Made by a program: the position numbers and the translations under genes. From contig JAUIAH010000004.1 of assembly GCA_030425385.1 (NCBI GenBank), positions 62,001-126,000 on the forward strand: a DNA stretch of 64,000 nucleotides, read 5' to 3'. Positions within the stretch are counted from its first letter, which is position 1; every line of letters begins with the position of its first letter. Below are positions 1 to 64,000 of the stretch, one piece after another. The stretch is from Verrucomicrobiia bacterium (lineage in GTDB: Bacteria > Verrucomicrobiota > Verrucomicrobiia > Verrucomicrobiales > DEV007). Below the pieces are notes generated by a model, which was given only the letters and a program-made list of their open reading frames with translations, searched no databases and was not told the origin of the DNA.

Positions 1-1161
1 AAGCCGGGGAACATTCTGCTCACGAATGACGGTGTGCCAAAGCTTTGCGACTTCGGGTTGGCCAAAGTGTTGGGAGCGCAACGCATCTCCACCTCGCTGA
101 CGAGCAGCAATGATAGGATTGGCACCTACGGCTTCATGGCTCCTGAGCAACTGATCTCCTCCAAGAAGGTGGATGCCCGTGCTGACATCTTCAGTCTCGG
201 TGCCGTTCTCTATTACTTGCTGATCGGCACATGGCCTGGTGGAACGGTGCCATTGCTCAGCACGACACGCCCCGAGTTGAAGGCCTACGATCACGTCGTC
301 GCCAAAGCGCTGGCAAGCGATCCGGCGCAGCGCTATCCCACGGCATTGGCATTTCGTGAGGCGTTGCTCGAATCGACCAAGAAGTTGTCACGACGCAAAG
401 TGCTATGGTTAGGCTCGGGAGGGTTCGTCGTAGCGAGTGTGAGTGGATTCATGGTCTTGCGATCGCGAGCAGAGAATGCCTGGGCGGCAATCGATGAGGC
501 ACGTCGGGCGCTTCCCGAATCCGGAAAGCATGAGGTTGAGCTGCCGATCAATGACCGACTCGTTCGTTTCTCGATCACGCCCCCTGAGCCGTTGGAGGTC
601 GAAGCCATTGATGTGCCGACGCTCTATCAAGTCCCCATCGAGGCCTCCACTCAGGTAGCCCTGCGACGGCGCGGCGTTCCGGTTGCACTGATCGCCAAAC
701 TGACCCAGCAGTCGTTGGCGATCGTACTGCCTGATGTTCCTGATCAGCCAATTGCGTTCGCTAATGTTTCCCCAGAGTTCGGCGCCGCCTGCAAGATCCT
801 CTCACTCATCGAAACCAAAGGTCTCTTCGTCCGTGATCCCGAGCACCTCCAACTCGATCCTGCCAAAGTCGCTGATTTCCCTCAATTCTGCGTGAAACTA
901 GGCGTTCCTGCCTTGTCGATTGCCGACTTGGACGAACAGGCTGCCTTGCGTCGCGTCGCGATCTACGAAGCGCTGCGACACCCTGACATGAATCGACATC
1001 CGTTCTTCAACGGGCTCGGCGCTGTGAAGATAGCGAATGCGACCACGCGCTCGCGCCTTGAAGTGCTCGCGGCCTTGATCGTCGACGATGATCTCTACGT
1101 TTCAGGACAGGACAACACTGAGGTCAAACGGGCGATGGCTCTGCTGCTGAAGTCATCCTAA
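1..1161 (+). CDS. Ser/Thr protein kinase, 5'-truncated by the window edge
   Basis: The reading frame is open from base 1 and begins KPGNILL, so the window starts inside the catalytic loop of a Hanks-type kinase; the N-lobe and HRD motif lie upstream. DFGLAK (magnesium-binding), APEQ and a D-x-F-S-L-G-A-V helix follow, as in the PknB-like C-lobe. After the kinase domain one predicted membrane segment (from about base 400) anchors it, followed by a C-terminal domain of about 220 residues that I do not recognise and that is presumably the sensor part outside the membrane. The stop overlaps the convergent coupling-protein gene by 9 nt. This is one of two kinases in the element. An internal GTG at base 34 is not a credible start because the kinase motif spans it. 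Confidence 0.9.
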   Translation, partial: KPGNILLTNDGVPKLCDFGLAKVLGAQRISTSLTSSNDRIGTYGFMAPEQLISSKKVDARADIFSLGAVLYYLLIGTWPGGTVPLLSTTRPELKAYDHVVAKALASDPAQRYPTALAFREALLESTKKLSRRKVLWLGSGGFVVASVSGFMVLRSRAENAWAAIDEARRALPESGKHEVELPINDRLVRFSITPPEPLEVEAIDVPTLYQVPIEASTQVALRRRGVPVALIAKLTQQSLAIVLPDVPDQPIAFANVSPEFGAACKILSLIETKGLFVRDPEHLQLDPAKVADFPQFCVKLGVPALSIADLDEQAALRRVAIYEALRHPDMNRHPFFNGLGAVKIANATTRSRLEVLAALIVDDDLYVSGQDNTEVKRAMALLLKSS

Positions 1162-2646
1162 CGCACGCCACCTCCGGAACCACTTCGCGACTCTGCCAGT
1201 GCCATCAACTGGAGTGACGAGCTTGCGGATGAAGCGCTTCGAGGGGTGCACGATGACGGCGGTATGATCGCGCAGGTTCATGAGCACGGAAGGTTTCACT
1301 TTGTAGTCTTCGTCCTCACGGCGGCTGTGGGTGGTGCCACCGCTGCCCCAGGGTTTCGAGGAGGTCGACTTCTTCCATACCTTCTTCTTGCCGATGAAAT
1401 CGGCGCTGGCCGTGGCTCCTTCCATATCGGCCGCGCGGAAGATGAGCCGGGTGCGGAAATTCAAGGCTAACACTTTGCGTTTGTCTCGGCCGATGGCTGG
1501 ATCGGCGGAAACCTCGCTCTGCATTCCGGCGATGATGGCGCACTTCGCCCCACGGATGCGATCGACGATGGTGTGGTCACTGACGCCATCCTCGCTGGCG
1601 GTGACCACGTCTTGGTATTCGTCGGCGACGAGGATCAGTTGGTTGCGTTTGCGCTGCTCAGCCTTGGGTAACTCGTAGCGTCGAAGCGCGTGGTAGAAGA
1701 AGAGCATCTTCAAGTAGGTGTTGATGTAGCGCCGTTCACTGACAAAGCGCTGTGGCATCGACGTGGCGATGACCGCACCAGCATCGACCTCCGAGATCTC
1801 GAAGGTGTTCGGCTCGTCACTGGAGAACACTTCCACCAACGCGGGATCGAGGAAGAAGCCGAGGTAGGTCTTGATCGTGCCTTCGATGCCCTCCCGTTGT
1901 TCGTGCGCCTTGGCATCGACGAACGTCGAGTGAAAGAAGTCTGACAAACGAATGAGATCTTCGGTTGGTTGCTGTTGTTCGAGTTCTTCCAGGGCTGCTT
2001 TGAGTATGCGGTCTGAAGTGAGCAAATGATAGGCCCGCACCAGGGTGACGGGATGGCCAAGACTCTGAAGTAGGGTCAACGCGTTCGCCAACGCCATCTG
2101 CGCCATGGGCTTGAAGAAGGCATCCTGTCTTCCTGCGGTGAGACTGGCTGCCGTGTCGACGATGGCCTTGGCGTGAGCCGTCCATGGCAGCGAGCAATCG
2201 CTGAGCAAGTTGTAGCGGTGCGGTGGCTTCCAGTGAGTGTCGGCATCGACGGGCCGCACTTGCAGATGCACCAAGTGCTCTTGTCGTCCATGGGCTTTGA
2301 GCAATTCCTGAAGGAACTCGGTTTCGTCGCCTTTGACGCCAACCACGAGCCCGCCCCAATTGGGAATGCGTTGAGTCAGCCGCACGAGCACGGCATGAAA
2401 GCCGGACGAGGTCTTGCCACAACCCGTGTCGCCGGTAATCAGGATGTGTCGACAGAGTTCTTCCGCCGTCCAGTGCAGCGCGCCCAGCTGCAACACCGCC
2501 TTTCGCGTCGGCCAGATGACCAACAGGAAGCCGACCACGCCGAGGCCAAGGCTCACTGGTTGCTGTGTCGGCGCCGAAAGGGTGAACCAGACAACGACAG
2601 CGGCACCGCCGAGAAGCAGACCCGCGAGAAGTTTGAGCAGCGGCAT
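1153..2646 (-). CDS. traD: VirD4/TraD-type conjugative coupling protein
   Basis: Type IV coupling ATPase that would dock the relaxosome to the secretion channel at the inner membrane. The 497-residue protein has two N-terminal hydrophobic segments, a Walker A GDTGCGKT near residue 70, and a Walker B region LILVADEYQ near residue 330, the layout of TraD/TraG proteins. The start is the ATG at 2646, because the frame upstream is occupied by traX, whose TAA stop overlaps this ATG (TAATG). The longer open frame to 3417 is a read-through of traX and is rejected. It is the last gene of transfer operon A. The all-alpha domain is compact and the C terminus is basic. The family call is firm; TraD versus VirD4 naming is by general layout only. 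Confidence 0.88.
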   Translation of the reverse strand: MPLLKLLAGLLLGGAAVVVWFTLSAPTQQPVSLGLGVVGFLLVIWPTRKAVLQLGALHWTAEELCRHILITGDTGCGKTSSGFHAVLVRLTQRIPNWGGLVVGVKGDETEFLQELLKAHGRQEHLVHLQVRPVDADTHWKPPHRYNLLSDCSLPWTAHAKAIVDTAASLTAGRQDAFFKPMAQMALANALTLLQSLGHPVTLVRAYHLLTSDRILKAALEELEQQQPTEDLIRLSDFFHSTFVDAKAHEQREGIEGTIKTYLGFFLDPALVEVFSSDEPNTFEISEVDAGAVIATSMPQRFVSERRYINTYLKMLFFYHALRRYELPKAEQRKRNQLILVADEYQDVVTASEDGVSDHTIVDRIRGAKCAIIAGMQSEVSADPAIGRDKRKVLALNFRTRLIFRAADMEGATASADFIGKKKVWKKSTSSKPWGSGGTTHSRREDEDYKVKPSVLMNLRDHTAVIVHPSKRFIRKLVTPVDGTGRVAKWFRRWRALG

Positions 2647-3368
2647 TATGGAAGGAGTGTCAGGATGAAGAGGTGTCCCGCGTAGGTGGTGAGGGGCCAG
2701 CGTGCGAGTGTCAGGGCAATGGGTGGAATCTCCCAGCGGCGTTTCCTTCCGAGCAAGAGCACCGCAATGGCGACCGGTTGACCAAGGAGCACAATCAACA
2801 AAGTGGGCAAGGTTGCCCAGCCGAGCGCAGAACCGCAGGAGGCAGCGATCATGACCACGACTGTAGACGCAACGATAGACGCGAACTGTTGGCTTCGCAG
2901 CCAGCTCGCCACGCCGACTTGGTAGAGCACAAGGAACGGTGAGTAATCGAAGACAACGACGCCGAACTCCAGTGGAATCACAGCCAAGGCTGCGGACAAA
3001 TAGGTGAGCGTCAGTGTAACTCTGTGAGACATACGGCTCCACCAGGGCAAGCACGGACTGACGATGGCGATGCTGACCAGCACGTCGGCCATGGCATAGC
3101 CGAGCTTCATTGACAGGAGAGCTGAAGTGATCCCTGACAAAGCCACGATCTGCAGCCAGCGTTTCCACCTCACGCCTTGGCGGCGTTCGAAGACGAGCCA
3201 GGCCATGACGAAGACAAACAGTGGTTCCGCACAGCGGGTGACGGTGGTTCGCACGAGCGTCGCGGTTTGGCTCTCGGGAGCGAGAAACACGAGGGAGTGA
3301 TCGATGACCATCAGTACGATGGCCACCCAGCGCGCCTGATCCAGCCAGGCTAAGCGATGATCTCTCAT
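2646..3368 (-). CDS. traX: TraX-like membrane protein
   Basis: A 240-residue polytopic membrane protein with about seven or eight hydrophobic segments. Its N terminus reads LAWLDQARWVAIVLMVIDH, which resembles the TraX/acyltransferase-3-like family where the D-x-x-R-x-x-A-I-x-x-M-V-x-D-H pattern recurs. In the F plasmid TraX acetylates the N terminus of pilin; here a similar role on the VirB2-like pilin is inferred. The start ATG overlaps the upstream sigma-factor stop (ATGA) and the stop overlaps the traD start, so the three genes are translationally coupled. A competing longer reading frame in the same region lacks membrane character and belongs to the traD frame. Confidence 0.8.
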   Translation of the reverse strand: MRDHRLAWLDQARWVAIVLMVIDHSLVFLAPESQTATLVRTTVTRCAEPLFVFVMAWLVFERRQGVRWKRWLQIVALSGITSALLSMKLGYAMADVLVSIAIVSPCLPWWSRMSHRVTLTLTYLSAALAVIPLEFGVVVFDYSPFLVLYQVGVASWLRSQQFASIVASTVVVMIAASCGSALGWATLPTLLIVLLGQPVAIAVLLLGRKRRWEIPPIALTLARWPLTTYAGHLFILTLLP

Positions 3369-4084
3369 CGCTCGAAGATCCGCATGAGGTGATCGAGTTC
3401 CTCCTCCAGTTCATCAAGATCGGTCAGCGTGTCAGCGACCACGGCCCGGAGTCGTTCCTGATAGCGTTGCCGCATCCGGGTGATGTGCATGCGGAAGGCA
3501 TTCACCTGGATTCCAAAGCTGGCGGCGACATCCTCCTGGGTGCCGTCGCGATTGTGACGACTGAGGTAGGGCAGCATGGCCGTGAGCAATTCGCGCTTGC
3601 CGCGCCGCTCGTAGTACTTCGTCAGGTTCCCTAACGCTTGATCAATGACCGTGTTGGCCCACTGCTTTTCGAAGAGCGTTTCCGGTGTGTCAGTCGTGGC
3701 CGGTTCCGAGCGGTAGCGCTGGTCGGCATCTTCAGCGTCCAGCGGAATGAAAGTCGCTTCGCCGCCGCGTCGTTGTCGTTGCTCCCTGCGATGGTGATCG
3801 ACGACGAATCGCTTGGCCGTCATGCAGAAGAAGGTGCGCAGTTTGCCCCGATCCGGGCTGGCCTGCATCAATCCACCGCGTTCGATCAGCGACGCGAAGT
3901 AGGCTTGGGTGAGGTCTTCCGCTTCATGGTGTTCCCGTCCCAGGTTGCGGATGTAGGCGTAGACGGGATACCAGTAGACCCGGCAGAGGTCTTCGAGGGC
4001 TCGCGAAGCCACCTCGGGCTGGTGTTGCCAGCGCGAGACGAGACTCCAACGGGTATCGGGAAAGAGAGGATCGGGAGTGCTCAT
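3365..4084 (-). CDS. ECF-type RNA polymerase sigma factor (transfer operon A)
   Basis: A 239-residue sigma-70-like protein. The N terminus FPDTRWSLV, the region-2 motif EAEDLTQAYFASL, GKLRTFF and the region-4 helix-turn-helix (EDVAASFGIQVNAFRMHITRMRQRY) place it in the ECF families of planctomycetes and verrucomicrobia that are often encoded with Ser/Thr kinases. Some ECF families of this general kind are activated by kinase phosphorylation, for example EcfP/PknT in Vibrio. No anti-sigma gene is adjacent. The start is the ATG at 4084, which overlaps the upstream AAA+ gene stop (ATGA); the 33-residue longer form has no support. Its place inside the transfer operon, together with a paralogue at 28870-29607, suggests it drives the shared 31-nt promoter-like elements. 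Confidence 0.85.
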   Translation of the reverse strand: MSTPDPLFPDTRWSLVSRWQHQPEVASRALEDLCRVYWYPVYAYIRNLGREHHEAEDLTQAYFASLIERGGLMQASPDRGKLRTFFCMTAKRFVVDHHRREQRQRRGGEATFIPLDAEDADQRYRSEPATTDTPETLFEKQWANTVIDQALGNLTKYYERRGKRELLTAMLPYLSRHNRDGTQEDVAASFGIQVNAFRMHITRMRQRYQERLRAVVADTLTDLDELEEELDHLMRIFER

Positions 4085-4971
4085 GCCGCTGTTGTCAGTG
4101 ATGGAGGTTGCAGGCAAATGTCCTCGGTTCGCCCCTTGAGCAAGCGCTCGCGGAGCGCCTGCCGGACAAAGCGTTCGATGCATCGCCGCATGGGGCGAGC
4201 GCCCAGTCGCGGGTGATAACCTTCGCCGGTGAGATGCGCGATCAGCCCGGCATCGTAGTCGATTTCAATTCCTGTCCGCTCCGCTTGCTCGCGGATTTCG
4301 CGCTCTAACAGGTGCTTAGCAATGGCTAGTTGATCGTCATAGCCGAGCCGATCAAAGACCGATACCACTTGAAAGCGTGCGAAGATCTCGGGCCGCAGCG
4401 CTGCTTGCGCCTGGGCTTCGACAAAGCGCACTAACGTAGCCCTGACACTGTGCCTGACATCGAGGATGGCGGCCCCAGCGATGTTGGACGTGCACACGAG
4501 GTAGCACTCACTGAAATCTACCGTCTCGCCATTGGCCATCGTGAGTCGCGCGGCGTCGAGCATTTGCAGAAGCAAATCCAGAACCCGTGGATGGGCTTTC
4601 TCGATCTCGTCGAGCAGCACCGTGCCCTTGCCTCCGACTTCGCGCAGGCGACGAGCCACGAGTCCGGTCTCATGCTCCGAGCGTCCTAGCAGAATGCCGA
4701 CGCTCTCCTGGTTCTGATACTCGCTCATGTCAAAGCGCACGAGGTGCTCGTCGCCGAAGAGATGGCGTGTGAACGCCGCGGTCAGCTCCGTCTTGCCGAC
4801 ACCAGTGGGCCCGAGAAAGAGGAAGCTCCCCTTGGGACGACCCGCGCCCGTGAGCCCCAGTTCGCCGTCGAGCAAGGCATCGACCACGGACGGAATCACT
4901 TCCCGTTGCCCAAGGATCTGCTGCTCTAACACGCCGCGCAAAGCCTGAAGGAGTTCAACGTCTGCTGTCAT
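4081..4971 (-). CDS. Single-domain ClpB/ClpA D2-like AAA+ ATPase
   Basis: A 296-residue protein corresponding only to the second AAA+ module of Clp/Hsp100 proteins. It has QILGQREVIPSVVDAL at the N terminus, Walker A GPTGVGKT, DMSEYQ, Walker B VLLDEIEKAHP, the sensor-1 CTSN, and the C-terminal small domain with sensor-2 GARPMRR. The N domain, D1 and middle domain are absent, and there is no visible ClpP-binding IGF-type loop. The gene is embedded in transfer operon A, overlapping the lipoprotein gene by 17 nt and the sigma gene by 4 nt. A chaperone or remodelling role in assembling the mating apparatus or handling the relaxosome is inferred from position only. Substrate unknown. Confidence 0.82.
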   Translation of the reverse strand: MTADVELLQALRGVLEQQILGQREVIPSVVDALLDGELGLTGAGRPKGSFLFLGPTGVGKTELTAAFTRHLFGDEHLVRFDMSEYQNQESVGILLGRSEHETGLVARRLREVGGKGTVLLDEIEKAHPRVLDLLLQMLDAARLTMANGETVDFSECYLVCTSNIAGAAILDVRHSVRATLVRFVEAQAQAALRPEIFARFQVVSVFDRLGYDDQLAIAKHLLEREIREQAERTGIEIDYDAGLIAHLTGEGYHPRLGARPMRRCIERFVRQALRERLLKGRTEDICLQPPSLTTAA

Positions 4972-5599
4972 CGTCCTCCAACTTGGCTTCCCACTGACGC
5001 AAGGACTCAGCAGGCGAGGGCTGGTTCGTCTTTTCGTTAGATTCTGAGGGCACTTGTGCTTTCAAGGCTGCGTTCTGCTCTTTCAAGGCGGCGACTTCTT
5101 GGCGAAGCCCGGCGATTTCCCGCCCGCTACTCTGTCGATCCATCAGTTGCGCTTCTGCCCGTGTCGCTGCCGCGGACAAACGCTCGCGAGCTTGTTCGAA
5201 CTCTTCGCTGATAGCTCGTTGCCGGTTGTGTTCGGCGCGAATCTCGGAGGACTCGGGAGCTGGTTTGAAGGCAGAATCGACGACTTGATTGACTGGGCCA
5301 GTGCTGGCCAATGGCGGTTGATGGCGCAGCAAATTCCAGCGGCTCGGTTTCTCCAGCCGGTAGACGCGGTGCGCCTCATGCATCGTGCGCCCCTGGCGAC
5401 CTTTGACCGAACGTCCGACGTGGTAGGTCTTCACGAACTCGCCCGTGCGGACACGACGGATGTCGCTTGGCTGGAGAGTAGTTTGCCGGACTTGGGCAGA
5501 CCGCTTTGTCGGCAGGGGAGGCGCGGTGGTGGGTTTCGGCGCGGTCGTGCAGGCTGACAACGCCAGGGTAGCAAGGAGGAATGGAAGCAAGGCATTCAT
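4955..5599 (-). CDS. Conjugation lipoprotein with coiled coil (VirB7-position)
   Basis: A 214-residue protein starting at the ATG at 5599, which gives a typical lipoprotein signal (hydrophobic run, then LSAC) with Cys as residue 17. A proline-rich linker follows, then a middle domain, and from about residue 130 a heptad-rich region (EEFEQARERLSAAATRAEA and following) that looks like a coiled coil. It lies one base after the VirB10 stop (TAACATG). Outer-membrane lipoproteins next to VirB9/VirB10 usually form the core-complex ring, so a VirB7/TraV-like role is inferred from context, although it is much longer than VirB7. The 338-residue upstream extension overlaps virB10 out of frame and is not real. 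Confidence 0.7.
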   Translation of the reverse strand: MNALLPFLLATLALSACTTAPKPTTAPPLPTKRSAQVRQTTLQPSDIRRVRTGEFVKTYHVGRSVKGRQGRTMHEAHRVYRLEKPSRWNLLRHQPPLASTGPVNQVVDSAFKPAPESSEIRAEHNRQRAISEEFEQARERLSAAATRAEAQLMDRQSSGREIAGLRQEVAALKEQNAALKAQVPSESNEKTNQPSPAESLRQWEAKLEDDDSRR

Positions 5600-5600
5600 G

Positions 5601-6749
5601 TTAGGATTCGTTGAGCAACCGCTCCATTTCGGCGCGCTCCTCGAGCGCTTCGCGCATGACGCGTTGGCGGCTTGGTGAGGGTGTCGATTCTGTGGTGGGC
5701 GATTCCGTTTGGTTCGTCTGCCAGGAATTGATTGGGCGTTGGCCTTGGCGCAGGCCAGCCACACTGGCGAGGCGCGGTTCGAACACCTGCAAGGTGTAGA
5801 TGTAGAATTCGGTTCCGGCGGGCACTCTGACAAAGAGGCCATCGCCCTCGATCTGATCGAGCATGAGGCGGGCATAGCGCTCAGCGACCTCTTCACCACC
5901 ATTGAGCACGGCGTTGTGGATGCCGTTGTTCTCGTATTCACCGAAGACCGTCTTGGTTGTCTTCTTGGCATTCTGAGTCATGCCAGCCAGAGCGGTGGCA
6001 GCGAACATCTTGAACTCCAGGTATTGATCGGTCTTCTCAACCGTGCCGCGAATGCCTGCCGAGCCATCGGTGATGGTGAAACTGTCGTTGTCAGGATCGT
6101 AGTCGCGATCCAGCGCGATGCCGTTGATGCGACCTTCCTTGCCGTCTTGCCAAACAAACGTCCAGGTGCCGGTCACGGCGATGCGATCACGCACGCGCCC
6201 GCGTTTGGCGAAGCCATGCACTTCCGTGCCTGCTGGGACGATGAGATTCTGGTTATGCCAAACGTCATCGGTGACGATGCCCACGACTGGCGTTTCGAGC
6301 GCACTGGAGTCGACGGTGATGACCAGTTGGCAGGGAATGAGCATCCCGGTCGGGGCGAAGACACGCGGCGCAGCGAATTCGGTGGTTGCGTTAGGTTCTT
6401 CTGGGGCTTCGCGGAACACATGCACCAGAGGGGGCAAGGCCGGACGTTGGTTCGGCTGGGCGGGCGGTGTCGGAGCGGGCGCTTGGGGATCGGCTTGCTC
6501 GGGTGGCACATCGAGTCGCTCCAGTTTGCCGTGATTGACCCATTCCGATGTGAGCGGCTGGGATGGATCATGTGGTGCGTCCTCAGGGGACATCTGACCG
6601 AGCACATTGACGCGTTCGTTTGAGGCGACTTCGGCCGCCTTCCGTTCGCGATGCTGGCGGACGAAGTAGAAGAACACGAACATCCCTATCAGAAACAGCA
6701 CGCCCGCTCCGGCAGGCGATTTGAAGAAGCCAATGATGCGGCCCATCAT
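5601..6749 (-). CDS. virB10: VirB10/TrbI-like core complex protein
   Basis: A 382-residue protein with a short cytoplasmic N terminus, one membrane segment at about residues 17-30, a proline-rich periplasmic linker (PPAQPNQRPALPP) and a C-terminal beta domain. The latter carries the VirB10 family hallmarks VVGIVTDDVWHNQNLIVPAGTEVHG and a VRVPAGTEFYIY end. VirB10 spans both membranes and transmits energy from the ATPases to the channel. The start overlaps the virB9 stop by 4 nt. Either of the two initial Met codons could be used. Confidence 0.85.
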   Translation of the reverse strand: MMGRIIGFFKSPAGAGVLFLIGMFVFFYFVRQHRERKAAEVASNERVNVLGQMSPEDAPHDPSQPLTSEWVNHGKLERLDVPPEQADPQAPAPTPPAQPNQRPALPPLVHVFREAPEEPNATTEFAAPRVFAPTGMLIPCQLVITVDSSALETPVVGIVTDDVWHNQNLIVPAGTEVHGFAKRGRVRDRIAVTGTWTFVWQDGKEGRINGIALDRDYDPDNDSFTITDGSAGIRGTVEKTDQYLEFKMFAATALAGMTQNAKKTTKTVFGEYENNGIHNAVLNGGEEVAERYARLMLDQIEGDGLFVRVPAGTEFYIYTLQVFEPRLASVAGLRQGQRPINSWQTNQTESPTTESTPSPSRQRVMREALEERAEMERLLNES

Positions 6750-7726
6750 TTCGAGCCTCCTTTCTTCACAGGAATCGGATCACGAAAGAGCGAGGCATCG
6801 GGCCCTTCCGGGAGCGGTTCCAAGATCGTGCCGAGCGCCTCTCGCAAGGCCAAGGTGTCCGGCGAATCGGTGTACTCGGCCATGACGAGTTGGAACTCGT
6901 TCTTGATGCTGAGATGCGCGCGTTCGCCTTCGATCCCACCACGTATGATGGCGTGCACGTTGACGTTTCCCTTTGCCGGAATCTCGGAGGAAGCATCCAC
7001 AAGTGCAGTTGGGTAGGTGCGCGAGCCCACCTTCACTTGCAGCGAGCCGGGATCAAAGTAAAGCGGCTTGGCCGTCTGGTTCTCGATCCGTGCGTTGAGG
7101 AAGATGGCATCTTCTTGCGGAAAGCGATGCACCCGCGTGATCACCGTCGCAACCTTGTCATCGTCCCAACGATGCTCGACGTCCCTCGATTCGACGTCTT
7201 GATAGAGGTGCGGCACGGCGATCCGAAACGTGCGCTCGTTCTTGCCCAGCTTGAGGAGGTTGAACAGCCGAGCCGTGTCGTGATCCAGCTTGCGCTCCTC
7301 GACCGTTTCGGGATCGATGGGACGGGCTTGCGCGTGATGTGAGGATGGTTCGCTCAAACGCACGAGCACCGGTGGATCCGCTGACGGCTTGAGGTGGAGC
7401 ACGTAGAGATCTTCGCGTCCGAGCAAGACCGTCAGGAATGTCTCTTTGCCAGGCAGAAGGTTGCGCAAAGCCAGGACGCGCGAGCCTTCGGGATGCGCGT
7501 AATGATAGGTTCCCGGCTCCGCTCCCGTCGTGAGTCCATAGCCGAAGATGCCATTCACGGCTCTGGGAAACTGCAAGGTCGTGACGGCTTTGCTGCCGAC
7601 GCTAATCGTCAATGGGCCATCGGTCTTGAGCGCTTGCTGCTCCACCGGATCGGTGGCGAGGGCGTGGCCGAGCGGCACGGCAACTGCGAGAGTGAGAAGT
7701 TGGTGTTTGAGTGAGGATGGTTTCAT
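6746..7726 (-). CDS. virB9: VirB9/TraK-like secreted transfer protein
   Basis: A 326-residue exported protein with a cleavable signal peptide (hydrophobic residues 8-24, cleavage near GHALA). It is rich in beta-strand pattern: repeated V/T-rich segments, FPRAVNGIFGYGL, and a C-terminal strand region describing KVGSRTYPTALVDAS. The position between virB8 and virB10 with 4-nt overlaps on both sides makes it the outer-membrane core component. The sequence is not a clear textbook VirB9, so the assignment rests on context and fold character; TraK is the alternative name. Confidence 0.65.
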   Translation of the reverse strand: MKPSSLKHQLLTLAVAVPLGHALATDPVEQQALKTDGPLTISVGSKAVTTLQFPRAVNGIFGYGLTTGAEPGTYHYAHPEGSRVLALRNLLPGKETFLTVLLGREDLYVLHLKPSADPPVLVRLSEPSSHHAQARPIDPETVEERKLDHDTARLFNLLKLGKNERTFRIAVPHLYQDVESRDVEHRWDDDKVATVITRVHRFPQEDAIFLNARIENQTAKPLYFDPGSLQVKVGSRTYPTALVDASSEIPAKGNVNVHAIIRGGIEGERAHLSIKNEFQLVMAEYTDSPDTLALREALGTILEPLPEGPDASLFRDPIPVKKGGSK

Positions 7727-8331
7727 GTGGTTGGTTCCATGGTGAAATCGAAGGCGATGGCTACGGTGGGAAAGCGACCATTCGCCGTCATGTCAGGGTT
7801 GAGGATGAACTTGAATTGCGCCTTCACGGTTAAGACCTCGGTGAACGCCTTCCCGCGAAAGACGCCATTGCGGATCAGCTGGCCTTCGACCCCGGTCAGC
7901 ACGGAGTCATCGCGTACTTGCAAGACTTGGATCGGGCCCAGCTCGACCTTCTGGTGAATCTGTTTGTCGGCGAACTCATCGGCTTCGTTGGCAATGGCTT
8001 CCTGCGCCTTCCGATAGGCGTCGCGCCCCAGAATCCGCTTCAACCGCTCGGGACTATCCGGCCCACTCGGATCGCGATTGAACAGGGCCTCCATCGCCAA
8101 GCGCGTCTGCGCCGCGTGCACCTCTTTCGCACTCACGAAGTCCATCGCCGACGGCAAGTAGTAGGTGTGATTGGCATCCATCACGAAGAACTGCGGCTTC
8201 GCCATCAGTTGCTTCACCAGCCGCTGCCGTTCCAACCAGAACCCGACTGACACCAGCAGCGCGACGGCGAACCAGAACAGCGCGACTTTGTCTTTGTGAA
8301 TGAAGAGATCGATGGCTTGGGAGCGTTTCAT
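7723..8331 (-). CDS. virB8: VirB8/TraE-like inner-membrane protein
   Basis: A 202-residue bitopic protein with cytoplasmic residues 1-16, one membrane segment (ALFWFAVALLVSVGF), then a periplasmic domain with the VirB8/TraE character of a small NTF2-like fold. It nucleates assembly of the channel. First gene of transfer operon A; the stop overlaps the virB9 start by 4 nt. The ATG at 8331 is preferred; a TTG at 8364 would add 11 residues. No clear Shine-Dalgarno sequence precedes the ATG. The 31-nt promoter-like element at 8380-8410 lies 48 nt upstream. Confidence 0.75.
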   Translation of the reverse strand: MKRSQAIDLFIHKDKVALFWFAVALLVSVGFWLERQRLVKQLMAKPQFFVMDANHTYYLPSAMDFVSAKEVHAAQTRLAMEALFNRDPSGPDSPERLKRILGRDAYRKAQEAIANEADEFADKQIHQKVELGPIQVLQVRDDSVLTGVEGQLIRNGVFRGKAFTEVLTVKAQFKFILNPDMTANGRFPTVAIAFDFTMEPTT

Positions 8332-8379
8332 AAAGGACGAAGAACTCGGTGCTGACCGCCGCAAACCGCGCGGTCACCG

Positions 8380-8410
8380 GGTAATTCGTCATTTGCCCGC
8401 CAACATCACA
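8380..8410 (-). promoter_or_regulatory. Shared 31-nt transfer element, copy 1 (operon A)
   Basis: On the minus strand this reads TGTGATG, 14 nt, then ACGAATTACC. It sits 48 nt before the virB8 ATG (15 nt before the alternative TTG). Six other copies in the window keep the same order and exact 14-nt spacing, always before an element gene in the sense orientation. It has the shape of an alternative-sigma promoter (-35 and -10 boxes) or a dyad-free activator site; neither half is a sigma-70 consensus. Confidence 0.75.
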
Positions 8411-8529
8411 AAATAAGTAATCAAAGCTGAATTTGGGCATACATCGAACCGGATGCAGGTGCGACCCCACCCCCGTTCAATCGACGGTGAAAAGTCAATC
8501 CTCCAGCGGGTGCTAGGGGCTGCGCCAGT

Positions 8530-8967
8530 CTATGAGGAGCTGTAGCCGTCTTCGGTATTTGCAAAACCCGCAAAATGCGCACTTTTGAGGAACCGGTCGA
8601 CCGATTCTCGCATTGCGACTAACTCGTCGTGTAGTGGGCATGGGTTTTTGTTAGGGCAATAGTCCACTCCAAATGGACATGGGAAGGTGTCGTTCACCGG
8701 ATCAAAGTGGCTCACGATATCGTAAAAAGTGATCTCCTGAGGGGCGCGGACAAGTCGGTATCCTCCGTTGGGGCCCGGAGATCCTGTCACAAAGTTGGCC
8801 TGTGAGAGTCGGGTGAGCACTTTGGCCACAAGCGCTTGCGGAAGATCTCGCGCTTCCGCGATCTGAGCGGAACTGCAGCGGCAGAGCGGATCATCGTACT
8901 TGGCCGCGAGGAAACTCACGGCGGCAATCGCGTTCTGGGCCATTTTGCTGTAGCCGAAAGTACTCAT
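8530..8967 (-). CDS. Rrf2-family Fe-S transcription regulator
   Basis: A 145-residue winged-helix regulator: N-terminal HTH with SSAQIAEARDLPQALVAKVLTRL, wing GPNGGYRLVR, and three clustered cysteines (C-x6-C-x5-C in CPFGVDYCPNKNPCPLHDE) that can ligate an iron-sulphur cluster. It is divergent from nirK with a 318-bp intergenic region holding a perfect 20-bp palindrome. The family includes NsrR, IscR and RirA; here NO or redox sensing for the nirK operon is inferred. Its Cys spacing differs from that of the second Rrf2 protein at 16262-16699. Starts at 8967 (MSTFG) or 8943 (MAQNA) are both possible. Confidence 0.82.
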   Translation of the reverse strand: MSTFGYSKMAQNAIAAVSFLAAKYDDPLCRCSSAQIAEARDLPQALVAKVLTRLSQANFVTGSPGPNGGYRLVRAPQEITFYDIVSHFDPVNDTFPCPFGVDYCPNKNPCPLHDELVAMRESVDRFLKSAHFAGFANTEDGYSSS

Positions 8968-9067
8968 CTGAAGGGACTTGATCTCCGATCCCCGGACTCT
9001 TGATGCCGGATTCTTCGAGAAACTCTATCGACGCCAACCATTTTCTCAACCAGGTTGCAAATAAATG

Positions 9068-9087
9068 GAATTAAAGAACTTTAATTC
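9068..9087. promoter_or_regulatory. Perfect 20-bp palindrome upstream of nirK
   Basis: GAATTAAAG-AA-CTTTAATTC, an inverted repeat with 9-bp perfect arms in the divergent region between the Rrf2 gene and nirK. It is AT-rich in a GC-richer setting and about 200 nt before the nirK start. A plausible operator for the Rrf2 regulator, though not a match to a consensus I can name. Confidence 0.55.
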
Positions 9088-9285
9088 TTGAATAGGGGGT
9101 CGGAATGATCATGTTGTCCTTAGGTCTATGAATTCACTCTTTCGCTTGATGCCTGGAATGTTGGTTCTCCCCAGACGTGGAATGGAGAAGGGGGCGCTTC
9201 GTGCAGTCGACCCCGCACCTCACGGATGGAAAACCAAGTCGAGCCATCGAAGTCTCCCCACATCTTCTACCAACCCAACACTTCA

Positions 9286-10866
9286 ATGATCACGAAGATA
9301 GCAAGCATTACATTGGCTTCGATGGGATTCCTGTTGCTCTCTGGATGCGGTGAGAACCGCAAACTCGGCCCTAACGAACTCAAAGCACAGGAGGCCCTGC
9401 GAAAAGAAATCGAGACGATTAGACAGGCCGCCGCGATGGAAACAGATGTCGCTGCTGATACTACCGCAGCGCAAAACCCTTCGGATACGCCTGGAGAACC
9501 TGAAGTCATGCAGGGTGAAGAGATGGCCGTGCTTACTGATGCTCCACACGTGCCGCCCCCGATAACCCGGAAGCATCCAACAAAGGTGACTATCCATTTG
9601 GAAGTTACCGAAGTGGTTAAGCGACTCTCTGACGGAGTGGACTACACGTTCTGGACATTTGGGGGCAGTGTGCCGGGTAAGTTCATGCGCATTCGAGAGG
9701 GCGACTATGTCGAGTTCCACCTCGCCAACCATCCGGATAGCAAAATGCCGCATAATATAGATTTGCATGCGGTCACGGGCCCCGGAGGTGGTGCCGCCGC
9801 ATCGTTCACCACACCTGGACATGAATCAGTATTCTCATTTACCGCACTCAATCCCGGTCTCTATGTCTATCACTGTGCGACGGCTCCTGTGGGCATGCAT
9901 ATCGCCAATGGGATGTATGGTCTCATCTTGGTCGAGCCCAAAGAAGGGTTGCCTCCCGTTGATCGGGAATACTATGTGATGCAGAGCGAGTTCTACACCA
10001 AAGGAGCCTACGGGGAGGGCGGTTTGCAGCCGTTCGACATGGAAAAAGCGCTGCGGGAAGATGCGGACTACGTCGTCTTTAACGGATCGGTGGGTGCCAT
10101 GGCCGGCGACAATGCCCCGACTGCAAGAGTTGGCGAAACCGTCCGGCTATTCATCGGCAATGGGGGCCCCAACTTGGTTTCATCGTTTCACGTCATCGGT
10201 GAAATATTCGACAAGGTGTATGTCGAAGGTGGATCTTACGTGAACGAAAACGTTCAATCCACAATGGTTCCTGCGGGTGGATCTGCCATCGTGGAATTTA
10301 AATTGGATGCTCCAGGCACATACATTCTCGTGGATCACTCGATCTTCCGTGCATTCAACAAAGGTGCCATTGCCATGATTAAGGCAGAGGGAGACGAGGC
10401 CCAACTAGTCTACTCAGGGAAAACTGATGACCGTATCTATCAACCTGAAGGTGGTGCAATCCAAACGATCCCCCAAGAAGCCAAGCCGCAGCCACTGGCG
10501 CAGAATAAACAAGAACGCATAGAGCACGGTCAGATTGTCTATGCTCAAGTATGCACCGCTTGCCACCAGGCTCAGGGCCAAGGGATCCCGAAAGCATTTC
10601 CGCCTCTGGCGCAATCGGACTACCTGAACGCCGATGTTGACCGCTCGATAAGTGCGGTGATGCACGGCCTGGCTGGCAAAGTAACCGTGAATGGTGAAGT
10701 TTACGAAAGCATTATGCCGCAGCTCGGGTTGGATGATGAATCGATCGCGAACGTGCTCACCTATGTTTACAACAAATGGGGAAACAATGGGACTGAAGTG
10801 ACGCCGGAGATGGTCGCCGCAGTGCGGGAGGCAGGTGCACCAGCAAGTCCTCTCATCGTACACTAA
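9286..10866 (+). CDS. nirK: Copper nitrite reductase NirK with C-terminal cytochrome c, lipoprotein type
   Basis: Reduces nitrite to NO. With the ATG at 9286 the 526-residue product has a lipoprotein signal (LLLSGC, Cys 21), then a low-complexity spacer to about residue 90. Two cupredoxin domains follow. HNIDLHA and [15 protein letters not shown] give the type 1 copper ligands (His, Cys, His, Met) and type 2 histidines, and VDHSIFRAF gives the last His. The C-terminal 100 residues are a class I cytochrome c with CTACH and a likely axial Met in IMPQL. The fused heme domain would feed electrons to the copper site, as in other cytochrome-tailed NirK proteins. The 20-residue longer frame (from 9226) disrupts the signal sequence and is rejected. 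First gene of a plus-strand operon with nirV, sco and nnrS. Confidence 0.93.
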
Positions 10867-10968
10867 AGTCACGGGGCACCCATGCGAATATGATCGTAAT
10901 GAGGGTGTCGACAGCATTCGCGATGCCAATAAGGTGATTGATGTCTACGTGCCCTCACCGCCAGTTTT

Positions 10969-11787
10969 GTGACCGATTTTTCAGACGTTGTGTCCGTGCT
11001 TAGATTGATTTTATCCTGTGTAGGATGCCTTCAAATCGTCCTCGGTGGGGAGGTGCCATCAGGAATGGCAAAGATCCCTTCTGGAAGCTATACTCCACTC
11101 TACGTTGAGGATGCCTCAAAGCGCTCTGTAGCGGCGTTTCTCATCGATATAAGACCGGTGACCAACTCGGAGTTCCTATTATTCGTCCGGGAGAATCCTA
11201 AGTGGCGCCGATCTCAAGTGAAGCGTCTGTTCGCAGACGGCGCTTATCTGAAGCACTGGGGCGCTGATCTTGATCTTGGCCCGGATGCGGACAGAATTGC
11301 GGATAGTCCTGTGACGAACGTCTCGTGGTTTGCTGCCAGAGCCTACCTCAAATCGAAAGGCAAGCGTTTGCCCACTGAGGACGAGTGGGAGTACGTGGCA
11401 TGTGCTGATGAGATCCGTCCTGATGCGACCGAAGACCCTGCCTTCACTAAGCGTCTGCTAGAATGGTATAGCAAACCCAACTCTCGTCTGCTGCCCTCCG
11501 TAGAGGATGCAACTCCAAATGTTTACGGCGTCTGTGCACTCCACGGGTACACCTGGGAATGGGTGCGCGATTTCAACAACGCCATGGTTACGGGGGAATC
11601 GCGAGCAGACTCGGGTGTGGAACGAGGACTCTACTGTGCGGGAGGGGCGCTCGGCACTGCCGATCCTCACAATTACGCTGCTTTTATGCGTTACGCGTTT
11701 CGTTCTAGTTTAAAAGGGAACTATGCGGTGGCGAATCTTGGCTTTCGTGGCGCACGCAGTCTTCCACCCCATAAAGAATCACCATGA
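10969..11787 (+). CDS. nirV: NirV-like formylglycine-generating-enzyme family protein
   Basis: A 272-residue protein of the FGE-sulfatase/SUMF1 fold: signal-like N terminus, IDIRPVTNSEFLLFV, SPVTNVSWFAARAYLKSKGKRLPTEDEWEYVA and C-terminal NLGFRGARS are standard landmarks. It lacks the paired active-site cysteines expected of a true formylglycine synthase, so it is probably an accessory protein. Genes of this family next to nirK are called nirV; their exact function is unknown. The GTG at 10969 is the apparent start. Its stop overlaps the sco start (ATGA). Confidence 0.82.
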   Translation: MTDFSDVVSVLRLILSCVGCLQIVLGGEVPSGMAKIPSGSYTPLYVEDASKRSVAAFLIDIRPVTNSEFLLFVRENPKWRRSQVKRLFADGAYLKHWGADLDLGPDADRIADSPVTNVSWFAARAYLKSKGKRLPTEDEWEYVACADEIRPDATEDPAFTKRLLEWYSKPNSRLLPSVEDATPNVYGVCALHGYTWEWVRDFNNAMVTGESRADSGVERGLYCAGGALGTADPHNYAAFMRYAFRSSLKGNYAVANLGFRGARSLPPHKESP

Positions 11788-12398
11788 AACGATTACTTAT
11801 TCTAACAATCGTTGGAGTATCTCTGATCAGTGCCGCTGATGCTCAAGAGGAGGACGCTGCCCAAAAGCTCACGTTGTCGCCTGCAGATCCTGCGGAAGGT
11901 TCCGTTTATGATCTGGATTCGAGATGGAAGACTCAAGAGGGCGAGGAATTGGCACTAAAGGATCTCCAGGGGAAAGTGAGAATAGTGGCGATGGGGTATA
12001 CTTCCTGCAAATACGCTTGTCCGCGAATTATCGCCGATCTACAACGGATTGAAAGGGAGTTGAAGGACGAGACCCTGGGCACTGACCGGGTGAGTCTCTC
12101 ATTCATTTCCATCGATCCCGAAACGGACACTCCTGCCCGGATGAAGAAACTAGAGAAGGACTACAAGTTCGATCCAAAGCGCTGGCTGCTCTTAACGGGT
12201 GACGAAGATGGAGTTCTGGAACTCGCAGTAGCTCTGGGAATGAAGTACAGGCAGACCACGGCACTCGATTTCGCTCATTCCAATATCATCACCGTTCTCG
12301 CGCCCGATGGGCGCATTGTCCACCAAACCGCTGAGATTGGCGCCGATCTATCAAGAACCCTCGCAGCGATTCGCAAGGCCGCCAGCGTGACCAAGTGA
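11784..12398 (+). CDS. SCO1/SenC copper chaperone
   Basis: A 204-residue exported thioredoxin-fold protein. The signal peptide covers about residues 1-20 (cleavage near ADA). The copper-binding CKYAC motif lies after MGYTS, with the distal His in DFAHSN. SCO proteins deliver copper to periplasmic copper enzymes. In this operon the likely client is NirK rather than cytochrome oxidase, an inference from position. The start codon overlaps the nirV stop. Confidence 0.9.
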   Translation: MKRLLILTIVGVSLISAADAQEEDAAQKLTLSPADPAEGSVYDLDSRWKTQEGEELALKDLQGKVRIVAMGYTSCKYACPRIIADLQRIERELKDETLGTDRVSLSFISIDPETDTPARMKKLEKDYKFDPKRWLLLTGDEDGVLELAVALGMKYRQTTALDFAHSNIITVLAPDGRIVHQTAEIGADLSRTLAAIRKAASVTK

Positions 12399-12404
12399 CC
12401 GTGT

Positions 12405-13586
12405 ATGCCTCGATGCCGATTTGCCACCAAGCGAGATGCTGGGATTTCGCTGCAGAAAGAGCCTTTTCGTCTCTTCTTCCCCGCAGGCATTCTGGCTAGT
12501 ATCGTGGGTGTTGCACTGTGGCCATTGCTCTATGCGGGCTGGCTGGATTTCTATCCTGGTGAGGCGCATGCCCGCCTGATGGTTCAGGGGTTTGTGGGGG
12601 CCTTTGCTCTTGGGTTCTTAGGAACCGCGTTTCCCAAGATGATCGAGAGTCCATCGCTGACCTGGCCAGAACTGGCAGTGCTGCTGTCTGGCAACCTCGG
12701 TGGCATGATCGCGATTGCCCTCGGACACGTCACGGCCGGTGATGGCCTTTTTGTCCTCACGTGGGTCTCGCTCTTGGGATTCCTGTCAGTGCGCCTCGCA
12801 TTCCTGGGTCAAGACTTGCCGCCACCTGGCTTTGTGCTCGCAGGAATCGGCCTTTTTGCCGGGGTGACCGGAGCCGTGATGCTATTGATACAACGTATCA
12901 ACCTTCCAAGCACGTTCGAACGCAGCCTGGCTCAACTCCTTCTCTATGAGGCGTTCATCCTCTGTCCAATTGCCGGGATCGGTGGATTCCTATTCTCAAG
13001 ATTCTTTACGGTAACATCGACATCGGTGCCGGAACCAAACTGGAACAGAGAAGCGTTCTTGGCGCTCGCTGTTGGTGCAGCGATTATAGGTACAATCATC
13101 GCTCAGGCATCCGGTTGGGCTAGAAGTGCTCCCGCGGCGAGGGCAGCCATCATCGCTGTCTACCTGATCTGGCATGGCGTGCCACTCCGATTCCGAACCT
13201 CTCAAGGAACTCTGTCGACGATGCTTAAGATAGCGATCGGGTGTCTCGTGTTAGGACTGCTTCTATCGGGGCTTTCAGTTATCTACAGTGTTGCTCTAAA
13301 GCACATTCTCTTCATTGGCGGGTACGGATTGCTCATTTTGGCAGTTGCGAGCCGTGTGGCTTGGGGGCACAGCGGGAATATTCATTTGGCAGAGGGAACT
13401 CGCCGCTCTCTCAGGTTCATTGTTGGCATTGTTCTGCTGGCCATGGCCACTCGGGTTGTCGCTGATCTGATTCCCGCTATCCGAGTTTCCCACCACGTCT
13501 ATGCCGCGCTGAGTTGGGTGATCGCTACAGTGATATGGTCGGCAGCCGCGCTGCGCTTTGTTGCGATCGCCGATCGAGACGGCTGA
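12405..13586 (+). CDS. nnrS: NnrS family heme-copper membrane protein
   Basis: A 393-residue integral membrane protein with about twelve hydrophobic segments. It matches NnrS in the N-terminal PFRLFFPAGIL, ARLMVQGFVGAFALGFLGTAFPK, and the histidine-bearing HGVPLRFRTS, AWGHSGNIH and VSHHVYAA regions. NnrS proteins relieve NO-related stress in denitrifiers by an unclear mechanism. It starts 6 nt after the sco stop and is the last gene of the nirK operon. It converges on the haemoglobin gene at 13630. Confidence 0.87.
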   Translation: MPRCRFATKRDAGISLQKEPFRLFFPAGILASIVGVALWPLLYAGWLDFYPGEAHARLMVQGFVGAFALGFLGTAFPKMIESPSLTWPELAVLLSGNLGGMIAIALGHVTAGDGLFVLTWVSLLGFLSVRLAFLGQDLPPPGFVLAGIGLFAGVTGAVMLLIQRINLPSTFERSLAQLLLYEAFILCPIAGIGGFLFSRFFTVTSTSVPEPNWNREAFLALAVGAAIIGTIIAQASGWARSAPAARAAIIAVYLIWHGVPLRFRTSQGTLSTMLKIAIGCLVLGLLLSGLSVIYSVALKHILFIGGYGLLILAVASRVAWGHSGNIHLAEGTRRSLRFIVGIVLLAMATRVVADLIPAIRVSHHVYAALSWVIATVIWSAAALRFVAIADRDG

Positions 13587-13629
13587 CTCCGGGCTGGTGC
13601 GTAGGGATAGACAGGGGAAGAGTGCCCAA

Positions 13630-14115
13630 TTACGTTTCGGAAGACTTCTCCTTATAGGCTGAATACCGTTCACGCTGTTCATCCGAAAGATTGGCAGGAT
13701 CAAAACGAGGGTCAGGCACGTTGTTGATTTTGCTGTAGATAACGTTGGCCATGTCCTCAGCACAACGCACGATGTGCTCAGCATTCTCGCCTTCGAAGAG
13801 TTCCGCCACCGTCTGTCGAAATATTTCCAACCAATGATCGAATTTGACTCGGCTCATTTCAGTCTTTGCGACGAGTTTCGCGTGAGCGTCGAGGGGATTG
13901 CCACGAAAGGTTCCAGAGCGAAAGAGCACGGTGTCCCAAAAATCATACATTTTGGGTAGATGCGTTTCCCAGTCTACCTGCGCTATCTCCGAGAAGATGG
14001 GTCCAAGTAGATCGTCTTCGCGGATACGCTCGTAGAAGCGATCAACCAATAAGATGATGCCCTCACGATCAATGAGGTCTGGAGGCGCATCTGACGAGAC
14101 AGTTGAAGAACTCAT
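13630..14115 (-). CDS. Group III truncated haemoglobin
   Basis: A 161-residue 2/2 globin: LVDRFYERIREDDLLGPIF, WETHLPKMYDFWDTVLFRSGTFRGNPLDAHAKL (containing the proximal-His region) and FDHWLEIFRQTVAELF match the trHb III subfamily. Likely roles are NO/O2 chemistry in the cytosol during nitrite respiration. It has no signal peptide. The ATG overlaps the stop of the heme-protein gene upstream (14112-14115), so the two are coupled. Confidence 0.87.
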   Translation of the reverse strand: MSSSTVSSDAPPDLIDREGIILLVDRFYERIREDDLLGPIFSEIAQVDWETHLPKMYDFWDTVLFRSGTFRGNPLDAHAKLVAKTEMSRVKFDHWLEIFRQTVAELFEGENAEHIVRCAEDMANVIYSKINNVPDPRFDPANLSDEQRERYSAYKEKSSET

Positions 14116-15434
14116 GAATTGCGGTGCTTGTCGAAGTGCTGGGCGAACTCTGGCTTTGTTTCTAGTAAGATGGTGAGAATGCGTTGACGTTCTTTGGCTC
14201 CGAGGTAGTCGAATTCCGGATTCTTTCCGGCGAGCACCTCTGACAGCTTCGAGTAAAAGACCACTTTGAAAAGTTTTGGAAGGTAGTCGAATGAGCGGGA
14301 GTAGATCATATAACTGAATCGGTGCCGAAAGAGACGCGACAGCAGTTCAAAATCTTTGAGCGAACGCTCATCCTCTGATCGCGGTGCCTTGGCCAGGAAC
14401 GCATTCTGAAACGCTTCGCTTCCCTCTATCCCCCAGGATTCAAGTTGAAACTCGTCTTTGAAGAGCATGACCGCTAACAGTGTCGCAGCTTCCTTTTGGA
14501 TGTATTTTAAGGTTCGCTTCCTCAGTTCTCCTTTTGTTGAATCAAGGTGATCTGAGAGAGCTGTATCATAGTGTAGCCAGCGAAGGGTGTTGAAGCGTGC
14601 CTTTGTGAGGGCGTTGTGCACAGTAATTTGATGCTCCATGACCATTAAGGCTACAATATCACTCTTGTTGGTGAGATACGGGCCGGTATGGAAGACCTGA
14701 TCGAGATCCTCCACCGTTCCATGGTCACGAATCATGGTGGCGGATCCTCGGTCACCCTCCTTGTATAGCAGATTTCCCATGTGCCGCTCGCCTCCATTCT
14801 CGCCAGTCACATACCAACCACCCCATCGCTCGCGCAACGGGCTAGTATGATCGGTCGAATGCGTTCCAGCGCTAAGGATGGGAAAACCACCCGTATCTGG
14901 TCGCACCGACCGGATAAGCATTCCGGGAACACCGCCAGTGCGTGTTCCGCCATGGCAGTTCATACATTCGGCAGACCGGATTAGCATCGGGTTCTCGTTC
15001 GGTCTCCTGGGAACCTTCAGTAGGTAGAAAACAGGCCCAAGTTGAGGATCAATTGAGATGACCTCAATATCACCTCCCTGAACCCATCCGACGTAATAGT
15101 CATCAGAGAAATAGAGGGCTCGTGGCCGTGATGGTAGGATTCGGTGGTTCTGAAGACTGGTTTTCGAGAAAACAAGCACTTGTGATTCCACTGGAACGTC
15201 CAATTCCCTCAATAGACTTTTGAGAAAGCCTTTCTCACTCCACTGGTTGAGTCGAACTTCCCCTGCCTCGATCCTCTCAATCAGCTTGGCTAGCGGATCC
15301 TGAGGATCAGTATCGGAGTAGTGAATGGGCGCTTCTTCATAGAAAACTCCTGAGCCAGCATAGAGTTGGCCGTGACTTGCGAGACCGTAGACGGCCAGCG
15401 CACTCATCAAAAATTGATAAAAGCTCACAGACAT
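14112..15434 (-). CDS. Exported protein with a single heme-binding CxxCH, function unknown
   Basis: A 440-residue protein with a signal peptide (hydrophobic stretch to about residue 27) and one c-type heme motif, CMNCH, near residue 158. The remaining approximately 240 residues are mainly helical in pattern and rich in Arg/Lys. I do not recognise the family. The heme motif, secretion signal and 4-nt overlap with a haemoglobin gene suggest a periplasmic electron carrier or NO/nitrite-reactive protein. Reading upstream there is no other in-frame start that extends it sensibly. Confidence 0.65.
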   Translation of the reverse strand: MSVSFYQFLMSALAVYGLASHGQLYAGSGVFYEEAPIHYSDTDPQDPLAKLIERIEAGEVRLNQWSEKGFLKSLLRELDVPVESQVLVFSKTSLQNHRILPSRPRALYFSDDYYVGWVQGGDIEVISIDPQLGPVFYLLKVPRRPNENPMLIRSAECMNCHGGTRTGGVPGMLIRSVRPDTGGFPILSAGTHSTDHTSPLRERWGGWYVTGENGGERHMGNLLYKEGDRGSATMIRDHGTVEDLDQVFHTGPYLTNKSDIVALMVMEHQITVHNALTKARFNTLRWLHYDTALSDHLDSTKGELRKRTLKYIQKEAATLLAVMLFKDEFQLESWGIEGSEAFQNAFLAKAPRSEDERSLKDFELLSRLFRHRFSYMIYSRSFDYLPKLFKVVFYSKLSEVLAGKNPEFDYLGAKERQRILTILLETKPEFAQHFDKHRNS

Positions 15435-15509
15435 GATGGACGGTCAGGTGAAGCAATGCCTGTCGATATACTTCGGGTGCATGTAGAAGCCTGGCAATCT
15501 TCGCAACCG

Positions 15510-16097
15510 CTACTCTGATGTCGAGCGGCGGTTCAGCACGTCATCCTTTGTGCTGCCAATCACAGTCATGACCTGCTTGATCAGTTCGGGATCGACTTTC
15601 AGTTCTTCGAGAGTGCTCTGCAGATGTCCGGCGATGACACCAAAATCGCTCTCCGTGAGGTCGAGGCTGGAATGAATCTTCCTCATATCCTTCCCTGTCC
15701 AAGGTGTTGGTCCGCCGAGAGCGGCGCCGATGAACTCCTTTTGTTTGTTGTGTTGACGTCTCATGTTGACGTCCTCAAAGAAGTGGTTCACGCGGTCGTC
15801 ATCCATCACCTTCTTGTAGAAGAGATCGACAGCCGCATTGATGGCAGTTTTGCCTCCAATCTTGTGGTAAAGACTGCTAGTTCGTGCTTTGGCAAACTCC
15901 TGGAGGCACTCCTCGCTACAGAAGGCATATTTCGCTCCTTCGTATTGATAGACATGATCTGGGGCGACGATGTTGCCCTCAATCGGACACTTCTCGTTAA
16001 GCTTGTCTTTCGAAGTAGGTTTGTCGTCTGCCAGCCCGGTGATCGGCAAAGTGGTCAAAATGATTGGGCTCAGAAGAACTAGAATGGCTTTGTGCAT
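15510..16097 (-). CDS. YHS/TRASH metal-binding domain fused to a group I truncated haemoglobin, exported
   Basis: With the ATG at 16097 the 195-residue product has a cleavable signal peptide (to about residue 24, GLADD). A YHS/TRASH-type zinc or copper binding unit follows (C-x22-C-x3-C, ending YAFCSEEC), then a trHb group I domain beginning SLYHKIGG. FEDVNMRRQHNKQKEFI, GGPTPWTGKDMRKIHSSL (proximal His) and FGVIAGHLQSTLEEL are globin landmarks. A periplasmic globin with a metal-binding cap is uncommon; sensing or detoxifying NO near the nitrite reductase is inferred. Longer upstream starts (to 16211) lack a signal. Confidence 0.85.
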   Translation of the reverse strand: MHKAILVLLSPIILTTLPITGLADDKPTSKDKLNEKCPIEGNIVAPDHVYQYEGAKYAFCSEECLQEFAKARTSSLYHKIGGKTAINAAVDLFYKKVMDDDRVNHFFEDVNMRRQHNKQKEFIGAALGGPTPWTGKDMRKIHSSLDLTESDFGVIAGHLQSTLEELKVDPELIKQVMTVIGSTKDDVLNRRSTSE

Positions 16098-16196
16098 AGG
16101 AATTCGGTGGATCGAGATCATTGATTGAGTTCGAGCGGAGAAACAACACGAACGATATGAAGCATCGCGTGATACGCGATATACGTCACAGAACAG

Positions 16197-16209
16197 GTAT
16201 TGCAAATAC
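16197..16209. promoter_or_regulatory. Palindrome upstream of the YHS-haemoglobin gene
   Basis: GTATT-GCA-AATAC, 100 nt before the start at 16097. It includes TTGCAAATACATG, which differs by one base from TTGCAAATAAATG at 9054-9066 in front of nirK. Candidate binding site for NsrR or the other Rrf2 protein; evidence is pattern only. Confidence 0.35.
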
Positions 16210-16261
16210 ATGTTTAAGAATTGATGCGGAACTGGAGTAGCGATGCCGCGTGCACCCCGCT

Positions 16262-16699
16262 CTAGTGAAGAAGAGTGCGACTGAGACGCTTCCTCAGTGG
16301 CCCCTCAACTAAGTCATTGAGCGTGTGGCGGTTGAGGCTTTCGTAAAATGCTTCCATGGCTTCAGCCAATAGGCCTTTTAGCCGACAATGGCCACTGATA
16401 GGGCACGAGTTGGTTTCGACACTGAAGCATTCCACAATGACCGGCTGATTCTCGGTTTCCCGAATGAGCTTGCCAAGTCGAATTTCATTCGCAGGGCATG
16501 CCAATCGAATGCCTCCCCCTCGTCCTTGGCGGGTTTCTAGGTAGCAGAGTTTCGCGAGATTGTGAATCACTTTGGCTACATGATGACGCGAAATGCCGTA
16601 GGCGTCGGTGACTTCATCAATCATGAAAGACTCGTCCCCTTTGAGTGCTGCATACATGAGAACTCGAAGGGAATAGTCACTAAATCGGCTTAAATTCAT
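16262..16699 (-). CDS. nsrR: NsrR nitric-oxide-sensing repressor
   Basis: A 145-residue Rrf2 protein with N-terminal MNLSRFSDYSLRVLMYAAL, wing RQGRGGGIRLA and three cysteines in CFSVETNSC-PISGHC (C-x7-C-x5-C), the spacing of the Bacillus-type NsrR [4Fe-4S] site. The downstream LKGLLAEAMEAFYESLNRHTLNDL is also typical. NsrR derepresses its regulon when NO destroys the cluster. It lies beside the haemoglobin, nirK and cynX-like genes, which are its likely targets. Confidence 0.88.
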   Translation of the reverse strand: MNLSRFSDYSLRVLMYAALKGDESFMIDEVTDAYGISRHHVAKVIHNLAKLCYLETRQGRGGGIRLACPANEIRLGKLIRETENQPVIVECFSVETNSCPISGHCRLKGLLAEAMEAFYESLNRHTLNDLVEGPLRKRLSRTLLH

Positions 16700-16789
16700 G
16701 GTGTGGGGTGGGCCCTGATTCAGGAGGGGGCTCGAATATTGGGCCAGATTGTCACTTTGGAAAACTCATCAGAGCTGAACGTATAAAAC

Positions 16790-16814
16790 ATGCAAAGCGG
16801 ATTCTTGTTTGCAT
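16790..16814. promoter_or_regulatory. Inverted repeat between nsrR and the CynX-like gene
   Basis: ATGCAAA, 11 nt, TTTGCAT: perfect 7-bp arms in the 327-bp divergent intergenic region between nsrR and the transporter gene. The rest of this gap (16700-17026) shows no credible gene. Possible operator. Confidence 0.35.
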
Positions 16815-17026
16815 ACTTCGAATTGAGAGCCAAGCAAGCCTTCCATTTGCGAAAGAGTCATGTACTGGTTTTCCCTATAAGAAAAGAGCTGGCGGCGGCA
16901 GGGCGGCTTTTCATCCCGCGTATTCTAGCGTAGCGGTCTGGCGTCTGTGCCATGCCACAAGGGCACTTCCTTGTCGGACATTCTGGCATCAGACCGTCTT
17001 TCTCTCACTACTCGTTGAATGATTCG

Positions 17027-18220
17027 ATGATTCCCAATTCTCGCCGTAACGTACGGCAGACCGCACTCCTGATTTCCGGTCTGTTGTTGATCGCAGTCAA
17101 CTTGCGCCCGTCTATCACGGGTTTGGCACCGTTGGCGGAGCGGATGTATGCGTCTGGGATGAGTCGGCAGGCCATCGGAATGCTGACTACGCTGCCGCTC
17201 ATCGTGTTTGGTCTCGCAAGTACGGTGGTGGGTGTGATTGGGAACCGGATAGGGTTTGCTCGCACCATTGGTTTCGGACTGGTCTTGCTGGCCGGTGGGT
17301 GTTTCCTACGGTCTTGGCAGCTTGATAATGGCCCCAGTGTGGCGAGTATCGTTGGATCTATCTTGATTGGAGCAGGGATAGCCACGGGAAATGTGCTATT
17401 ACCCGGAATCGTCAAGAGTCGCTTTCCGAACCATGTAGGCTCAATGACTAGCATCTACTCGACAGCGATGAACTTGGGTGGCAGCCTCGGCCTCGCCATG
17501 GGGGTGCCCCTGGCCAACGGGCTTTCGGGCGGCTGGCAAGCATCGATGAGCAGTTGGGGCTACGCTGCCGTTGTTCCCCTCGTGATCTGGATTCCTCAGA
17601 TTTGCCGGAAACCGATTGCCCGGACTGCGGGCAACTCCTTTGTAAGCATCGTGACTCTCATCGGAAGCGCTCGAGCGTGGCAAGTAACAGTGCTCATGAG
17701 CCTTCAGTCGTTGTTGTTCTATTCCTGCGTTGGTTGGCTACCAACCATCCTCCAAATGCGTGGCTTAACGGAGACTGATGCTGCTGCGTGGCCGACGGCC
17801 ATGCAGCTCTGTGGATGTGTTGCGAGCCTGGTCGTGCCCACTTTCGCAGGCCGTGCTCGTCATCAAAGTGGTTGGGTCGTCGCATGTGGATTGACGAACG
17901 GCCTTAGTATCCTGGGGATCCTCTGGTTGCCTCAAGCATGGGCTGGCTTCGCGACGTTAGGTCTCGGAGTTGGGCTCAATGTTGGATTTAGTCTCTCGCT
18001 GCTTTTGATTGCGATGAGAAGCAAGGATGCGCCTACAGTCGGCAACCTTTCTTCGATGGCACAAACGTTTGGGTATCTGGCTGCGGCTCCGTTTCCGTGG
18101 TTTATCGGATGGCTGAGTGCTGCGACAGGAAGTTGGACCATCGCTTTCGGTTCGCTCGTCCTTCCTGCGGGAATCGTTGCTTTGGTAGGATGGTTCGCCG
18201 GACGTGAGGGGCACGTTTGA
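17027..18220 (+). CDS. MFS transporter of the CynX/NimT type
   Basis: A 397-residue, 12-segment major facilitator protein. The N-terminal LLIAVNLRPSITGLAPL and the internal LGLGVGLNVGFSLSLLLIAMRS are characteristic of the CynX/NimT (cyanate, nitroimidazole) group. The substrate here could be a small anion or nitro compound; cyanate is not established. The ATG at 17027 is chosen over a 25-residue longer frame because the hydrophobic first segment then starts near residue 13. Divergent from nsrR and convergent with the LysR gene. Confidence 0.78.
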   Translation: MIPNSRRNVRQTALLISGLLLIAVNLRPSITGLAPLAERMYASGMSRQAIGMLTTLPLIVFGLASTVVGVIGNRIGFARTIGFGLVLLAGGCFLRSWQLDNGPSVASIVGSILIGAGIATGNVLLPGIVKSRFPNHVGSMTSIYSTAMNLGGSLGLAMGVPLANGLSGGWQASMSSWGYAAVVPLVIWIPQICRKPIARTAGNSFVSIVTLIGSARAWQVTVLMSLQSLLFYSCVGWLPTILQMRGLTETDAAAWPTAMQLCGCVASLVVPTFAGRARHQSGWVVACGLTNGLSILGILWLPQAWAGFATLGLGVGLNVGFSLSLLLIAMRSKDAPTVGNLSSMAQTFGYLAAAPFPWFIGWLSAATGSWTIAFGSLVLPAGIVALVGWFAGREGHV

Positions 18221-18291
18221 AGCAACTGTCCGAATCATAGAGCGGTCTGGCTAGACTGCGGTGGCGTGCCTTACTAAAACTCGAGTCTTTG

Positions 18292-19203
18292 CTAGGGAAT
18301 ATCGGCGAGTAGCTGAGAGAACGCATGTTCTGTGATCTCTGCGGCAACCGGATGTTTCACTCGCCGCTCGCCAGTGATCGCGTAGAAGTCGCTACCGCAT
18401 TCTTCGACGACAGCGATGACTTTGAGCCGGTAGTGTTTAAGGGCTGCCTGATCAACAACTGTGTGCACCGTGGTGAAGCCAAGAGCCTCCGATGCTGCAA
18501 CTTCCATCAATGTCGCATCTTCGAATTCACCTACCAATTCCGGCCGCACACCCTGCTTGTCGAACCAGGCTTCAAGGGCCCAGCGCATTCCCATATTCTC
18601 ACTTGGGAGCACTGCCGGGGCACCATGGAGAGACTGCGGGAAATTCCGACGCAGCTTGGTGGCAAGCTTCGGTACCGCGCAGAAAGTGATCCCGGAACGA
18701 CCAAGGCGATGATTGAAGGTCTTGGCCTTGACGCTGCTGGTGGCAGGTTCGTCCGCTAAAATAAGATCCAGCCGTAGCGCTTGTAGTTGATTGACTAGGA
18801 CTGCGAGTTCCCCTTGGCGGGCAATCACATGGGTGGGACGGGTGAAGTTGAACGCCGGTTTGAGTAATTCGAAGGCGATCAATTTCGAGAGGGAGTCGGT
18901 CATGCCCACATTCAAACGCAATGCCCTACCACCAGAAGCTTCTTGGCCTATGGCATTCACAAGCTCACGTCCGGCGGAGAAGATCTCATCCGCATACGTC
19001 AAGGCGAGGTGACCAGCTTCTGTTAGGACTAAGTTTCTGCCAGTGCGGTGAAAGAGTTCCTCGCCAAGCGCGTCTTCCAGCAGGCGTATCTGAGCGCTAA
19101 CGGATGGTTGGGAAACGCCCAATTCCTCAGCCGCGAAGCGCACGCTTCCCTTGTGAGCAACTGTCCAGAAGTAGCGCAAGTGATGATAGTTTAAGGACTC
19201 CAT
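18292..19203 (-). CDS. LysR-family regulator, NhaR-like
   Basis: A 303-residue LysR protein. The N-terminal MESLNYHHLRYFWTVAHKGS and HTH AAEELGVSQPSVSAQIRLLE match the NhaR subgroup, with a periplasmic-binding-protein-like effector domain from about residue 90. NhaR activates sodium/proton antiporter genes in E. coli, but no antiporter gene is in this window, so its targets here are unknown. The ATG at 19203 is used; the ATG five codons upstream is less typical for the family. Confidence 0.82.
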   Translation of the reverse strand: MESLNYHHLRYFWTVAHKGSVRFAAEELGVSQPSVSAQIRLLEDALGEELFHRTGRNLVLTEAGHLALTYADEIFSAGRELVNAIGQEASGGRALRLNVGMTDSLSKLIAFELLKPAFNFTRPTHVIARQGELAVLVNQLQALRLDLILADEPATSSVKAKTFNHRLGRSGITFCAVPKLATKLRRNFPQSLHGAPAVLPSENMGMRWALEAWFDKQGVRPELVGEFEDATLMEVAASEALGFTTVHTVVDQAALKHYRLKVIAVVEECGSDFYAITGERRVKHPVAAEITEHAFSQLLADIP

Positions 19204-19424
19204 GACAACATGGTGCAAGCGTTCGGTTGATCACTGCTGCCAAGCTGATCGATCATGATTAATCCCATGGATCCTCATAAAACACTGGCATCGGTGAAGA
19301 CTTACAACTCAAAGTATAGTTAGTAAAAATCTATGTGTCTATTCGTTTATTAGTCTTAGACGATGAATACCTGCTCGATACTTTGAAGGCATAATCTAAC
19401 GAATAACGAGAGAAAGGAAACAAG
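19204..19424. promoter_or_regulatory. AT-rich divergent intergenic region
   Basis: Between the LysR gene and the Rnk-like gene. It contains a 9-bp inverted repeat, TCAAAGTAT (19309-19317) and ATACTTTGA (19378-19386), around an AT-rich core. A good Shine-Dalgarno (GAAAGGA) precedes the Rnk-like start. No gene. Confidence 0.4.
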
Positions 19425-19847
19425 ATGGCAACACTACAGGCTACTGAAATATACATCACCGATCGGGACAAAGAGCGTCTCCACGAGACGATTCGCAAGG
19501 TCAAAAGTGAAAAGGGACGGCATGATGACTTGTCTTCTCTGGTGGCTGAGATCGAACGTGCGACTGTGGTCGAGCAGCGCAATATGCCGCGCAATGTGGT
19601 GACAATGAACTCGCGCTTCTCGGTCATCGACATGGAGACCTCAGAGAGGTTCAGATATACGCTGGTTTACCCGGAAGATGCGGATACTTCTGCGAACAAG
19701 ATCTCAGTCCTCGCCCCAGTCGGCGCAGCCATGCTGGGCTACGGGATCGGTGCCGAGATCGAATGGAAAGTGCCCTCAGGAACGCGGAGATTTCAAATCG
19801 CCAAGGTCGATTACCAACCTGAGGCGAGAAGACACTACCATCTGTAA
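19425..19847 (+). CDS. Rnk/GreA-GreB C-terminal-domain protein
   Basis: A 140-residue protein: a helical N terminus (TDRDKERLHETIRKVKSEK) followed by the GreA/B C-terminal fold, with ISVLAPVGAAMLGYGIG and a YQPEARRHYHL end typical of Rnk (regulator of nucleoside diphosphate kinase). Rnk-like proteins bind RNA polymerase. Strong ribosome binding site about 8 nt upstream. It sits between the LysR gene and transfer operon B with no obvious operon partner. Confidence 0.85.
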   Translation: MATLQATEIYITDRDKERLHETIRKVKSEKGRHDDLSSLVAEIERATVVEQRNMPRNVVTMNSRFSVIDMETSERFRYTLVYPEDADTSANKISVLAPVGAAMLGYGIGAEIEWKVPSGTRRFQIAKVDYQPEARRHYHL

Positions 19848-20219
19848 TGGGTTCTCCTCAAGCTTGATCGCCCGCTCGCCTGCTCGAGCAGTTGTCGGGA
19901 TCTGCAGTAATGCTTGGCATATCTCTAATGGCCATTCTACGTGCTGAATTCTGACGTGCATGACACTTTCTACCGAGTCCCGCATCGATTTCGGTAGCTG
20001 CATAACATTCGATGTGTGGTCTCACAACGCGCAGAGGAACTCAGTAAGTGGTTGAGCTGCACTATGTGTGGAAAAAATGAAATGATGCAGGCGATTGACA
20101 GTTCGGCGAGAGATGGGCACCGCAGGCCCAACAGGTATGTTCTAACCCACCGGCACACTCGTCGCTCGATCGAGCCTGATCCCGGTGGAGTTCTGGAAAA
20201 AAGTAACATAACGTTTCGA
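19848..20219. other. Gene-free stretch
   Basis: About 370 bp between the convergent Rnk-like and virB6 genes. Open frames here have no recognisable features and overlap the virB6 end. I see no motif, tRNA or terminator with a U-tract that I would defend. Confidence 0.5.
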
Positions 20220-21383
20220 TCAATCTTTGGCTGTAATCGCAGCAGCTTCAGCGCTGTAATTCTGCGGAGCCTTGGATGCCGAACTCTTCCCTCCCGCCGA
20301 ACTCTTCCCTCCCGCCGAACTCCCACTACTACCTGCTCCTCCTCCGCTTGTTGCCCCCTCATCTGCACTCACGCCGCCACCGCCAGTGACCATCGAGAAT
20401 GCCCCCATGCCCGCACCGGTCGCCATGCCGGAACTGGGGCCACCGATGGCTCCGCTGGTGAAGCCTCCGGCTCCGCCCACGGCCGCTCCGGCAACGGCTC
20501 CAGCCGGGCCGCCAACGCTGCCGCCGAGCATGGCTCCTCCGACCGCGCCGCTTCCGGCTCCGACGGCGCTTCCGGCGAAGCCGCCTAACAGGGCGCTGCC
20601 GATCTGGGCGCCGCTGGTGAGGATGCGGCTCATGATGATGGGCGCGCCGATGGTGCTGGCAACGAGCCAGATCGAGGCGATGAGCATGAAGATGAGCATC
20701 TGAGGGGCATAGGAGGCCTGGCCTAACACACCGCCGAATTCATACAGAGTTCGATCGGCGGCGTTGTCCATGAGGGATTGGGTCATGAGGTTGGCCACGG
20801 CCCAGCCGAGTGGCCACATGATGAGCGAGAAGAGGCCCATGACGTAACGCACGGCAATGCCACGCGTGGCGTTGAGCATGAGCATGGGGAGGAAGATAGG
20901 CGCGAGGGCGACGCCGAAGTAGACGAGGGCTTTGTGAATGAAATAGGCCAGCCAAACGATCACCCAGGCGATCTTGGCCGCGATGAGGATGAGGCCTTTG
21001 GCGAACAGTTCGGCGATGGCGGTTTGGGCATCGAAGATCCGGTCGAGCCACGATTGGTCATCGCCTTCATCGACCGGGTTGGTGAGCAGCTCGCCGAAGC
21101 GCGTGTGCGTTTCGCGCGGATCGGTGTCGAGGCCTTCGAGGACGAACTCGGTCACGAGGTTGCCCGCATCGAAGACCCAGTCGTCGATGTAACCGAGGGT
21201 GATGCTGATGACGGCGACCGCCACCAAAGCTCTGACGATTTCGCTGAAACTGCCGAACATTCCCCGGTAGGCGGCGAGCAGCAGCCCGATCACCAAGGTG
21301 ATGTAGGCGAAGACGAGAAGGCCTTCGTGCAGTTCGGCCACGTTTGCTTTGAACGTGGGGAAGAGGATGTCGAAATCGTCCAT
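20220..21383 (-). CDS. virB6: VirB6/TrbL-like channel protein
   Basis: A 387-residue polytopic protein with about six or seven hydrophobic segments in residues 20-250 (LLVFAYITLVIGLLLAA, ALVYFGVALAPIFLPMLML, PQMLIFMLIASIWLVAST), typical of VirB6/TrbL inner-membrane channel subunits. The C-terminal third is a Gly/Ala/Ser-rich tail with glycine-zipper repeats (GGAMLGGSVGGPAGAVAGAA) and ends with a duplicated AGGKSS. It is the last gene of transfer operon B, 18 nt after the SSB stop. Confidence 0.83.
   Translation of the reverse strand: MDDFDILFPTFKANVAELHEGLLVFAYITLVIGLLLAAYRGMFGSFSEIVRALVAVAVISITLGYIDDWVFDAGNLVTEFVLEGLDTDPRETHTRFGELLTNPVDEGDDQSWLDRIFDAQTAIAELFAKGLILIAAKIAWVIVWLAYFIHKALVYFGVALAPIFLPMLMLNATRGIAVRYVMGLFSLIMWPLGWAVANLMTQSLMDNAADRTLYEFGGVLGQASYAPQMLIFMLIASIWLVASTIGAPIIMSRILTSGAQIGSALLGGFAGSAVGAGSGAVGGAMLGGSVGGPAGAVAGAAVGGAGGFTSGAIGGPSSGMATGAGMGAFSMVTGGGGVSADEGATSGGGAGSSGSSAGGKSSAGGKSSASKAPQNYSAEAAAITAKD
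20281..20316. repeat. Tandem 18-bp repeat in the virB6 3' end
   Basis: Two identical 18-bp units encode two AGGKSS hexapeptides in the Ser/Gly-rich tail of VirB6. Copy number could vary by replication slippage. Confidence 0.8.
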
Positions 21384-21401
21384 GGGGCGGTCGCCGTTTG
21401 G

Positions 21402-21758
21402 TTAGGCAGCTTGGTCAGCCGCTTCCGTGTGTGCTTTGGGGAGGAGGAATTGCCAGTGATTGACGCGGATGTAGTGGTGAAAGAGGCGCTCGCCGTCCTT
21501 TTCCCACTCCGCGAGTTGCAACGAACCTTCGATGTAGACAGGTTTCTTGCTGGTGACGTGTTCGGCGAAGGCTTCGCCTGATTTGCCCCAGATCTGGATC
21601 TCGACGGCTGTGAGCCGTTCGAAGGTTTCGCCGTTGGACCGCTGCACGGTTTCGTTGTGAATCAGCCGAGCCCGCGTGACGCTGGTGTCGCCAGCGGTGG
21701 CCGTCTTGGGTGGCTTGGTGATGTTGCCGGTGAGTTCGATGCGATTGCGTTGGAACAT
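21402..21758 (-). CDS. Single-stranded DNA-binding protein, operon B copy
   Basis: A 118-residue OB-fold protein of the SSB family: MFQRNRIELTGNITKPP, VTRARLIHNETV, RLTAVEIQIWGKSGEAFAEHV and VYIEGSLQLAEW. It lacks the acidic DDDIPF-type C-terminal tail of chromosomal SSB. A paralogue at 46509-46862 shares the same core. In transfer, such proteins coat the incoming strand. Encoded between virB5 and virB6. Confidence 0.85.
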   Translation of the reverse strand: MFQRNRIELTGNITKPPKTATAGDTSVTRARLIHNETVQRSNGETFERLTAVEIQIWGKSGEAFAEHVTSKKPVYIEGSLQLAEWEKDGERLFHHYIRVNHWQFLLPKAHTEAADQAA

Positions 21759-21800
21759 AGTTTCAGGTGGCTTGTTAGGGTCAATGAGTGTGTGAAACGA

Positions 21801-22649
21801 TCACCAGCCATAGGGCGATTGATCGAGCCGGTACGTTTGCACGTCGGCGCGGTTGGCGGCTACGAAGCGGCGGACGGTCTCTTCTGCACGGGCTTTCGCT
21901 TCCGCGATCCGCTGGTTCTCGTTCTCGATGGCCCGGGCTTCGGCGTCGCCTTTGGCAATCTCCAGTTCCTGATCGATGGCTTGCAGCTCGGTTTGTTGCC
22001 CTATCAAAACACCAGTCAACTTCTTGACTTCACTGTCAGTCTCGGCGGATTGGATGGCGTTGACCGTTTGCGAGATGTTGTCTCGAAGAGCATCGCGTCG
22101 TTCGATGACTTCGGCTTTCTTCTCGCGATATTGGGCAATGGTTTCGCGAGTCGCGTCCTCCGGCTTGTAGCGTTCGGCATCGCGCTCCACTTCATCGTCG
22201 CCAACGACAATGTCAGGCTGGATGGGTTGAAAGAGCCCGTTGCCGTCGAATTCGAAGAGTTCCTCGCCAGTGAGATCAGGTAGGATGGCTTCGATGTCGA
22301 GCCCGCTGGTGGCTTGGCCGAGATCGTTGATGAGCCCATCGAATCCCGCAAGATCGAGGATCTCTTTGGGATCGCCGAAGCGCTCGAGGTAATTGTCCAT
22401 CTGCTCGATCTGGGTGTAGAGCTGCTCGATCTGTTCGTAGAGTTGGGTGATTTGCTCGACCTGTTTGGCGATCTGCGTTTGCTGATTCGCCTCGTGCAGC
22501 ACCTGCTGAACGTAATCGATGGCATGTGAGAGTCGGTTCGCGGCGATGTGGGAAGCATCGACCACAGGGATGCCTGTGGCGTGACTCTTTGTTGGCAAGC
22601 ACGCGAGGGAGCATGTGGCCATGAGGATCGTGAATAGGGTGGTTTTCAT
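21801..22649 (-). CDS. virB5: VirB5/TrbJ-like secreted coiled-coil protein
   Basis: With the ATG at 22649 the 282-residue product has a signal peptide (MKTTLFTILMATCSLAC and on to about residue 24) and then long amphipathic helices (QQTQIAKQVEQITQLYEQ, QLYTQIEQMDNYLERFGDP). This is the pattern of TrbJ/VirB5 proteins, which form pilus-tip or periplasmic components. The 83-residue upstream extension of the open frame overlaps the next gene and lacks a signal. Third to last gene in operon B. Confidence 0.8.
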   Translation of the reverse strand: MKTTLFTILMATCSLACLPTKSHATGIPVVDASHIAANRLSHAIDYVQQVLHEANQQTQIAKQVEQITQLYEQIEQLYTQIEQMDNYLERFGDPKEILDLAGFDGLINDLGQATSGLDIEAILPDLTGEELFEFDGNGLFQPIQPDIVVGDDEVERDAERYKPEDATRETIAQYREKKAEVIERRDALRDNISQTVNAIQSAETDSEVKKLTGVLIGQQTELQAIDQELEIAKGDAEARAIENENQRIAEAKARAEETVRRFVAANRADVQTYRLDQSPYGW

Positions 22650-22683
22650 GGTTCGGTTTCGTGGTTGGTTAGGTTCGAGTGTT

Positions 22684-23052
22684 TCAGCGCCTTCTGATGT
22701 GGGCGTTGGAAAGGGATGCGGAAGGGGAGGGCGGGCGAACGGGCCAGCCGTTGGCTTTCGTGGGAGTTCTGAGCTGAAGTTGTTCGACCTTGGCGAGCAG
22801 TTGGTGAATCTGTTTGGGATGCAGATCGAAACGGGCGTCATAGATGCCGACCTTGCCGTTCGCGGCGACCGCCACGAAGCGCTTGCGTTCCCCATCAACC
22901 GTGGCGGCGAGATGCCGTTTCATGATGCCGTCTTCCACCATTTGCACCGGCTTCATGGTGACGGCGGTGACATTGCCGCCTGTGTGTTCTGCCAGGGCTC
23001 GGCGCAATTGATAGGCAGCCTCGGGTGTGTCGATGCGTCTGATGGCGTTCAT
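22684..23052 (-). CDS. Small basic protein of unknown function (operon B)
   Basis: A 122-residue protein, not recognised. The first 90 residues look folded (AVTMKPVQMVEDGIMKRHLAAT, RKRFVAVAANGKVGIYD); the C terminus is proline/serine-rich and basic. It lies 4 nt after the preceding gene and 34 nt before virB5, so it is probably co-transcribed and transfer-related. Confidence 0.55.
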   Translation of the reverse strand: MNAIRRIDTPEAAYQLRRALAEHTGGNVTAVTMKPVQMVEDGIMKRHLAATVDGERKRFVAVAANGKVGIYDARFDLHPKQIHQLLAKVEQLQLRTPTKANGWPVRPPSPSASLSNAHIRRR

Positions 23053-23056
23053 GACT

Positions 23057-23431
23057 CTAACGCTTCCTCCTTGAAATGATGCCGATGCTAGGTGCAGTGG
23101 TTTCCGATTTACGTGATGGCCACGGAAGGGGAGCAGATAGCGGGGTCACGTGTGGATGGGTGAGGGCTATTTGCTCGTGCGGCATCGTTTGCATGCCGGG
23201 AAACGTCGTACCTGACGGTGCGGTTGGAGCGGCAGGGCTCATCGCAGTTGATCTTGTTGCCAATGCAGGTGGCGCTTGTGGTGTGGCGAACGGTGCAGGC
23301 GCTTGGTTTGTCATCGCTGAGTGATCCAACCGCCGTTGCCGTTCGAGTGCCTCCTCAGCACGGCGAAAGAGTTCGTGTTCGTTGTGCGCATGGTGATCCA
23401 GCGCACCTTCGTGGGTGAAGCGCGCTCTCAT
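23057..23431 (-). CDS. Small proline-rich protein of unknown function (operon B)
   Basis: A 124-residue protein with a charged helical N terminus (HNEHELFRRAEEALERQRRL) and an Ala/Pro/Thr-rich remainder that is probably disordered. The start overlaps the lipoprotein stop (ATGA), which supports translation. No family recognised. Confidence 0.5.
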   Translation of the reverse strand: MRARFTHEGALDHHAHNEHELFRRAEEALERQRRLDHSAMTNQAPAPFATPQAPPALATRSTAMSPAAPTAPSGTTFPGMQTMPHEQIALTHPHVTPLSAPLPWPSRKSETTAPSIGIISRRKR

Positions 23432-23874
23432 GGCTCCAAGACTTCAATGACTTCTGTGTGAGGCTCGATGATCGTGCCATCCGAACTCACGTGCTCGGGC
23501 ACCGGCACTTCGTAGTAAGCCGGAAAGAGGTCGGCTCCATCGCTGTAACCGTCCCCACGATGCAGATTCTTCTGCACCCAGTAGAGCCGCTTCACTTCAT
23601 CGCTCCGCCCCTTGTTGTAGCCTGTCGAATAGGCCTTCGCTTCCTTGCTCTGCTGGACGTGATGCAGCACTTCCCCCGTGACCACGCCCGCCGCCGCACC
23701 GAGAAGGGCCCCTTCCGGTTCACCATCCGTGAACTCATGGCCAATGAGGGCTCCAGTGCTGGCAGTGAGCGCGTTGGTCGCCGCACGGGGGACGCTACTA
23801 CAGCTTGTGGAGGCAAGGCTCGTTGCCGCGATCAACACGGGCAACCCGACGGCTTTCCTGGCAAATGCTTTCAT
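23428..23874 (-). CDS. Glycine-zipper lipoprotein (operon B, first gene)
   Basis: A 148-residue protein with a lipoprotein signal (LASTSC, Cys about 25), a glycine-zipper-like segment (ALLGAAAGVVTGEVLHHV) and a C-terminal domain with KRLYWVQKNLHRG. Glycine-zipper lipoproteins are frequent partners of secretion channels. The start codon is only 6 nt after the shared 31-nt element, so the mRNA may be leaderless. A decayed second copy lies at 25855-26273. Confidence 0.75.
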   Translation of the reverse strand: MKAFARKAVGLPVLIAATSLASTSCSSVPRAATNALTASTGALIGHEFTDGEPEGALLGAAAGVVTGEVLHHVQQSKEAKAYSTGYNKGRSDEVKRLYWVQKNLHRGDGYSDGADLFPAYYEVPVPEHVSSDGTIIEPHTEVIEVLEP

Positions 23875-23880
23875 CGCCAG

Positions 23881-23911
23881 GGTAATTCGTCATTTCGTTG
23901 CAGACATCACA
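23881..23911 (-). promoter_or_regulatory. Shared 31-nt transfer element, copy 2 (operon B)
   Basis: TGTGATG-N14-ACGAATTACC on the minus strand, ending 6 nt before the ATG of the lipoprotein gene. Too close to the start codon to leave room for a separate leader and Shine-Dalgarno if the right half is a -10 box. Confidence 0.8.
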
Positions 23912-24091
23912 TAATTTCCGGCCTGTGATCGCCTTTTGAGGAGACCCTGCGGAGCGCGGTCGCCGAGGAAAATGCGGTTTCGAAAATCAGTCTATTTCCA
24001 TCTACCAACCATTCTACGAAACCGAACGCCACGCTCTCCGCCTCAGTGATGAGGACGTGGAAGCGATCCGCATGGGATGAAACATCGTCTG

Positions 24092-24508
24092 TCAGAACCC
24101 CTTTGGCGGGTGCCGTCCCCAGTGGGCTTCCTCTTCCCGGATGACCAAGACCAGGGGACGGTTTAGCTTGAGCGCCGCCACGGTGGCGCGTCCGGTCGCC
24201 GTGCGCCCATTCACGCTGGTTCCTCGCCACTCAAAATGATCACTCCAGACGTCGATCCGGGGATGAAACACCCGACAGGTCTTTCCGGTCTGCGGGTCAG
24301 TGACGAATTCCCGCGCCCCTTTACGCAACGAACAGGAGACGCAAGCGAGGGCGAGATTCTCGAGCGTAGTCGCCCCGCCAGAAGCAACAGGTATGATGTG
24401 GTCGACGTGGAAGGCCGCCTCTTGTCAGGCCTGCGAGAGGCCACAGTATTCACAAGCGTCTTCCGCGCGGTGGGTCACCGCACGGCGCATTTCGGAAGGG
24501 ATGGCCAT
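24092..24508 (-). pseudogene. HNH endonuclease interrupted by an in-frame TGA
   Basis: Read from the ATG at 24508, the frame gives MAIPSEMRRAVTHRAEDACEYCGLSQA, then TGA (24425-24427), then QEAAFHVDHIIPVASGGATT and on to a normal stop. The CxxC, HVDHIIP and second CxxC (ACVSC) zinc/HNH landmarks flank the stop, and the C terminus (GRATVAALKLNRP, LGRHPP-like end) is standard for the family. A single GGA-to-TGA or CGA-to-TGA change would explain it. The start overlaps the partner gene's stop (TGATG). Confidence 0.8.
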
Positions 24509-24735
24509 CAGGCCTTCTTCCCGATCCGTTTGGCTCGCTGGCGCATGAGTGAAAGCATATCCGCCAGTGTGACCAGCCCCTCAGCCTCCGATCGCTCCTC
24601 CTCCGTGAGCGGAACACCCTCGTCTTGCTTGTCGAGCAGGTGCTGGAGCCGGTGGCTCACCCCCTCGGGGAGCGTCAGCCCGGCAACATCTTCAGGAAAA
24701 TCAATTTCAATGGCGAGAGTCACACCAGTCACCAT
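24508..24735 (-). CDS. Small acidic partner of the HNH endonuclease
   Basis: A 75-residue protein (start ATG 24735; a longer start at 24786 is possible) with LPEGVSHRLQHLLDKQDEG and LTEEERSEAEGLVTLADMLSLMRQRA. Small genes with this E-A-E-G-L-V-x-L-A-x-x-L-S-L pattern commonly sit directly upstream of HNH genes of this type; whether they are antitoxins is not known to me. TGATG coupling to the HNH gene. Confidence 0.65.
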   Translation of the reverse strand: MVTGVTLAIEIDFPEDVAGLTLPEGVSHRLQHLLDKQDEGVPLTEEERSEAEGLVTLADMLSLMRQRAKRIGKKA

Positions 24736-25152
24736 GCGGTAAGGAGTGCTGAACTGCAATCTCCGAGCCGGTGGCTCGCCCTCCAAATCCCTGGATTTCC
24801 ATGCTGATCCGAGAACTCATCGCAACGAGAGCGGAGTTCGTAGGGCGAAGCGTCCGCTCCTGTATTTCTCGCAAGAGGACTGACTCGTGAGAATGTGGGA
24901 AACAATCGGACGAGTCCGACCCTCCGGCGTGGATTTGTACTCAGGCGTCCGTTCTGGTGGAGCGTTCGATCAAGAGAGGCTGTCGGCATTTGTCGGAGCG
25001 GTTCGTCGATTAGAGGCAGTGTGAATCTGCTCCGCATCAGCATGTGACCATGTGACGGAACCGGCTTGATCTCAGACCGACACCTCGTACACTCACCACA
25101 TACGTCATCGGTGATGACGCTATCACAGCAACAACATCGATAAGCCTTGTTC
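24736..25152. other. Gene-free stretch
   Basis: About 400 bp between divergent genes. A minus-strand open frame of 151 codons contains cysteine-rich runs (CCCCDSV) but has no start context and no recognisable domain, so I do not call it. Confidence 0.4.
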
Positions 25153-25761
25153 ATGAACGCCAACGCTCGATTCCTGCTCTTCATGTGCGCACTCCTTGCT
25201 ACGGCAAGTTGTTCTAGTCGGAATGACGTTTGGGTTGAGCAAACTGGAAATATTGATGTGGCAATGGAGGTTGAGATCGCAGTGCGCTCAGAACCTTATC
25301 GGCCTGGTGATCGAATCGATGAAGGCGACTTCTCTGTGGTTTCCTCAAGTGTGATTCCGATAGGTTCCACCGGAGGGCCTGCCCGAATCGTTTGCAACAC
25401 GGATAGCGTGGTTTTTGAATTGGAATGGCGCGATGTGCAGTTATTTAAGAGCCGGAAGGATCAGCATAGTGAGCCTAACGCTCGCCTATCATTTCACGAC
25501 TGCCGATTCCGCATCAAGAACCAGATCGTTCGGCCAGACGGTGTTGCTCACCAGCTTTCGATGCGCAGTGATCTGACACTCGACCAATCATTTGATCCGA
25601 TCTTCTCACCGCTCACGTTCTCGTCTGACGGGGGCGACGAACGAACATTGGTGATCCGGGCTCGGCTGGTACCAGAAGCACCTGCCACCAAGCCTCTGCC
25701 ACTTGCCTCCAAAGACCTGGTGAAGGATTTGCGCTCGATTACACATCCGTCGCCCTCTTAG
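25153..25761 (+). CDS. Lipoprotein of unknown function
   Basis: A 202-residue protein beginning at the ATG at 25153 with a lipoprotein signal (LLATASC, Cys about 20). The rest has beta-strand character and several cysteines. No family recognised. It lies between the two copies of the operon B lipoprotein gene, i.e. inside an accessory insertion. Confidence 0.55.
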   Translation: MNANARFLLFMCALLATASCSSRNDVWVEQTGNIDVAMEVEIAVRSEPYRPGDRIDEGDFSVVSSSVIPIGSTGGPARIVCNTDSVVFELEWRDVQLFKSRKDQHSEPNARLSFHDCRFRIKNQIVRPDGVAHQLSMRSDLTLDQSFDPIFSPLTFSSDGGDERTLVIRARLVPEAPATKPLPLASKDLVKDLRSITHPSPS

Positions 25762-25854
25762 CTGATACGCGTTCTCTCTTGTGACGTAGGAGAATAGCCA
25801 CTCCGCGAGCAGCAGAGAAAATGGAATGGCCCTTCCAGTGGCGACCCCGCATCG

Positions 25855-26273
25855 GAAATCGATGACTTTGTATGAGGCTCGATAATCGTGCCGTCCGAAC
25901 GCACGTTCTCCGGCGCTTCGTAGTACGCCGGTAGAAGTCCCCATCGCGGTTACCGTCCCGCAGATTCTTCAATACCCAGTAGAGCCGCTTCACTTCATCG
26001 CGCCGACCCTTGTGGTAGCCGGTCGTGTAGACTTTGGCTTCCTTCGTCTGCTGGACGTGATCCAGCACTGCCCCCCGTGACCACACCCGCTGCCGCACCG
26101 AGGAGAGCCCCTTCCGGTTCACCATCGGTGAACTCATGACCAATCAACGCTCCCGTGCTGGCAGTGAGCGCATTGGTCGCCGCACGCGGGACGCTACTAC
26201 AGCTTGTAGAGGCAAGGCACGTTGCCGCAATCAACACGGGCACCCCGACGGCTTTCCCGGCGAATGCTTTCAT
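25855..26273 (-). pseudogene. Decayed copy of the operon B glycine-zipper lipoprotein gene
   Basis: The first 67 codons are almost identical to the gene at 23428-23874 (MKAF, LASTSC, EFTDGEPEGALLGAAAGVVTG). An extra base in a run of C near 26071-26076 shifts the frame, after which the same protein continues (DHVQQTKEAKV, KRLYWVLKNLRDG) and shifts again near 25930. The promoter-like element upstream is intact. It is a direct repeat of the 5' end of operon B, with about 2.4 kb of other genes between the copies. Confidence 0.88.
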
Positions 26274-26279
26274 CGCCAG

Positions 26280-26310
26280 GGTAATTCGTCATTTTGTCGC
26301 CAACATCACA
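26280..26310 (-). promoter_or_regulatory. Shared 31-nt transfer element, copy 3 (before the pseudogene)
   Basis: TGTGATG-N14-ACGAATTACC, 6 nt before the pseudogene ATG; the duplicated segment carries the element with it. It may still fire and transcribe into the accessory block. Confidence 0.78.
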
Positions 26311-26395
26311 GTTTTTCTGGCGTGCGTTTAGCACTGTCAGCTCGTCGTGAGAGTCATGCAGAGGACGATTTTGCTTGGGTTTTCGCACTTGATTT

Positions 26396-26423
26396 GTTGA
26401 AAAAACAATACAATATTTTCAAC
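26396..26423. promoter_or_regulatory. Inverted repeat over the abiE promoter
   Basis: GTTGAAAA, 12 nt, TTTTCAAC, perfect 8-bp arms with a TACAAT -10-like box (26409-26414) inside. It ends 30 nt before the AbiEi ATG at 26454 (and just before a GTG at 26424). AbiEi antitoxins repress their own promoters by binding inverted repeats, so this is a good operator candidate. Confidence 0.6.
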
Positions 26424-26453
26424 GTGAGTGTAGCCCGTTCCAATCCTTCTCAG

Positions 26454-27053
26454 ATGACGAAGATCCTCAAGAGGATCGCGTCTAAGGGCCCGGATTGGGC
26501 CTTCACACCACACGATTTTGCGGACTTCGGCGACCCTCGCTCGATCGGAATGGCCCTTACCCGTCTGGTTCGCGACGGAAAAATCCGCCGTATCGGCAGG
26601 GGCCTCTACGACAAGCCGCATGCCCACCCCGTTCTCGGCCAAGTTGGAGCCGGAACCGACGCCATCGTGGATGCCATCGCTCGCAAGAAGAGCCTCCGCG
26701 TGCTTCCCTCCAGCGCCGTGGCGGCGAACCAGCTAGGACTGACAACTCAGGTGCCTGCAAAGCTGGTATATCATACTGACGGAGCACCGAGTGAAATTCA
26801 TCTTGGCAAACTCCAGATTGTCTTTCGCCGCAATACGGGACGAATGCTAGGGCTGGCGGGGCGGCCCAGCGGTTTGGTAGCGCAGGCTTTGCGGGAGTTC
26901 GGTAAGGACGGCGTCACCGAGACGCATCTCTCCCGACTTCGCGACCGGCTTTCGGATACGCAGAAGAGGCAATTGCTCAAGGACATTGATCGTGTCCCCG
27001 CCTGGATGCGCCCGCATTTCAAAGAGATCGCTGCCCCTGTCGTTCCAACCTGA
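26454..27053 (+). CDS. abiEi: AbiEi-type antitoxin (type IV toxin-antitoxin)
   Basis: A 199-residue protein with an N-terminal winged-helix (MTKILKRIASKGPDWAFTPHDF, SIGMALTRLVRDGKIRRIGRGLYDKP) and a C-terminal domain (LPSSAVAANQLGLTTQVPAKLVYHTDG), the layout of AbiEi/DUF6088 antitoxins. A GTG at 26424 would add ten residues. The toxin starts 4 nt after its stop. It is expected to neutralise AbiEii and autoregulate. Confidence 0.85.
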   Translation: MTKILKRIASKGPDWAFTPHDFADFGDPRSIGMALTRLVRDGKIRRIGRGLYDKPHAHPVLGQVGAGTDAIVDAIARKKSLRVLPSSAVAANQLGLTTQVPAKLVYHTDGAPSEIHLGKLQIVFRRNTGRMLGLAGRPSGLVAQALREFGKDGVTETHLSRLRDRLSDTQKRQLLKDIDRVPAWMRPHFKEIAAPVVPT

Positions 27054-27057
27054 TTTT

Positions 27058-28083
27058 ATGCCAAGAGACACGTATCAAACACTCAGCGCGAAACAGCAGT
27101 TGGAACTGCTGGACGAAGTATCCCGTCGCTGCGGCATGGCGCCAGCGATTCTGGAGAAAGACTATTGGGTGTGCCGGACGCTCGATGCCTTGTTCGAGCT
27201 TCAGGAACTCGGGGCGCACCTGGTGTTCAAAGGCGGCACATCACTGTCCAAGGTCTACGGGTTGATTGATCGATTCTCGGAAGATATCGACGTTTCGTTT
27301 CACCGCGCGTTCCTCGGATTCGAGGACGAAGAGCGCGATCCAGAGTCAGCCAAATCGAACAAGGATCAACGCCGACGCCTGGAGGCGCTTCAGGTGGCCT
27401 GCGCTGAACGAATTCGTGAGGGACTGCTGCCCAAACTCCAAACACGGTTCGGGGAAGACTTGGGGGACTCCGACCGATGGTCATTGGAAATTGATTCTGC
27501 CGATTCCCAAACCCTTCTCTTTCACTATCCTCAAGCCGGAACCGCGAGGCCGGATTACATTCGCCCTATGGTTAGGATCGAGATGGGTGCCCGGTCGGAT
27601 CATTGGCCGAAAGAACAGCACGAAATCCGATCCTATATCGGCGATGAACTCGATCAGTCGATCGGCGTGGCCGTGGTTCAGGCGCTGGCGGCAGAGCGAA
27701 CTTTCTGGGAGAAAGCGACGCTGCTGCATGCGGAGTGTCACCGAGATCCGGAAAGTTCGATGCCAACCCGTTACGCTCGCCACTACCATGATCTCGCTCG
27801 AATGGCTGTGGCACCGGTCGTTGAAAGCGCTTTGGCAGATACGGATCTGCGTAAGCGCGTGGTCACCCACAAGACGATCTATTTCCGATCAGGATGGGCA
27901 CGTTACGAATTGGCCCATCCTGGCACCTTTCGACTCGTGCCAGACGATAATCGACAGGCGGAACTAAAGCGTGACCATGAGGCAATGAAGGAGATGTTCT
28001 TCACAGAACCCCCAGCGCTGGACGAGGTGCTCGAAGTGCTTCGGGATCTTGAGCGCCGGATCAATGCGCTGGAGGGCTCCTGA
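27058..28083 (+). CDS. abiEii: AbiEii/AbiGii nucleotidyltransferase toxin
   Basis: A 341-residue protein with EKDYWVCRTLDAL, the nucleotidyltransferase motif FKGGTSLSKVYGLIDRFSEDIDVS, and a late HDLARM-like helical region. AbiEii toxins transfer nucleotides onto RNA targets and cause phage-triggered arrest. The GGTS and D-x-D residues are intact, so it looks functional. Paired with AbiEi as one operon. The ATG at 27058 is used; the longer frame overlaps the antitoxin. Confidence 0.88.
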   Translation: MPRDTYQTLSAKQQLELLDEVSRRCGMAPAILEKDYWVCRTLDALFELQELGAHLVFKGGTSLSKVYGLIDRFSEDIDVSFHRAFLGFEDEERDPESAKSNKDQRRRLEALQVACAERIREGLLPKLQTRFGEDLGDSDRWSLEIDSADSQTLLFHYPQAGTARPDYIRPMVRIEMGARSDHWPKEQHEIRSYIGDELDQSIGVAVVQALAAERTFWEKATLLHAECHRDPESSMPTRYARHYHDLARMAVAPVVESALADTDLRKRVVTHKTIYFRSGWARYELAHPGTFRLVPDDNRQAELKRDHEAMKEMFFTEPPALDEVLEVLRDLERRINALEGS

Positions 28084-28164
28084 CGCTAATGTTATACTGC
28101 TGCCGATAGACGCATTCATCGCCAGCACCGTAGACCGCGCGGCTTGTTGGCGAAAGCGCTGACC

Positions 28165-28194
28165 TTGAACTCCGGTGTCGATTTCAAGTATACT
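28165..28194 (+). promoter_or_regulatory. Sigma-70-like promoter
   Basis: TTGAAC, 18 nt, TATACT, 26 nt before the ATG of the gene at 28221. Good match at both boxes, spacing one longer than optimal. Confidence 0.5.
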
Positions 28195-28220
28195 CCCTTG
28201 GCATCTAAATTCAAACCATC

Positions 28221-28838
28221 ATGATTCTCTCAAAGTCGAAGCCACACTCGTTGCTGCTGCTGTTCATCTACACGTTTTGTGCCTATTGTTATGGCCAAGA
28301 CACTGTCGTTCCTGTTCCGGGCTCCAAGGCTCCTAAGTCTGGACTCCAGCTAGGGACGCGGTCGATCTTTCGGCAAGTCGGTGAAGCTCCGGCTGTCATC
28401 ATCGGAAAGAGGGCAATGCTTCTGGATCAGTCCGGAGTGCCAACGGGAAAGGGGGTCGTCTCGGATGCGTTCGGCGACACTGGCAAAGAGCGAATTGTTT
28501 GGAACGAAAGTGAAACCGCTATGGCGGTTGAATTCGTCGGACGAATCGGCGGTTCGGTGCATTTCATCGGAGTCCAGGAAGGTCGACTATACGAATTCCC
28601 AGCAGTCGCTTGGAAACAACTCGTCGATCCGAAACTGCCGTCACATGAGATCACCCGCGTTTACCCAAAGTTCATTCAATGGACATCTGCCGACACATGT
28701 GTGATCACGTTGCAGGGGACTGCCGTCACCGGCGATGCGAAACGTGAAGGCGAGGTAGTGGACTATGGCTACACGTTTGAGTTGCGCCTTGCCTCCGATA
28801 GGGTCGAAATCAACCAAGTTGCGTCGAATGATGAATAG
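28221..28838 (+). CDS. Secreted protein of unknown function
   Basis: A 205-residue protein with a signal peptide (LLLLFIYTFCAYCYG, cleavage near residue 25). The mature part reads as a compact beta-rich domain (GKRAMLLDQSGVPTG, VWNESETAMAVEF, YTFELRL). No family recognised. It has its own promoter-like sequence and lies at the end of the accessory block, convergent with the sigma factor. Confidence 0.6.
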   Translation: MILSKSKPHSLLLLFIYTFCAYCYGQDTVVPVPGSKAPKSGLQLGTRSIFRQVGEAPAVIIGKRAMLLDQSGVPTGKGVVSDAFGDTGKERIVWNESETAMAVEFVGRIGGSVHFIGVQEGRLYEFPAVAWKQLVDPKLPSHEITRVYPKFIQWTSADTCVITLQGTAVTGDAKREGEVVDYGYTFELRLASDRVEINQVASNDE

Positions 28839-28869
28839 TTGTGCGATCTGAGCGCGAAGGTCTGAAGGA

Positions 28870-29607
28870 TCACATCAGCCCCATCAAATACACGATCTCC
28901 GCATCGACCTCGGCGGAGACACCGCCTGGAACGGTTTCGGCGACTTTTTGACGGAAGGTGGTGCCGTAGCGTTGGCGGAGGCGTTGGAGTTGGGTGCTGA
29001 CGTTGCTGACGCTGATTTGGAGTTCGTCGGCGATGGCTTGGTGAGTTTCGGTTTCGCTGTCGCCGCTGAGGAAGGGGCGGAGGGCGAGGAAGAGGGCGTG
29101 TTTGCCGCGGGCGCGGTAGTCGGCTTCGAGTTCGGTGAGGGCGCGCTCGATGAGGGCGCGGGCCCATTGCAGGTCGAACTGGCGGTCGGGTGCGTTGGAA
29201 TCGGTGGGTTGGCGATGAGCGTCAAGTTCATCGAGCGAGGTGTCTTCGATGCCGCCGCCGCGTTTCTGGCGGTTGCGTCTGCGGATCTCGTCGGTGACGA
29301 GGCGTCGAACGGCGACGCAGACAAACGTGCGAAGCTTGCCACTTTCTTTTCGCACTTGCAGAAACAGATTCTTGCCGACGACGAGCCGGTGAAAGAATTC
29401 CTGGGTGAGATCGCGGGCGTCGTGTTCGGGGATGCCGAGGTAGACGATGTAGCGGCAGATGGGCCTCCAGTAAGTCGCGCAGAGAGTGTCAATGGCTTTG
29501 TTAGGCGTTTCGTCGCCTCCGTTGTCTTGGGCGCGTCGGACAGTGCTCCAGTGCGTGGTGGGAAAGAGCGCGGCGTGATCGAAGGATTTCATAGTGGAGC
29601 TGGGCAT
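28870..29607 (-). CDS. ECF-type sigma factor (transfer operon C)
   Basis: Paralogue of the sigma factor at 3365-4084: LFPTTHWSTV, HDARDLTQEFFHRLVVGKN, GKLRTFVCVAVRRLVTDEIRRR and an HTH (QAIADELQISVSNVSTQLQRLRQRY). The start at ATG 29607 (245 residues) is preferred to a TTG at 29640; an ATG at 29592 is also possible. Last gene of operon C, 29 nt after the virB4 stop. No anti-sigma gene nearby; a Ser/Thr kinase is encoded next to the operon's promoter end (33183-34862). Confidence 0.85.
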   Translation of the reverse strand: MPSSTMKSFDHAALFPTTHWSTVRRAQDNGGDETPNKAIDTLCATYWRPICRYIVYLGIPEHDARDLTQEFFHRLVVGKNLFLQVRKESGKLRTFVCVAVRRLVTDEIRRRNRQKRGGGIEDTSLDELDAHRQPTDSNAPDRQFDLQWARALIERALTELEADYRARGKHALFLALRPFLSGDSETETHQAIADELQISVSNVSTQLQRLRQRYGTTFRQKVAETVPGGVSAEVDAEIVYLMGLM

Positions 29608-29636
29608 GGCTAGTTTGTCAGGATGGATGATGGGGT

Positions 29637-32336
29637 TCAAGCTTGCGAAGCGGCGGCTTCGGCAATGCGTTGAGTGAGAGATTGGTCAACAGGGCCGGAT
29701 TGCATTTCTTTGGCCCGGCGTTCGAAGGTGGCTCCGTCGCTGGCGGTGGCGTAGAGCATCTCTTGTGATGCGGCGTTGCGGCCGTTCGCGATGACGGGTT
29801 TGCCATCGGCTTCGCGGTAGTAGGCGAAGCTGGAGAAGTGCTTGGGTTCGGGGAAGTTGGCGATGGCGTGTTGGGTGACGTCCGGCAAGGGGAAGGCCTC
29901 GGAGATGCGGTCGAGATCGAGTCGGTCGCGTTGTTTGAGGAGCATGAGCAGCCGGGAGTTGCCCATGACGCTGGCGCGCACGGGACTATCATAGAAGCGG
30001 CTGAATTGCTGGATGACGGAGAAGACCCAACAGTTGTATTTGCGCATGCGTTCGTAGAACTCGCGGGTGATGCGGTCGCCATCGGGGATGGTGAGGAAGG
30101 CGCTGAGTTCTTCGAGGATGACGCGCTTGCGGACATCGCGGCGACGCGTCATGACTTCGTTGCGCACGTGGTTGGTGATGAGGAAGGCGGCGACCGCACG
30201 GAGGTCTTGCGCCGACTCGGGGATGTATCCGAGTTCGAAATGAGCTATCTTGCCGCGCAGACTCACGGTGTTCGTGCCGTCGAGAAGGGCACCGTAGTTG
30301 CCATAGGCGCACCAGGGTTCCAGCAACTGCGCGAGTTGGCGCATTTCTTCGGCGTGGGCTCCGTGTGTGCCGAGGCTGAGGTGTTCCTGCAGTTGCCGGT
30401 GCGTGGGCATTTGCTCGGCTGACAGTTTGGCGAAGGCGAAGCGGAAGAGGTCTTCGGCGAGGGTCTGGTCGCGCTCGGCCTGGTCGATGTGTTGGGCATC
30501 GATGTTAGCGAGCAATTCAGCACGCGTTTCCGGATCGGTGTCGCGGAGATCAATGTGAGCATCGAAGAGGGTGGCTCCAGGCGGGAGGCGTTGGTCGAGC
30601 CATTGCTTGGTGGCGACGACTTCATGCACGAGCGTCCGGTGCTGATCGGGGTGGCGGCGCTTCCAGTCGTCGTAGGCATCGCGGTAGAGTTGGCGAATGG
30701 CTCCTGACAATTGCGCGGCGCGGAGTCGGTTGCGGTCTTCGTCCTGACAAACGCCTGCCATGAGTTGGCAGAGCGCCGTGGCGTTGGAGATCTGCAAGGG
30801 ACTGAGCGGGAGTCCACCAGTGTCGAGGTAGTTGAAGGTGAGGGTGCCGTTAGGCTGGATGATGATGGGCTTGGTCTCGTCGTCGACGGTTTGGGAGTAA
30901 AGCCCATAGGAGAGGCCTTCTTCGACGATGACGGTGTAGTCGTAGTAGGGTTCGGTTTGGGTGAGGAGATCGATCATGTTGACCGATTTGCCCGCGCCGC
31001 TCATGCCGAACATGACTCCGTGTTGTGGGGCTTCCGCACCGGGACGACCGGCAAAGGTTTTGACCCCGACGAGGTTGCGATTGGCCCCATCGTAGAGGGC
31101 TTCGGCATCGGCGAGGTCGCCCGTCGGGGTGGCGGAAACCGGCAGCAGGTTGGCGAGGTTCATGTCCTCGATGTAGTGCGAGAAGTCGTCATACTTGTCC
31201 CAGCACCAGCCGGGGATGGCGGCGTAGAAGTAGTTGCGATTGCTGGTGGGGAGCGCGGGGTCGTAGTATTTGGCACCACTGAGTTTGGAGATGGCGCTGC
31301 GCAAGGCAGCGAGTTTGGCGCGGAGTCCGGCTTTGTCGGTGTCCCAGCAACGCACGATCAGTTGCGCTTGATAGGGCAGGACTTCGTTCGACATGAGTCG
31401 GGAAATCTTTTGTCCCTTTTTCTGCATGGCCGCGAGCATGCGCAGCTTGGGCGAGTGCTGGATGGTGTGTTGGAGTTTCTCGTAGGCGCCTTCTTCTTTC
31501 TCGATCTCTTTCATGACATCGAGCGCCCGGATGTTCACGGTGATGGCGTAGTCTAACATGTCGAGACCCGTCAGTTGGGTGATCATGCCAGAGAAGGTGG
31601 TCTTGGGCAGGGTCTTGAGGACGAGGATGCCGTGGTAGTAGCCGTCGAGGTAGAAGCCCTGATCGGGTTTGGACAAGGGAGCGGCTTCCCCATTGAAACA
31701 GTTTTCGAGCAGGCTTCTGTCAGGATCGTAGAGGGCCTGATAATCGATGTCGGCGCAGTCGGGCGCGGAGGTGTTGAAGTAGCGATAGAATTCTTCGAAG
31801 TGTTCCTGCTCGCCTAACGCTTGTGCGGAGCCGCCAAGGCTTTGGAAGATCTGGGCGAACAGTTCGCCATACTGGTCGAGTTCGCGTCCGTTGGTGGCGA
31901 GAACGTGGTCATAGATCTGGCGCTTGCCGCCTTCGCGCGGGAGGGCGCCGGCGTCGATCTTGCTGGTGACGTAGAGATGGAGGCGTTCGCGGCGCAGTTG
32001 GCGGTTCTCCATTTGCTTCCAGTAACGGGTGAAGCGTTCGTTGCGCTGGCGTTGGCTCCATTCGTTGGTGGCCAGTTCTTTGGTCTTGGCGTAGTAGGCG
32101 AGGAGTTCGCGTTGGTAATCGGAATCGACCGACCAGTGGAACTGCATGCGCGAGGTGTCCTTGAGCGAGGCGAGGAGGACGCGGAGTTCGTCTTCCAGGT
32201 GGTTGAGCCAGCCGATGTCGGCGTTCTCGACATCCGGTGGATGGATGCGGAAGCCGCGCCCGACGTAGCCGCCTTTCTGCAGGCCGCGGTAGACGACGAG
32301 ATCGTCGACGAGATAGCCGTCGATGGGTTTGCTCAT
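29637..32336 (-). CDS. virB4: VirB4/TraC-type conjugation ATPase
   Basis: An 899-residue cytoplasmic ATPase that powers channel and pilus assembly. Walker A GMSGAGKSVNM lies near residue 446 after an N-terminal domain of about 430 residues. The Walker B region is KRVILEELSAFL, followed by RKYNCWVFSVIQQFSRF, a VirB4/TraC landmark. The start ATG overlaps the virB3 stop (ATGA). Length and domain order are normal for the family. Confidence 0.92.
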   Translation of the reverse strand: MSKPIDGYLVDDLVVYRGLQKGGYVGRGFRIHPPDVENADIGWLNHLEDELRVLLASLKDTSRMQFHWSVDSDYQRELLAYYAKTKELATNEWSQRQRNERFTRYWKQMENRQLRRERLHLYVTSKIDAGALPREGGKRQIYDHVLATNGRELDQYGELFAQIFQSLGGSAQALGEQEHFEEFYRYFNTSAPDCADIDYQALYDPDRSLLENCFNGEAAPLSKPDQGFYLDGYYHGILVLKTLPKTTFSGMITQLTGLDMLDYAITVNIRALDVMKEIEKEEGAYEKLQHTIQHSPKLRMLAAMQKKGQKISRLMSNEVLPYQAQLIVRCWDTDKAGLRAKLAALRSAISKLSGAKYYDPALPTSNRNYFYAAIPGWCWDKYDDFSHYIEDMNLANLLPVSATPTGDLADAEALYDGANRNLVGVKTFAGRPGAEAPQHGVMFGMSGAGKSVNMIDLLTQTEPYYDYTVIVEEGLSYGLYSQTVDDETKPIIIQPNGTLTFNYLDTGGLPLSPLQISNATALCQLMAGVCQDEDRNRLRAAQLSGAIRQLYRDAYDDWKRRHPDQHRTLVHEVVATKQWLDQRLPPGATLFDAHIDLRDTDPETRAELLANIDAQHIDQAERDQTLAEDLFRFAFAKLSAEQMPTHRQLQEHLSLGTHGAHAEEMRQLAQLLEPWCAYGNYGALLDGTNTVSLRGKIAHFELGYIPESAQDLRAVAAFLITNHVRNEVMTRRRDVRKRVILEELSAFLTIPDGDRITREFYERMRKYNCWVFSVIQQFSRFYDSPVRASVMGNSRLLMLLKQRDRLDLDRISEAFPLPDVTQHAIANFPEPKHFSSFAYYREADGKPVIANGRNAASQEMLYATASDGATFERRAKEMQSGPVDQSLTQRIAEAAASQA

Positions 32337-32731
32337 AATGGTTTGTTAGACTGAGATTGGCGAGGACGTGCTGCGGTTGACTTGGGTGGGGCGAAGTAGG
32401 GGCGGTTGCGGAGCCAGCCGAGGTCATCGAGGGCTTGGCGCAGGCGGACGATGCCCCATTCGCCGAACTCGCGGTCGAAGCTCTTGGGCTTGCCGGACTT
32501 GAGCAGGACGACGTAGAGGGTGAAGACGGTGAGCGGAACGAGACTGGCTGCGAGGGATTCGCCGAGGCTCCAGGCGAAGCGCCCATGAGTGACGCGGAAC
32601 ACGAGGAGGGCCAGCCCGCACCCTAACACCATCCAGAGAACGTTGTTCCCTTCGAAGATGAAGATGACAGGCTTGGAATCCCTCCCCGCGTTCGCTTCGT
32701 GGTAACGTCGGCCGTCGCCGGTGCGATTCAT
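32333..32731 (-). CDS. virB3: VirB3-like membrane protein
   Basis: A 132-residue protein with two adjacent hydrophobic segments (NVLWMVLGCGLALLVF; LVPLTVFTLYVVLL) and a basic C terminus. Position between pilin and virB4, with an ATGA overlap to virB4, identifies it as the VirB3/TraL component. Sequence similarity to a named family is not evident by eye. Confidence 0.72.
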   Translation of the reverse strand: MNRTGDGRRYHEANAGRDSKPVIFIFEGNNVLWMVLGCGLALLVFRVTHGRFAWSLGESLAASLVPLTVFTLYVVLLKSGKPKSFDREFGEWGIVRLRQALDDLGWLRNRPYFAPPKSTAARPRQSQSNKPL

Positions 32732-32767
32732 GCGCGAAGTGTGAGAGCGGTTTGGCCGACGGGTGCC

Positions 32768-33046
32768 CTAGAAGTTCTGCAACTGGATGCCGGGATCGAC
32801 GCCGTTGCCTGCCTGGAAGAAGGTGTTGACGATGACTCACGCGAGCCCGCCGACCCCAGAGCCGACGAGTCCGTATTTGAGGTATTCAGTGCGCCCGATC
32901 ATGAACATGATGGCGGCCATGAGCAGGCCTCCGAAGAAGAGGAGGATGCCGATGGCATTGAGCACCCCGGCGACCTGACCGAGGTTTTGGGTGAGTCCGC
33001 CCGCCGCAGCGAGAAGAGTGACGGAGTTTTGGAATAGTGTATTCAT
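32768..33046 (-). CDS. virB2: VirB2-like pilin interrupted by an in-frame TGA
   Basis: The open frame from 33046 runs 69 codons with two hydrophobic segments (AGVLNAIGILLFFGGLLMAA, YGLVGSGVGGLA) and stops at TGA (32837-32839). The same frame then continues for 22 codons, VIVNTFFQAGNGVDPGIQ, to a TAG at 32768-32770. The read-through protein (92 residues) looks like a complete small pilin; a TGG Trp codon at the stop is the obvious ancestor. So the gene is either inactivated, truncated but functional, or a sequence error. First gene of operon C. Confidence 0.65.
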
Positions 33047-33077
33047 TCGCGAATCAGTTGTTGGTTAGGATTCGCGG

Positions 33078-33108
33078 GGTAATTCGTTTTTTCGGCGGCT
33101 ACATCACA
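33078..33108 (-). promoter_or_regulatory. Shared 31-nt transfer element, copy 4 (operon C)
   Basis: TGTGATG-N14-ACGAATTACC, 31 nt before the pilin ATG. Unlike copies 1-3 it lacks the ATG just before ACGAATTACC, which argues that the conserved thing is DNA rather than an upstream peptide. Confidence 0.78.
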
Positions 33109-33182
33109 CTTTTTCTGCGATTGTTCTGCGAAAAGCGAATATGTGAGAGCGGCAAGCGACTATCGACGCGCTCTGGTGAGCC

Positions 33183-34862
33183 TCACAGCGTGTAGAGCCG
33201 GATGCGGTCGACGGCTCCACGGAAGCCGCGAATGCTCAGCCGGGCCGGGTTATCGTTGGCCCAATGCCGCCACTGGGTCAGCTCGCCGTCGAGGTTGGAG
33301 CGATACACGGGGCGGTCATCGATCCATAGCCGTATGCCGTTGTGAATGACGAGCCAGACGTCGTGCCATTCACCGGGGGCGAGATGAGGTTCGATCACGC
33401 CGTGTGGAGCGAGGCGCTCGAATCTGCCAACGCGGATGGTCGGGTTGGGGTGTTCCCAACGCCCGGCGACGAGCCAGTAGCCGATGTCCTGACGGAGTTC
33501 CAGGTGAACAAGGCCGATCTCACGCTCACTCACAGCTGGGTAGGCGTTGGCTTTGAAACGGAAGTGGAGCGCGAGGCCTTTGATAGGATCGTCCCCGGCG
33601 GGCCGAAGGTCGAGTTCGGCCGACTGCTCGGGATCAGTGAACAGGAGTTTACCATCGTGAATCGCCGCGCCGTCGAGCATGCGTATCGCCGTTTGCTTGT
33701 GTGCGGCGTCGCCATCTCTCGTGCCCTCGAAGGGGAAGTCGGCGATCAGCAACCATTCGGTGAGATCGATTTCGGACTCGAAGCTCTTCAGGGGAAGTCC
33801 AGCGATGTCTTCTTGTGAGAGATGCTGGTGATAGGGGATTCGTTCACGGCTGCCGAGGAAGTAAGCTCCGGTGGTGAGTCCGATGACCGCAGTCAGGGCG
33901 ACGAGCTGCGTGCGCTGTTTCACGACTCGACTGGGATCGAGTTGAGCCTTGGCGGCCTGGAACAACTCATTTGCGGAGCCGTAGCGCTGGTCTGCTTGCG
34001 GGTGCAAGGCGCGCTGGACGACGGGCGTGAGCTTTCGCGGAACGCGACGGAAGTTGCGGTCGGCGTCTTGCGCAGGCTTGGGTGGTTCGCCTGTGAGCAT
34101 CTTGTGAAGGATGGCGCCGAGCCCGTAGATGTCGGCACGAGCGTCGATCAGCGCTGGGTTTTCGATTTGCTCAGGAGCCATGTAGAACGGGGAGCCGACG
34201 GCCATGCCTGATTTGGTGACGGTGGCACCGGCCAGCTCGTGATCGGCGATTCCTTTGACCAGGCCGAAGTCGCTGACCTTCGCTCGTCCTGAGCTATCAA
34301 GGAGAATGTTAGAAGGTTTGAGGTCACGGTGAATGACGCCCGCAAGATGGGCACAGGTCACCCCTTTACAGATGTCGGAGAGGATCTGCAGGATACGTGT
34401 TTTTGTGAGGGAGCCTGCCGTGAGTTCGTCTTCAAGCGTTTGCTGCATCCGCTCCATGACGAGGTAGTGCAAGTCATCGACCACGCCCACGTCGTAGACG
34501 GTGACGACATGGGGATGATTGAGTCGGGCCAGGGCGGAAGCTTCACGGGCAAACCGGGCGGCGAATTCCGGGTTGTCCGTTTGTGCGCGCATGGCCTTGA
34601 TCGCCACGGTTCGCGAAAGCTCGCGGTCACGGGCTTCGAAGACGGCTCCGGTGGCGCCCCGCCCGATCACCTTGGTGACATGAAATCGGGGAAGAGCCTG
34701 GGCGACTTCATCCAGGGAGGGTGGTTCGGCGGGTGTCCACTGATTGACAGAGGGAGGAGCGAGCAGGCAACGCTGACAGAGACCGGAGGCATTGGGATTG
34801 GAGACGAGAGTGCCACAAGCGATACAGGAGATTTCTCCGACCGTTCCCGACTGGCTTTCCAT
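33183..34862 (-). CDS. Membrane Ser/Thr protein kinase with zinc ribbon and LamG-like domain
   Basis: A 559-residue protein: N-terminal zinc ribbon (C-x2-C ... C-x2-C within residues 13-35), kinase domain with [35 protein letters not shown] and APEQ, one membrane segment ([18 protein letters not shown]), and a C-terminal domain with [11 protein letters not shown] and [21 protein letters not shown] that resembles a LamG/3-keto-disaccharide-hydrolase-like fold outside the membrane. All catalytic residues are present. The ATG is 4 nt downstream of the shared element, suggesting leaderless co-expression with the transfer operons. A fragment of its 5' end is repeated at 45315-45440. Confidence 0.92.
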
Positions 34863-34866
34863 GGTC

Positions 34867-34897
34867 AGTAGTTCGCCATTTCGTCTGCAACATCACA
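34867..34897 (-). promoter_or_regulatory. Shared 31-nt transfer element, copy 5 (kinase gene)
   Basis: TGTGATG-N14-GCGAACTACT, the most diverged copy in the right half, but with the exact spacing, 4 nt before the kinase ATG. It places the kinase under the same control as the transfer operons. Confidence 0.7.
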
Positions 34898-35104
34898 TCG
34901 GATTGGACGATTCTTGGAAGTTTTCCAGAATTTGAGAGTGATTGAGTTCGAGACAAATGGATCCTCGGCTGAGCAGCGTATTCCGCGGAAGTGGGCCGGG
35001 GGGGAGGCCCACACGATCTCCGTCTGACATCAATCTGATGAGTTTTTTTCACTTATGATGTCCAAAATCTGGGTGCCAGTAGAAGTAATAGTGAACCCCT
35101 ATCG

Positions 35105-35659
35105 ATGCAGCCTGATTCACAGCGTCTCCCAGCTTCGCCTCAAGCGTCGCGTGAGCAGTTTCTTTCGCTTTTTCTCAAGAGTGAGCGCGAGATCTACCGC
35201 TACGTTGCCGCGCTCGTGCCGAATCCCTCGGATGCGGATGACATCGTGCAGCAGACTGCCGTGGCGCTCTGGGAGAAGCATCACGAATACGATGCATCGA
35301 GGCCATTCACGCCGTGGGCGTGTCGATTCGCCTTGAACAAAGCGCGACAGTGGATCGATCGTCGGCAACGATGGAAGACATTGCTTGAGAATGGTTTGGC
35401 GGAGGAATTGGCGATTCGAAGATCCGAATTGCAGCCCGAGTGGGAAGCCAAACTCTCCCACCTCGACCGTTGTCTTGGCGAGTTGCCTGATCGCCAGCGG
35501 TCGCTCGTCGAGGGATTCTACTTCCGCCGGGAAGATATCGAGACGTTGGCCAAGAATGGTCGCCAGTCCGTCGCCGCTGCGTACAAGACGCTGCAGCGGA
35601 TTCGCATGAGCCTTCAGGCCTGTGTCGATGCCGCAACCGCCAGAGAGGAGACCGTCTAA
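35105..35659 (+). CDS. ECF sigma factor (paired with FecR-LamG)
   Basis: A 184-residue ECF sigma of the group common in planctomycetes and verrucomicrobia: FLKSEREIYRYVAALVPNPSDADDIVQQTAVALWEK, FTPWACRFALNKAR, and region 4 LPDRQRSLVEGFYFRREDIETLA. It is not closely similar to the two transfer-operon sigma factors. It lies 8 nt before the FecR gene, so this is a classical sigma/anti-sigma pair, probably controlling the downstream carbohydrate genes. Confidence 0.9.
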   Translation: MQPDSQRLPASPQASREQFLSLFLKSEREIYRYVAALVPNPSDADDIVQQTAVALWEKHHEYDASRPFTPWACRFALNKARQWIDRRQRWKTLLENGLAEELAIRRSELQPEWEAKLSHLDRCLGELPDRQRSLVEGFYFRREDIETLAKNGRQSVAAAYKTLQRIRMSLQACVDAATAREETV

Positions 35660-35667
35660 AGCGAATC

Positions 35668-37323
35668 ATGGCGCTCGCGTTCCCATCGGATCAATTCGAC
35701 GACGTGGTCGCCGCGGTTTGTCACGGCACGGTCACCGAGGAAGAGGCGCGGATGCTGAACGCGTTGCTGCTTCGAGATCATGAAGCGCGAGATGAGTATC
35801 TTCTACGCTTGGAGTTGCACGCACGACTGGCATCAGATCCCGACCTCTTCCCAGCTGCGAATAAGACTTTGCCCGATGTGGTGCCGCCTCGGCGCTGGCC
35901 GCTTGCCTTCGCATGGGGAGTGGCAGCAGTTGCCCTGATCACCGCACTAGCGTTAGTGATCTGGTGGCCGCGGACGGAGGAACCGCTTGCGGCAGGGGTG
36001 GTCGGTGGTGCTGAGAACACGTCAGTGGCCATGCTGGATTTGGCCGTGGATGTGGAATGGGCGGCGCGTGACTATGCAATGGGTGAGCCCTTGGATCCCG
36101 GGCCTTTAGAAATTAGAGAGGGGTTTGTTCGAATCGTTCTCTACAGTGGCGCCCGAATCGTCGTCAAAGGCCCCGCGCAGATCCATATCACGTCTCAATC
36201 GGAACTAAGCTGCACCTATGGTGAATTGACGGCCCAAGTGCCACCGCAAGCCAAAGGCCTGGTGCTGCACACGCCTCATGCCGCAATCGAGGATCTAGGC
36301 ACCGAGTTCGGAGTGGTCGTTGGAGAAGACGAGACCGCTCTCCATGTGCTAGAAGGGAGTGTTGCGGTGACGACTGCTGATGAGAGTCGGCAGCGATTGT
36401 TCCAAACTGGTGCGGCCGCAATCGTCGACGCTACGGGGCAAATGGCCGATCACCCGTTTGATCGGGCTCGATTCCAATCTCACTTTGATCTCGAATCGAA
36501 GTCAGCCGATGTGGCCTCGCATCGGATGGAAGAGTGGCGCGCTGCTAGTGATCTTAAGCAAGAAGATCCGTCCCTCTTGGTGTACTTTGACTTTGAATCG
36601 CAGGGCGAAAGTGATCCGTGGCAGCTTCGCAATAAAGGCAATCCTCCTGTTCGTGGAGTGACACATGCGACGATCGTGGGATGCGAGAGCTCTGCCGGTC
36701 GCTGGCCCGGTAAGGGCGCTTTGGAGTTTCAAAGCGTGAACGACCGCTTGCGCTTCCGCATTCCCGGGAGCTACGAGGAATTGACGCTTGCTGCGTGGGT
36801 TTGCATTCGAGGGCTCGATCGAAAGATCAATTCGCTATTCATGAGTGATGGCTTCGCAGCGGGAACCACACACTGGCTCATCCGGGAGGATGGCGTCCTG
36901 GGGCTCACGGTAATCGGGCGTCGGCCAGGAAGTTACCAAATCCTGGCCACCCCACCCGAGATCACGCTTGAGCATTTCGGGCGGTGGCTTCATCTCGCGG
37001 TGGTGCTCGATGGCGAGGGCGGACACGTTCGGCATTATATCAATGGCAAACGTGTCCATGAGAATCCGCTAGACATTCCTCCGCCGTATCGCATCGGCTC
37101 AGCCGAATTGGGCAATTGGAATGCTGATGGTTTCGGAAGCCCGAGCGAGAATCCGGCACTGATTCGAAATTTCAGCGGAGCGATGGATGAGTTCTTTCTC
37201 TTTAGCCGGGCCTTGAATGATGTGGAGATCAGTATGCTTTATGAAGAGGGAAGCCCTCAGCACCTCCGTAGCACTTTCCCCACCGATCAAGGGCGGAACC
37301 CTGACGAACCAACGAGTCCATGA
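35668..37323 (+). CDS. FecR-domain anti-sigma protein with LamG domain
   Basis: A 551-residue protein: cytoplasmic anti-sigma-like N terminus (FDDVVAAVCHGTVTEEEARML), a membrane segment at about residues 76-94, a FecR domain (residues about 130-260, with SGARIVVKGPAQIHITSQ, GLVLHTPHAAIEDLGTEFGV and LHVLEGSVAV), then a LamG/concanavalin-like domain (LTLAAWVCIRGLDRK, GRWLHLAVVLDGEGG, FSGAMDEFFLFSRALND). The LamG part may bind a polysaccharide outside the cytoplasm and signal inward to the adjacent sigma factor. Confidence 0.9.
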   Translation: MALAFPSDQFDDVVAAVCHGTVTEEEARMLNALLLRDHEARDEYLLRLELHARLASDPDLFPAANKTLPDVVPPRRWPLAFAWGVAAVALITALALVIWWPRTEEPLAAGVVGGAENTSVAMLDLAVDVEWAARDYAMGEPLDPGPLEIREGFVRIVLYSGARIVVKGPAQIHITSQSELSCTYGELTAQVPPQAKGLVLHTPHAAIEDLGTEFGVVVGEDETALHVLEGSVAVTTADESRQRLFQTGAAAIVDATGQMADHPFDRARFQSHFDLESKSADVASHRMEEWRAASDLKQEDPSLLVYFDFESQGESDPWQLRNKGNPPVRGVTHATIVGCESSAGRWPGKGALEFQSVNDRLRFRIPGSYEELTLAAWVCIRGLDRKINSLFMSDGFAAGTTHWLIREDGVLGLTVIGRRPGSYQILATPPEITLEHFGRWLHLAVVLDGEGGHVRHYINGKRVHENPLDIPPPYRIGSAELGNWNADGFGSPSENPALIRNFSGAMDEFFLFSRALNDVEISMLYEEGSPQHLRSTFPTDQGRNPDEPTSP

Positions 37324-37369
37324 AACGAATCAGTCAGCGCCAAGTCACGAATCAACAAAACCGAGAAGC

Positions 37370-38458
37370 ATGAAACTTAGAACGAAAGCGAGAAACATGA
37401 CTGCGAGGCTGCTTGCAGTGGTGGGGATTATCTCGACGGCGTACGGCCAAGAGGGACGGCAGCGCGATCCGCAGGTTGTCTCACCTGAAGTACGTGAGGA
37501 CGGTAAGGTGGTGTCTCGGCTATCGGCACCTGACGCCGAATCGGTGCGCTTGGCTAGTCCCTCGGAGTCACCGCAGACGAAGCCGACGTCCTTCGGGCAA
37601 GACATTCAAGAAAAGTCACCCCTCGTTGTGATCGAGGACGGAGGCACTGGCCCTTATCCGGCGGTTGCCACCGAAGCCTGGACGCTTCCCGGAATGACGA
37701 TCTTCCGTCCCCGCGATCTTACGCCCTTCGGGCGAAGCGAGCCGCTGCCGATCTTGTTGTGGGGCAATGGTGCCTGTGCCAACACGACGCAGGAACACAA
37801 GAACTTCCTCAGTGAGCTCGCCTCGCACGGCTACGTCATCGTGGCCATCGGCTTGCTCGATCAGATCGAGGAGCGCGGTGAAGCCTCCCGCCAGAAGACG
37901 GAGCCAAGCCAGCTTCTCACCGGGCTCGACTGGATACTCGCCGAGAATCAATCGACCGAGAGCATCTACTTCGGCAAGGTCGATGCCACAAAGATCGCCT
38001 CGATGGGCATGTCCTGTGGCGGCCTCCAGGCCATCCACGTTGCCGCAGATCCTCGCATCACCACCACCGTGGTATGCAACAGCGGCGTGCTTCCCGAACC
38101 CTCACCACTACCCGGCATGCCCCCCCTTTCCAAGGACGCCCTAAAGGAGTTCCACGGCCCGGTTCTCTACCTCATGGGTGGCCCCTCAGATATCGCCTAC
38201 AAGAACGCCATGGATGACTTCTCCCGCGTAGACCATGTTCCCATCGTGATGACGAATCTCGACGTTGGCCACGGCGGCACATACGCCCGTCCCCATGGCG
38301 GTGAGTATAGCCCTGTCGCCCTTGCTTGGCTTGATTGGCAGCTAAAGGGTAAGAATGAAGCCTCGGGGATGTTCCTAGGCGATGACAGCCAGTTGAAGCG
38401 CGACCCCGAGTGGACGGTCGATACCAAAAATTTCGAGAAACTGCCAAGCCTTCGCTAA
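37370..38458 (+). CDS. Secreted alpha/beta hydrolase
   Basis: A 362-residue protein (ATG 37370, 51 codons inside the open frame) with a signal peptide ending near AYGQ, then an alpha/beta-hydrolase core: LPILLWGNGACANTT, HGYVIVAIGL, the nucleophile elbow GMSCGG (Cys in the nucleophile position instead of Ser) and a late DVGHGGTY with the catalytic His. Cys at the elbow resembles dienelactone-hydrolase-type enzymes. It precedes the esterase-xylanase, so an ester substrate from plant polysaccharides is likely. Confidence 0.75.
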   Translation: MKLRTKARNMTARLLAVVGIISTAYGQEGRQRDPQVVSPEVREDGKVVSRLSAPDAESVRLASPSESPQTKPTSFGQDIQEKSPLVVIEDGGTGPYPAVATEAWTLPGMTIFRPRDLTPFGRSEPLPILLWGNGACANTTQEHKNFLSELASHGYVIVAIGLLDQIEERGEASRQKTEPSQLLTGLDWILAENQSTESIYFGKVDATKIASMGMSCGGLQAIHVAADPRITTTVVCNSGVLPEPSPLPGMPPLSKDALKEFHGPVLYLMGGPSDIAYKNAMDDFSRVDHVPIVMTNLDVGHGGTYARPHGGEYSPVALAWLDWQLKGKNEASGMFLGDDSQLKRDPEWTVDTKNFEKLPSLR

Positions 38459-42046
<3,588 letters not shown>

Positions 42047-42081
42047 TTCCAGATCTCAAAACCTTTCCTTTCTAACAAGAT

Positions 42082-45000
42082 ATGATCTTCCCAAACACCC
42101 GCTTCGGGGTTCGCCGTTTATTCATGGGTTCGCTCGTTGCTACAACGGCCGCCTTCGGGCAGGGCTCCGACTTTGAGGATACTCAGTTCGAGCCCAAGGA
42201 GGGCCTGCCGCCATTCGAGTATATGGAAGCTCCGGCACCACTTCCCAACTACGTCCCGGACGCACGCTGGGGAACATTGGGAGATCCGATCACGACCATG
42301 CAGAAACCTCTGTCCCCAGAGGAATCGATGAAGCATCTGGTGACGTTCCCTGAGTTTGAGATTTCGATGTTTGCTTCCGAGCCTGACATCTACAAGCCGC
42401 TTTGGCTGGCGTTTGATCACAAGGGGCGCGCATGGATTTCGGAAACGATCGACTACCCGAATGAGCTGCAATCACTTGGTGAGGGACGCGATCGATTGAA
42501 GATTGTGGAAGATACGGATGGGGACGGTAAGGCGGATAAGTTCACCGTCTTTGCGGACAACCTTAGCATTCCCACCAGTTTTGTGTTCTCAAATGGCGGC
42601 GTCATTGTGGTGCATTCAGGACGGACGGAGTTCTTTAAGGACACCGATGGCGATGATCGTGCGGACGAACGCAAGGTTCTCTTTGAAGGATGGAGCATGC
42701 GGGACACGCATGCTACCGTGAGTCACTTGCGCTACGGCTTCGACAATTGGATTTGGGGAACGGTGGGCTACTCCGGGTTCGAAGGTGAGGTTGGTGGCCA
42801 ACGCGTGCGTTTCGGGCAGGGTATCTTCCGCTTCAGACCTGACGGGTCGGCACTTGAGTTTATTCGTTCCAGCAACAACAACACTTGGGGACTCAGCCTA
42901 ACAGAGGACAACATCGTCATTGGGTCGACGGCAAACGGCAATGCGAGCATGTATATGCCGATCCCGAACCGCTACTATGAGGCGGTCAGTGGTTGGTCGG
43001 CGGCGCGTTTGGAGTTCATCGCCAGTAGCCAGAACATCTATCCCATCACGAAGAAAGTACGGCAGGTCGACTATCACGGTCGCTACACGGCGGGAAGTGG
43101 AAGTTCGATCTACACCGCTCGCAGTTTTCCAAAAGCCTTTTGGAACCGCGCTCAGTTCGTGGCCGAGCCAACAGGGCATTTGTTAGGCTTGTTCTTCCTG
43201 GAGCGCGAGGGTGCCGACTTCACGGCACAAAACTCGCGAAACCTGCTTGCGAGTGATGATGAGTGGACATCGCCAATCTACGCGGAATTGGGCCCTGACG
43301 GAGCATTGTGGGTGGCGGATTGGTACAACTACATTATTCAGCATAACCCGACTCCACGAGGATTCGAGACAGGCAAGGGAGCTGCCTATGAAACGCCCCT
43401 CCGCGACAAGACCCACGGTCGCCTCTATCGAGTGAGCTACAAAGATGGCAAGCCTTCGACCGGAGAGACGCTCGATCCAACGAATCCGGAAACGCTGCTC
43501 GCAGCCTTACGCAATGACAACATGCTCTGGCGCATGCACGCTCAGCGATTGCTCGTGGAGCGCTGTCAATTGGATGTTGTTCCTCAGTTAGTATCCCTCA
43601 TTGAAGATCAGGCCACCGATGAACTCGGCTTGAACCCTGCGGCGATTCACGCCCTGTGGGTCATGCATGGATTAGATGCTCTTGGTGGATCTCACCAGAG
43701 TGCGAACGAAGCCGGTGTGGCGGCCTTGAAGCATCCGTCGGCGAGTGTGCGCCGTGCGGCATTGATGGTGTTGCCAAGAAGCGAAGCCACGCTCAACGCA
43801 ATGTTAGAAGGAAATCTTCTCGATGATGAAGACGCCCAAGTGCGGATGGCGGCGTTCCTCGCCCTTTCAGAACTCCCAGCCAGTGAGTCCGCCGCGAAAG
43901 CGGTCTGGGATGCCGTCAAAGATCCGAAGAATGCAGACGACCGTTGGATTGCGGATGCGGCCACGGCTGCAGCAGCAAAGAACGATAGCGCTTTTATCAA
44001 GGCCTTCCTTTCCAGTGCCGAGTCGGACGTTTCAAAGACGAATGATCGCTTGAGCGCTCTGGTGAAGGTGGTGACACGACATCACGCCGAACGTGGGAGT
44101 GAGGGAAACATTGTCGCCACACTTTCCAGTCTCAAGGGGGCGGCTCCCGAAGCCGCGACGATCGTGTTGGATGGACTTTCTGATGGCTGGCCCGAAGACG
44201 CAGTTCCCGAGCTTTCAAGCGAAGACAAAGCACAACTGGAGACGGTCATGGAATCTCTCCCGGAAAGCATGCGCGATCGCCTGTTGAGTTTAGCATCGCG
44301 TTGGAATGTGCCAGATTTGTTTCCTGGTCGGCTGGAGTCCGTTCTGAGTTCGCTAAGAGAACAGGTTGAGGACACCTCAGCTGAGGAGGTTGTTAGGGCC
44401 GCGGCTGCCAGCCGTTGGATAGGTCTCGATGACCGCACGGAAGTCGCGAAAGAAATCCTCGGTCAGATCTCGCTTCTGACTGAGCCATCATTATCGACCG
44501 CTTTGATCAACGCCTTGTCCGATAGCCGAAGTGATTCGATGGGCGCTGCCATCATCGGACACTGGCAGAGTCTCACGCCTGCTGTGCGCCGCGTTGCGAC
44601 CGGTGTGTTAGTCAGGCGCCCGGAGTGGGCGTTGGCGTTGTTGGATGCTATTCAAGATGAGAGCATCGATCGCGCGGATGTCGCGCCCGAATACTGGGCT
44701 CAACTGCGGCGCAACCGGAATCGCCGGGTCGCGGGTCGCGCAAACCGGCTCGCCGATGCCGTACTTTCCGTGTCTGCGGATCGGGCGGCGGTCGTCGAGC
44801 GTCTCATGCCTTTGGCCAAAGCGAAGGGAGATGCCACACGAGGGAAGGAAGTCTATGCGACTAGCTGCGCTGTCTGTCATATGATTGGCAAGGAGGGCGG
44901 CAAGGTAGGGCCGGATTTGACTGGCATTCACGCTAGGGATCGCGCCGACATCCTGTTAGAAATTCTCGATCCAAATCGGTCAGTGGAAGCCAACTATCGA

Positions 45001-45234
45001 CTTTGGACGGTCACGCTGAAAGATGGCAACTCCTATGCGGGTCGACTTGAAGCGGAAACGCAAACGACCATCGAGTTGCTTGACGTCGCTGCCCAGAAAC
45101 ATGTCATCCAACGCAAGGATATCGAAACGATCAACGTTCTTCCGCAGTCGATCATGCCAATCGGATTCGAGGCCCTTCCAGAAGATGATCTTAAGGGTCT
45201 GCTAGAGTATCTCGCGCAGCCTCACGATCATTAG
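42082..45234 (+). CDS. PVC-type membrane-bound dehydrogenase with HEAT-like region and cytochrome c
   Basis: A 1050-residue exported protein (signal to about residue 26). N-terminal beta-propeller (FEISMFASEPDIYKPLWLAFDHKGRAWISE, KIVEDTDGDGKADKFTVFADNL, GALWVADWYNYIIQHNPTP), a helical HEAT-repeat-like middle (residues about 470-900), then a cytochrome c domain with CAVCH near residue 930 and the C-terminal GPDLTGI and ILDPNRSVEANYRLWTV block found in many PVC proteins of this family. Electron transfer from sugar or alcohol oxidation is inferred; the substrate is unknown. It follows the xylanase gene by 35 nt and is probably in the same operon. Confidence 0.9.
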   Translation: MIFPNTRFGVRRLFMGSLVATTAAFGQGSDFEDTQFEPKEGLPPFEYMEAPAPLPNYVPDARWGTLGDPITTMQKPLSPEESMKHLVTFPEFEISMFASEPDIYKPLWLAFDHKGRAWISETIDYPNELQSLGEGRDRLKIVEDTDGDGKADKFTVFADNLSIPTSFVFSNGGVIVVHSGRTEFFKDTDGDDRADERKVLFEGWSMRDTHATVSHLRYGFDNWIWGTVGYSGFEGEVGGQRVRFGQGIFRFRPDGSALEFIRSSNNNTWGLSLTEDNIVIGSTANGNASMYMPIPNRYYEAVSGWSAARLEFIASSQNIYPITKKVRQVDYHGRYTAGSGSSIYTARSFPKAFWNRAQFVAEPTGHLLGLFFLEREGADFTAQNSRNLLASDDEWTSPIYAELGPDGALWVADWYNYIIQHNPTPRGFETGKGAAYETPLRDKTHGRLYRVSYKDGKPSTGETLDPTNPETLLAALRNDNMLWRMHAQRLLVERCQLDVVPQLVSLIEDQATDELGLNPAAIHALWVMHGLDALGGSHQSANEAGVAALKHPSASVRRAALMVLPRSEATLNAMLEGNLLDDEDAQVRMAAFLALSELPASESAAKAVWDAVKDPKNADDRWIADAATAAAAKNDSAFIKAFLSSAESDVSKTNDRLSALVKVVTRHHAERGSEGNIVATLSSLKGAAPEAATIVLDGLSDGWPEDAVPELSSEDKAQLETVMESLPESMRDRLLSLASRWNVPDLFPGRLESVLSSLREQVEDTSAEEVVRAAAASRWIGLDDRTEVAKEILGQISLLTEPSLSTALINALSDSRSDSMGAAIIGHWQSLTPAVRRVATGVLVRRPEWALALLDAIQDESIDRADVAPEYWAQLRRNRNRRVAGRANRLADAVLSVSADRAAVVERLMPLAKAKGDATRGKEVYATSCAVCHMIGKEGGKVGPDLTGIHARDRADILLEILDPNRSVEANYRLWTVTLKDGNSYAGRLEAETQTTIELLDVAAQKHVIQRKDIETINVLPQSIMPIGFEALPEDDLKGLLEYLAQPHDH

Positions 45235-45314
45235 CGATTACTTCTTAGAACGCCCGATCGTGTAGCGATTCTCAATCAAGGGTGCTGGTAATGCTCCTAT
45301 CTTCGTGCCTTCTG
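45235..45314. other. Short spacer after the dehydrogenase gene
   Basis: No gene or clear terminator seen. Confidence 0.4.
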
Positions 45315-45440
45315 TTGGAGGGATGAGCCGAGATGAGGCAGAGCTGACAGAGGCATTCGGATTGGGCTACGAGGGGAGATGCACCACACATTGTTTCTCC
45401 GACCTTTCCGGACTTGGCTTTCCATGGTCAGTAGTTCACT
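45315..45440 (-). pseudogene. Remnant of the 5' end of the Ser/Thr kinase gene
   Basis: Aligns with 34768-34876. TTTCTCCGACC and GGCTTTCCATGGTCAGTAG are nearly unchanged, and ATG-GAA-AGC-CAA recreates the MESQ start. In another frame it still gives CLCQLCLISAHPSN, matching [14 protein letters not shown] of the zinc ribbon. Frameshifts and small deletions have destroyed it, and of the shared 31-nt element only the right half survives. With the intact kinase start it brackets the 35-45 kb carbohydrate block. Confidence 0.85.
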
Positions 45441-46330
45441 CTTTTGCGATGAGTGGAGGTGAAGCGGTTTGGAGGGAGAGGTCTCTCCCTTCGCGCCTAC
45501 TGCGTGCGGCGCGACCCTCTCTGCGGGACACCCGCAACGCCCGATCCGCTTCGCGGCAATTCTTTATGCGCTGACGCGTTTTGTTTGGATGCATGGATGA
45601 CTTTCCACTCCGCCCCCACCGCAGAACCGTCGTGGATGCGTGCGCTGCTTCGTTCCAGCGGCGCGGGGGCTGGGTTTCCGCTTCCAGCTTCGCTTCTCTC
45701 GCATCCACGACCGTTCTTCCTCCGCGACACGCCACCCGCCGTTGATCGGCAGCACCCGGTTTCACCCGGTGCCGGAGATTTGGAAGCTCCGCGCCGCACG
45801 GGACGCCAGGGCCCACCACGATCCAGACCCAGCCCTCGCGTCCCGCGTGCCATGGTTTGGGCTTCGCCTTTGGAGTGAGGGGTCTTGCACCGTGATGCAA
45901 CCAGCCGGGAGACGACCACCGCGTTCCCACCCCTCGTCTCCCGGCTGGTTCCACACCGTGCGCTTTCTGAAGTCAGCCTCCCGTTGGTCGGTAGGTGATT
46001 TTGGAGAAGCTCCGCACCCCGCACGGACGGTTGGGCGTCCACGGGAAAATGGGTATCCCAGAGGGAGCCCTCCTTCCCTACGGCATTTTCCCTTAGGACG
46101 CCTGCACCGATCCGCGCCTCTCGCTTCGCGTCCTTTTTCTCTCGAAAAAATGTTTTTTCTATCCGCCCTTCTTTCTTTCCTCATGGCTGACGCCGCTTCC
46201 TTTATCCTTCTTAGTTGCTTGTTAGTCGCAACCGCATCTCTCGGCTCGTTGGCCGAGGGTGGTTCGGATCAGGTGGCTTGTTTTGGCGAAACAAACGGCT
46301 CTCGGGATGCTTGTTAGGTTCTGGAATGCG
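45441..46330. other. Structured non-coding region (possible structured RNA or origin)
   Basis: About 890 bp with overlapping open frames on both strands but no convincing gene. It contains a dense set of perfect inverted repeats: GGGAGAG/CTCTCCC (45474-45489), CGCGCC/GGCGCG (45492-45513), TGCGGG-ACA-CCCGCA (45522-45536), GTCGTGGATGCG/CGCATCCACGAC (45629-45640 with 45700-45711), a nested stem GGGACGC-c-AGGGC / GCCCT-c-GCGTCCC (45800-45844), a 17-bp stem (45899-45950) and GGGAAAATG/CATTTTCCC (46043-46092). The orderly series of local and nested stems suggests a folded RNA or a replication/transfer origin. It directly precedes the SSB-DUF932 operon. Confidence 0.65.
45899..45950. repeat. 17-bp perfect inverted repeat (hairpin)
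   Basis: AACCAGCCGGGAGACGA (45899-45915) and its exact complement (45934-45950) around an 18-nt loop. The strongest single hairpin in the structured region. No U-tract follows, so it is not a simple rho-independent terminator. Confidence 0.85.
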
Positions 46331-46340
46331 TGCGCGTAAT

Positions 46341-46357
46341 GCATTGTTTATCAATGC
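46341..46357. promoter_or_regulatory. Inverted repeat upstream of the SSB operon
   Basis: GCATTG-TTTAT-CAATGC in an AT-rich segment about 45 nt before the -35 box. Possible operator. Confidence 0.35.
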
Positions 46358-46391
46358 TTTATAGATGTATTTTTCTTCAATGTATCACTCG

Positions 46392-46426
46392 ATTTTCATT
46401 GAAAATGTTCATTAGAACACTATACT
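46392..46426 (+). promoter_or_regulatory. Promoter of the SSB-DUF932 operon with overlapping palindrome
   Basis: TTGAAA (46399-46404), 16 nt, TATACT (46421-46426): a good sigma-70-like promoter. The -35 box lies in the palindrome ATTTTCA-T-TGAAAAT (46392-46406), and GTTC-ATTA-GAAC (46407-46418) fills the spacer, so a repressor probably acts here. A hairpin GAGAGC/GCTCTC (46441-46461) lies in the leader. This operon lacks the 31-nt element. Confidence 0.6.
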
Positions 46427-46508
46427 ATTCTTACCACTTTGAGAGCGCATGAGGTGCTCTCACTTACAAACACAAAAAACCACATACCTACCTGAAAGGA
46501 ACCTACCC

Positions 46509-46862
46509 ATGTTCACGAAGAACCACATCCAATTGACCGGTAATATCGCGAAAGCTGCAGTGACTCGCCAAGCTGGTGAAACCACGGTGACGCGCGCTCG
46601 CTTGATCCACAATGAGACGGTGCGCAATGCCGATGGCGACACGACGGAACGGCTGGTGGCCGTTGACCTCGATATCTGGGGAGCACGGGGCGAGGCGTTC
46701 GCCAAGCACGTCACGACCAAGGTGCCTGTTTGCATCGAAGGACGCTTGCAGCTCGACCAGTGGGAACACGAAGGCCAGAAGCATTCGCGCCTGCTGGTGC
46801 GGGTGGATGACTGGCAGTTCCTTGCCGCGAAGCCTAGCGAGAAGGAGGAGAAAGCGGCCTAA
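46509..46862 (+). CDS. Single-stranded DNA-binding protein, second copy
   Basis: A 117-residue OB-fold protein: MFTKNHIQLTGNIAKAAVTR, TVTRARLIHNETV, LVAVDLDIWGARGEAFAKHV and VCIEGRLQLDQWEHEG. Clear paralogue of the SSB at 21402-21758. The ATG at 46509 has a strong ribosome binding site (GAAAGGA). It is controlled by a housekeeping-like promoter, in contrast to the transfer-operon copy, so the two may serve different stages. Confidence 0.87.
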   Translation: MFTKNHIQLTGNIAKAAVTRQAGETTVTRARLIHNETVRNADGDTTERLVAVDLDIWGARGEAFAKHVTTKVPVCIEGRLQLDQWEHEGQKHSRLLVRVDDWQFLAAKPSEKEEKAA

Positions 46863-46966
46863 CGAACGACCGCTAATTACAAACCACATGGCAAGCGCGG
46901 GGAGGGGCTGCAACCCCTTCCCGCCAGAGCCTCAAAACCTAACTACGTCAGAAAACGGAAGCGATA

Positions 46967-47731
46967 ATGAAACTCAATAATCTTTACTTACACTGTGGCG
47001 GGTCGCTTGTCGAGCCCGAGGAACTGGAACGCGTGAAGACGCCGGAAGCGGTGGGACGTTGGCAGCCGGTAGGCCATGCCTCCTTGGCCGCGCAGGTGCG
47101 CCGGGGATTGCAAGACGCCGGCATGGAGATCCTGAACGAAGCCCATGCCTTGAACCGTGCCGGGGCCCAGTACTTTGGATTGATGCAAGTGGCCGTGGAT
47201 GGTCAAGAAGGTGACCAATGGGGAACGATCGTTGGCTTGCGCAATTCGCACGACAAGCGCTTTCCCGCAGCGTTGGCCATGGGTTCCAGCGTGTTCGTTT
47301 GCGACAACACGTCTTTTTCCGGAGAGGTGGTGTTGGCGCGACGCCACACGACGAATATCTTGCGCGACCTTCCGGAGGTGACCACGCGAGCCATTGGTAA
47401 GTTGTCAGACTTTGTTGGCATGACTGAACGTCGAGCGAGTCTCTACCAGGAACGGGAAATGGGCAATGCGGAAGCGCATGACCTCATCGTGAGGGCACTG
47501 GATGCGCGGGCGATCACGACCACGATGGTGCCGAAGGTGCTGGAGCAATGGCGGGTGCCGAAGCATCCGGAGTTCAATGACCGCAATTTGTGGTCGCTTT
47601 ACAACGCCTTCACCGAGACGTTGAAGGGTGGCTTGATGCAGTTGCCTCGACGCAGCGAGGCCTTGCATGGCGTGTTGGATGGCGCGGCACAAGCGGCAGG
47701 TGCGGACTCGTCGCTGGCGTTGCCCGCCTAA
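46967..47731 (+). CDS. DUF932-like phage/plasmid protein
   Basis: A 254-residue protein. RWQPVGHASLAAQVRRGLQDAGMEI, GLRNSHDKRFPAALAMGSSVFVCDNTSFSGEVVLARRHT and the late helical region correspond to the DUF932 type found on plasmids, phages and ICEs. Function unknown; several members are co-encoded with SSB or repair proteins. 104 nt after the SSB gene, likely same transcript. Confidence 0.75.
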   Translation: MKLNNLYLHCGGSLVEPEELERVKTPEAVGRWQPVGHASLAAQVRRGLQDAGMEILNEAHALNRAGAQYFGLMQVAVDGQEGDQWGTIVGLRNSHDKRFPAALAMGSSVFVCDNTSFSGEVVLARRHTTNILRDLPEVTTRAIGKLSDFVGMTERRASLYQEREMGNAEAHDLIVRALDARAITTTMVPKVLEQWRVPKHPEFNDRNLWSLYNAFTETLKGGLMQLPRRSEALHGVLDGAAQAAGADSSLALPA

Positions 47732-47756
47732 CGTCTACACAAGAAAGGATCAGACC

Positions 47757-47936
47757 ATGACGGTTTCACAACCTCAGGAGACAGCGACGATTACTTGGCG
47801 CGGAGAAGTCTACCCGCGACCTTCGGACGAATCGCTTGAGTTCTGGAGTCTCGATAGCGTTTGCGAAACGCCGGATGGCGATATTGTCGAACCGGATCAT
47901 TCCGATAGTTGGCTGAGCCTGCTAGGGTTGATCTAA
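47757..47936 (+). CDS. Small acidic protein of unknown function
   Basis: A 59-residue acidic protein (TITWRGEVYPRPSDESLEFWSLDSVCETPDGDIVEPDH). Strong ribosome binding site (AAGAAAGGA) 8 nt before the ATG and 25 nt after the DUF932-like gene. Acidic small proteins beside DUF932 genes on mobile elements could be anti-restriction or DNA-mimic proteins; that is only a guess. Confidence 0.55.
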   Translation: MTVSQPQETATITWRGEVYPRPSDESLEFWSLDSVCETPDGDIVEPDHSDSWLSLLGLI

Positions 47937-48004
47937 CGCTCTAACTGCAATGCTCTTTCATTGTAATTAGTGATCATTTGCATCGGGCTGTCCAAGGTGG
48001 TTGA

Positions 48005-48313
48005 ATGGTCGTTTCACCCGATCATTCAACCGCCATGGACGCCCTCTTCACCACGTATCAACGCGCTGCTATCGTTTGGGCTGTGGGTGGCGTTCTCTTT
48101 GTCGTCGGTTGGTTTGGCTATCACTGGATCCAGCGGCGACGCTTCTACCGACGCAAGCTTGCCGATCCCTTCCCGAGTTACACGCGTTACTGGCTGGTGA
48201 CACGCAGTGAGAGCTTGTTGGTGCTTTGCTTTGTCGGGGCGATCTTCATGGGACTGCTCTGCTTTTTGACGGGAGCAGTCGACATCATCGACGGGCCTAA
48301 CATTCAATTATAA
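48005..48313 (+). CDS. Small membrane protein
   Basis: A 102-residue protein with two hydrophobic segments (AAIVWAVGGVLFVVGWFGY; LLVLCFVGAIFMGLLCFL) separated by a basic loop. The ATG at 48005 has AAGGTGG upstream and is preferred to the internal ATG at 48035. No family recognised. Last gene of the SSB operon. Confidence 0.55.
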   Translation: MVVSPDHSTAMDALFTTYQRAAIVWAVGGVLFVVGWFGYHWIQRRRFYRRKLADPFPSYTRYWLVTRSESLLVLCFVGAIFMGLLCFLTGAVDIIDGPNIQL

Positions 48314-48332
48314 TTTCCAGAATTGGAAAATT

Positions 48333-48376
48333 TCCGGCGCGGCCACGCTGCGTAGTACTTGCATGGCCGCGCCGGA
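48333..48376. repeat. REP-like palindrome, copy 1
   Basis: 13-bp perfect arms TCCGGCGCGGCCA / TGGCCGCGCCGGA around an 18-nt loop. Its 32-nt core (48339-48370) is the same length as, and clearly similar to, the palindrome at 52479-52510. Together they flank the PQQ-dehydrogenase/pectate-lyase block. Confidence 0.75.
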
Positions 48377-48476
48377 GGTCGGGCTTCATCGCCCGTGAGT
48401 TTGTGGCTTCGCCAAAAGAGGTTCGGTCACTCGTCTGATTCGCCCTGTGCTTTGCGAGTTTGGCAGGCAGAGGTGA

Positions 48477-50624
48477 TTACGGAAGTGCAAACGCGATCAC
48501 GGAATCACCGTATTTCGTAGCGTTCTTCCCTCCGCCCCCCGCCGCGATGACCACGTATTGTTTGCCGTTGATAGCATACGTGCTTGGCGTCGCATAGGCT
48601 CCGGCGGGGAGTTGGAATTCCCAAAGTATTTGGCCGGTGAATTTGTCAAAGGCACGAATCTTCTCATCCGCAGTAGCACCAATAAAGAGGACATTTCCAG
48701 CTGTGAGAACCGGGCCTCCGAAGTTCCGAGTTCCGGTGTGGCGGATGCCTCGCTTGACGAGTTCAGGGTACTCGCCCAATGGCACCTTCCACAATATCTC
48801 GCCTTTGTTGAGATCGATCGCATTGAGTGTGCCCCAGGGCGGAGCAATGGCAGGGTAGCCTTCGTGATCGGTGAAGAACGGCGAAATCTGAGCGTATTGT
48901 GGGGCTCGCTCGGGAGTGGTCGCGCCAGAATCCTCCTTAGAGGAGAGAGATGATTCGGTTGCACTTCTTAGATGGGCGATGAGGTCATTGACCTGTTCGT
49001 CAGAGAACTGTTTGAACGCAGGCATGATGCCTTTGCCATTGCGAATCTGATCGGCTATCTCACGATCCGATGTGCTTAAACTGTCTAGGGGTGGATAGAG
49101 CGGGGGATTCCCACGCTTGCCGGGGCCATGGCAGAAAATACAATTTGTGCCATAGAGCATTTCTCCCCTTTGGGCAGGTGTCGCGGTCTTTGGATCAAAT
49201 TGCCTCAGTGGCTCCAGGCGGTTGATCGTTGAGATCTCATTGATGTTCACATAGATCACGCCGGTCTGAGGATCAAAAGCAGCGCCGCCCCACTCGGCTC
49301 CACCCTGATGTCCGGGAGTGGTAATTGTCCCCTGTAGGCTCGGAGGCGTGTAGAGAGATCCGGTCTTGTGCTGGCGAAACGTGGCCAGTGCATAAGCGCG
49401 TGCCTCAGGCGAGATATTGGTGAGATCGGCCTCATGCATGGCGAGGCGATTCAACGGGGGCGGCTTCGTCGGGAACGGTTGAGTCGGCCATGCCTCTTCT
49501 CCAGGGACATCCGAAGGAGGAACCGGCCGTTCCTCCACTGGGAAAACAGGAGTGCCAGTCTCACGATCGAGCACAAAGGTGAATCCCATCTTCGTAAACT
49601 GGACGGCGACGTCTCTCTCGACGCCCTGCTGCGTGATGGTGGCTAACACGGGCGCAGGTGGATTGTCGTAGTCCCAGATGTCGTGATGAATCGTTTGGTA
49701 GTGCCACTTGCGCTCTCCAGTCAGTGCATCAAGGGCGATGACCGCATTGGCAAAGAGATTCTGGCCCTTGCGCGAACCTCCGTAGATGAAATCGCCCGCT
49801 GCGCATCCCGTGGCGGCGAAGACCCATCCGCGTTCTTCATCGAGCGAGAAACCACCCCATGGGTTGGCCCCACCATAGGTCGTGCCCGCTTCCCATTGCC
49901 ACGTGTCATGGCCGAACTCGCCAGGCTGAGGCACCGTGTGAAAGATCCATTCGAACGCGCCCGTGAGTGCATTGTACCCACGAATGTCTCCAGGGGTGGA
50001 TTGATTGCCTTCCGGCACGCGTGATCCGATGATGAGAATGTTCTGATAGACGATCCCCGGGGTTGTCACTTCGATCGAAGCGTGCTCGGGATCCACGGGA
50101 AGATTCTTGCGGAGATCGATGTGCCCATCTTCCCCAAAGGCTTCAATCAGATCCCCTGACTTGGGATCGATCGCAAAAACCTGGTCTTTCACAAAACTAA
50201 AAATCCGCGCATTCTCCCCAGTACCGTCTTCCCAATAGACAACCCCGCGACTGCGTCCACGAAACTCGCGTCCATCACGCCGATGCTTCGCGGCTTCAAA
50301 CACCCAGACTTCCTCACCCGTCGCCGCATCAAGGGCCACCGTATTCACTTTCGGTGTCGTGAAGTAGAGCAACCCATCGACCACGATCGGATTGCTATAC
50401 ATGGATGGCGCTTCCGGAATACCGTGTCGGTACTCCCATGCGATTTGGAGTTGGTCGACATTTCCCGCATGGATTTGATCCAGCTCCGAATACTGATGGG
50501 CTTTCTTGTCGCCCCGATAAATCGCCCAATCACGGTGATTGTCGAACCGGTCTTCTGCGATCAGTTCACTTAACAGCAGGCAGAAGAGGCCGACCACTCC
50601 AACAGTGATTCCGCGAGAGTGCAT
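48477..50624 (-). CDS. PQQ-dependent dehydrogenase with internal cytochrome c domain
   Basis: A 715-residue exported quinoprotein (signal peptide to about residue 23). Propeller blades with the WAIYRGDKKAHQYSELDQI start, VNTVALDAATGEEVWVFEA, DIRGYNALTGAFEWIFHTV and HHDIWDYDNPPAPVLATI, followed by an inserted cytochrome c (CIFCH near residue 500) and then final blades with INGKQYVVIAAGGGGK. Oxidises a sugar or alcohol and passes electrons to the heme. Similar layout to soluble PQQ glucose dehydrogenase-like proteins. The gene is alone between two REP-like or remnant sequences. Confidence 0.9.
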   Translation of the reverse strand: MHSRGITVGVVGLFCLLLSELIAEDRFDNHRDWAIYRGDKKAHQYSELDQIHAGNVDQLQIAWEYRHGIPEAPSMYSNPIVVDGLLYFTTPKVNTVALDAATGEEVWVFEAAKHRRDGREFRGRSRGVVYWEDGTGENARIFSFVKDQVFAIDPKSGDLIEAFGEDGHIDLRKNLPVDPEHASIEVTTPGIVYQNILIIGSRVPEGNQSTPGDIRGYNALTGAFEWIFHTVPQPGEFGHDTWQWEAGTTYGGANPWGGFSLDEERGWVFAATGCAAGDFIYGGSRKGQNLFANAVIALDALTGERKWHYQTIHHDIWDYDNPPAPVLATITQQGVERDVAVQFTKMGFTFVLDRETGTPVFPVEERPVPPSDVPGEEAWPTQPFPTKPPPLNRLAMHEADLTNISPEARAYALATFRQHKTGSLYTPPSLQGTITTPGHQGGAEWGGAAFDPQTGVIYVNINEISTINRLEPLRQFDPKTATPAQRGEMLYGTNCIFCHGPGKRGNPPLYPPLDSLSTSDREIADQIRNGKGIMPAFKQFSDEQVNDLIAHLRSATESSLSSKEDSGATTPERAPQYAQISPFFTDHEGYPAIAPPWGTLNAIDLNKGEILWKVPLGEYPELVKRGIRHTGTRNFGGPVLTAGNVLFIGATADEKIRAFDKFTGQILWEFQLPAGAYATPSTYAINGKQYVVIAAGGGGKNATKYGDSVIAFALP

Positions 50625-50867
50625 GCAGCAGATGTTAGGTCGAAGATGAATAAGCCTAGGGTTGCGTGAGTAGATCAGAAGATTTGCCGGGAAAGTTGTT
50701 GGATGTTGGAGCCTAACCAGTTGGGCTAATAAGCCAGCTGCACCATGAATGTACCCGTTTCACAAGCTCCGAGTCAAGCGCTGCCTCGACCAGCTGTCCC
50801 TCTAGTCTAGAATTCTTAAGATGCCTGACGAACTGATATAGGCCCAAGTGTGAAGCCCAGTCTACGA
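50625..50867. other. Gene-free stretch
   Basis: Nothing recognised apart from an AT-rich patch near 50700-50830. The adjoining 50868-50965 is a gene remnant. Confidence 0.4.
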
Positions 50868-50965
50868 CATCCCACGAGCGGATGTCGGTGGCTTCGTTGT
50901 GAGAGCGCGAGAGCGCGGACGTTTATCGATGAGTTCTTGATTGAATGATAGGGCGATGTGACGGC
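50868..50965 (-). pseudogene. Remnant of the 3' end of the gene at 56352-56696
   Basis: Aligns over about 98 bp with 56364-56456 (CGAGCGGATGTCG.TGGCTTCG, TGAGTTCTTGAT and CGATGTGACGGC blocks), in the same orientation. Small indels destroy the frame. With the intact gene's end it brackets 50.97-56.35 kb. Confidence 0.75.
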
Positions 50966-50977
50966 TGCTCCCCCAGA

Positions 50978-52405
50978 TCATTCATCGAGCGCGAACCTGC
51001 TTAACAAGGTGAGGTTCTTGCTGAATACTTCGGACGAAAGGTAGTTCTCTCCCTGCCTAAACTTTGCCTGCCCCACCAGCCGCTTTCCGCTGTAGCTGCT
51101 GACCCATCTCCCTTGGTGATCGAGCGCCTCCACTGTTTTTCTGGCCATCTCGATTGGGACGATTGTTCGTGATGGGGAGCGTCCGCTTTTTACTGCGTCG
51201 TAGTCCTTCTTCAAGTCGGTCAGACGAGACTTCGATTTCCAACTATAGTGTGACGCGAGTTTCTGGTCGCTGTAGGTAAGCTCATAACTGTTGCCCTTAC
51301 GCGTCATGAAGAGTGGTTTGTTCGTCTCAAGCTCATAGTATCGAGCCAGGTATCCGTCCGGAAGCAGTGAGCTTTCAAGATATGATAGTGCTTTGGGTAT
51401 TGGCTCGAGGTATTTGTGGTCACCTGTCACTGCTGCAATCGCGATTAGGGTTTCGATGGCCTCCTGAGATTCATCACCGGCAATAGCGGGCGGCTCAAAC
51501 TTTCGGGCCCAAATCGGTTCCATCTTATAGTTGTATTGCTGAGCCCAGGCGGGCTGTGGATCTGGCATATGTGCTAAGATTAGGAATTCTCCAAGCTTTT
51601 TAAGGGCCACGAAATACCGCTCCTCTTTGTAGATGTGATATGCATCGATCAATGCTTGTGCGACCTCTCCACAGACATTGTCGTTTAGAGTATACATGTC
51701 CCAGTAGTTTTTGATGCGGCCCTCGGTTCGCCAGTCGTGTTGTGGGTATCTCGCGGGAGTGATCGGCTTGGCGGCTACAGGGCCTGTCCAGACTTGAGGG
51801 AACGCTCCGTTAGGAAACTGAGCGTTTAGTAAGGCATCAAGTGCGACTTCCGCACTTTCATGAATTCGGGCGTCTTCAAACTGCAACGCTTGATCGACGT
51901 TCATGATGAGGCGAAGTGCCGACTGTGTTTGGCCATCATCAAGCGAAGAGTGGTTCCTTCCTCGTCCATTACCATTTCGATAGGCTGCCGTTCGAGGACT
52001 GTTAGGCAAGAAATCGATGGAATTCGTCCAGCCGCCGGACTCTAGCTGACCATAGATCAACGCGTTGGTCGCATCTTTCGCAGCATCAAGATAAAATCGA
52101 TCATTACTTGCTTCAAAAGCAGCAAGAAAAGCGAGACCGACCGTAGGTGTGCCAGGGGGCTGCACCCAGATCTGGCTTTCTGTGGCCCTTCCCTCGCCCC
52201 AACGTTGCTGGAGGTCGAGTGAGTAGTGGTATACATAGCCACCATGCACGGAAACGTTGTCGCGATAGAATAAGGCGGCCCTCTTCATGGTCGCGATTAC
52301 TGGCAATTCCGCCCGAACCGAGGCTGCCAAAATACACAAAGCCATCATTGGTATGCTCAGTTTGAATCGCCATCTATGCATACGGATGTCTCTGTGCTGG
52401 GTCAT
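50978..52405 (-). CDS. Pectate-lyase-like (alpha/alpha) polysaccharide lyase
   Basis: A 475-residue secreted protein (signal MHRWRFKLSIPMMALCILAA from the in-frame ATG at 52381; the frame opens at 52405). It resembles PL10-type pectic lyases: GEGRATESQIWVQPPGTPTVG, ESGGWTNSIDFL, LLNAQFPNGAFPQVW and NDNVCGEVAQALIDAY show the helical-barrel repeats. Acts on plant or algal polyuronates. An oddity is a C-terminal domain of about 170 residues that I cannot assign. Confidence 0.68.
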   Translation of the reverse strand: MTQHRDIRMHRWRFKLSIPMMALCILAASVRAELPVIATMKRAALFYRDNVSVHGGYVYHYSLDLQQRWGEGRATESQIWVQPPGTPTVGLAFLAAFEASNDRFYLDAAKDATNALIYGQLESGGWTNSIDFLPNSPRTAAYRNGNGRGRNHSSLDDGQTQSALRLIMNVDQALQFEDARIHESAEVALDALLNAQFPNGAFPQVWTGPVAAKPITPARYPQHDWRTEGRIKNYWDMYTLNDNVCGEVAQALIDAYHIYKEERYFVALKKLGEFLILAHMPDPQPAWAQQYNYKMEPIWARKFEPPAIAGDESQEAIETLIAIAAVTGDHKYLEPIPKALSYLESSLLPDGYLARYYELETNKPLFMTRKGNSYELTYSDQKLASHYSWKSKSRLTDLKKDYDAVKSGRSPSRTIVPIEMARKTVEALDHQGRWVSSYSGKRLVGQAKFRQGENYLSSEVFSKNLTLLSRFALDE

Positions 52406-52478
52406 AGGGCAGATGAAGATGTTTCGGCGAGACTAGCTCCTTTCAAGAGCCAGCCAAGCTTTACACGATCGAGTTTGG

Positions 52479-52510
52479 GCGGCCATGCTGGGTGGAGTGC
52501 GCATGGCCGC
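52479..52510. repeat. REP-like palindrome, copy 2
   Basis: GCGGCCATGC, 12 nt, GCATGGCCGC. Similar to the core at 48339-48370 over the whole 32 nt. Confidence 0.7.
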
Positions 52511-52532
52511 GTGGATAGAGCAGCGGATCGAG

Positions 52533-53327
52533 TCAGGTGACCTTGATTGATTGTAGGAAGTCCGCCGGAATCTCTGCGGTTTTTTGTCCAACAAGCGCAA
52601 AGTAGAAAAGTGGAGTGCCTTCCATGGAAAGCCGGTGTCGATACCGCTCCAAGTGAAAGACATCCAAGTATTCGGAGAAGATCAGTTCGCGAATGAACTT
52701 CGAGAATCCTGTCTGATCCGAATGGTCAAGGAAGGTTTCCTTGATGTTGAAGGCAACCCATCCCCCTGTTTTGACCATTTGGAGGGCGTTGAAGAAGGCT
52801 TGAGGCGGGATGTCGCCGAATCCCAGTGCCGCGACGGAGGTCAGGCAGTCGAATGACCAATCGTCGAGTTGTTCCCGATCTCCCGCCTGAAGATCAGTAA
52901 AGTCGGCGACATAATACTCGTCATACACATCGGGTCGATCCCGATAAGCCGCATCACGTGCCTCAGGGATAATGTCAGCACCTACCAATCGCGCCACGCC
53001 GTGACGTTTCTTAAGGACTTCACCCATCATCCCGTTGCCTGCACCGAGGTCGAGCACTCGAAGTTCGGTGACGGGTTCGCGCACAGTTGAGAGCGCTCGT
53101 TCTAACAATTCCCCGACCTTGGTGGGCGATGTGCATTTGAGCCGGTCGTAAAAGAGTTGCTCATAGAGCCCTGGCCGCAGATAGATTTGGTTGTAGTCGT
53201 GAAAGCGGAGGGTCACTTTTTGACCGCCCTGCTCAATGATGTGGAAGGCGACCTCATCTTGATTCAATTCATGCGCGTCAGAGGGAGGAAATTGAACTCG
53301 GTAGCGTGTTCGTGTCGGTGGATTCAC
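52533..53327 (-). CDS. Class I SAM-dependent methyltransferase
   Basis: A 264-residue methyltransferase with LRVLDLGAGNGMMGEVL (motif I), a VGADI acidic end of strand 2, DCLTSVAALGFGDIPP and WVAFNIKETFL. The substrate is unknown. The start overlaps the stop of the transporter permease gene (ATGA), linking it to the osmoprotectant uptake operon; a role in making or modifying a betaine-like methylated solute is conceivable but not shown. Confidence 0.8.
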   Translation of the reverse strand: MNPPTRTRYRVQFPPSDAHELNQDEVAFHIIEQGGQKVTLRFHDYNQIYLRPGLYEQLFYDRLKCTSPTKVGELLERALSTVREPVTELRVLDLGAGNGMMGEVLKKRHGVARLVGADIIPEARDAAYRDRPDVYDEYYVADFTDLQAGDREQLDDWSFDCLTSVAALGFGDIPPQAFFNALQMVKTGGWVAFNIKETFLDHSDQTGFSKFIRELIFSEYLDVFHLERYRHRLSMEGTPLFYFALVGQKTAEIPADFLQSIKVT

Positions 53328-54919
53328 TTGTTTGGTGTGGTTGTTGATTGAGATGGTTTGTCGAAAAGTTCGGAAGTGAGAAAAGCTCGGGCGGCTTGCC
53401 TGGGATCTTGTTTTTCCACATCCACTGCATGGTTGAGGCGCGTGATTGCTTGGTGATCGATCTTGTCGGCCAGCTCGCGGAGCGCCGATTCCAATGAAGG
53501 AAATTGCCTCAAGGATTCCTGTCTGACGACAGGTACGGCTTGGTAGGGTGGGAAGAACCGCCGGTCATCTTCCAAGACTGCGAGGTCAAACTCAATCAGT
53601 CGTCCATCAGTCGAGAAAGCCCCGATGACATCGACTTCGTCGCTATCCACAGCCGCATACATGAGTTCGGGGCCGAGATCGTGAAGGCTCTGAAAGGAAA
53701 GTTCATAGGCCTCGCTCAAGCCGGGCAGGCCATCCTGCCGCTCCATGAATTCCGCTGTGAATCCGGCCCGCAACTGAGGTGCTGAGCGGGTCAGGTCAGA
53801 AATGGTCTTCCAACCGTTTTTCTCAGCCATCTCCCGACGTAGAGAAAGAGCATAAGTGTTCTCGAATCCAAGCGGGGGCAGCACGGCGCAATCGTACTGT
53901 TCACCGTAGGCAGAGTTGAGTTGTTCCACCACGTCTTCCGGGCTGGCGGAAGGGTGGCGTGGGCGATCTAACAAAGTTAGAAGAGCTGTTCCGGTGTATT
54001 CGATGTAAAGATCGATTTCACCGCTGGTCAGCGCTTGGTGACAGATGACGGTGCCGCCGAGGTTCAAGTAACGCTCGACATGCAGGTTGGTGTTCTGTTC
54101 GATCCACAACGCTAGCAGCTCGCCAAGGACAATTTGCTCAGTGAAGTTCTTGGAACCAATCCGAACCAGGCCACTCGCGTCATCATCACCTTGCGACGAC
54201 GAACCCGCGACCGGCCACAGGGTAAATCCTAGCAACAAGGCTAGCAAGAAGCCACAAAACCCAAAGCGCCAGCTCATTCGGGCGGGCCTAGTTCCCGGCG
54301 CAAGTGCAGCTCCGATCGTGGCCAGGAGGAAGTCGAGGCACAGCGCCAAGAGCGCGGCTGCGCTTGCACCAAGAAGGAGCAGTGACATTCGGTTCAGTGA
54401 TAGGCCACGGTTGATAAAGTCTCCAAGCCCGCCAGCACCGATAAACGTAGACAGGGTTGCCACGCCGACGCAGATGGTTGTCGCCGTTCGAATGCCGCCG
54501 ACGATCAGTGGGAGCGATAGAGGCAGCTCAACCATCTGCAGGCGCTGCAGTCGTGAAAACCCGATCCCGTCTGCTGATTCCAACACACTCTCGGGAAGTT
54601 CCCGCAGCGCCGTGATCGCGTTTTGCAGGATGGGAAGAATGGCGTAGAGCGTGAGAGCAATGATCGCGGGCAACTTGCCAATGCCTGCTAGTGGTAACAG
54701 GAACGCGAGCATTGCGAGGCTTGGAATCGTCTGCACGATGTTGCTCAGTCCAAGGGCGATGGATCGAAGAACCGGTCGATTGTAAACGACAAAGGCGAGA
54801 GGGAGAGCAATCAAGATCGCGGCACTCACCGGAATCAATGTGAGAACGACGAAGTGCTCTGCCAGCGTCGATTGAAATTCGGGCAATCGATTCCGAAGTA
54901 CTGCAAGGAGTCCAGTCAA
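53324..54919 (-). CDS. Osmoprotectant ABC transporter, fused permease and substrate-binding protein
   Basis: A 531-residue fusion. The N-terminal half is an OpuBB-type permease with five or six membrane segments and ISLAMLAFLLPLAGIGKLPAI-like and LPLSLPLIVGGIRTA motifs. The C-terminal half is an OpuBC/ProX-like binding protein (RIGSKNFTEQIVLGELLALWIEQ, IDLYIEYTGTALL). Such fusions import glycine betaine, choline or related quaternary amines. It starts inside the stop of the ATPase gene (ATGA). Confidence 0.9.
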   Translation of the reverse strand: MTGLLAVLRNRLPEFQSTLAEHFVVLTLIPVSAAILIALPLAFVVYNRPVLRSIALGLSNIVQTIPSLAMLAFLLPLAGIGKLPAIIALTLYAILPILQNAITALRELPESVLESADGIGFSRLQRLQMVELPLSLPLIVGGIRTATTICVGVATLSTFIGAGGLGDFINRGLSLNRMSLLLLGASAAALLALCLDFLLATIGAALAPGTRPARMSWRFGFCGFLLALLLGFTLWPVAGSSSQGDDDASGLVRIGSKNFTEQIVLGELLALWIEQNTNLHVERYLNLGGTVICHQALTSGEIDLYIEYTGTALLTLLDRPRHPSASPEDVVEQLNSAYGEQYDCAVLPPLGFENTYALSLRREMAEKNGWKTISDLTRSAPQLRAGFTAEFMERQDGLPGLSEAYELSFQSLHDLGPELMYAAVDSDEVDVIGAFSTDGRLIEFDLAVLEDDRRFFPPYQAVPVVRQESLRQFPSLESALRELADKIDHQAITRLNHAVDVEKQDPRQAARAFLTSELFDKPSQSTTTPNK

Positions 54920-55692
54920 ACGGCTGGGCTCCCTTCTTTGCTCTCCTGAAAAACACGGAGTTGCTTCGCGGGCTTTTCGAAGAGTGTCTTCACGAACGCG
55001 GTCGCCGGGCGGTTCAACACCTCGGCTTTGGTGCCCACTTGCTGAAGTGTTCCTTCGTGCATCACCCCGACCCGATCACCGAGCGAGAGGGCCTCAAAGA
55101 GATCGTGAGTCACGAAAAGGATGGTGATGGACAGCTCTTGTCTCAACCGCTCCATCTCCTGTTGCAAAGCTTCGCGGGTGACACCATCCAGCGCACCAAA
55201 GGGCTCATCCATGAGCAGGATGTCTGGATCTCCTGAGAGCGCACGAGCGACCCCCACGCGTTGCTGCTGTCCACCTGAGAGCTCATGAGGATAGCGTTTC
55301 CCAAAGGTCTCGGGTGGCAACCCCACGCGGTCGAGCATTTCGAAGCTCTTCTTACGTCGTTCGCTCTGGGGTATTCCTCGAATGCGCAGGGGACAACCGA
55401 CGTTCTCTGCTACCGTCCAGTGCGGAAAGAGTCCAGTGTCTTGGATGACATATCCCATCGAGCGACGAAGATCGAGAATCGGTCGTTCCTGTACGGAGAC
55501 GCCGTCAATTCGAATCATGCCGCCATCGGGTTCCACCAGGCGGTTGATGAGTTTCAGAGTCGTCGACTTTCCACAACCAGATGATCCAAGAAGCACCAAT
55601 GTTTCCCCCTTGGCAATGGAGAGCGTCACGCCATCCACCGCGGGCTTCTCCATGCCGGGAAAAGACTTCGTAACGTCCTCTAACTCGATCAA
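54916..55692 (-). CDS. Osmoprotectant ABC transporter ATPase (OpuA/ProV type)
   Basis: A 258-residue ATPase: Walker A LGSSGCGKST, QDTGLFPHWTVAENV, signature LSGGQQQRVGVARAL, Walker B ILLMDEPFGALD, and VTHDLFEAL. The start is most likely the TTG at 55692: it has AGGAG 8 nt upstream and overlaps the upstream stop (TTGA). The longer frame to 55824 runs into the acetyltransferase gene. Confidence 0.88.
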   Translation of the reverse strand: MIELEDVTKSFPGMEKPAVDGVTLSIAKGETLVLLGSSGCGKSTTLKLINRLVEPDGGMIRIDGVSVQERPILDLRRSMGYVIQDTGLFPHWTVAENVGCPLRIRGIPQSERRKKSFEMLDRVGLPPETFGKRYPHELSGGQQQRVGVARALSGDPDILLMDEPFGALDGVTREALQQEMERLRQELSITILFVTHDLFEALSLGDRVGVMHEGTLQQVGTKAEVLNRPATAFVKTLFEKPAKQLRVFQESKEGSPAV

Positions 55693-56111
55693 AAGGAGCT
55701 CTCCTGTGGCTTGGCCTTTCGAAAATAACGTGGATCCTCTTCCGAAAGAAATCCAAGTCTTCGCCAAAAGCCGGAAGCGGTTCGCCTGGAAAATAATCGG
55801 ATGACGGTCACTCCATGCCGCCATGCAGAAGCTTCGATCGCTCGAATGATTCGCGTTCCAGTCTTCCGCGTGCGAATGTTAGGGTGAACTTCCACTGAGC
55901 CGATCCAGATCAGGCGTTCCCGAGGAAGATATTGAAATCGAACGAATGCCAATGCTCCCACTGACTGCGAAACCCAATCGTAGTGAAGAAATAATCGTTC
56001 CCCGTTCCATGCCAACGATCGCCGTCGCGGCGCTTCTGGCAATGAGGTGGGAGCCATCTCATCAAATCCACGCACCAACGGCTGACATCTCTGCGGGATG
56101 TCATCAATCAT
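55689..56111 (-). CDS. GNAT-family acetyltransferase
   Basis: A 140-residue GNAT-fold protein with HPNIRTRKTGTRIIRAIEASA (acetyl-CoA pyrophosphate loop region) and ASGFWRRLGFLSEE. The stop overlaps the ATPase start. Could acetylate an amino acid such as diaminobutyrate in solute metabolism, but this is context only. The ATG at 56111 is preferred; 56162 is the alternative. Confidence 0.7.
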   Translation of the reverse strand: MIDDIPQRCQPLVRGFDEMAPTSLPEAPRRRSLAWNGERLFLHYDWVSQSVGALAFVRFQYLPRERLIWIGSVEVHPNIRTRKTGTRIIRAIEASAWRHGVTVIRLFSRRTASGFWRRLGFLSEEDPRYFRKAKPQESSF

Positions 56112-56351
56112 TGTCGATTCAGGGCCGCATGAGTGAGTGGATGAGGTGGCGTCGGAAGGCAAAACTAGTGTTCAAGAGGCACCGCATCGCAGTGGCCTTC
56201 AGTGGGGTGGTTCGAGTTCTGAGACCTTCGTATCACACCAATGATTCGCATTCAAATCATTTGCTGCCTACTGATTGCCGGTCGTGTTGTCCAGGCGCAT
56301 GTTGCAGCGCACTCTCCTGATGGATTGCAGGATTGCAAGGAGGTGTCTCTG
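56112..56351. other. Gene-free stretch
   Basis: About 240 bp. An open frame on the plus strand from 56241 with a signal-like start overlaps the next gene and is not supported. Confidence 0.35.
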
Positions 56352-56696
56352 TTAGTCATCGTCATCTCGCGAGCGGATGTCGATGGCTTCGATGTGGCAT
56401 CGCGCCGGTTTCCCGGTGAGTTCTTGATCGATGACGCTTAGCGACGTGACGGCCACTTCCTTGAGACGAAAGGCGCGCAGCTCATCCCAGAGTTTGCCGA
56501 AGCCGGTGCCCTTGAGCGTTACGATCCAATCGTCGAAGGTGATCTTGATCTGTATGCCGTTGGACGCGCCTTCGATCAGCTCTGCGTAGCGAAGGTGGCT
56601 GTAAGGTTTGCAGAGGGTGCGGTCGTTTGACCGAAAGGTGAGTGTCCAGGGATGATCGGCGGTGGCGTGGGTTTCGAAGGTGGGTTTGGGATGCAT
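56352..56696 (-). CDS. Small protein of unknown function downstream of the relaxase gene
   Basis: A 114-residue protein (TLTFRSNDRTLCKPYSHLRYAELIEGA, IQIKITFDDWIVTLKGTGFGKLWDELRAF). No family recognised. It lies 21 nt after the relaxase stop on the same strand, so it is probably transfer-associated. A broken copy of its 3' end lies at 50868-50965. Confidence 0.6.
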   Translation of the reverse strand: MHPKPTFETHATADHPWTLTFRSNDRTLCKPYSHLRYAELIEGASNGIQIKITFDDWIVTLKGTGFGKLWDELRAFRLKEVAVTSLSVIDQELTGKPARCHIEAIDIRSRDDDD

Positions 56697-56717
56697 GGTC
56701 GGTTGATGGGGTGATTG

Positions 56718-59700
56718 TTAGCGTTTGTGACCGGTGCTGCGGTGTGCGCGTCGGGCTCGGTTGATGGCCTGCCAGACGTGGTAGGCTTTGCGCTGGCGTT
56801 GATGTTGTTCGGAATGCTGAGCGGATCGGTGGCGCTTGCCGAACCAGCGCCGGACGGCCTGGGGCATACGGGCGACTCCGAGCTTTTGCCAAAGCTTACG
56901 TAGGCCGGCTGTTTGCGCGGCTCGGCGTTCGCAGGCGGCGAGGTCTTTGCGCAACTCACGGAGGCGGTGTTCACGCTGTTTGCCTTCGACGATCTGGGCT
57001 CCGTTGGGTGCCTGGATTTCCTTGGCGGCATGGCGCTCGTTGAGCAGGGCCGCTAACTCTTTGCCGAGGTCGGCCACGAATTCGCGAGCGAGCATCCGTT
57101 CGCTGCGGTTGGCGACGGCCTTCTTCAAGGCGTCGAGATCGTGTGCGAAGAGCCGGTGATCTTGTTTGAAGCGGGTATTGCTGACATAGAACTGGCGCAG
57201 GTTTGCCGCCCCGAGGGAATGCGGGCCGACGACCAGAAGCGAGGCTTGGACGCTGGCCCCTTGAGATTTGTGTGAGGTGACGGCGTGACCGTGGCTCACT
57301 TGCGTGAAGTGTGTGGGCAGCACTTTACCTCCCGCGAGTGACACCTTGCCGGTGGTGGGATCGACCGCCTCGACTTTGAGTCGGTCGCCATTGCTGACCT
57401 TGATGTCTTTGCAGTTGGCACGGAAGAGGAGTTCGTCTCCGGCAGCGAGTTTGAGGGGTCGTGATTCCGCGACATCAAAGGCTTTGCGTTGTCGTCTACC
57501 GATGAGGACTTCGCTGCCGTCAGGACGTTCGACGACGACACCGTTGTCCTTTACGGCTTTGACCGTGGCAGCCTCGCCTGCCTTCATCCCGGAAACAGCG
57601 CGATGGAAGTTGAGCACGTGGCCAGGTTGGTAATCTTGCCAGTGACAGCGTTCGACTTCCGTCCAGCTCAGCGAAGCGGATCCGCGGATCTCGATTTCCT
57701 CACCGCGGATGAGCCCGCGCGCTTTGAGTTCGCGGCGGGCTTCTTCGTTGAAACGGTCGATGTCTTCCCATGTGGGGATGACGATGAGGGTTTCGTTGCC
57801 CTGCGCTAGTTGGTCAGCGTAGTGGGTGACGGCTTTCTCAAAGAGCGCGCGTGCTTCGGGGATCTCGTGCACCATGCCGAGGGATTCGGCGTGCTCCAAC
57901 GCTTTCAATGGTTGACCATCGGCGAGCAGTTTGGCGATCTTACGATGCTCGGCGCGTTGCTGGCGACGCACATTGGTGAGGCGTTGGGCTGGGATGAGCT
58001 TGGAATCGATGATGCTGCGCAAGGCGTTGCCGCGCTCGACCGATTCGTGCTGCTTGATGTCGCCGACGAGGACGAGTCTCGCGCTTTGCGCGCGAGCGAT
58101 GTCCACGAGTTGCGCCATTTGCTTGGTCGAAAGTGCCCCGGCTTCGTCAATGAGGATGGCTTGCCCGGCGGCGTCCCTTTGCAGGTGATCGCTGCAAAGG
58201 ATCGCCGCGACGGTCTTGGCATCGTTGTAGCCGATTTCGGAGAGTTCGGTGGCTCCTTGGGTATTGGTGGCGAGGGCGATCACGCCGCGTTTGTGGCGAT
58301 GACGGTAGGCTTCGTCGAAGCGCTTCAAGGTGTGGGTCTTGCCCGTGCCAGCGTCGCCTATCAGAATGGCGATGCCGTTTCGACTGTTGGTCAGTCCCGT
58401 GAGGGCGGCTTGTTGGCCTGCATCGAGCAGCTCCATCTGCGCGCCTTCGGTGTCGCCAAGCGGATGGTATTGGCCACGCTTGGTTTGGGCGAAGTCGATG
58501 ATGCTTTGTTCTTCGCGATACACGTCTTCGGTCGAGATGCGGTAGCCATCGCTGATTGCACCGGAGATCGATTGCATTTCGCCATAGAGCCCGCGGGGAT
58601 CGAGGTCGCCTGGTTGTTTCGATCCGAAACGGATGGCGGAGGCTAACGCATCGCCTAAGCGCGGCACGCTGGTGCGTTCGAGGCAGTGGTCGAGACCGCT
58701 TTGGGCGGCTTGTTTGAGATCGCCCTTCGGTGCAGGGGTAATGTCGCGAGCTGCGCGTTGCCGGGCTTCGTGCACGGTGCGTTCGATTTCGGCGAGATCG
58801 TTAGGATCGAGTCGCTGACGTTGCTGCTGCCGGACTTCCGCTGTCGAGATCTCGGTGAGTTTGGGATTGCGGGCGTCCTGGGAAAACTCGGCGACAAGCT
58901 GTGCATCCGGTTCCTTGCCAAACGCTTTCTTGTATTCAGTGGCAAAGCGCAAGGCGGCAACGCCTTGGAGATCGGCAATAAACTGACCCGTGCGCCGTTT
59001 ACTTGGCGCGTGACCGAAGACTCGCTGGTACCGCTGTTCAAACGCGAGGCGCTGGCTGGCACGAGCGCTGAAGAGTTGCTTGGCGTGTTCGCTGATTCCG
59101 GTGATGTCGAAACCGGGCCCACTGTTCGATCGAATCACTTGGTAGCCGAGCTGCCCCAATCGGCGGGCGAAATCTTGATAGAGGAACTCGCGCACGTAGA
59201 CGCTGGCCTCCATCATGGCGCGACGTTGGAGAGCCATCCATTGACCGCGCTCGGTGTCGTAGCTGGCGTTGGCCATGACGGCATGAGCATGCAATTGCGG
59301 GTCGAGTTCGCGGCTGCTGTCGTGGAAGAAGAGGGCGCCAATGACATTGCCAGTGACACGGAGCTTCTCGGAGTCGCGGTACTGGCCAGTGCGCAAACGC
59401 ACAGCAGCGAAGCGCTCCATCTCCTGAACGGCGAGTCTCACCGATTGCTTCCAGGCATCGACGATGCGGTCGTCGCCTCCCACCAGCGCCGCAATACTTG
59501 CGGCCTTGGGTGCGCCGATGGTGATGTCGTGCAGGGCGATCGGTTTGCGTTCTTCGTGGCGACCGGTCTTGGGGTGAACGACGCGGGTCGCTTCGAGTTT
59601 GCGCGCGGTGAGTTGCTCGCCGGTGACAGGATGCTGATTGTTGCGCAGCCGGTCGAAGTGCTCCGCTTCGACGGGGCCTTCTAAACCAAGTTCATGAGCG

Positions 59701-59813
59701 CCTTTGCCAATCCACTCGCCAGGCACTTCTTTGCCTTCCTCATAGTAGTCGTTCGCACGCAGGTGCTTTGATAGGTAGGAGTCACCTCCCGAGATGGAAC
59801 ACGCGGTAATCAC
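56718..59813 (-). CDS. traI: MobF relaxase-helicase (TraI/TrwC type)
   Basis: A 1031-residue bifunctional protein. N-terminal relaxase: tandem Tyr in DYYEEGKEVPGEWIGKG, and the metal-binding HAHAV in DPQLHAHAVMAN near residue 172. C-terminal SF1 helicase: IGDAGTGKTH (near residue 485), LIDEAGALS, and HGHAVTSHKSQGAS. It nicks the origin of transfer and unwinds the strand. The GTG at 59813, 4 nt after the shared element, fixes the start (MITACSISGGDSYL). A basic C terminus of about 100 residues may bind DNA. Confidence 0.92.
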   Translation of the reverse strand: MITACSISGGDSYLSKHLRANDYYEEGKEVPGEWIGKGAHELGLEGPVEAEHFDRLRNNQHPVTGEQLTARKLEATRVVHPKTGRHEERKPIALHDITIGAPKAASIAALVGGDDRIVDAWKQSVRLAVQEMERFAAVRLRTGQYRDSEKLRVTGNVIGALFFHDSSRELDPQLHAHAVMANASYDTERGQWMALQRRAMMEASVYVREFLYQDFARRLGQLGYQVIRSNSGPGFDITGISEHAKQLFSARASQRLAFEQRYQRVFGHAPSKRRTGQFIADLQGVAALRFATEYKKAFGKEPDAQLVAEFSQDARNPKLTEISTAEVRQQQRQRLDPNDLAEIERTVHEARQRAARDITPAPKGDLKQAAQSGLDHCLERTSVPRLGDALASAIRFGSKQPGDLDPRGLYGEMQSISGAISDGYRISTEDVYREEQSIIDFAQTKRGQYHPLGDTEGAQMELLDAGQQAALTGLTNSRNGIAILIGDAGTGKTHTLKRFDEAYRHRHKRGVIALATNTQGATELSEIGYNDAKTVAAILCSDHLQRDAAGQAILIDEAGALSTKQMAQLVDIARAQSARLVLVGDIKQHESVERGNALRSIIDSKLIPAQRLTNVRRQQRAEHRKIAKLLADGQPLKALEHAESLGMVHEIPEARALFEKAVTHYADQLAQGNETLIVIPTWEDIDRFNEEARRELKARGLIRGEEIEIRGSASLSWTEVERCHWQDYQPGHVLNFHRAVSGMKAGEAATVKAVKDNGVVVERPDGSEVLIGRRQRKAFDVAESRPLKLAAGDELLFRANCKDIKVSNGDRLKVEAVDPTTGKVSLAGGKVLPTHFTQVSHGHAVTSHKSQGASVQASLLVVGPHSLGAANLRQFYVSNTRFKQDHRLFAHDLDALKKAVANRSERMLAREFVADLGKELAALLNERHAAKEIQAPNGAQIVEGKQREHRLRELRKDLAACERRAAQTAGLRKLWQKLGVARMPQAVRRWFGKRHRSAQHSEQHQRQRKAYHVWQAINRARRAHRSTGHKR

Positions 59814-59817
59814 GCGT

Positions 59818-59848
59818 GGTAATTCGTTCTTTCCGCTGCAAGATCACA
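59818..59848 (-). promoter_or_regulatory. Shared 31-nt transfer element, copy 6 (relaxase)
   Basis: TGTGATC-N14-ACGAATTACC, 4 nt before the GTG start of traI. Confidence 0.75.
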
Positions 59849-60098
59849 AAGAAGCTACTTTGCGCTGACTAACAGTGCTACCTTCTGGCAATTTAGGAAG
59901 ATTGGTTTGGTGAGGATACACAAGACCCACACGCAGATGCGCGTGGATTGTGTCTCTGCGAGACGGCAAGCCCACAACAGGGCCGATACCGGGCTCGAAC
60001 TTGCCCGATCTCGAGCGAATGGCCCGGTTGCCGCCCGTGGACAGCCCTGTTCAGGGCGCTTGCGCGGGCCAGTTGCAGGCCGATTTCGGGCATCTGTC
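59849..60098. other. Candidate origin-of-transfer region
   Basis: The gene-free space between divergent shared elements of the relaxase gene and the ParA operon. A 36-nt hairpin at 59918-59953: outer stem ACACAA/TTGTGT, inner CCAC-A-CGC/GCG-C-GTGG, loop AGAT. A second structure: GGCCCG/CGGGCC (60021-60070) enclosing GCCCTG-TT-CAGGGC (60044-60057). Inverted repeats beside a relaxase gene are typical of oriT. No nick site can be named. Confidence 0.5.
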
Positions 60099-60129
60099 TG
60101 TGATGTTCGGCGGCGGATGACGAATTACC
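60099..60129 (+). promoter_or_regulatory. Shared 31-nt transfer element, copy 7 (ParA operon)
   Basis: TGTGATG-N14-ACGAATTACC on the plus strand, 18 nt before the ATG of the first gene. Orientation follows the gene, as for all copies. Confidence 0.78.
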
Positions 60130-60147
60130 TCGTGACCGCTGACGATC

Positions 60148-60501
60148 ATGAATTGCGACGACTTCCCTGAACATGTCCGGCCGAACCAAAGCTGCCTCGA
60201 ATCATATCGGCTGGAGATCGCTCTCGCACGGAAGAAGAAGTGGCCTTACCACGCCATCGCGACTCTTTTGTTAGAGCGGCATGGTCTCACGATCCATCCG
60301 CGCACCATTGGGAAATTCTGTGACCGCCGTCGCATCGTGAAAGGCAAGGGCGAAACGCAGGTTGATCAACCTGCGATCCGAACACGGAGATCCTCTCACT
60401 CTCCAAAGCAGCCAACGCCCGCGGAGAAGTCGGCCTTTGATTTCGATGAGTCGCTGCCGATGGAGACTTGGAAAACCCGAACTGGATCGCGGCCCGAATG
60501 A
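60148..60501 (+). CDS. Small basic protein, possible DNA-binding transfer accessory protein
   Basis: A 117-residue protein with a helical N-terminal region (RLEIALARKKKWPYHAIATLLLERHGLTIHPRTIGKFCDRRRI) that looks like a helix-turn-helix, then a basic, disordered tail. Its place before ParA-like genes next to the relaxase resembles TraK-TraL arrangements of other plasmids, but I cannot assign it. The stop overlaps the next start (ATGA). Confidence 0.6.
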   Translation: MNCDDFPEHVRPNQSCLESYRLEIALARKKKWPYHAIATLLLERHGLTIHPRTIGKFCDRRRIVKGKGETQVDQPAIRTRRSSHSPKQPTPAEKSAFDFDESLPMETWKTRTGSRPE

Positions 60502-61283
60502 GTTCGAGACGAACATCTGGAGCATCGTCCATTCGCGTCGTCTTCACCGATGGTGGAAAGGGCGGCGTTGGCAAGACGGAGGTGGCGGTGTGTCTTGCGA
60601 CTTGGTACCAACGGCAGGGCATTCAGCCGACATGCATCGACTTCGGTGCGGAAAGCAACGCCAAGGGTTCCTTTCGTAGCTTCATTCCAAATGCGTTGAA
60701 GCTAGAGTCATCGAAGCCCGGGGCGCTCGACCATTTCTTCGAAGGCTTGGATGGCAAGGATCGCGTGGTGCTGGCTGACATGAGCGCCGGCTCCGGCCCG
60801 GCGCTGGTGGATTGGTTTGATCGGACGCGCACGGACACCGATGCGTATCACTTTCGGTTCACGGCTATTGGGGTGACGACCAATGATCCAGGTGCCGTCA
60901 ACGCGATCCTGCAATCGGCCAAACGCTGGCAGTCCCGCGTCGATTATCTCGTGGTCTTGAATCGCCTTTCGGAGACGCAAGGTGAGTTCCACTTCTGGCA
61001 CCAGCATCCCGGTGTGGTCGAGTTCGAGCGTTTGCTCAAGCCAAGTGTCATCGAGATGCGCGCTCGGCGCCCGCGTTACCAAGGCGAAGTCCGCAACCAC
61101 GCGCTGACCTTGGAGAAGATCATCGGTCGGCAAGTGGACGTGCCCTATTTCTGCTACTCCCGCCGCATCGCCTACGCGAGGCGCCTGCTCCGTCAGATCT
61201 ACGGCGAGTTCGACCGCGTCTCGCACCTCCTCCTTCCCGAAGGGATCCCTAACGCCGCCGTTCAACAAGCCCCTTTCATCTAA
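60498..61283 (+). CDS. ParA/MinD-like ATPase 1
   Basis: A 261-residue deviant Walker A ATPase: RVVFTDGGKGGVGKTEVAVCLATWYQRQG (KGGVGKT), a VVLADMSAGSG switch and LVVLNRLSETQG. The start ATG at 60498 overlaps the previous stop. Such proteins position DNA or complexes; TraL-like ATPases of this type occur in conjugation operons. Paralogue of the next gene. Confidence 0.85.
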   Translation: MSSRRTSGASSIRVVFTDGGKGGVGKTEVAVCLATWYQRQGIQPTCIDFGAESNAKGSFRSFIPNALKLESSKPGALDHFFEGLDGKDRVVLADMSAGSGPALVDWFDRTRTDTDAYHFRFTAIGVTTNDPGAVNAILQSAKRWQSRVDYLVVLNRLSETQGEFHFWHQHPGVVEFERLLKPSVIEMRARRPRYQGEVRNHALTLEKIIGRQVDVPYFCYSRRIAYARRLLRQIYGEFDRVSHLLLPEGIPNAAVQQAPFI

Positions 61284-61315
61284 CCAAACCTGCAATCCAA
61301 ACCACATGCATTCCC

Positions 61316-62077
61316 ATGTCCTCTAACGAACCCACTCCTCCCATCCGAGTCGTCTTCACCGAAGGCGGCAAAGGCGGTGTCGGCAAGACCGAGATCGCCA
61401 TCAACCTCGCCACTTGGTATCAACGTCAGGGCATCGCTCCCCGATTCATCGACTTTGACATCGAGAACACGGACAAGAGCGGTCTGAAGAATTTCATTCC
61501 GGATACGGTGAAGCTCGATCTTCACGTTCCCGGGGCGCTCGATCATTTCTTTGAGGTTTGCGATACTGATGATCGCGTCGTGCTTGCAGACATGGGGGCG
61601 GGTGCTGGAACCGCCACCTACGATTGGTTCGCCAAGATGTTCGAGGATTCGCGCGAAGAGAACATTCGCTTCACGGCGATTGGCGTCACTACGAATGATC
61701 CGGGGGCCGTTCTATCCATTCTCAAGTGGGCCAAGCATCTGCAGCATCGCGTCGACTACCTCGTCGTTCTCAACGAAATGCTAGAGTCCGACCGGGCCTT
61801 TGAATACTGGCACGACAACCCGTTGGTGAAGAAGTTCACCGACACCTTTCAACCATGCGTCATGCAGGCGGACGTTCGCGTGGCCGAGTTCCAGACCGAA
61901 CTCCGCAATCAGGAGCTGTCGCTGGAAGACGTGGTCAGTCGCAACGCCAAGGCCCCGTTCTTCTGCAAGACGATGCAGATCGTCCGCGCCCGCCGCTACC
62001 AGCGAAATCTCTACGCGGGCTTCGATGCCGCTTCCTCCATCCTCCTTCCAAACCCTAGCGAAGACACCCATGAATAA
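61316..62077 (+). CDS. ParA/MinD-like ATPase 2
   Basis: A 253-residue paralogue of the preceding gene (RVVFTEGGKGGVGKTEIAINLATWYQRQG; VLADMGAGAGTATYDW). Nearly half of the residues are the same by eye, and length is similar, so tandem duplication is likely. The next gene starts within its last codons (overlap of 8 nt). Confidence 0.85.
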   Translation: MSSNEPTPPIRVVFTEGGKGGVGKTEIAINLATWYQRQGIAPRFIDFDIENTDKSGLKNFIPDTVKLDLHVPGALDHFFEVCDTDDRVVLADMGAGAGTATYDWFAKMFEDSREENIRFTAIGVTTNDPGAVLSILKWAKHLQHRVDYLVVLNEMLESDRAFEYWHDNPLVKKFTDTFQPCVMQADVRVAEFQTELRNQELSLEDVVSRNAKAPFFCKTMQIVRARRYQRNLYAGFDAASSILLPNPSEDTHE

Positions 62078-62765
62078 CGCAACGACTATCAAGCGCATTA
62101 CCGAAAGTCTGCCGGATGAGACGCGAGAGCGGTTCCTTGCCATCTGCGATCACCTCCACACCGCGGAAGACGACGAAGAGTTTCTGCTCTTGCAAGGGAT
62201 GGGGTTGCTCATGTCTGAGATGCGAGAGGTGCCCGAGGCCCTCGCAACGATGCTAGACGAAACCAAGCGGGGGCTCACCGAAGACCAAGCGACGCGTCTT
62301 GGGAACCAGTTCTCGGAGATCCTGAAAGGCTCGCTGGAACTTCCGGCTTACCAAGACATGGAGCGGTTTCATCGCACCATGCGCGATGCCTCCGAAACCC
62401 AGAAGCGGGAAACGAGCAAGCTCCGAGAGGAAATGCGATCAGCCCGAGTTGCCATCGGCAAATACGCTCGTGTGTTGCCAGTGCTGAGTTCGTCCGTGCT
62501 CTCCAGCGTGATCGTGCTCGTCATTGGATCGATCATCGCGTGGTTCCTCGTGCCTTATCTGTTTCGCATCCAACGTGTTTCCGTGCCGGAGACGCTGTGG
62601 CCTTACGTGGAATTGGAGCGGCAAGCGCGGCTGAGGCATCTCGACACCGAGGTAGACGGGATACGTGGCCGAGCGCTCATCATCGAGGACGTCGTCAATG
62701 CCCGGCTTGATGGAAAGAATGCGTTCATCGTGATCGAGCTTCCCAACCCGGAGGTGGCTCAATGA
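62070..62765 (+). CDS. Single-pass membrane protein with coiled coil
   Basis: A 231-residue protein (ATG 62070): cytoplasmic helical N-terminal half (EEFLLLQGMGLLMSEM, FHRTMRDASETQKRETSKLREEM), a membrane segment VLSSVIVLVIGSIIAWFLVPYLF, then a C-terminal domain (about 60 residues). No family recognised. Co-operonic with ParA 2 and the excisionase-like gene, with overlaps on both sides. It may be a membrane receptor for the ParA ATPases. Confidence 0.65.
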   Translation: MNNATTIKRITESLPDETRERFLAICDHLHTAEDDEEFLLLQGMGLLMSEMREVPEALATMLDETKRGLTEDQATRLGNQFSEILKGSLELPAYQDMERFHRTMRDASETQKRETSKLREEMRSARVAIGKYARVLPVLSSSVLSSVIVLVIGSIIAWFLVPYLFRIQRVSVPETLWPYVELERQARLRHLDTEVDGIRGRALIIEDVVNARLDGKNAFIVIELPNPEVAQ

Positions 62766-62971
62766 AATCTCAAACAGACGAAGCCTCCAGCAAGAGCGCT
62801 GGGGCGGAGCTCATCAGCCGCGACCAACTGGCCAAGCGCTGGGGTGTTTCCAAGGAGACGATCAAGCGACGCGAAAGGGAAGGGCTTCTAACACCCCTAC
62901 GTTTTAATCAGCGGCTCCTTCGGTACCGCATGGAAGATATTGTCGAGATTGAGCGATCGCTTTTGTGTTAG
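62762..62971 (+). CDS. Excisionase-like MerR/HTH_17 protein
   Basis: A 69-residue protein whose core ELISRDQLAKRWGVSKETIKRREREGLLTP and LLRYRMEDI is the HTH_17/AlpA-Xis pattern. The next gene is the convergent integrase, so it is a good candidate for the recombination directionality factor. Start overlaps the previous stop (ATGA). Confidence 0.75.
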   Translation: MKSQTDEASSKSAGAELISRDQLAKRWGVSKETIKRREREGLLTPLRFNQRLLRYRMEDIVEIERSLLC

Positions 62972-63050
62972 CTGGCAAGCGATGACTCTGCAATGAGAGC
63001 GAGCGGTAGTGATTCCTCATCTAGCCGCCAGATCCGCCAGTCGATTGTGC

Positions 63051-64000
63051 TCATTCGTTCGACTTGAGGGCACTACCGATCCCTGAGCAGACCGGAACCT
63101 TTTTGTCGATGTAGAATGAAGCGGTCACACCGAGGTCAGCATGGCGGAGTGCTCTGGAGGCAATGTAAAGACCATGCTTCTGACAAATAACGGAGCCGAA
63201 CTCTTTCCGAAGCGCATGCAGGGGCTTCCTGTCGTCAACCCCTTTGGCCCTCAGCCAGCGGTAAAGGCTCACGAAGTCGTCTGCTGCCCGGCAGCAGGAA
63301 TAGGACGCATTCACGACTGGTTCGCGTAGGCTTTCGATGACGAAAGGACTATCAGAACGATTCTGAGCCGCCTCCAAATAAACGATCACTTCAGGATCAA
63401 GATCGACCACTCCAGTACTGTCCTCACTTTTAGGTTTGAGGTATTTGGTAGGATAGATTCCTACCTGTCCTCGCGCTAGATCAACTTGGCTCCACAGTAG
63501 CTTGTCGATCTCATTCCTTCTTAATCCAGCGCAGAGTGCTAGAACGAGGATCAAGAACTGTCGCTCCTCTGAGGTCGTTCCCAGCTCACCCTCAGATCCG
63601 CGTTTCTCCAATAGCGTTGCCCCTAGTTCGTCTCTAGCTGCAACTATGATTTCCTCAGCGTCTATTCGCGAGACATATCTGGTGCTTGAGCGTGGAAAGA
63701 ACTCAACGCCTTGAAATGGTAGGGGAGAGGGCATTCTGTTCTTCACGTCCGGGTTAAGATGCCGAAGCACTTTCTTTTCTGAGAAGAGCGATCTCGCAAG
63801 GCGAAGGTATGCATTCGCGCTGTTCCGGGCTGCTTTGTCGCGCTCAGGATCTCCACCGTTGGTTTTTGCATATTGGAGTTTCCATTTTTGAATGGCTGCC
63901 GATGTGAGTGAACTCAACTCGATGGCATCGACCTTTTTCAACCAGGCATCTCTTCCCCCTCTGCGGTAGTCGAAGCGTTTCGAGCTTTTCGAGATCTTGG
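63051..64000 (-). CDS. Tyrosine recombinase (integrase), 5' part outside the window
   Basis: The frame is open to base 64000, so the N terminus lies beyond. It shows an SAM-like N-terminal part (ELSSLTSAAIQKWK), catalytic Arg in CAGLRRNEIDKLLWSQVDL, HALRKEFGS (His-x-x-Arg), RALRHADLGVTASFYI with the His and nucleophile Tyr. All catalytic residues are visible except those upstream of the window. It converges on the excisionase-like gene, which fits an ICE end. Confidence 0.88.
   Translation of the reverse strand, partial: KISKSSKRFDYRRGGRDAWLKKVDAIELSSLTSAAIQKWKLQYAKTNGGDPERDKAARNSANAYLRLARSLFSEKKVLRHLNPDVKNRMPSPLPFQGVEFFPRSSTRYVSRIDAEEIIVAARDELGATLLEKRGSEGELGTTSEERQFLILVLALCAGLRRNEIDKLLWSQVDLARGQVGIYPTKYLKPKSEDSTGVVDLDPEVIVYLEAAQNRSDSPFVIESLREPVVNASYSCCRAADDFVSLYRWLRAKGVDDRKPLHALRKEFGSVICQKHGLYIASRALRHADLGVTASFYIDKKVPVCSGIGSALKSNE

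Follow-up and report, generated by a model that had tools for sequence, protein, structure and literature searches.

The leader that precedes an SSB-DUF932 operon in this Verrucomicrobiia genome is a real, conserved, non-coding structure, as confirmed here by following it from the window (the whole 64,000-nucleotide stretch analysed; Table 1) into related genomes. The reading we prefer, tentatively and at somewhat less than an even chance, is that it is a DNA element of the establishment operon of a MobF element, which would fold on the incoming single strand and serve early SSB expression.

Table 1. Features of the leader, the repeated unit and its surroundings (window positions)
Feature	Position	Strand	Basis or remark
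Repeated 2.95-kb unit	45463..48419	+	leader, SSB, DUF932, two small ORFs, terminal hairpin
5' palindromic repeat ("head", model R1): H1, H2, tail1, H3, tail2	45468..45550	+	R1 match 78.7 bits, family alignments
H1 hairpin GGGAGA/TCTCCC	45474..45489	+	A-T/G-C exchanges in relatives
H2 hairpin, conserved TAC-NNN-GTG loop	45493..45512	+	inverted-repeat search, family alignments
tail1 CCCTCT, mirror image of H1 3' arm	45515..45520	+	three-way covariation
H3 hairpin GCGGG/CCCGC	45523..45535	+	sequence
tail2 CGCCC, mirror image of H3 3' arm	45538..45542	+	run lengths covary
Long stem, 18-nt arms	45623-45640/45700-45717	+	94% complementary, 59 nt between arms
Nested stem, 14-nt arms	45799-45812/45832-45845 (45799..45845)	+	one mismatch
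17-20-bp hairpin, 20-nt arms	45896-45915/45934-45953 (45896..45953)	+	between two CACCGTG boxes
3' domain	46034..46102	+	most conserved stretch of SSB leaders; 76-85% pieces in relatives
A/T hairpin GAAAAAA/TTTTTTC	46144..46159	+	inverted-repeat search
Sigma70-like promoter TTGAAA-16-TATACT	46399..46426	+	read from sequence
LexA-type box TGTTC-N4-GAACA	46406-46419	+	within promoter spacer
SSB	46509..46862	+	PF00436, E 4.4e-13
DUF932 protein	46967..47731	+	PF06067, E 2.6e-9
Terminal hairpin, 16-nt arms	48333..48376	+	near unit end
TrwC-type (MobF) relaxase-helicase	56718..59813	-	PF08751, E 1.9e-61

The structured part of the leader spans about 45468-46160 and is followed by an A/T-rich spacer and then the promoter. 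All the stems listed by the first-pass annotation are present in the sequence, including the one with arms 59 nt apart, the nested stem and the long hairpin. Folded as RNA, the stretch 45468-46180 has z-scores of -6.75 (+ strand) and -6.00 (- strand), and folded as DNA, -6.73 (+) and -8.11 (-), each against 20 shuffles; for each strand and parameter set, 0/20 shuffles equalled the real fold. The lower folding energy of the - strand is also found in its shuffles (means -296 and -272) and is thus uninformative on which strand folds. The same annotation saw no credible gene here, and this holds: all eight indels that separate the first 713 nt from the two closest copies, which lie in the same genome, are of 1 nt, and for that reason we reject a protein-coding reading. 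The longest ORF of the leader (45640-46317), the only one so searched, has no Pfam match. Homologues of the leader show the compensatory changes that had been named as a check on the structure, and no protein frame is retained among the copies compared within the source genome.

Most conserved among the leaders are the 5' repeat, a head of about 85 bp for which we built a covariance model (R1), and the 3' domain, a similar piece of which is recognisable by eye in the ArdC leaders of another family. About 600 nt past the 5' repeat are also conserved, and CACCGTG boxes recur in the leaders. The middle hairpins are lineage specific: in several relatives aligned by eye, hairpins persist at matching places with different arms, as does the 17-20-bp hairpin, which keeps its position while its arm sequence differs. 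In the long stem, a central C.C mismatch (G.G on the opposite strand) is kept in several relatives, again by eye.

The leader travels as part of a larger unit, which also holds small ORFs of 59 and 102 aa. The source genome has three copies of this unit, in the window and on contigs C48 (94.3% identical to the window over 2959 columns) and C6 (93.6% over 2960). Contig C27 carries an older, fourth copy, with 69% identity in the leader. On the left, the unit begins at, or a few bases from, the point where the 5' repeat starts. Outside the unit the copies diverge at their edges, and to the left each has a sequence of its own. At 45394-45447, left of the unit in the window, there is the remnant of a gene start that looks protein-kinase-like by eye, and the C48 and C27 copies adjoin similar genes; copy C6 has a large serine recombinase to its left.

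The neighbors of the SSB-DUF932 module in relatives of the same family are p114, a small gene, and an opposite-strand relaxase of TrwC type. With the window included, 8 of the 11 copies of the module have TrwC on the same piece of sequence; two others have p114 without TrwC (L035, at a contig end, and L039) and one has neither (L034). The window relaxase lies 8 kb beyond the unit with chromosomal-type genes between them, and beyond it are two ParA-type genes and then a gene that matches Phage_integrase weakly, below the cut-off. From this gene content, we infer a MobF integrative element as the home of the module, and the adjacency to TrwC fits the expected establishment region of a conjugative element; the ICE-like setting assumed in the first-pass annotation is right. 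At 20220-21758 on the - strand, a second SSB gene sits beside a gene with a sub-cut-off TrbL match, which suggests another conjugative element; R1 has no match near this second SSB.

Mapping R1 across the order Verrucomicrobiales, we found matches in 67 of 386 genomes, with 1 to 6 in each and up to four per locus, under strict filters that count genomes with cut contigs (e.g., G001, G002, and G023) as negative. A class-wide sample gave 11 of 236 genomes, 3 of them outside the order. For all such counts, MAG contigs may be misassigned. The genes that follow the head were tallied by simple ORF calls for 65 of 68 copies from 39 loci, three weak copies being excluded. The first reference gene on the same strand within 1.4 kb is ArdC for 10 copies, DUF6876 for 10, a 106-aa protein (P106) for 8, SSB for 7, and a 577-aa protein for 2; 28 have none, four of which had less than 600 nt of downstream sequence. 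The 577-aa protein (loci L053 and L099) is RepA-like by look and has a neighbor that is ParA-like, also by look, and gives no Pfam match. The spacing from head to gene is narrow, at 227-273 nt for DUF6876, 385-429 or 575-577 nt for ArdC, and 791-1096 nt for SSB. Polarity is fixed as well: reference-gene matches within 1.5 kb on either side are on the same strand in 74 of 77 tallies, the 3 opposite ones are all SNase, and ArdC, SSB, DUF6876, P106, and the RepA-like gene are never on the opposite strand to the head in Verrucomicrobiota copies.

The head is further linked to relaxase and anti-restriction genes. By hand comparison of the lists, it occurs in 26 of 35 TrwC-positive genomes versus 41 of 351 others and in 36 of 40 ArdC-positive genomes versus 31 of 346 others, the Fisher tests on these co-occurrences ignoring relatedness. 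For example, in eight contigs (from G128, G091, G118, G034, G060, G196, G180, and G079), ArdC with a head upstream faces an opposite-strand TrwC about 5-11 kb away. Only 17 of the 56 listed ArdC places have a head just upstream; two of the 39 without it are at contig ends. A single query, a 101-base relative of the head, had no match in plasmid (72,556 records) or phage collections, and a pattern scan of viral contigs gave one match. The match at locus L116 looks like a chance match inside a gene and was set aside. At L084-L094 and L101, the distance between the 5' end of a repeat and the start of an opposite-strand gene is often only about 25-130 nt, as if the repeat marked an insertion boundary; some of these genes are defence- or toxin-antitoxin-like by look.

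This distribution bears on the first-pass suggestion of a replication or transfer origin, which was right in kind, as a DNA-level feature linked to a MobF relaxase. A hairpin-rich, non-coding region in a relaxase-bearing element could be its oriT or oriV, and at L053 and L099 two copies precede the RepA-like and then the ParA-like gene. However, one locus can contain as many as four copies of the 5' repeat (e.g., L086 and L094), and these stand before different genes, which makes a single oriT or oriV unlikely. It also usually lies several kb from the relaxase gene; the gap between the relaxase and p117 (59814-60147) is presumably the more usual place for an oriT. We therefore consider an origin very improbable, the least probable of the readings weighed here.

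Whether the conserved stems belong to DNA or RNA can be approached through wobble pairs. When a folded RNA changes from one pair to another, it passes mostly through G.U, as read on the transcribed strand. We predicted pairs on both strands, counted G.T versus A.C cells, and used RNase P (29 of 30 loci, excluding L166) and tmRNA (24 of 30, excluding L269, L278, L292, L294, L295, and L296) from the same clade as RNA controls. G.T cells on the + versus the - strand number 201 versus 57 in RNase P (29 sequences) and 102 versus 32 in tmRNA (24), and this excess was kept in 6 of 6 draws of 11 control rows. The leaders give 26 versus 26 for the ArdC type (11 sequences, including L085, which has no ArdC within 1.4 kb) and 31 versus 41 for the SSB type (13 sequences, of which L040 lacks SSB, three are near-identical, and several are partial; a subset of 9 gives 23 versus 33). 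The totals are 57:67 for the leaders and 303:89 for RNase P plus tmRNA.

Of the head hairpins, H2 was counted with its positions fixed in 61 of the 77 unique head sequences: 295 of 305 cells are Watson-Crick, with 1 G.T and 6 A.C. The anchored arms of the whole head have 1006 of 1037 cells Watson-Crick, with 5 G.T and 9 A.C, but only the H2 count is unbiased, because H1 and one H3 arm were chosen by best pairing. An automatic consensus fold of the head places 122 G.U among 822 cells on the + strand, and 20 G.U versus 5 A.C among 1047 cells on the - strand; we attribute the 122 G.U to a one-base shift of H1 and H3. An H3 count in copies from the Fibrobacter phylum (305 of 307 Watson-Crick) was discarded as evidence, since the search pattern itself demands G- and C-runs.

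Taken as sequence evolution, these counts point to folded DNA rather than RNA. The near-even balance in the leaders (26:26 and 31:41) does not establish the minus strand as the folding one. A large folded RNA, as first suggested, loses ground, since the leader wobble lacks the signature of both same-clade RNA controls and there is no Rfam match: over the window nothing reaches gathering level, and the sub-threshold matches of the region are at chance level. An RNA could still take the form of a large structured molecule or a cis-acting + strand mRNA leader that controls SSB, ArdC, and other genes by attenuation or protein binding. The constant orientation, the gene-specific spacing to start codons, and the compensatory changes would all suit such a leader, as would the invariant TAC-NNN-GTG loop, in which 20 of 21 rows have a T.G pair, and a possible terminator-like alternative pairing, AGGACGC/GCGTCCT-TTTTT, at 46095-46138. 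Set against these are, besides the wobble balance and the Rfam result, a negative GC skew in 24 of 24 leaders (C-rich on +), and we regard an RNA leader as unlikely, with perhaps one chance in a handful.

The tails of the head covary with its hairpins. Over 76 unique cases, the C-run in tail1 tracks that in the H1 3' arm (r 0.63), and over 53 cases tail2 tracks H3 (r 0.69). Partial r is 0.60 and 0.67 within modules and 0.06 and 0.33 across modules (shuffle p 5e-5, relatedness ignored), from 125 of 131 sequences that could be parsed, including Fibrobacter-phylum copies; the alignment rows are related, which means that p does not come from independent events. Early tail tests on few combinations were weak (p 0.012 to 0.027). 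The tail tends to mirror the sequence of the 3' arm, as the third strand of a paperclip triplex would, and the three-way covariation of both hairpin-tail modules suggests that both form DNA triplexes. Of two forms considered, a purine motif on the - strand and a pyrimidine motif on the + strand, we favor the first, since a purine-motif triplex would tolerate CCCATT, a tail seen often. Among cells with unpaired H1 arms, the tail agrees with the 3' arm in 6, with the 5' arm in 3, and with neither arm in 1, too small a sample to weigh. A single G-quadruplex is not favored, since run lengths track each other within modules and not across them.

The head also occurs outside this phylum. Of 150 genomes from the Fibrobacter phylum, 94 have the head or its first half, and genome G387 has the most, with 24 R1 matches (25 pattern matches versus 0 in the control). 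For 23 copies in G387, the next gene is on the same strand in 13, opposite in 7, and not seen in 3. In five genomes (L303, L304, L307, L308, and L309), the full unit of the head lies in frame inside a gene, which is of CoaBC type, with Flavoprotein and DFP domains in the two of five tested; this in-frame copy sits in the CoaBC-type linker, beside other apparent in-frame repeats. Thus, the head acts as a palindromic repeat in the Fibrobacter phylum, portable and not itself proof of a regulatory role. Moreover, the head is not a dedicated promoter by itself, because these copies are dispersed without clear orientation preference, even inside a reading frame.

These copies are what would be expected if the leaders were selfish palindromic repeats (REP- or RPE-like), piled up in the intergenic regions of mobile islands with no function for downstream genes, and the start of the duplicated unit within a few bases of the repeat is in keeping with that. 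However, the Verrucomicrobiota reference genes, with their narrow spacing and constant strand, and the conservation of some 600 nt beyond the repeat speak against mere accumulation, and none of the 30 Y1 transposase loci carries the repeat. This explanation therefore seems to us doubtful, on a par with an RNA leader. The Y1 loci had been inspected for association with the head (7 of 8 genomes have Y1 genes, and 0/30 Y1_Tnp loci examined carry it); a REP with a RAYT transposase, prompted by a GTAG foot at H2 on the - strand, was dropped on this result. The source genome itself (G000) has 36 Y1_Tnp matches over many contigs, many of them ORFs of about 348 aa, an expanded IS200/RAYT-like family.

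REP/BIME and the Rickettsia palindromic elements are known short palindromic repeats. The head resembles them in its short palindromic units, many per Fibrobacter-phylum genome and some in frame, but differs in its two covarying hairpin-tail modules, its fixed polarity to Verrucomicrobiota establishment genes, and the lack of any Y1 transposase seen with it. A bolder and rather improbable possibility, rated no higher than the selfish repeats, is that the head is a portable, itself mobile ssDNA switch, its tandem hairpin-plus-mirror-tail modules folding as intramolecular triplexes. As a single-strand promoter or a device for priming, it would stand before the early genes of conjugative elements in Verrucomicrobiota and also spread through the Fibrobacter phylum.

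Downstream of the leader, the LexA-type box within the promoter spacer is exact in 6 of 12 SSB leaders aligned by eye. Its motif, which we take to be the verrucomicrobial LexA motif, occurs 14 times in the source genome versus 6 in the reversed control. Four occurrences are SSB promoters, and of the other 10, two sit 10 and 50 bases ahead of polymerase genes of DnaE2 and ImuB type (with PHP/DNA_pol3_alpha and IMS domains); the remaining boxes are mostly inside genes or distant from them. By its placement, the box behaves like an SOS operator, and the SSB-DUF932 operon is probably SOS-controlled, because the same box precedes these two SOS-type polymerase genes.

The whole leader might instead be a regulatory region of duplex DNA, in which an element-encoded regulator would bind its sites at cruciforms or symmetric sequences, with no single-strand function. 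The even wobble balance (26:26) is expected of duplex palindromes, and the repeated CACCGTG boxes could be such sites, whereas long variable loops and arms 59 nt apart are unusual for operators and SSB already has its compact LexA-type promoter. We judge this improbable, more so than an RNA leader or selfish repeats, and all three remain live rivals to the DNA element that we prefer.

For that DNA element, we envisage that the conjugative element enters the recipient as ssDNA and that the leader stretch then folds by itself, probably as the SSB template strand, with the ~85-nt head forming tandem hairpin-plus-tail (triplex-like) folds. By recruiting RNA polymerase or primase, such a fold may allow SSB and its neighbors to be produced while the second strand is still incomplete; once the DNA is duplex, the ordinary promoter with its LexA-type box would take over. 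Relatives carry this head in front of ArdC, DUF6876, and further genes of the element as well, and it would thus be an early-expression module that these genes share.

A few plasmids of enterobacteria have known single-strand promoters, and similarity or promoter boxes have pointed to additional candidates. According to the accessible parts of two papers, Frpo is non-coding DNA that folds when single-stranded and rebuilds promoter boxes; it is found ahead of ssb and anti-restriction (anti-defence) genes, several times in a leading region, and switches on early expression in the recipient (PMC9849209, PMC11541004). As far as these excerpts describe the Frpo/ssi elements of F- and I-type plasmids, the leader is like them in place, polarity, gene company, multiplicity, ssDNA folding, and conjugative setting: SSB (7) and ArdC (10) are downstream of the head among the 65 copies tallied, none on the opposite strand, and the leader is stable as DNA in both strands (z -6.73 and -8.11). 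It differs in being about 230 to 1100 nt long, headed by a common ~85-nt repeat, and found in another phylum, and it is without a sequence match to them, as judged by one 101-base head relative against the plasmid collection. No -35/-10 boxes were seen by eye in the leader stems. By analogy, the leader probably works like Frpo/ssi and is at most a candidate member of that group.

Other systems offer partial likenesses. OLE, GOLLD, and ROOL are large bacterial RNAs that the leader resembles in size and density of structure, but the leader has neither an Rfam match nor an RNA-like wobble excess. Plasmid R388 has TrwC, and its leading region is like the present loci in combining ArdC with a TrwC-type relaxase. 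In the accessible part of its description, R388 ArdC is an establishment gene in the leading region, and no recurrent structured leader is met there (PMC7213743). A literature search by title and start of abstract, with subscription papers mostly outside its coverage, found nothing among the papers listed that describes the head repeat or the leader.

For other structured non-coding finds, wobble asymmetry, tested against RNA controls of the same clade, offers an inexpensive means of separating folded DNA from folded RNA. If the triplex reading is true, sequence evolution would here have revealed a conserved triplex fold, which would be unusual. If the leader is indeed an establishment element folding on the single strand, leading regions could be recognized by this DNA marker in bacteria that lack model systems. 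Importantly, it would then be a second solution, in another phylum and placed before SSB, ArdC, and further early genes, to the same task, and would suggest that zygotic induction from ssDNA is general.
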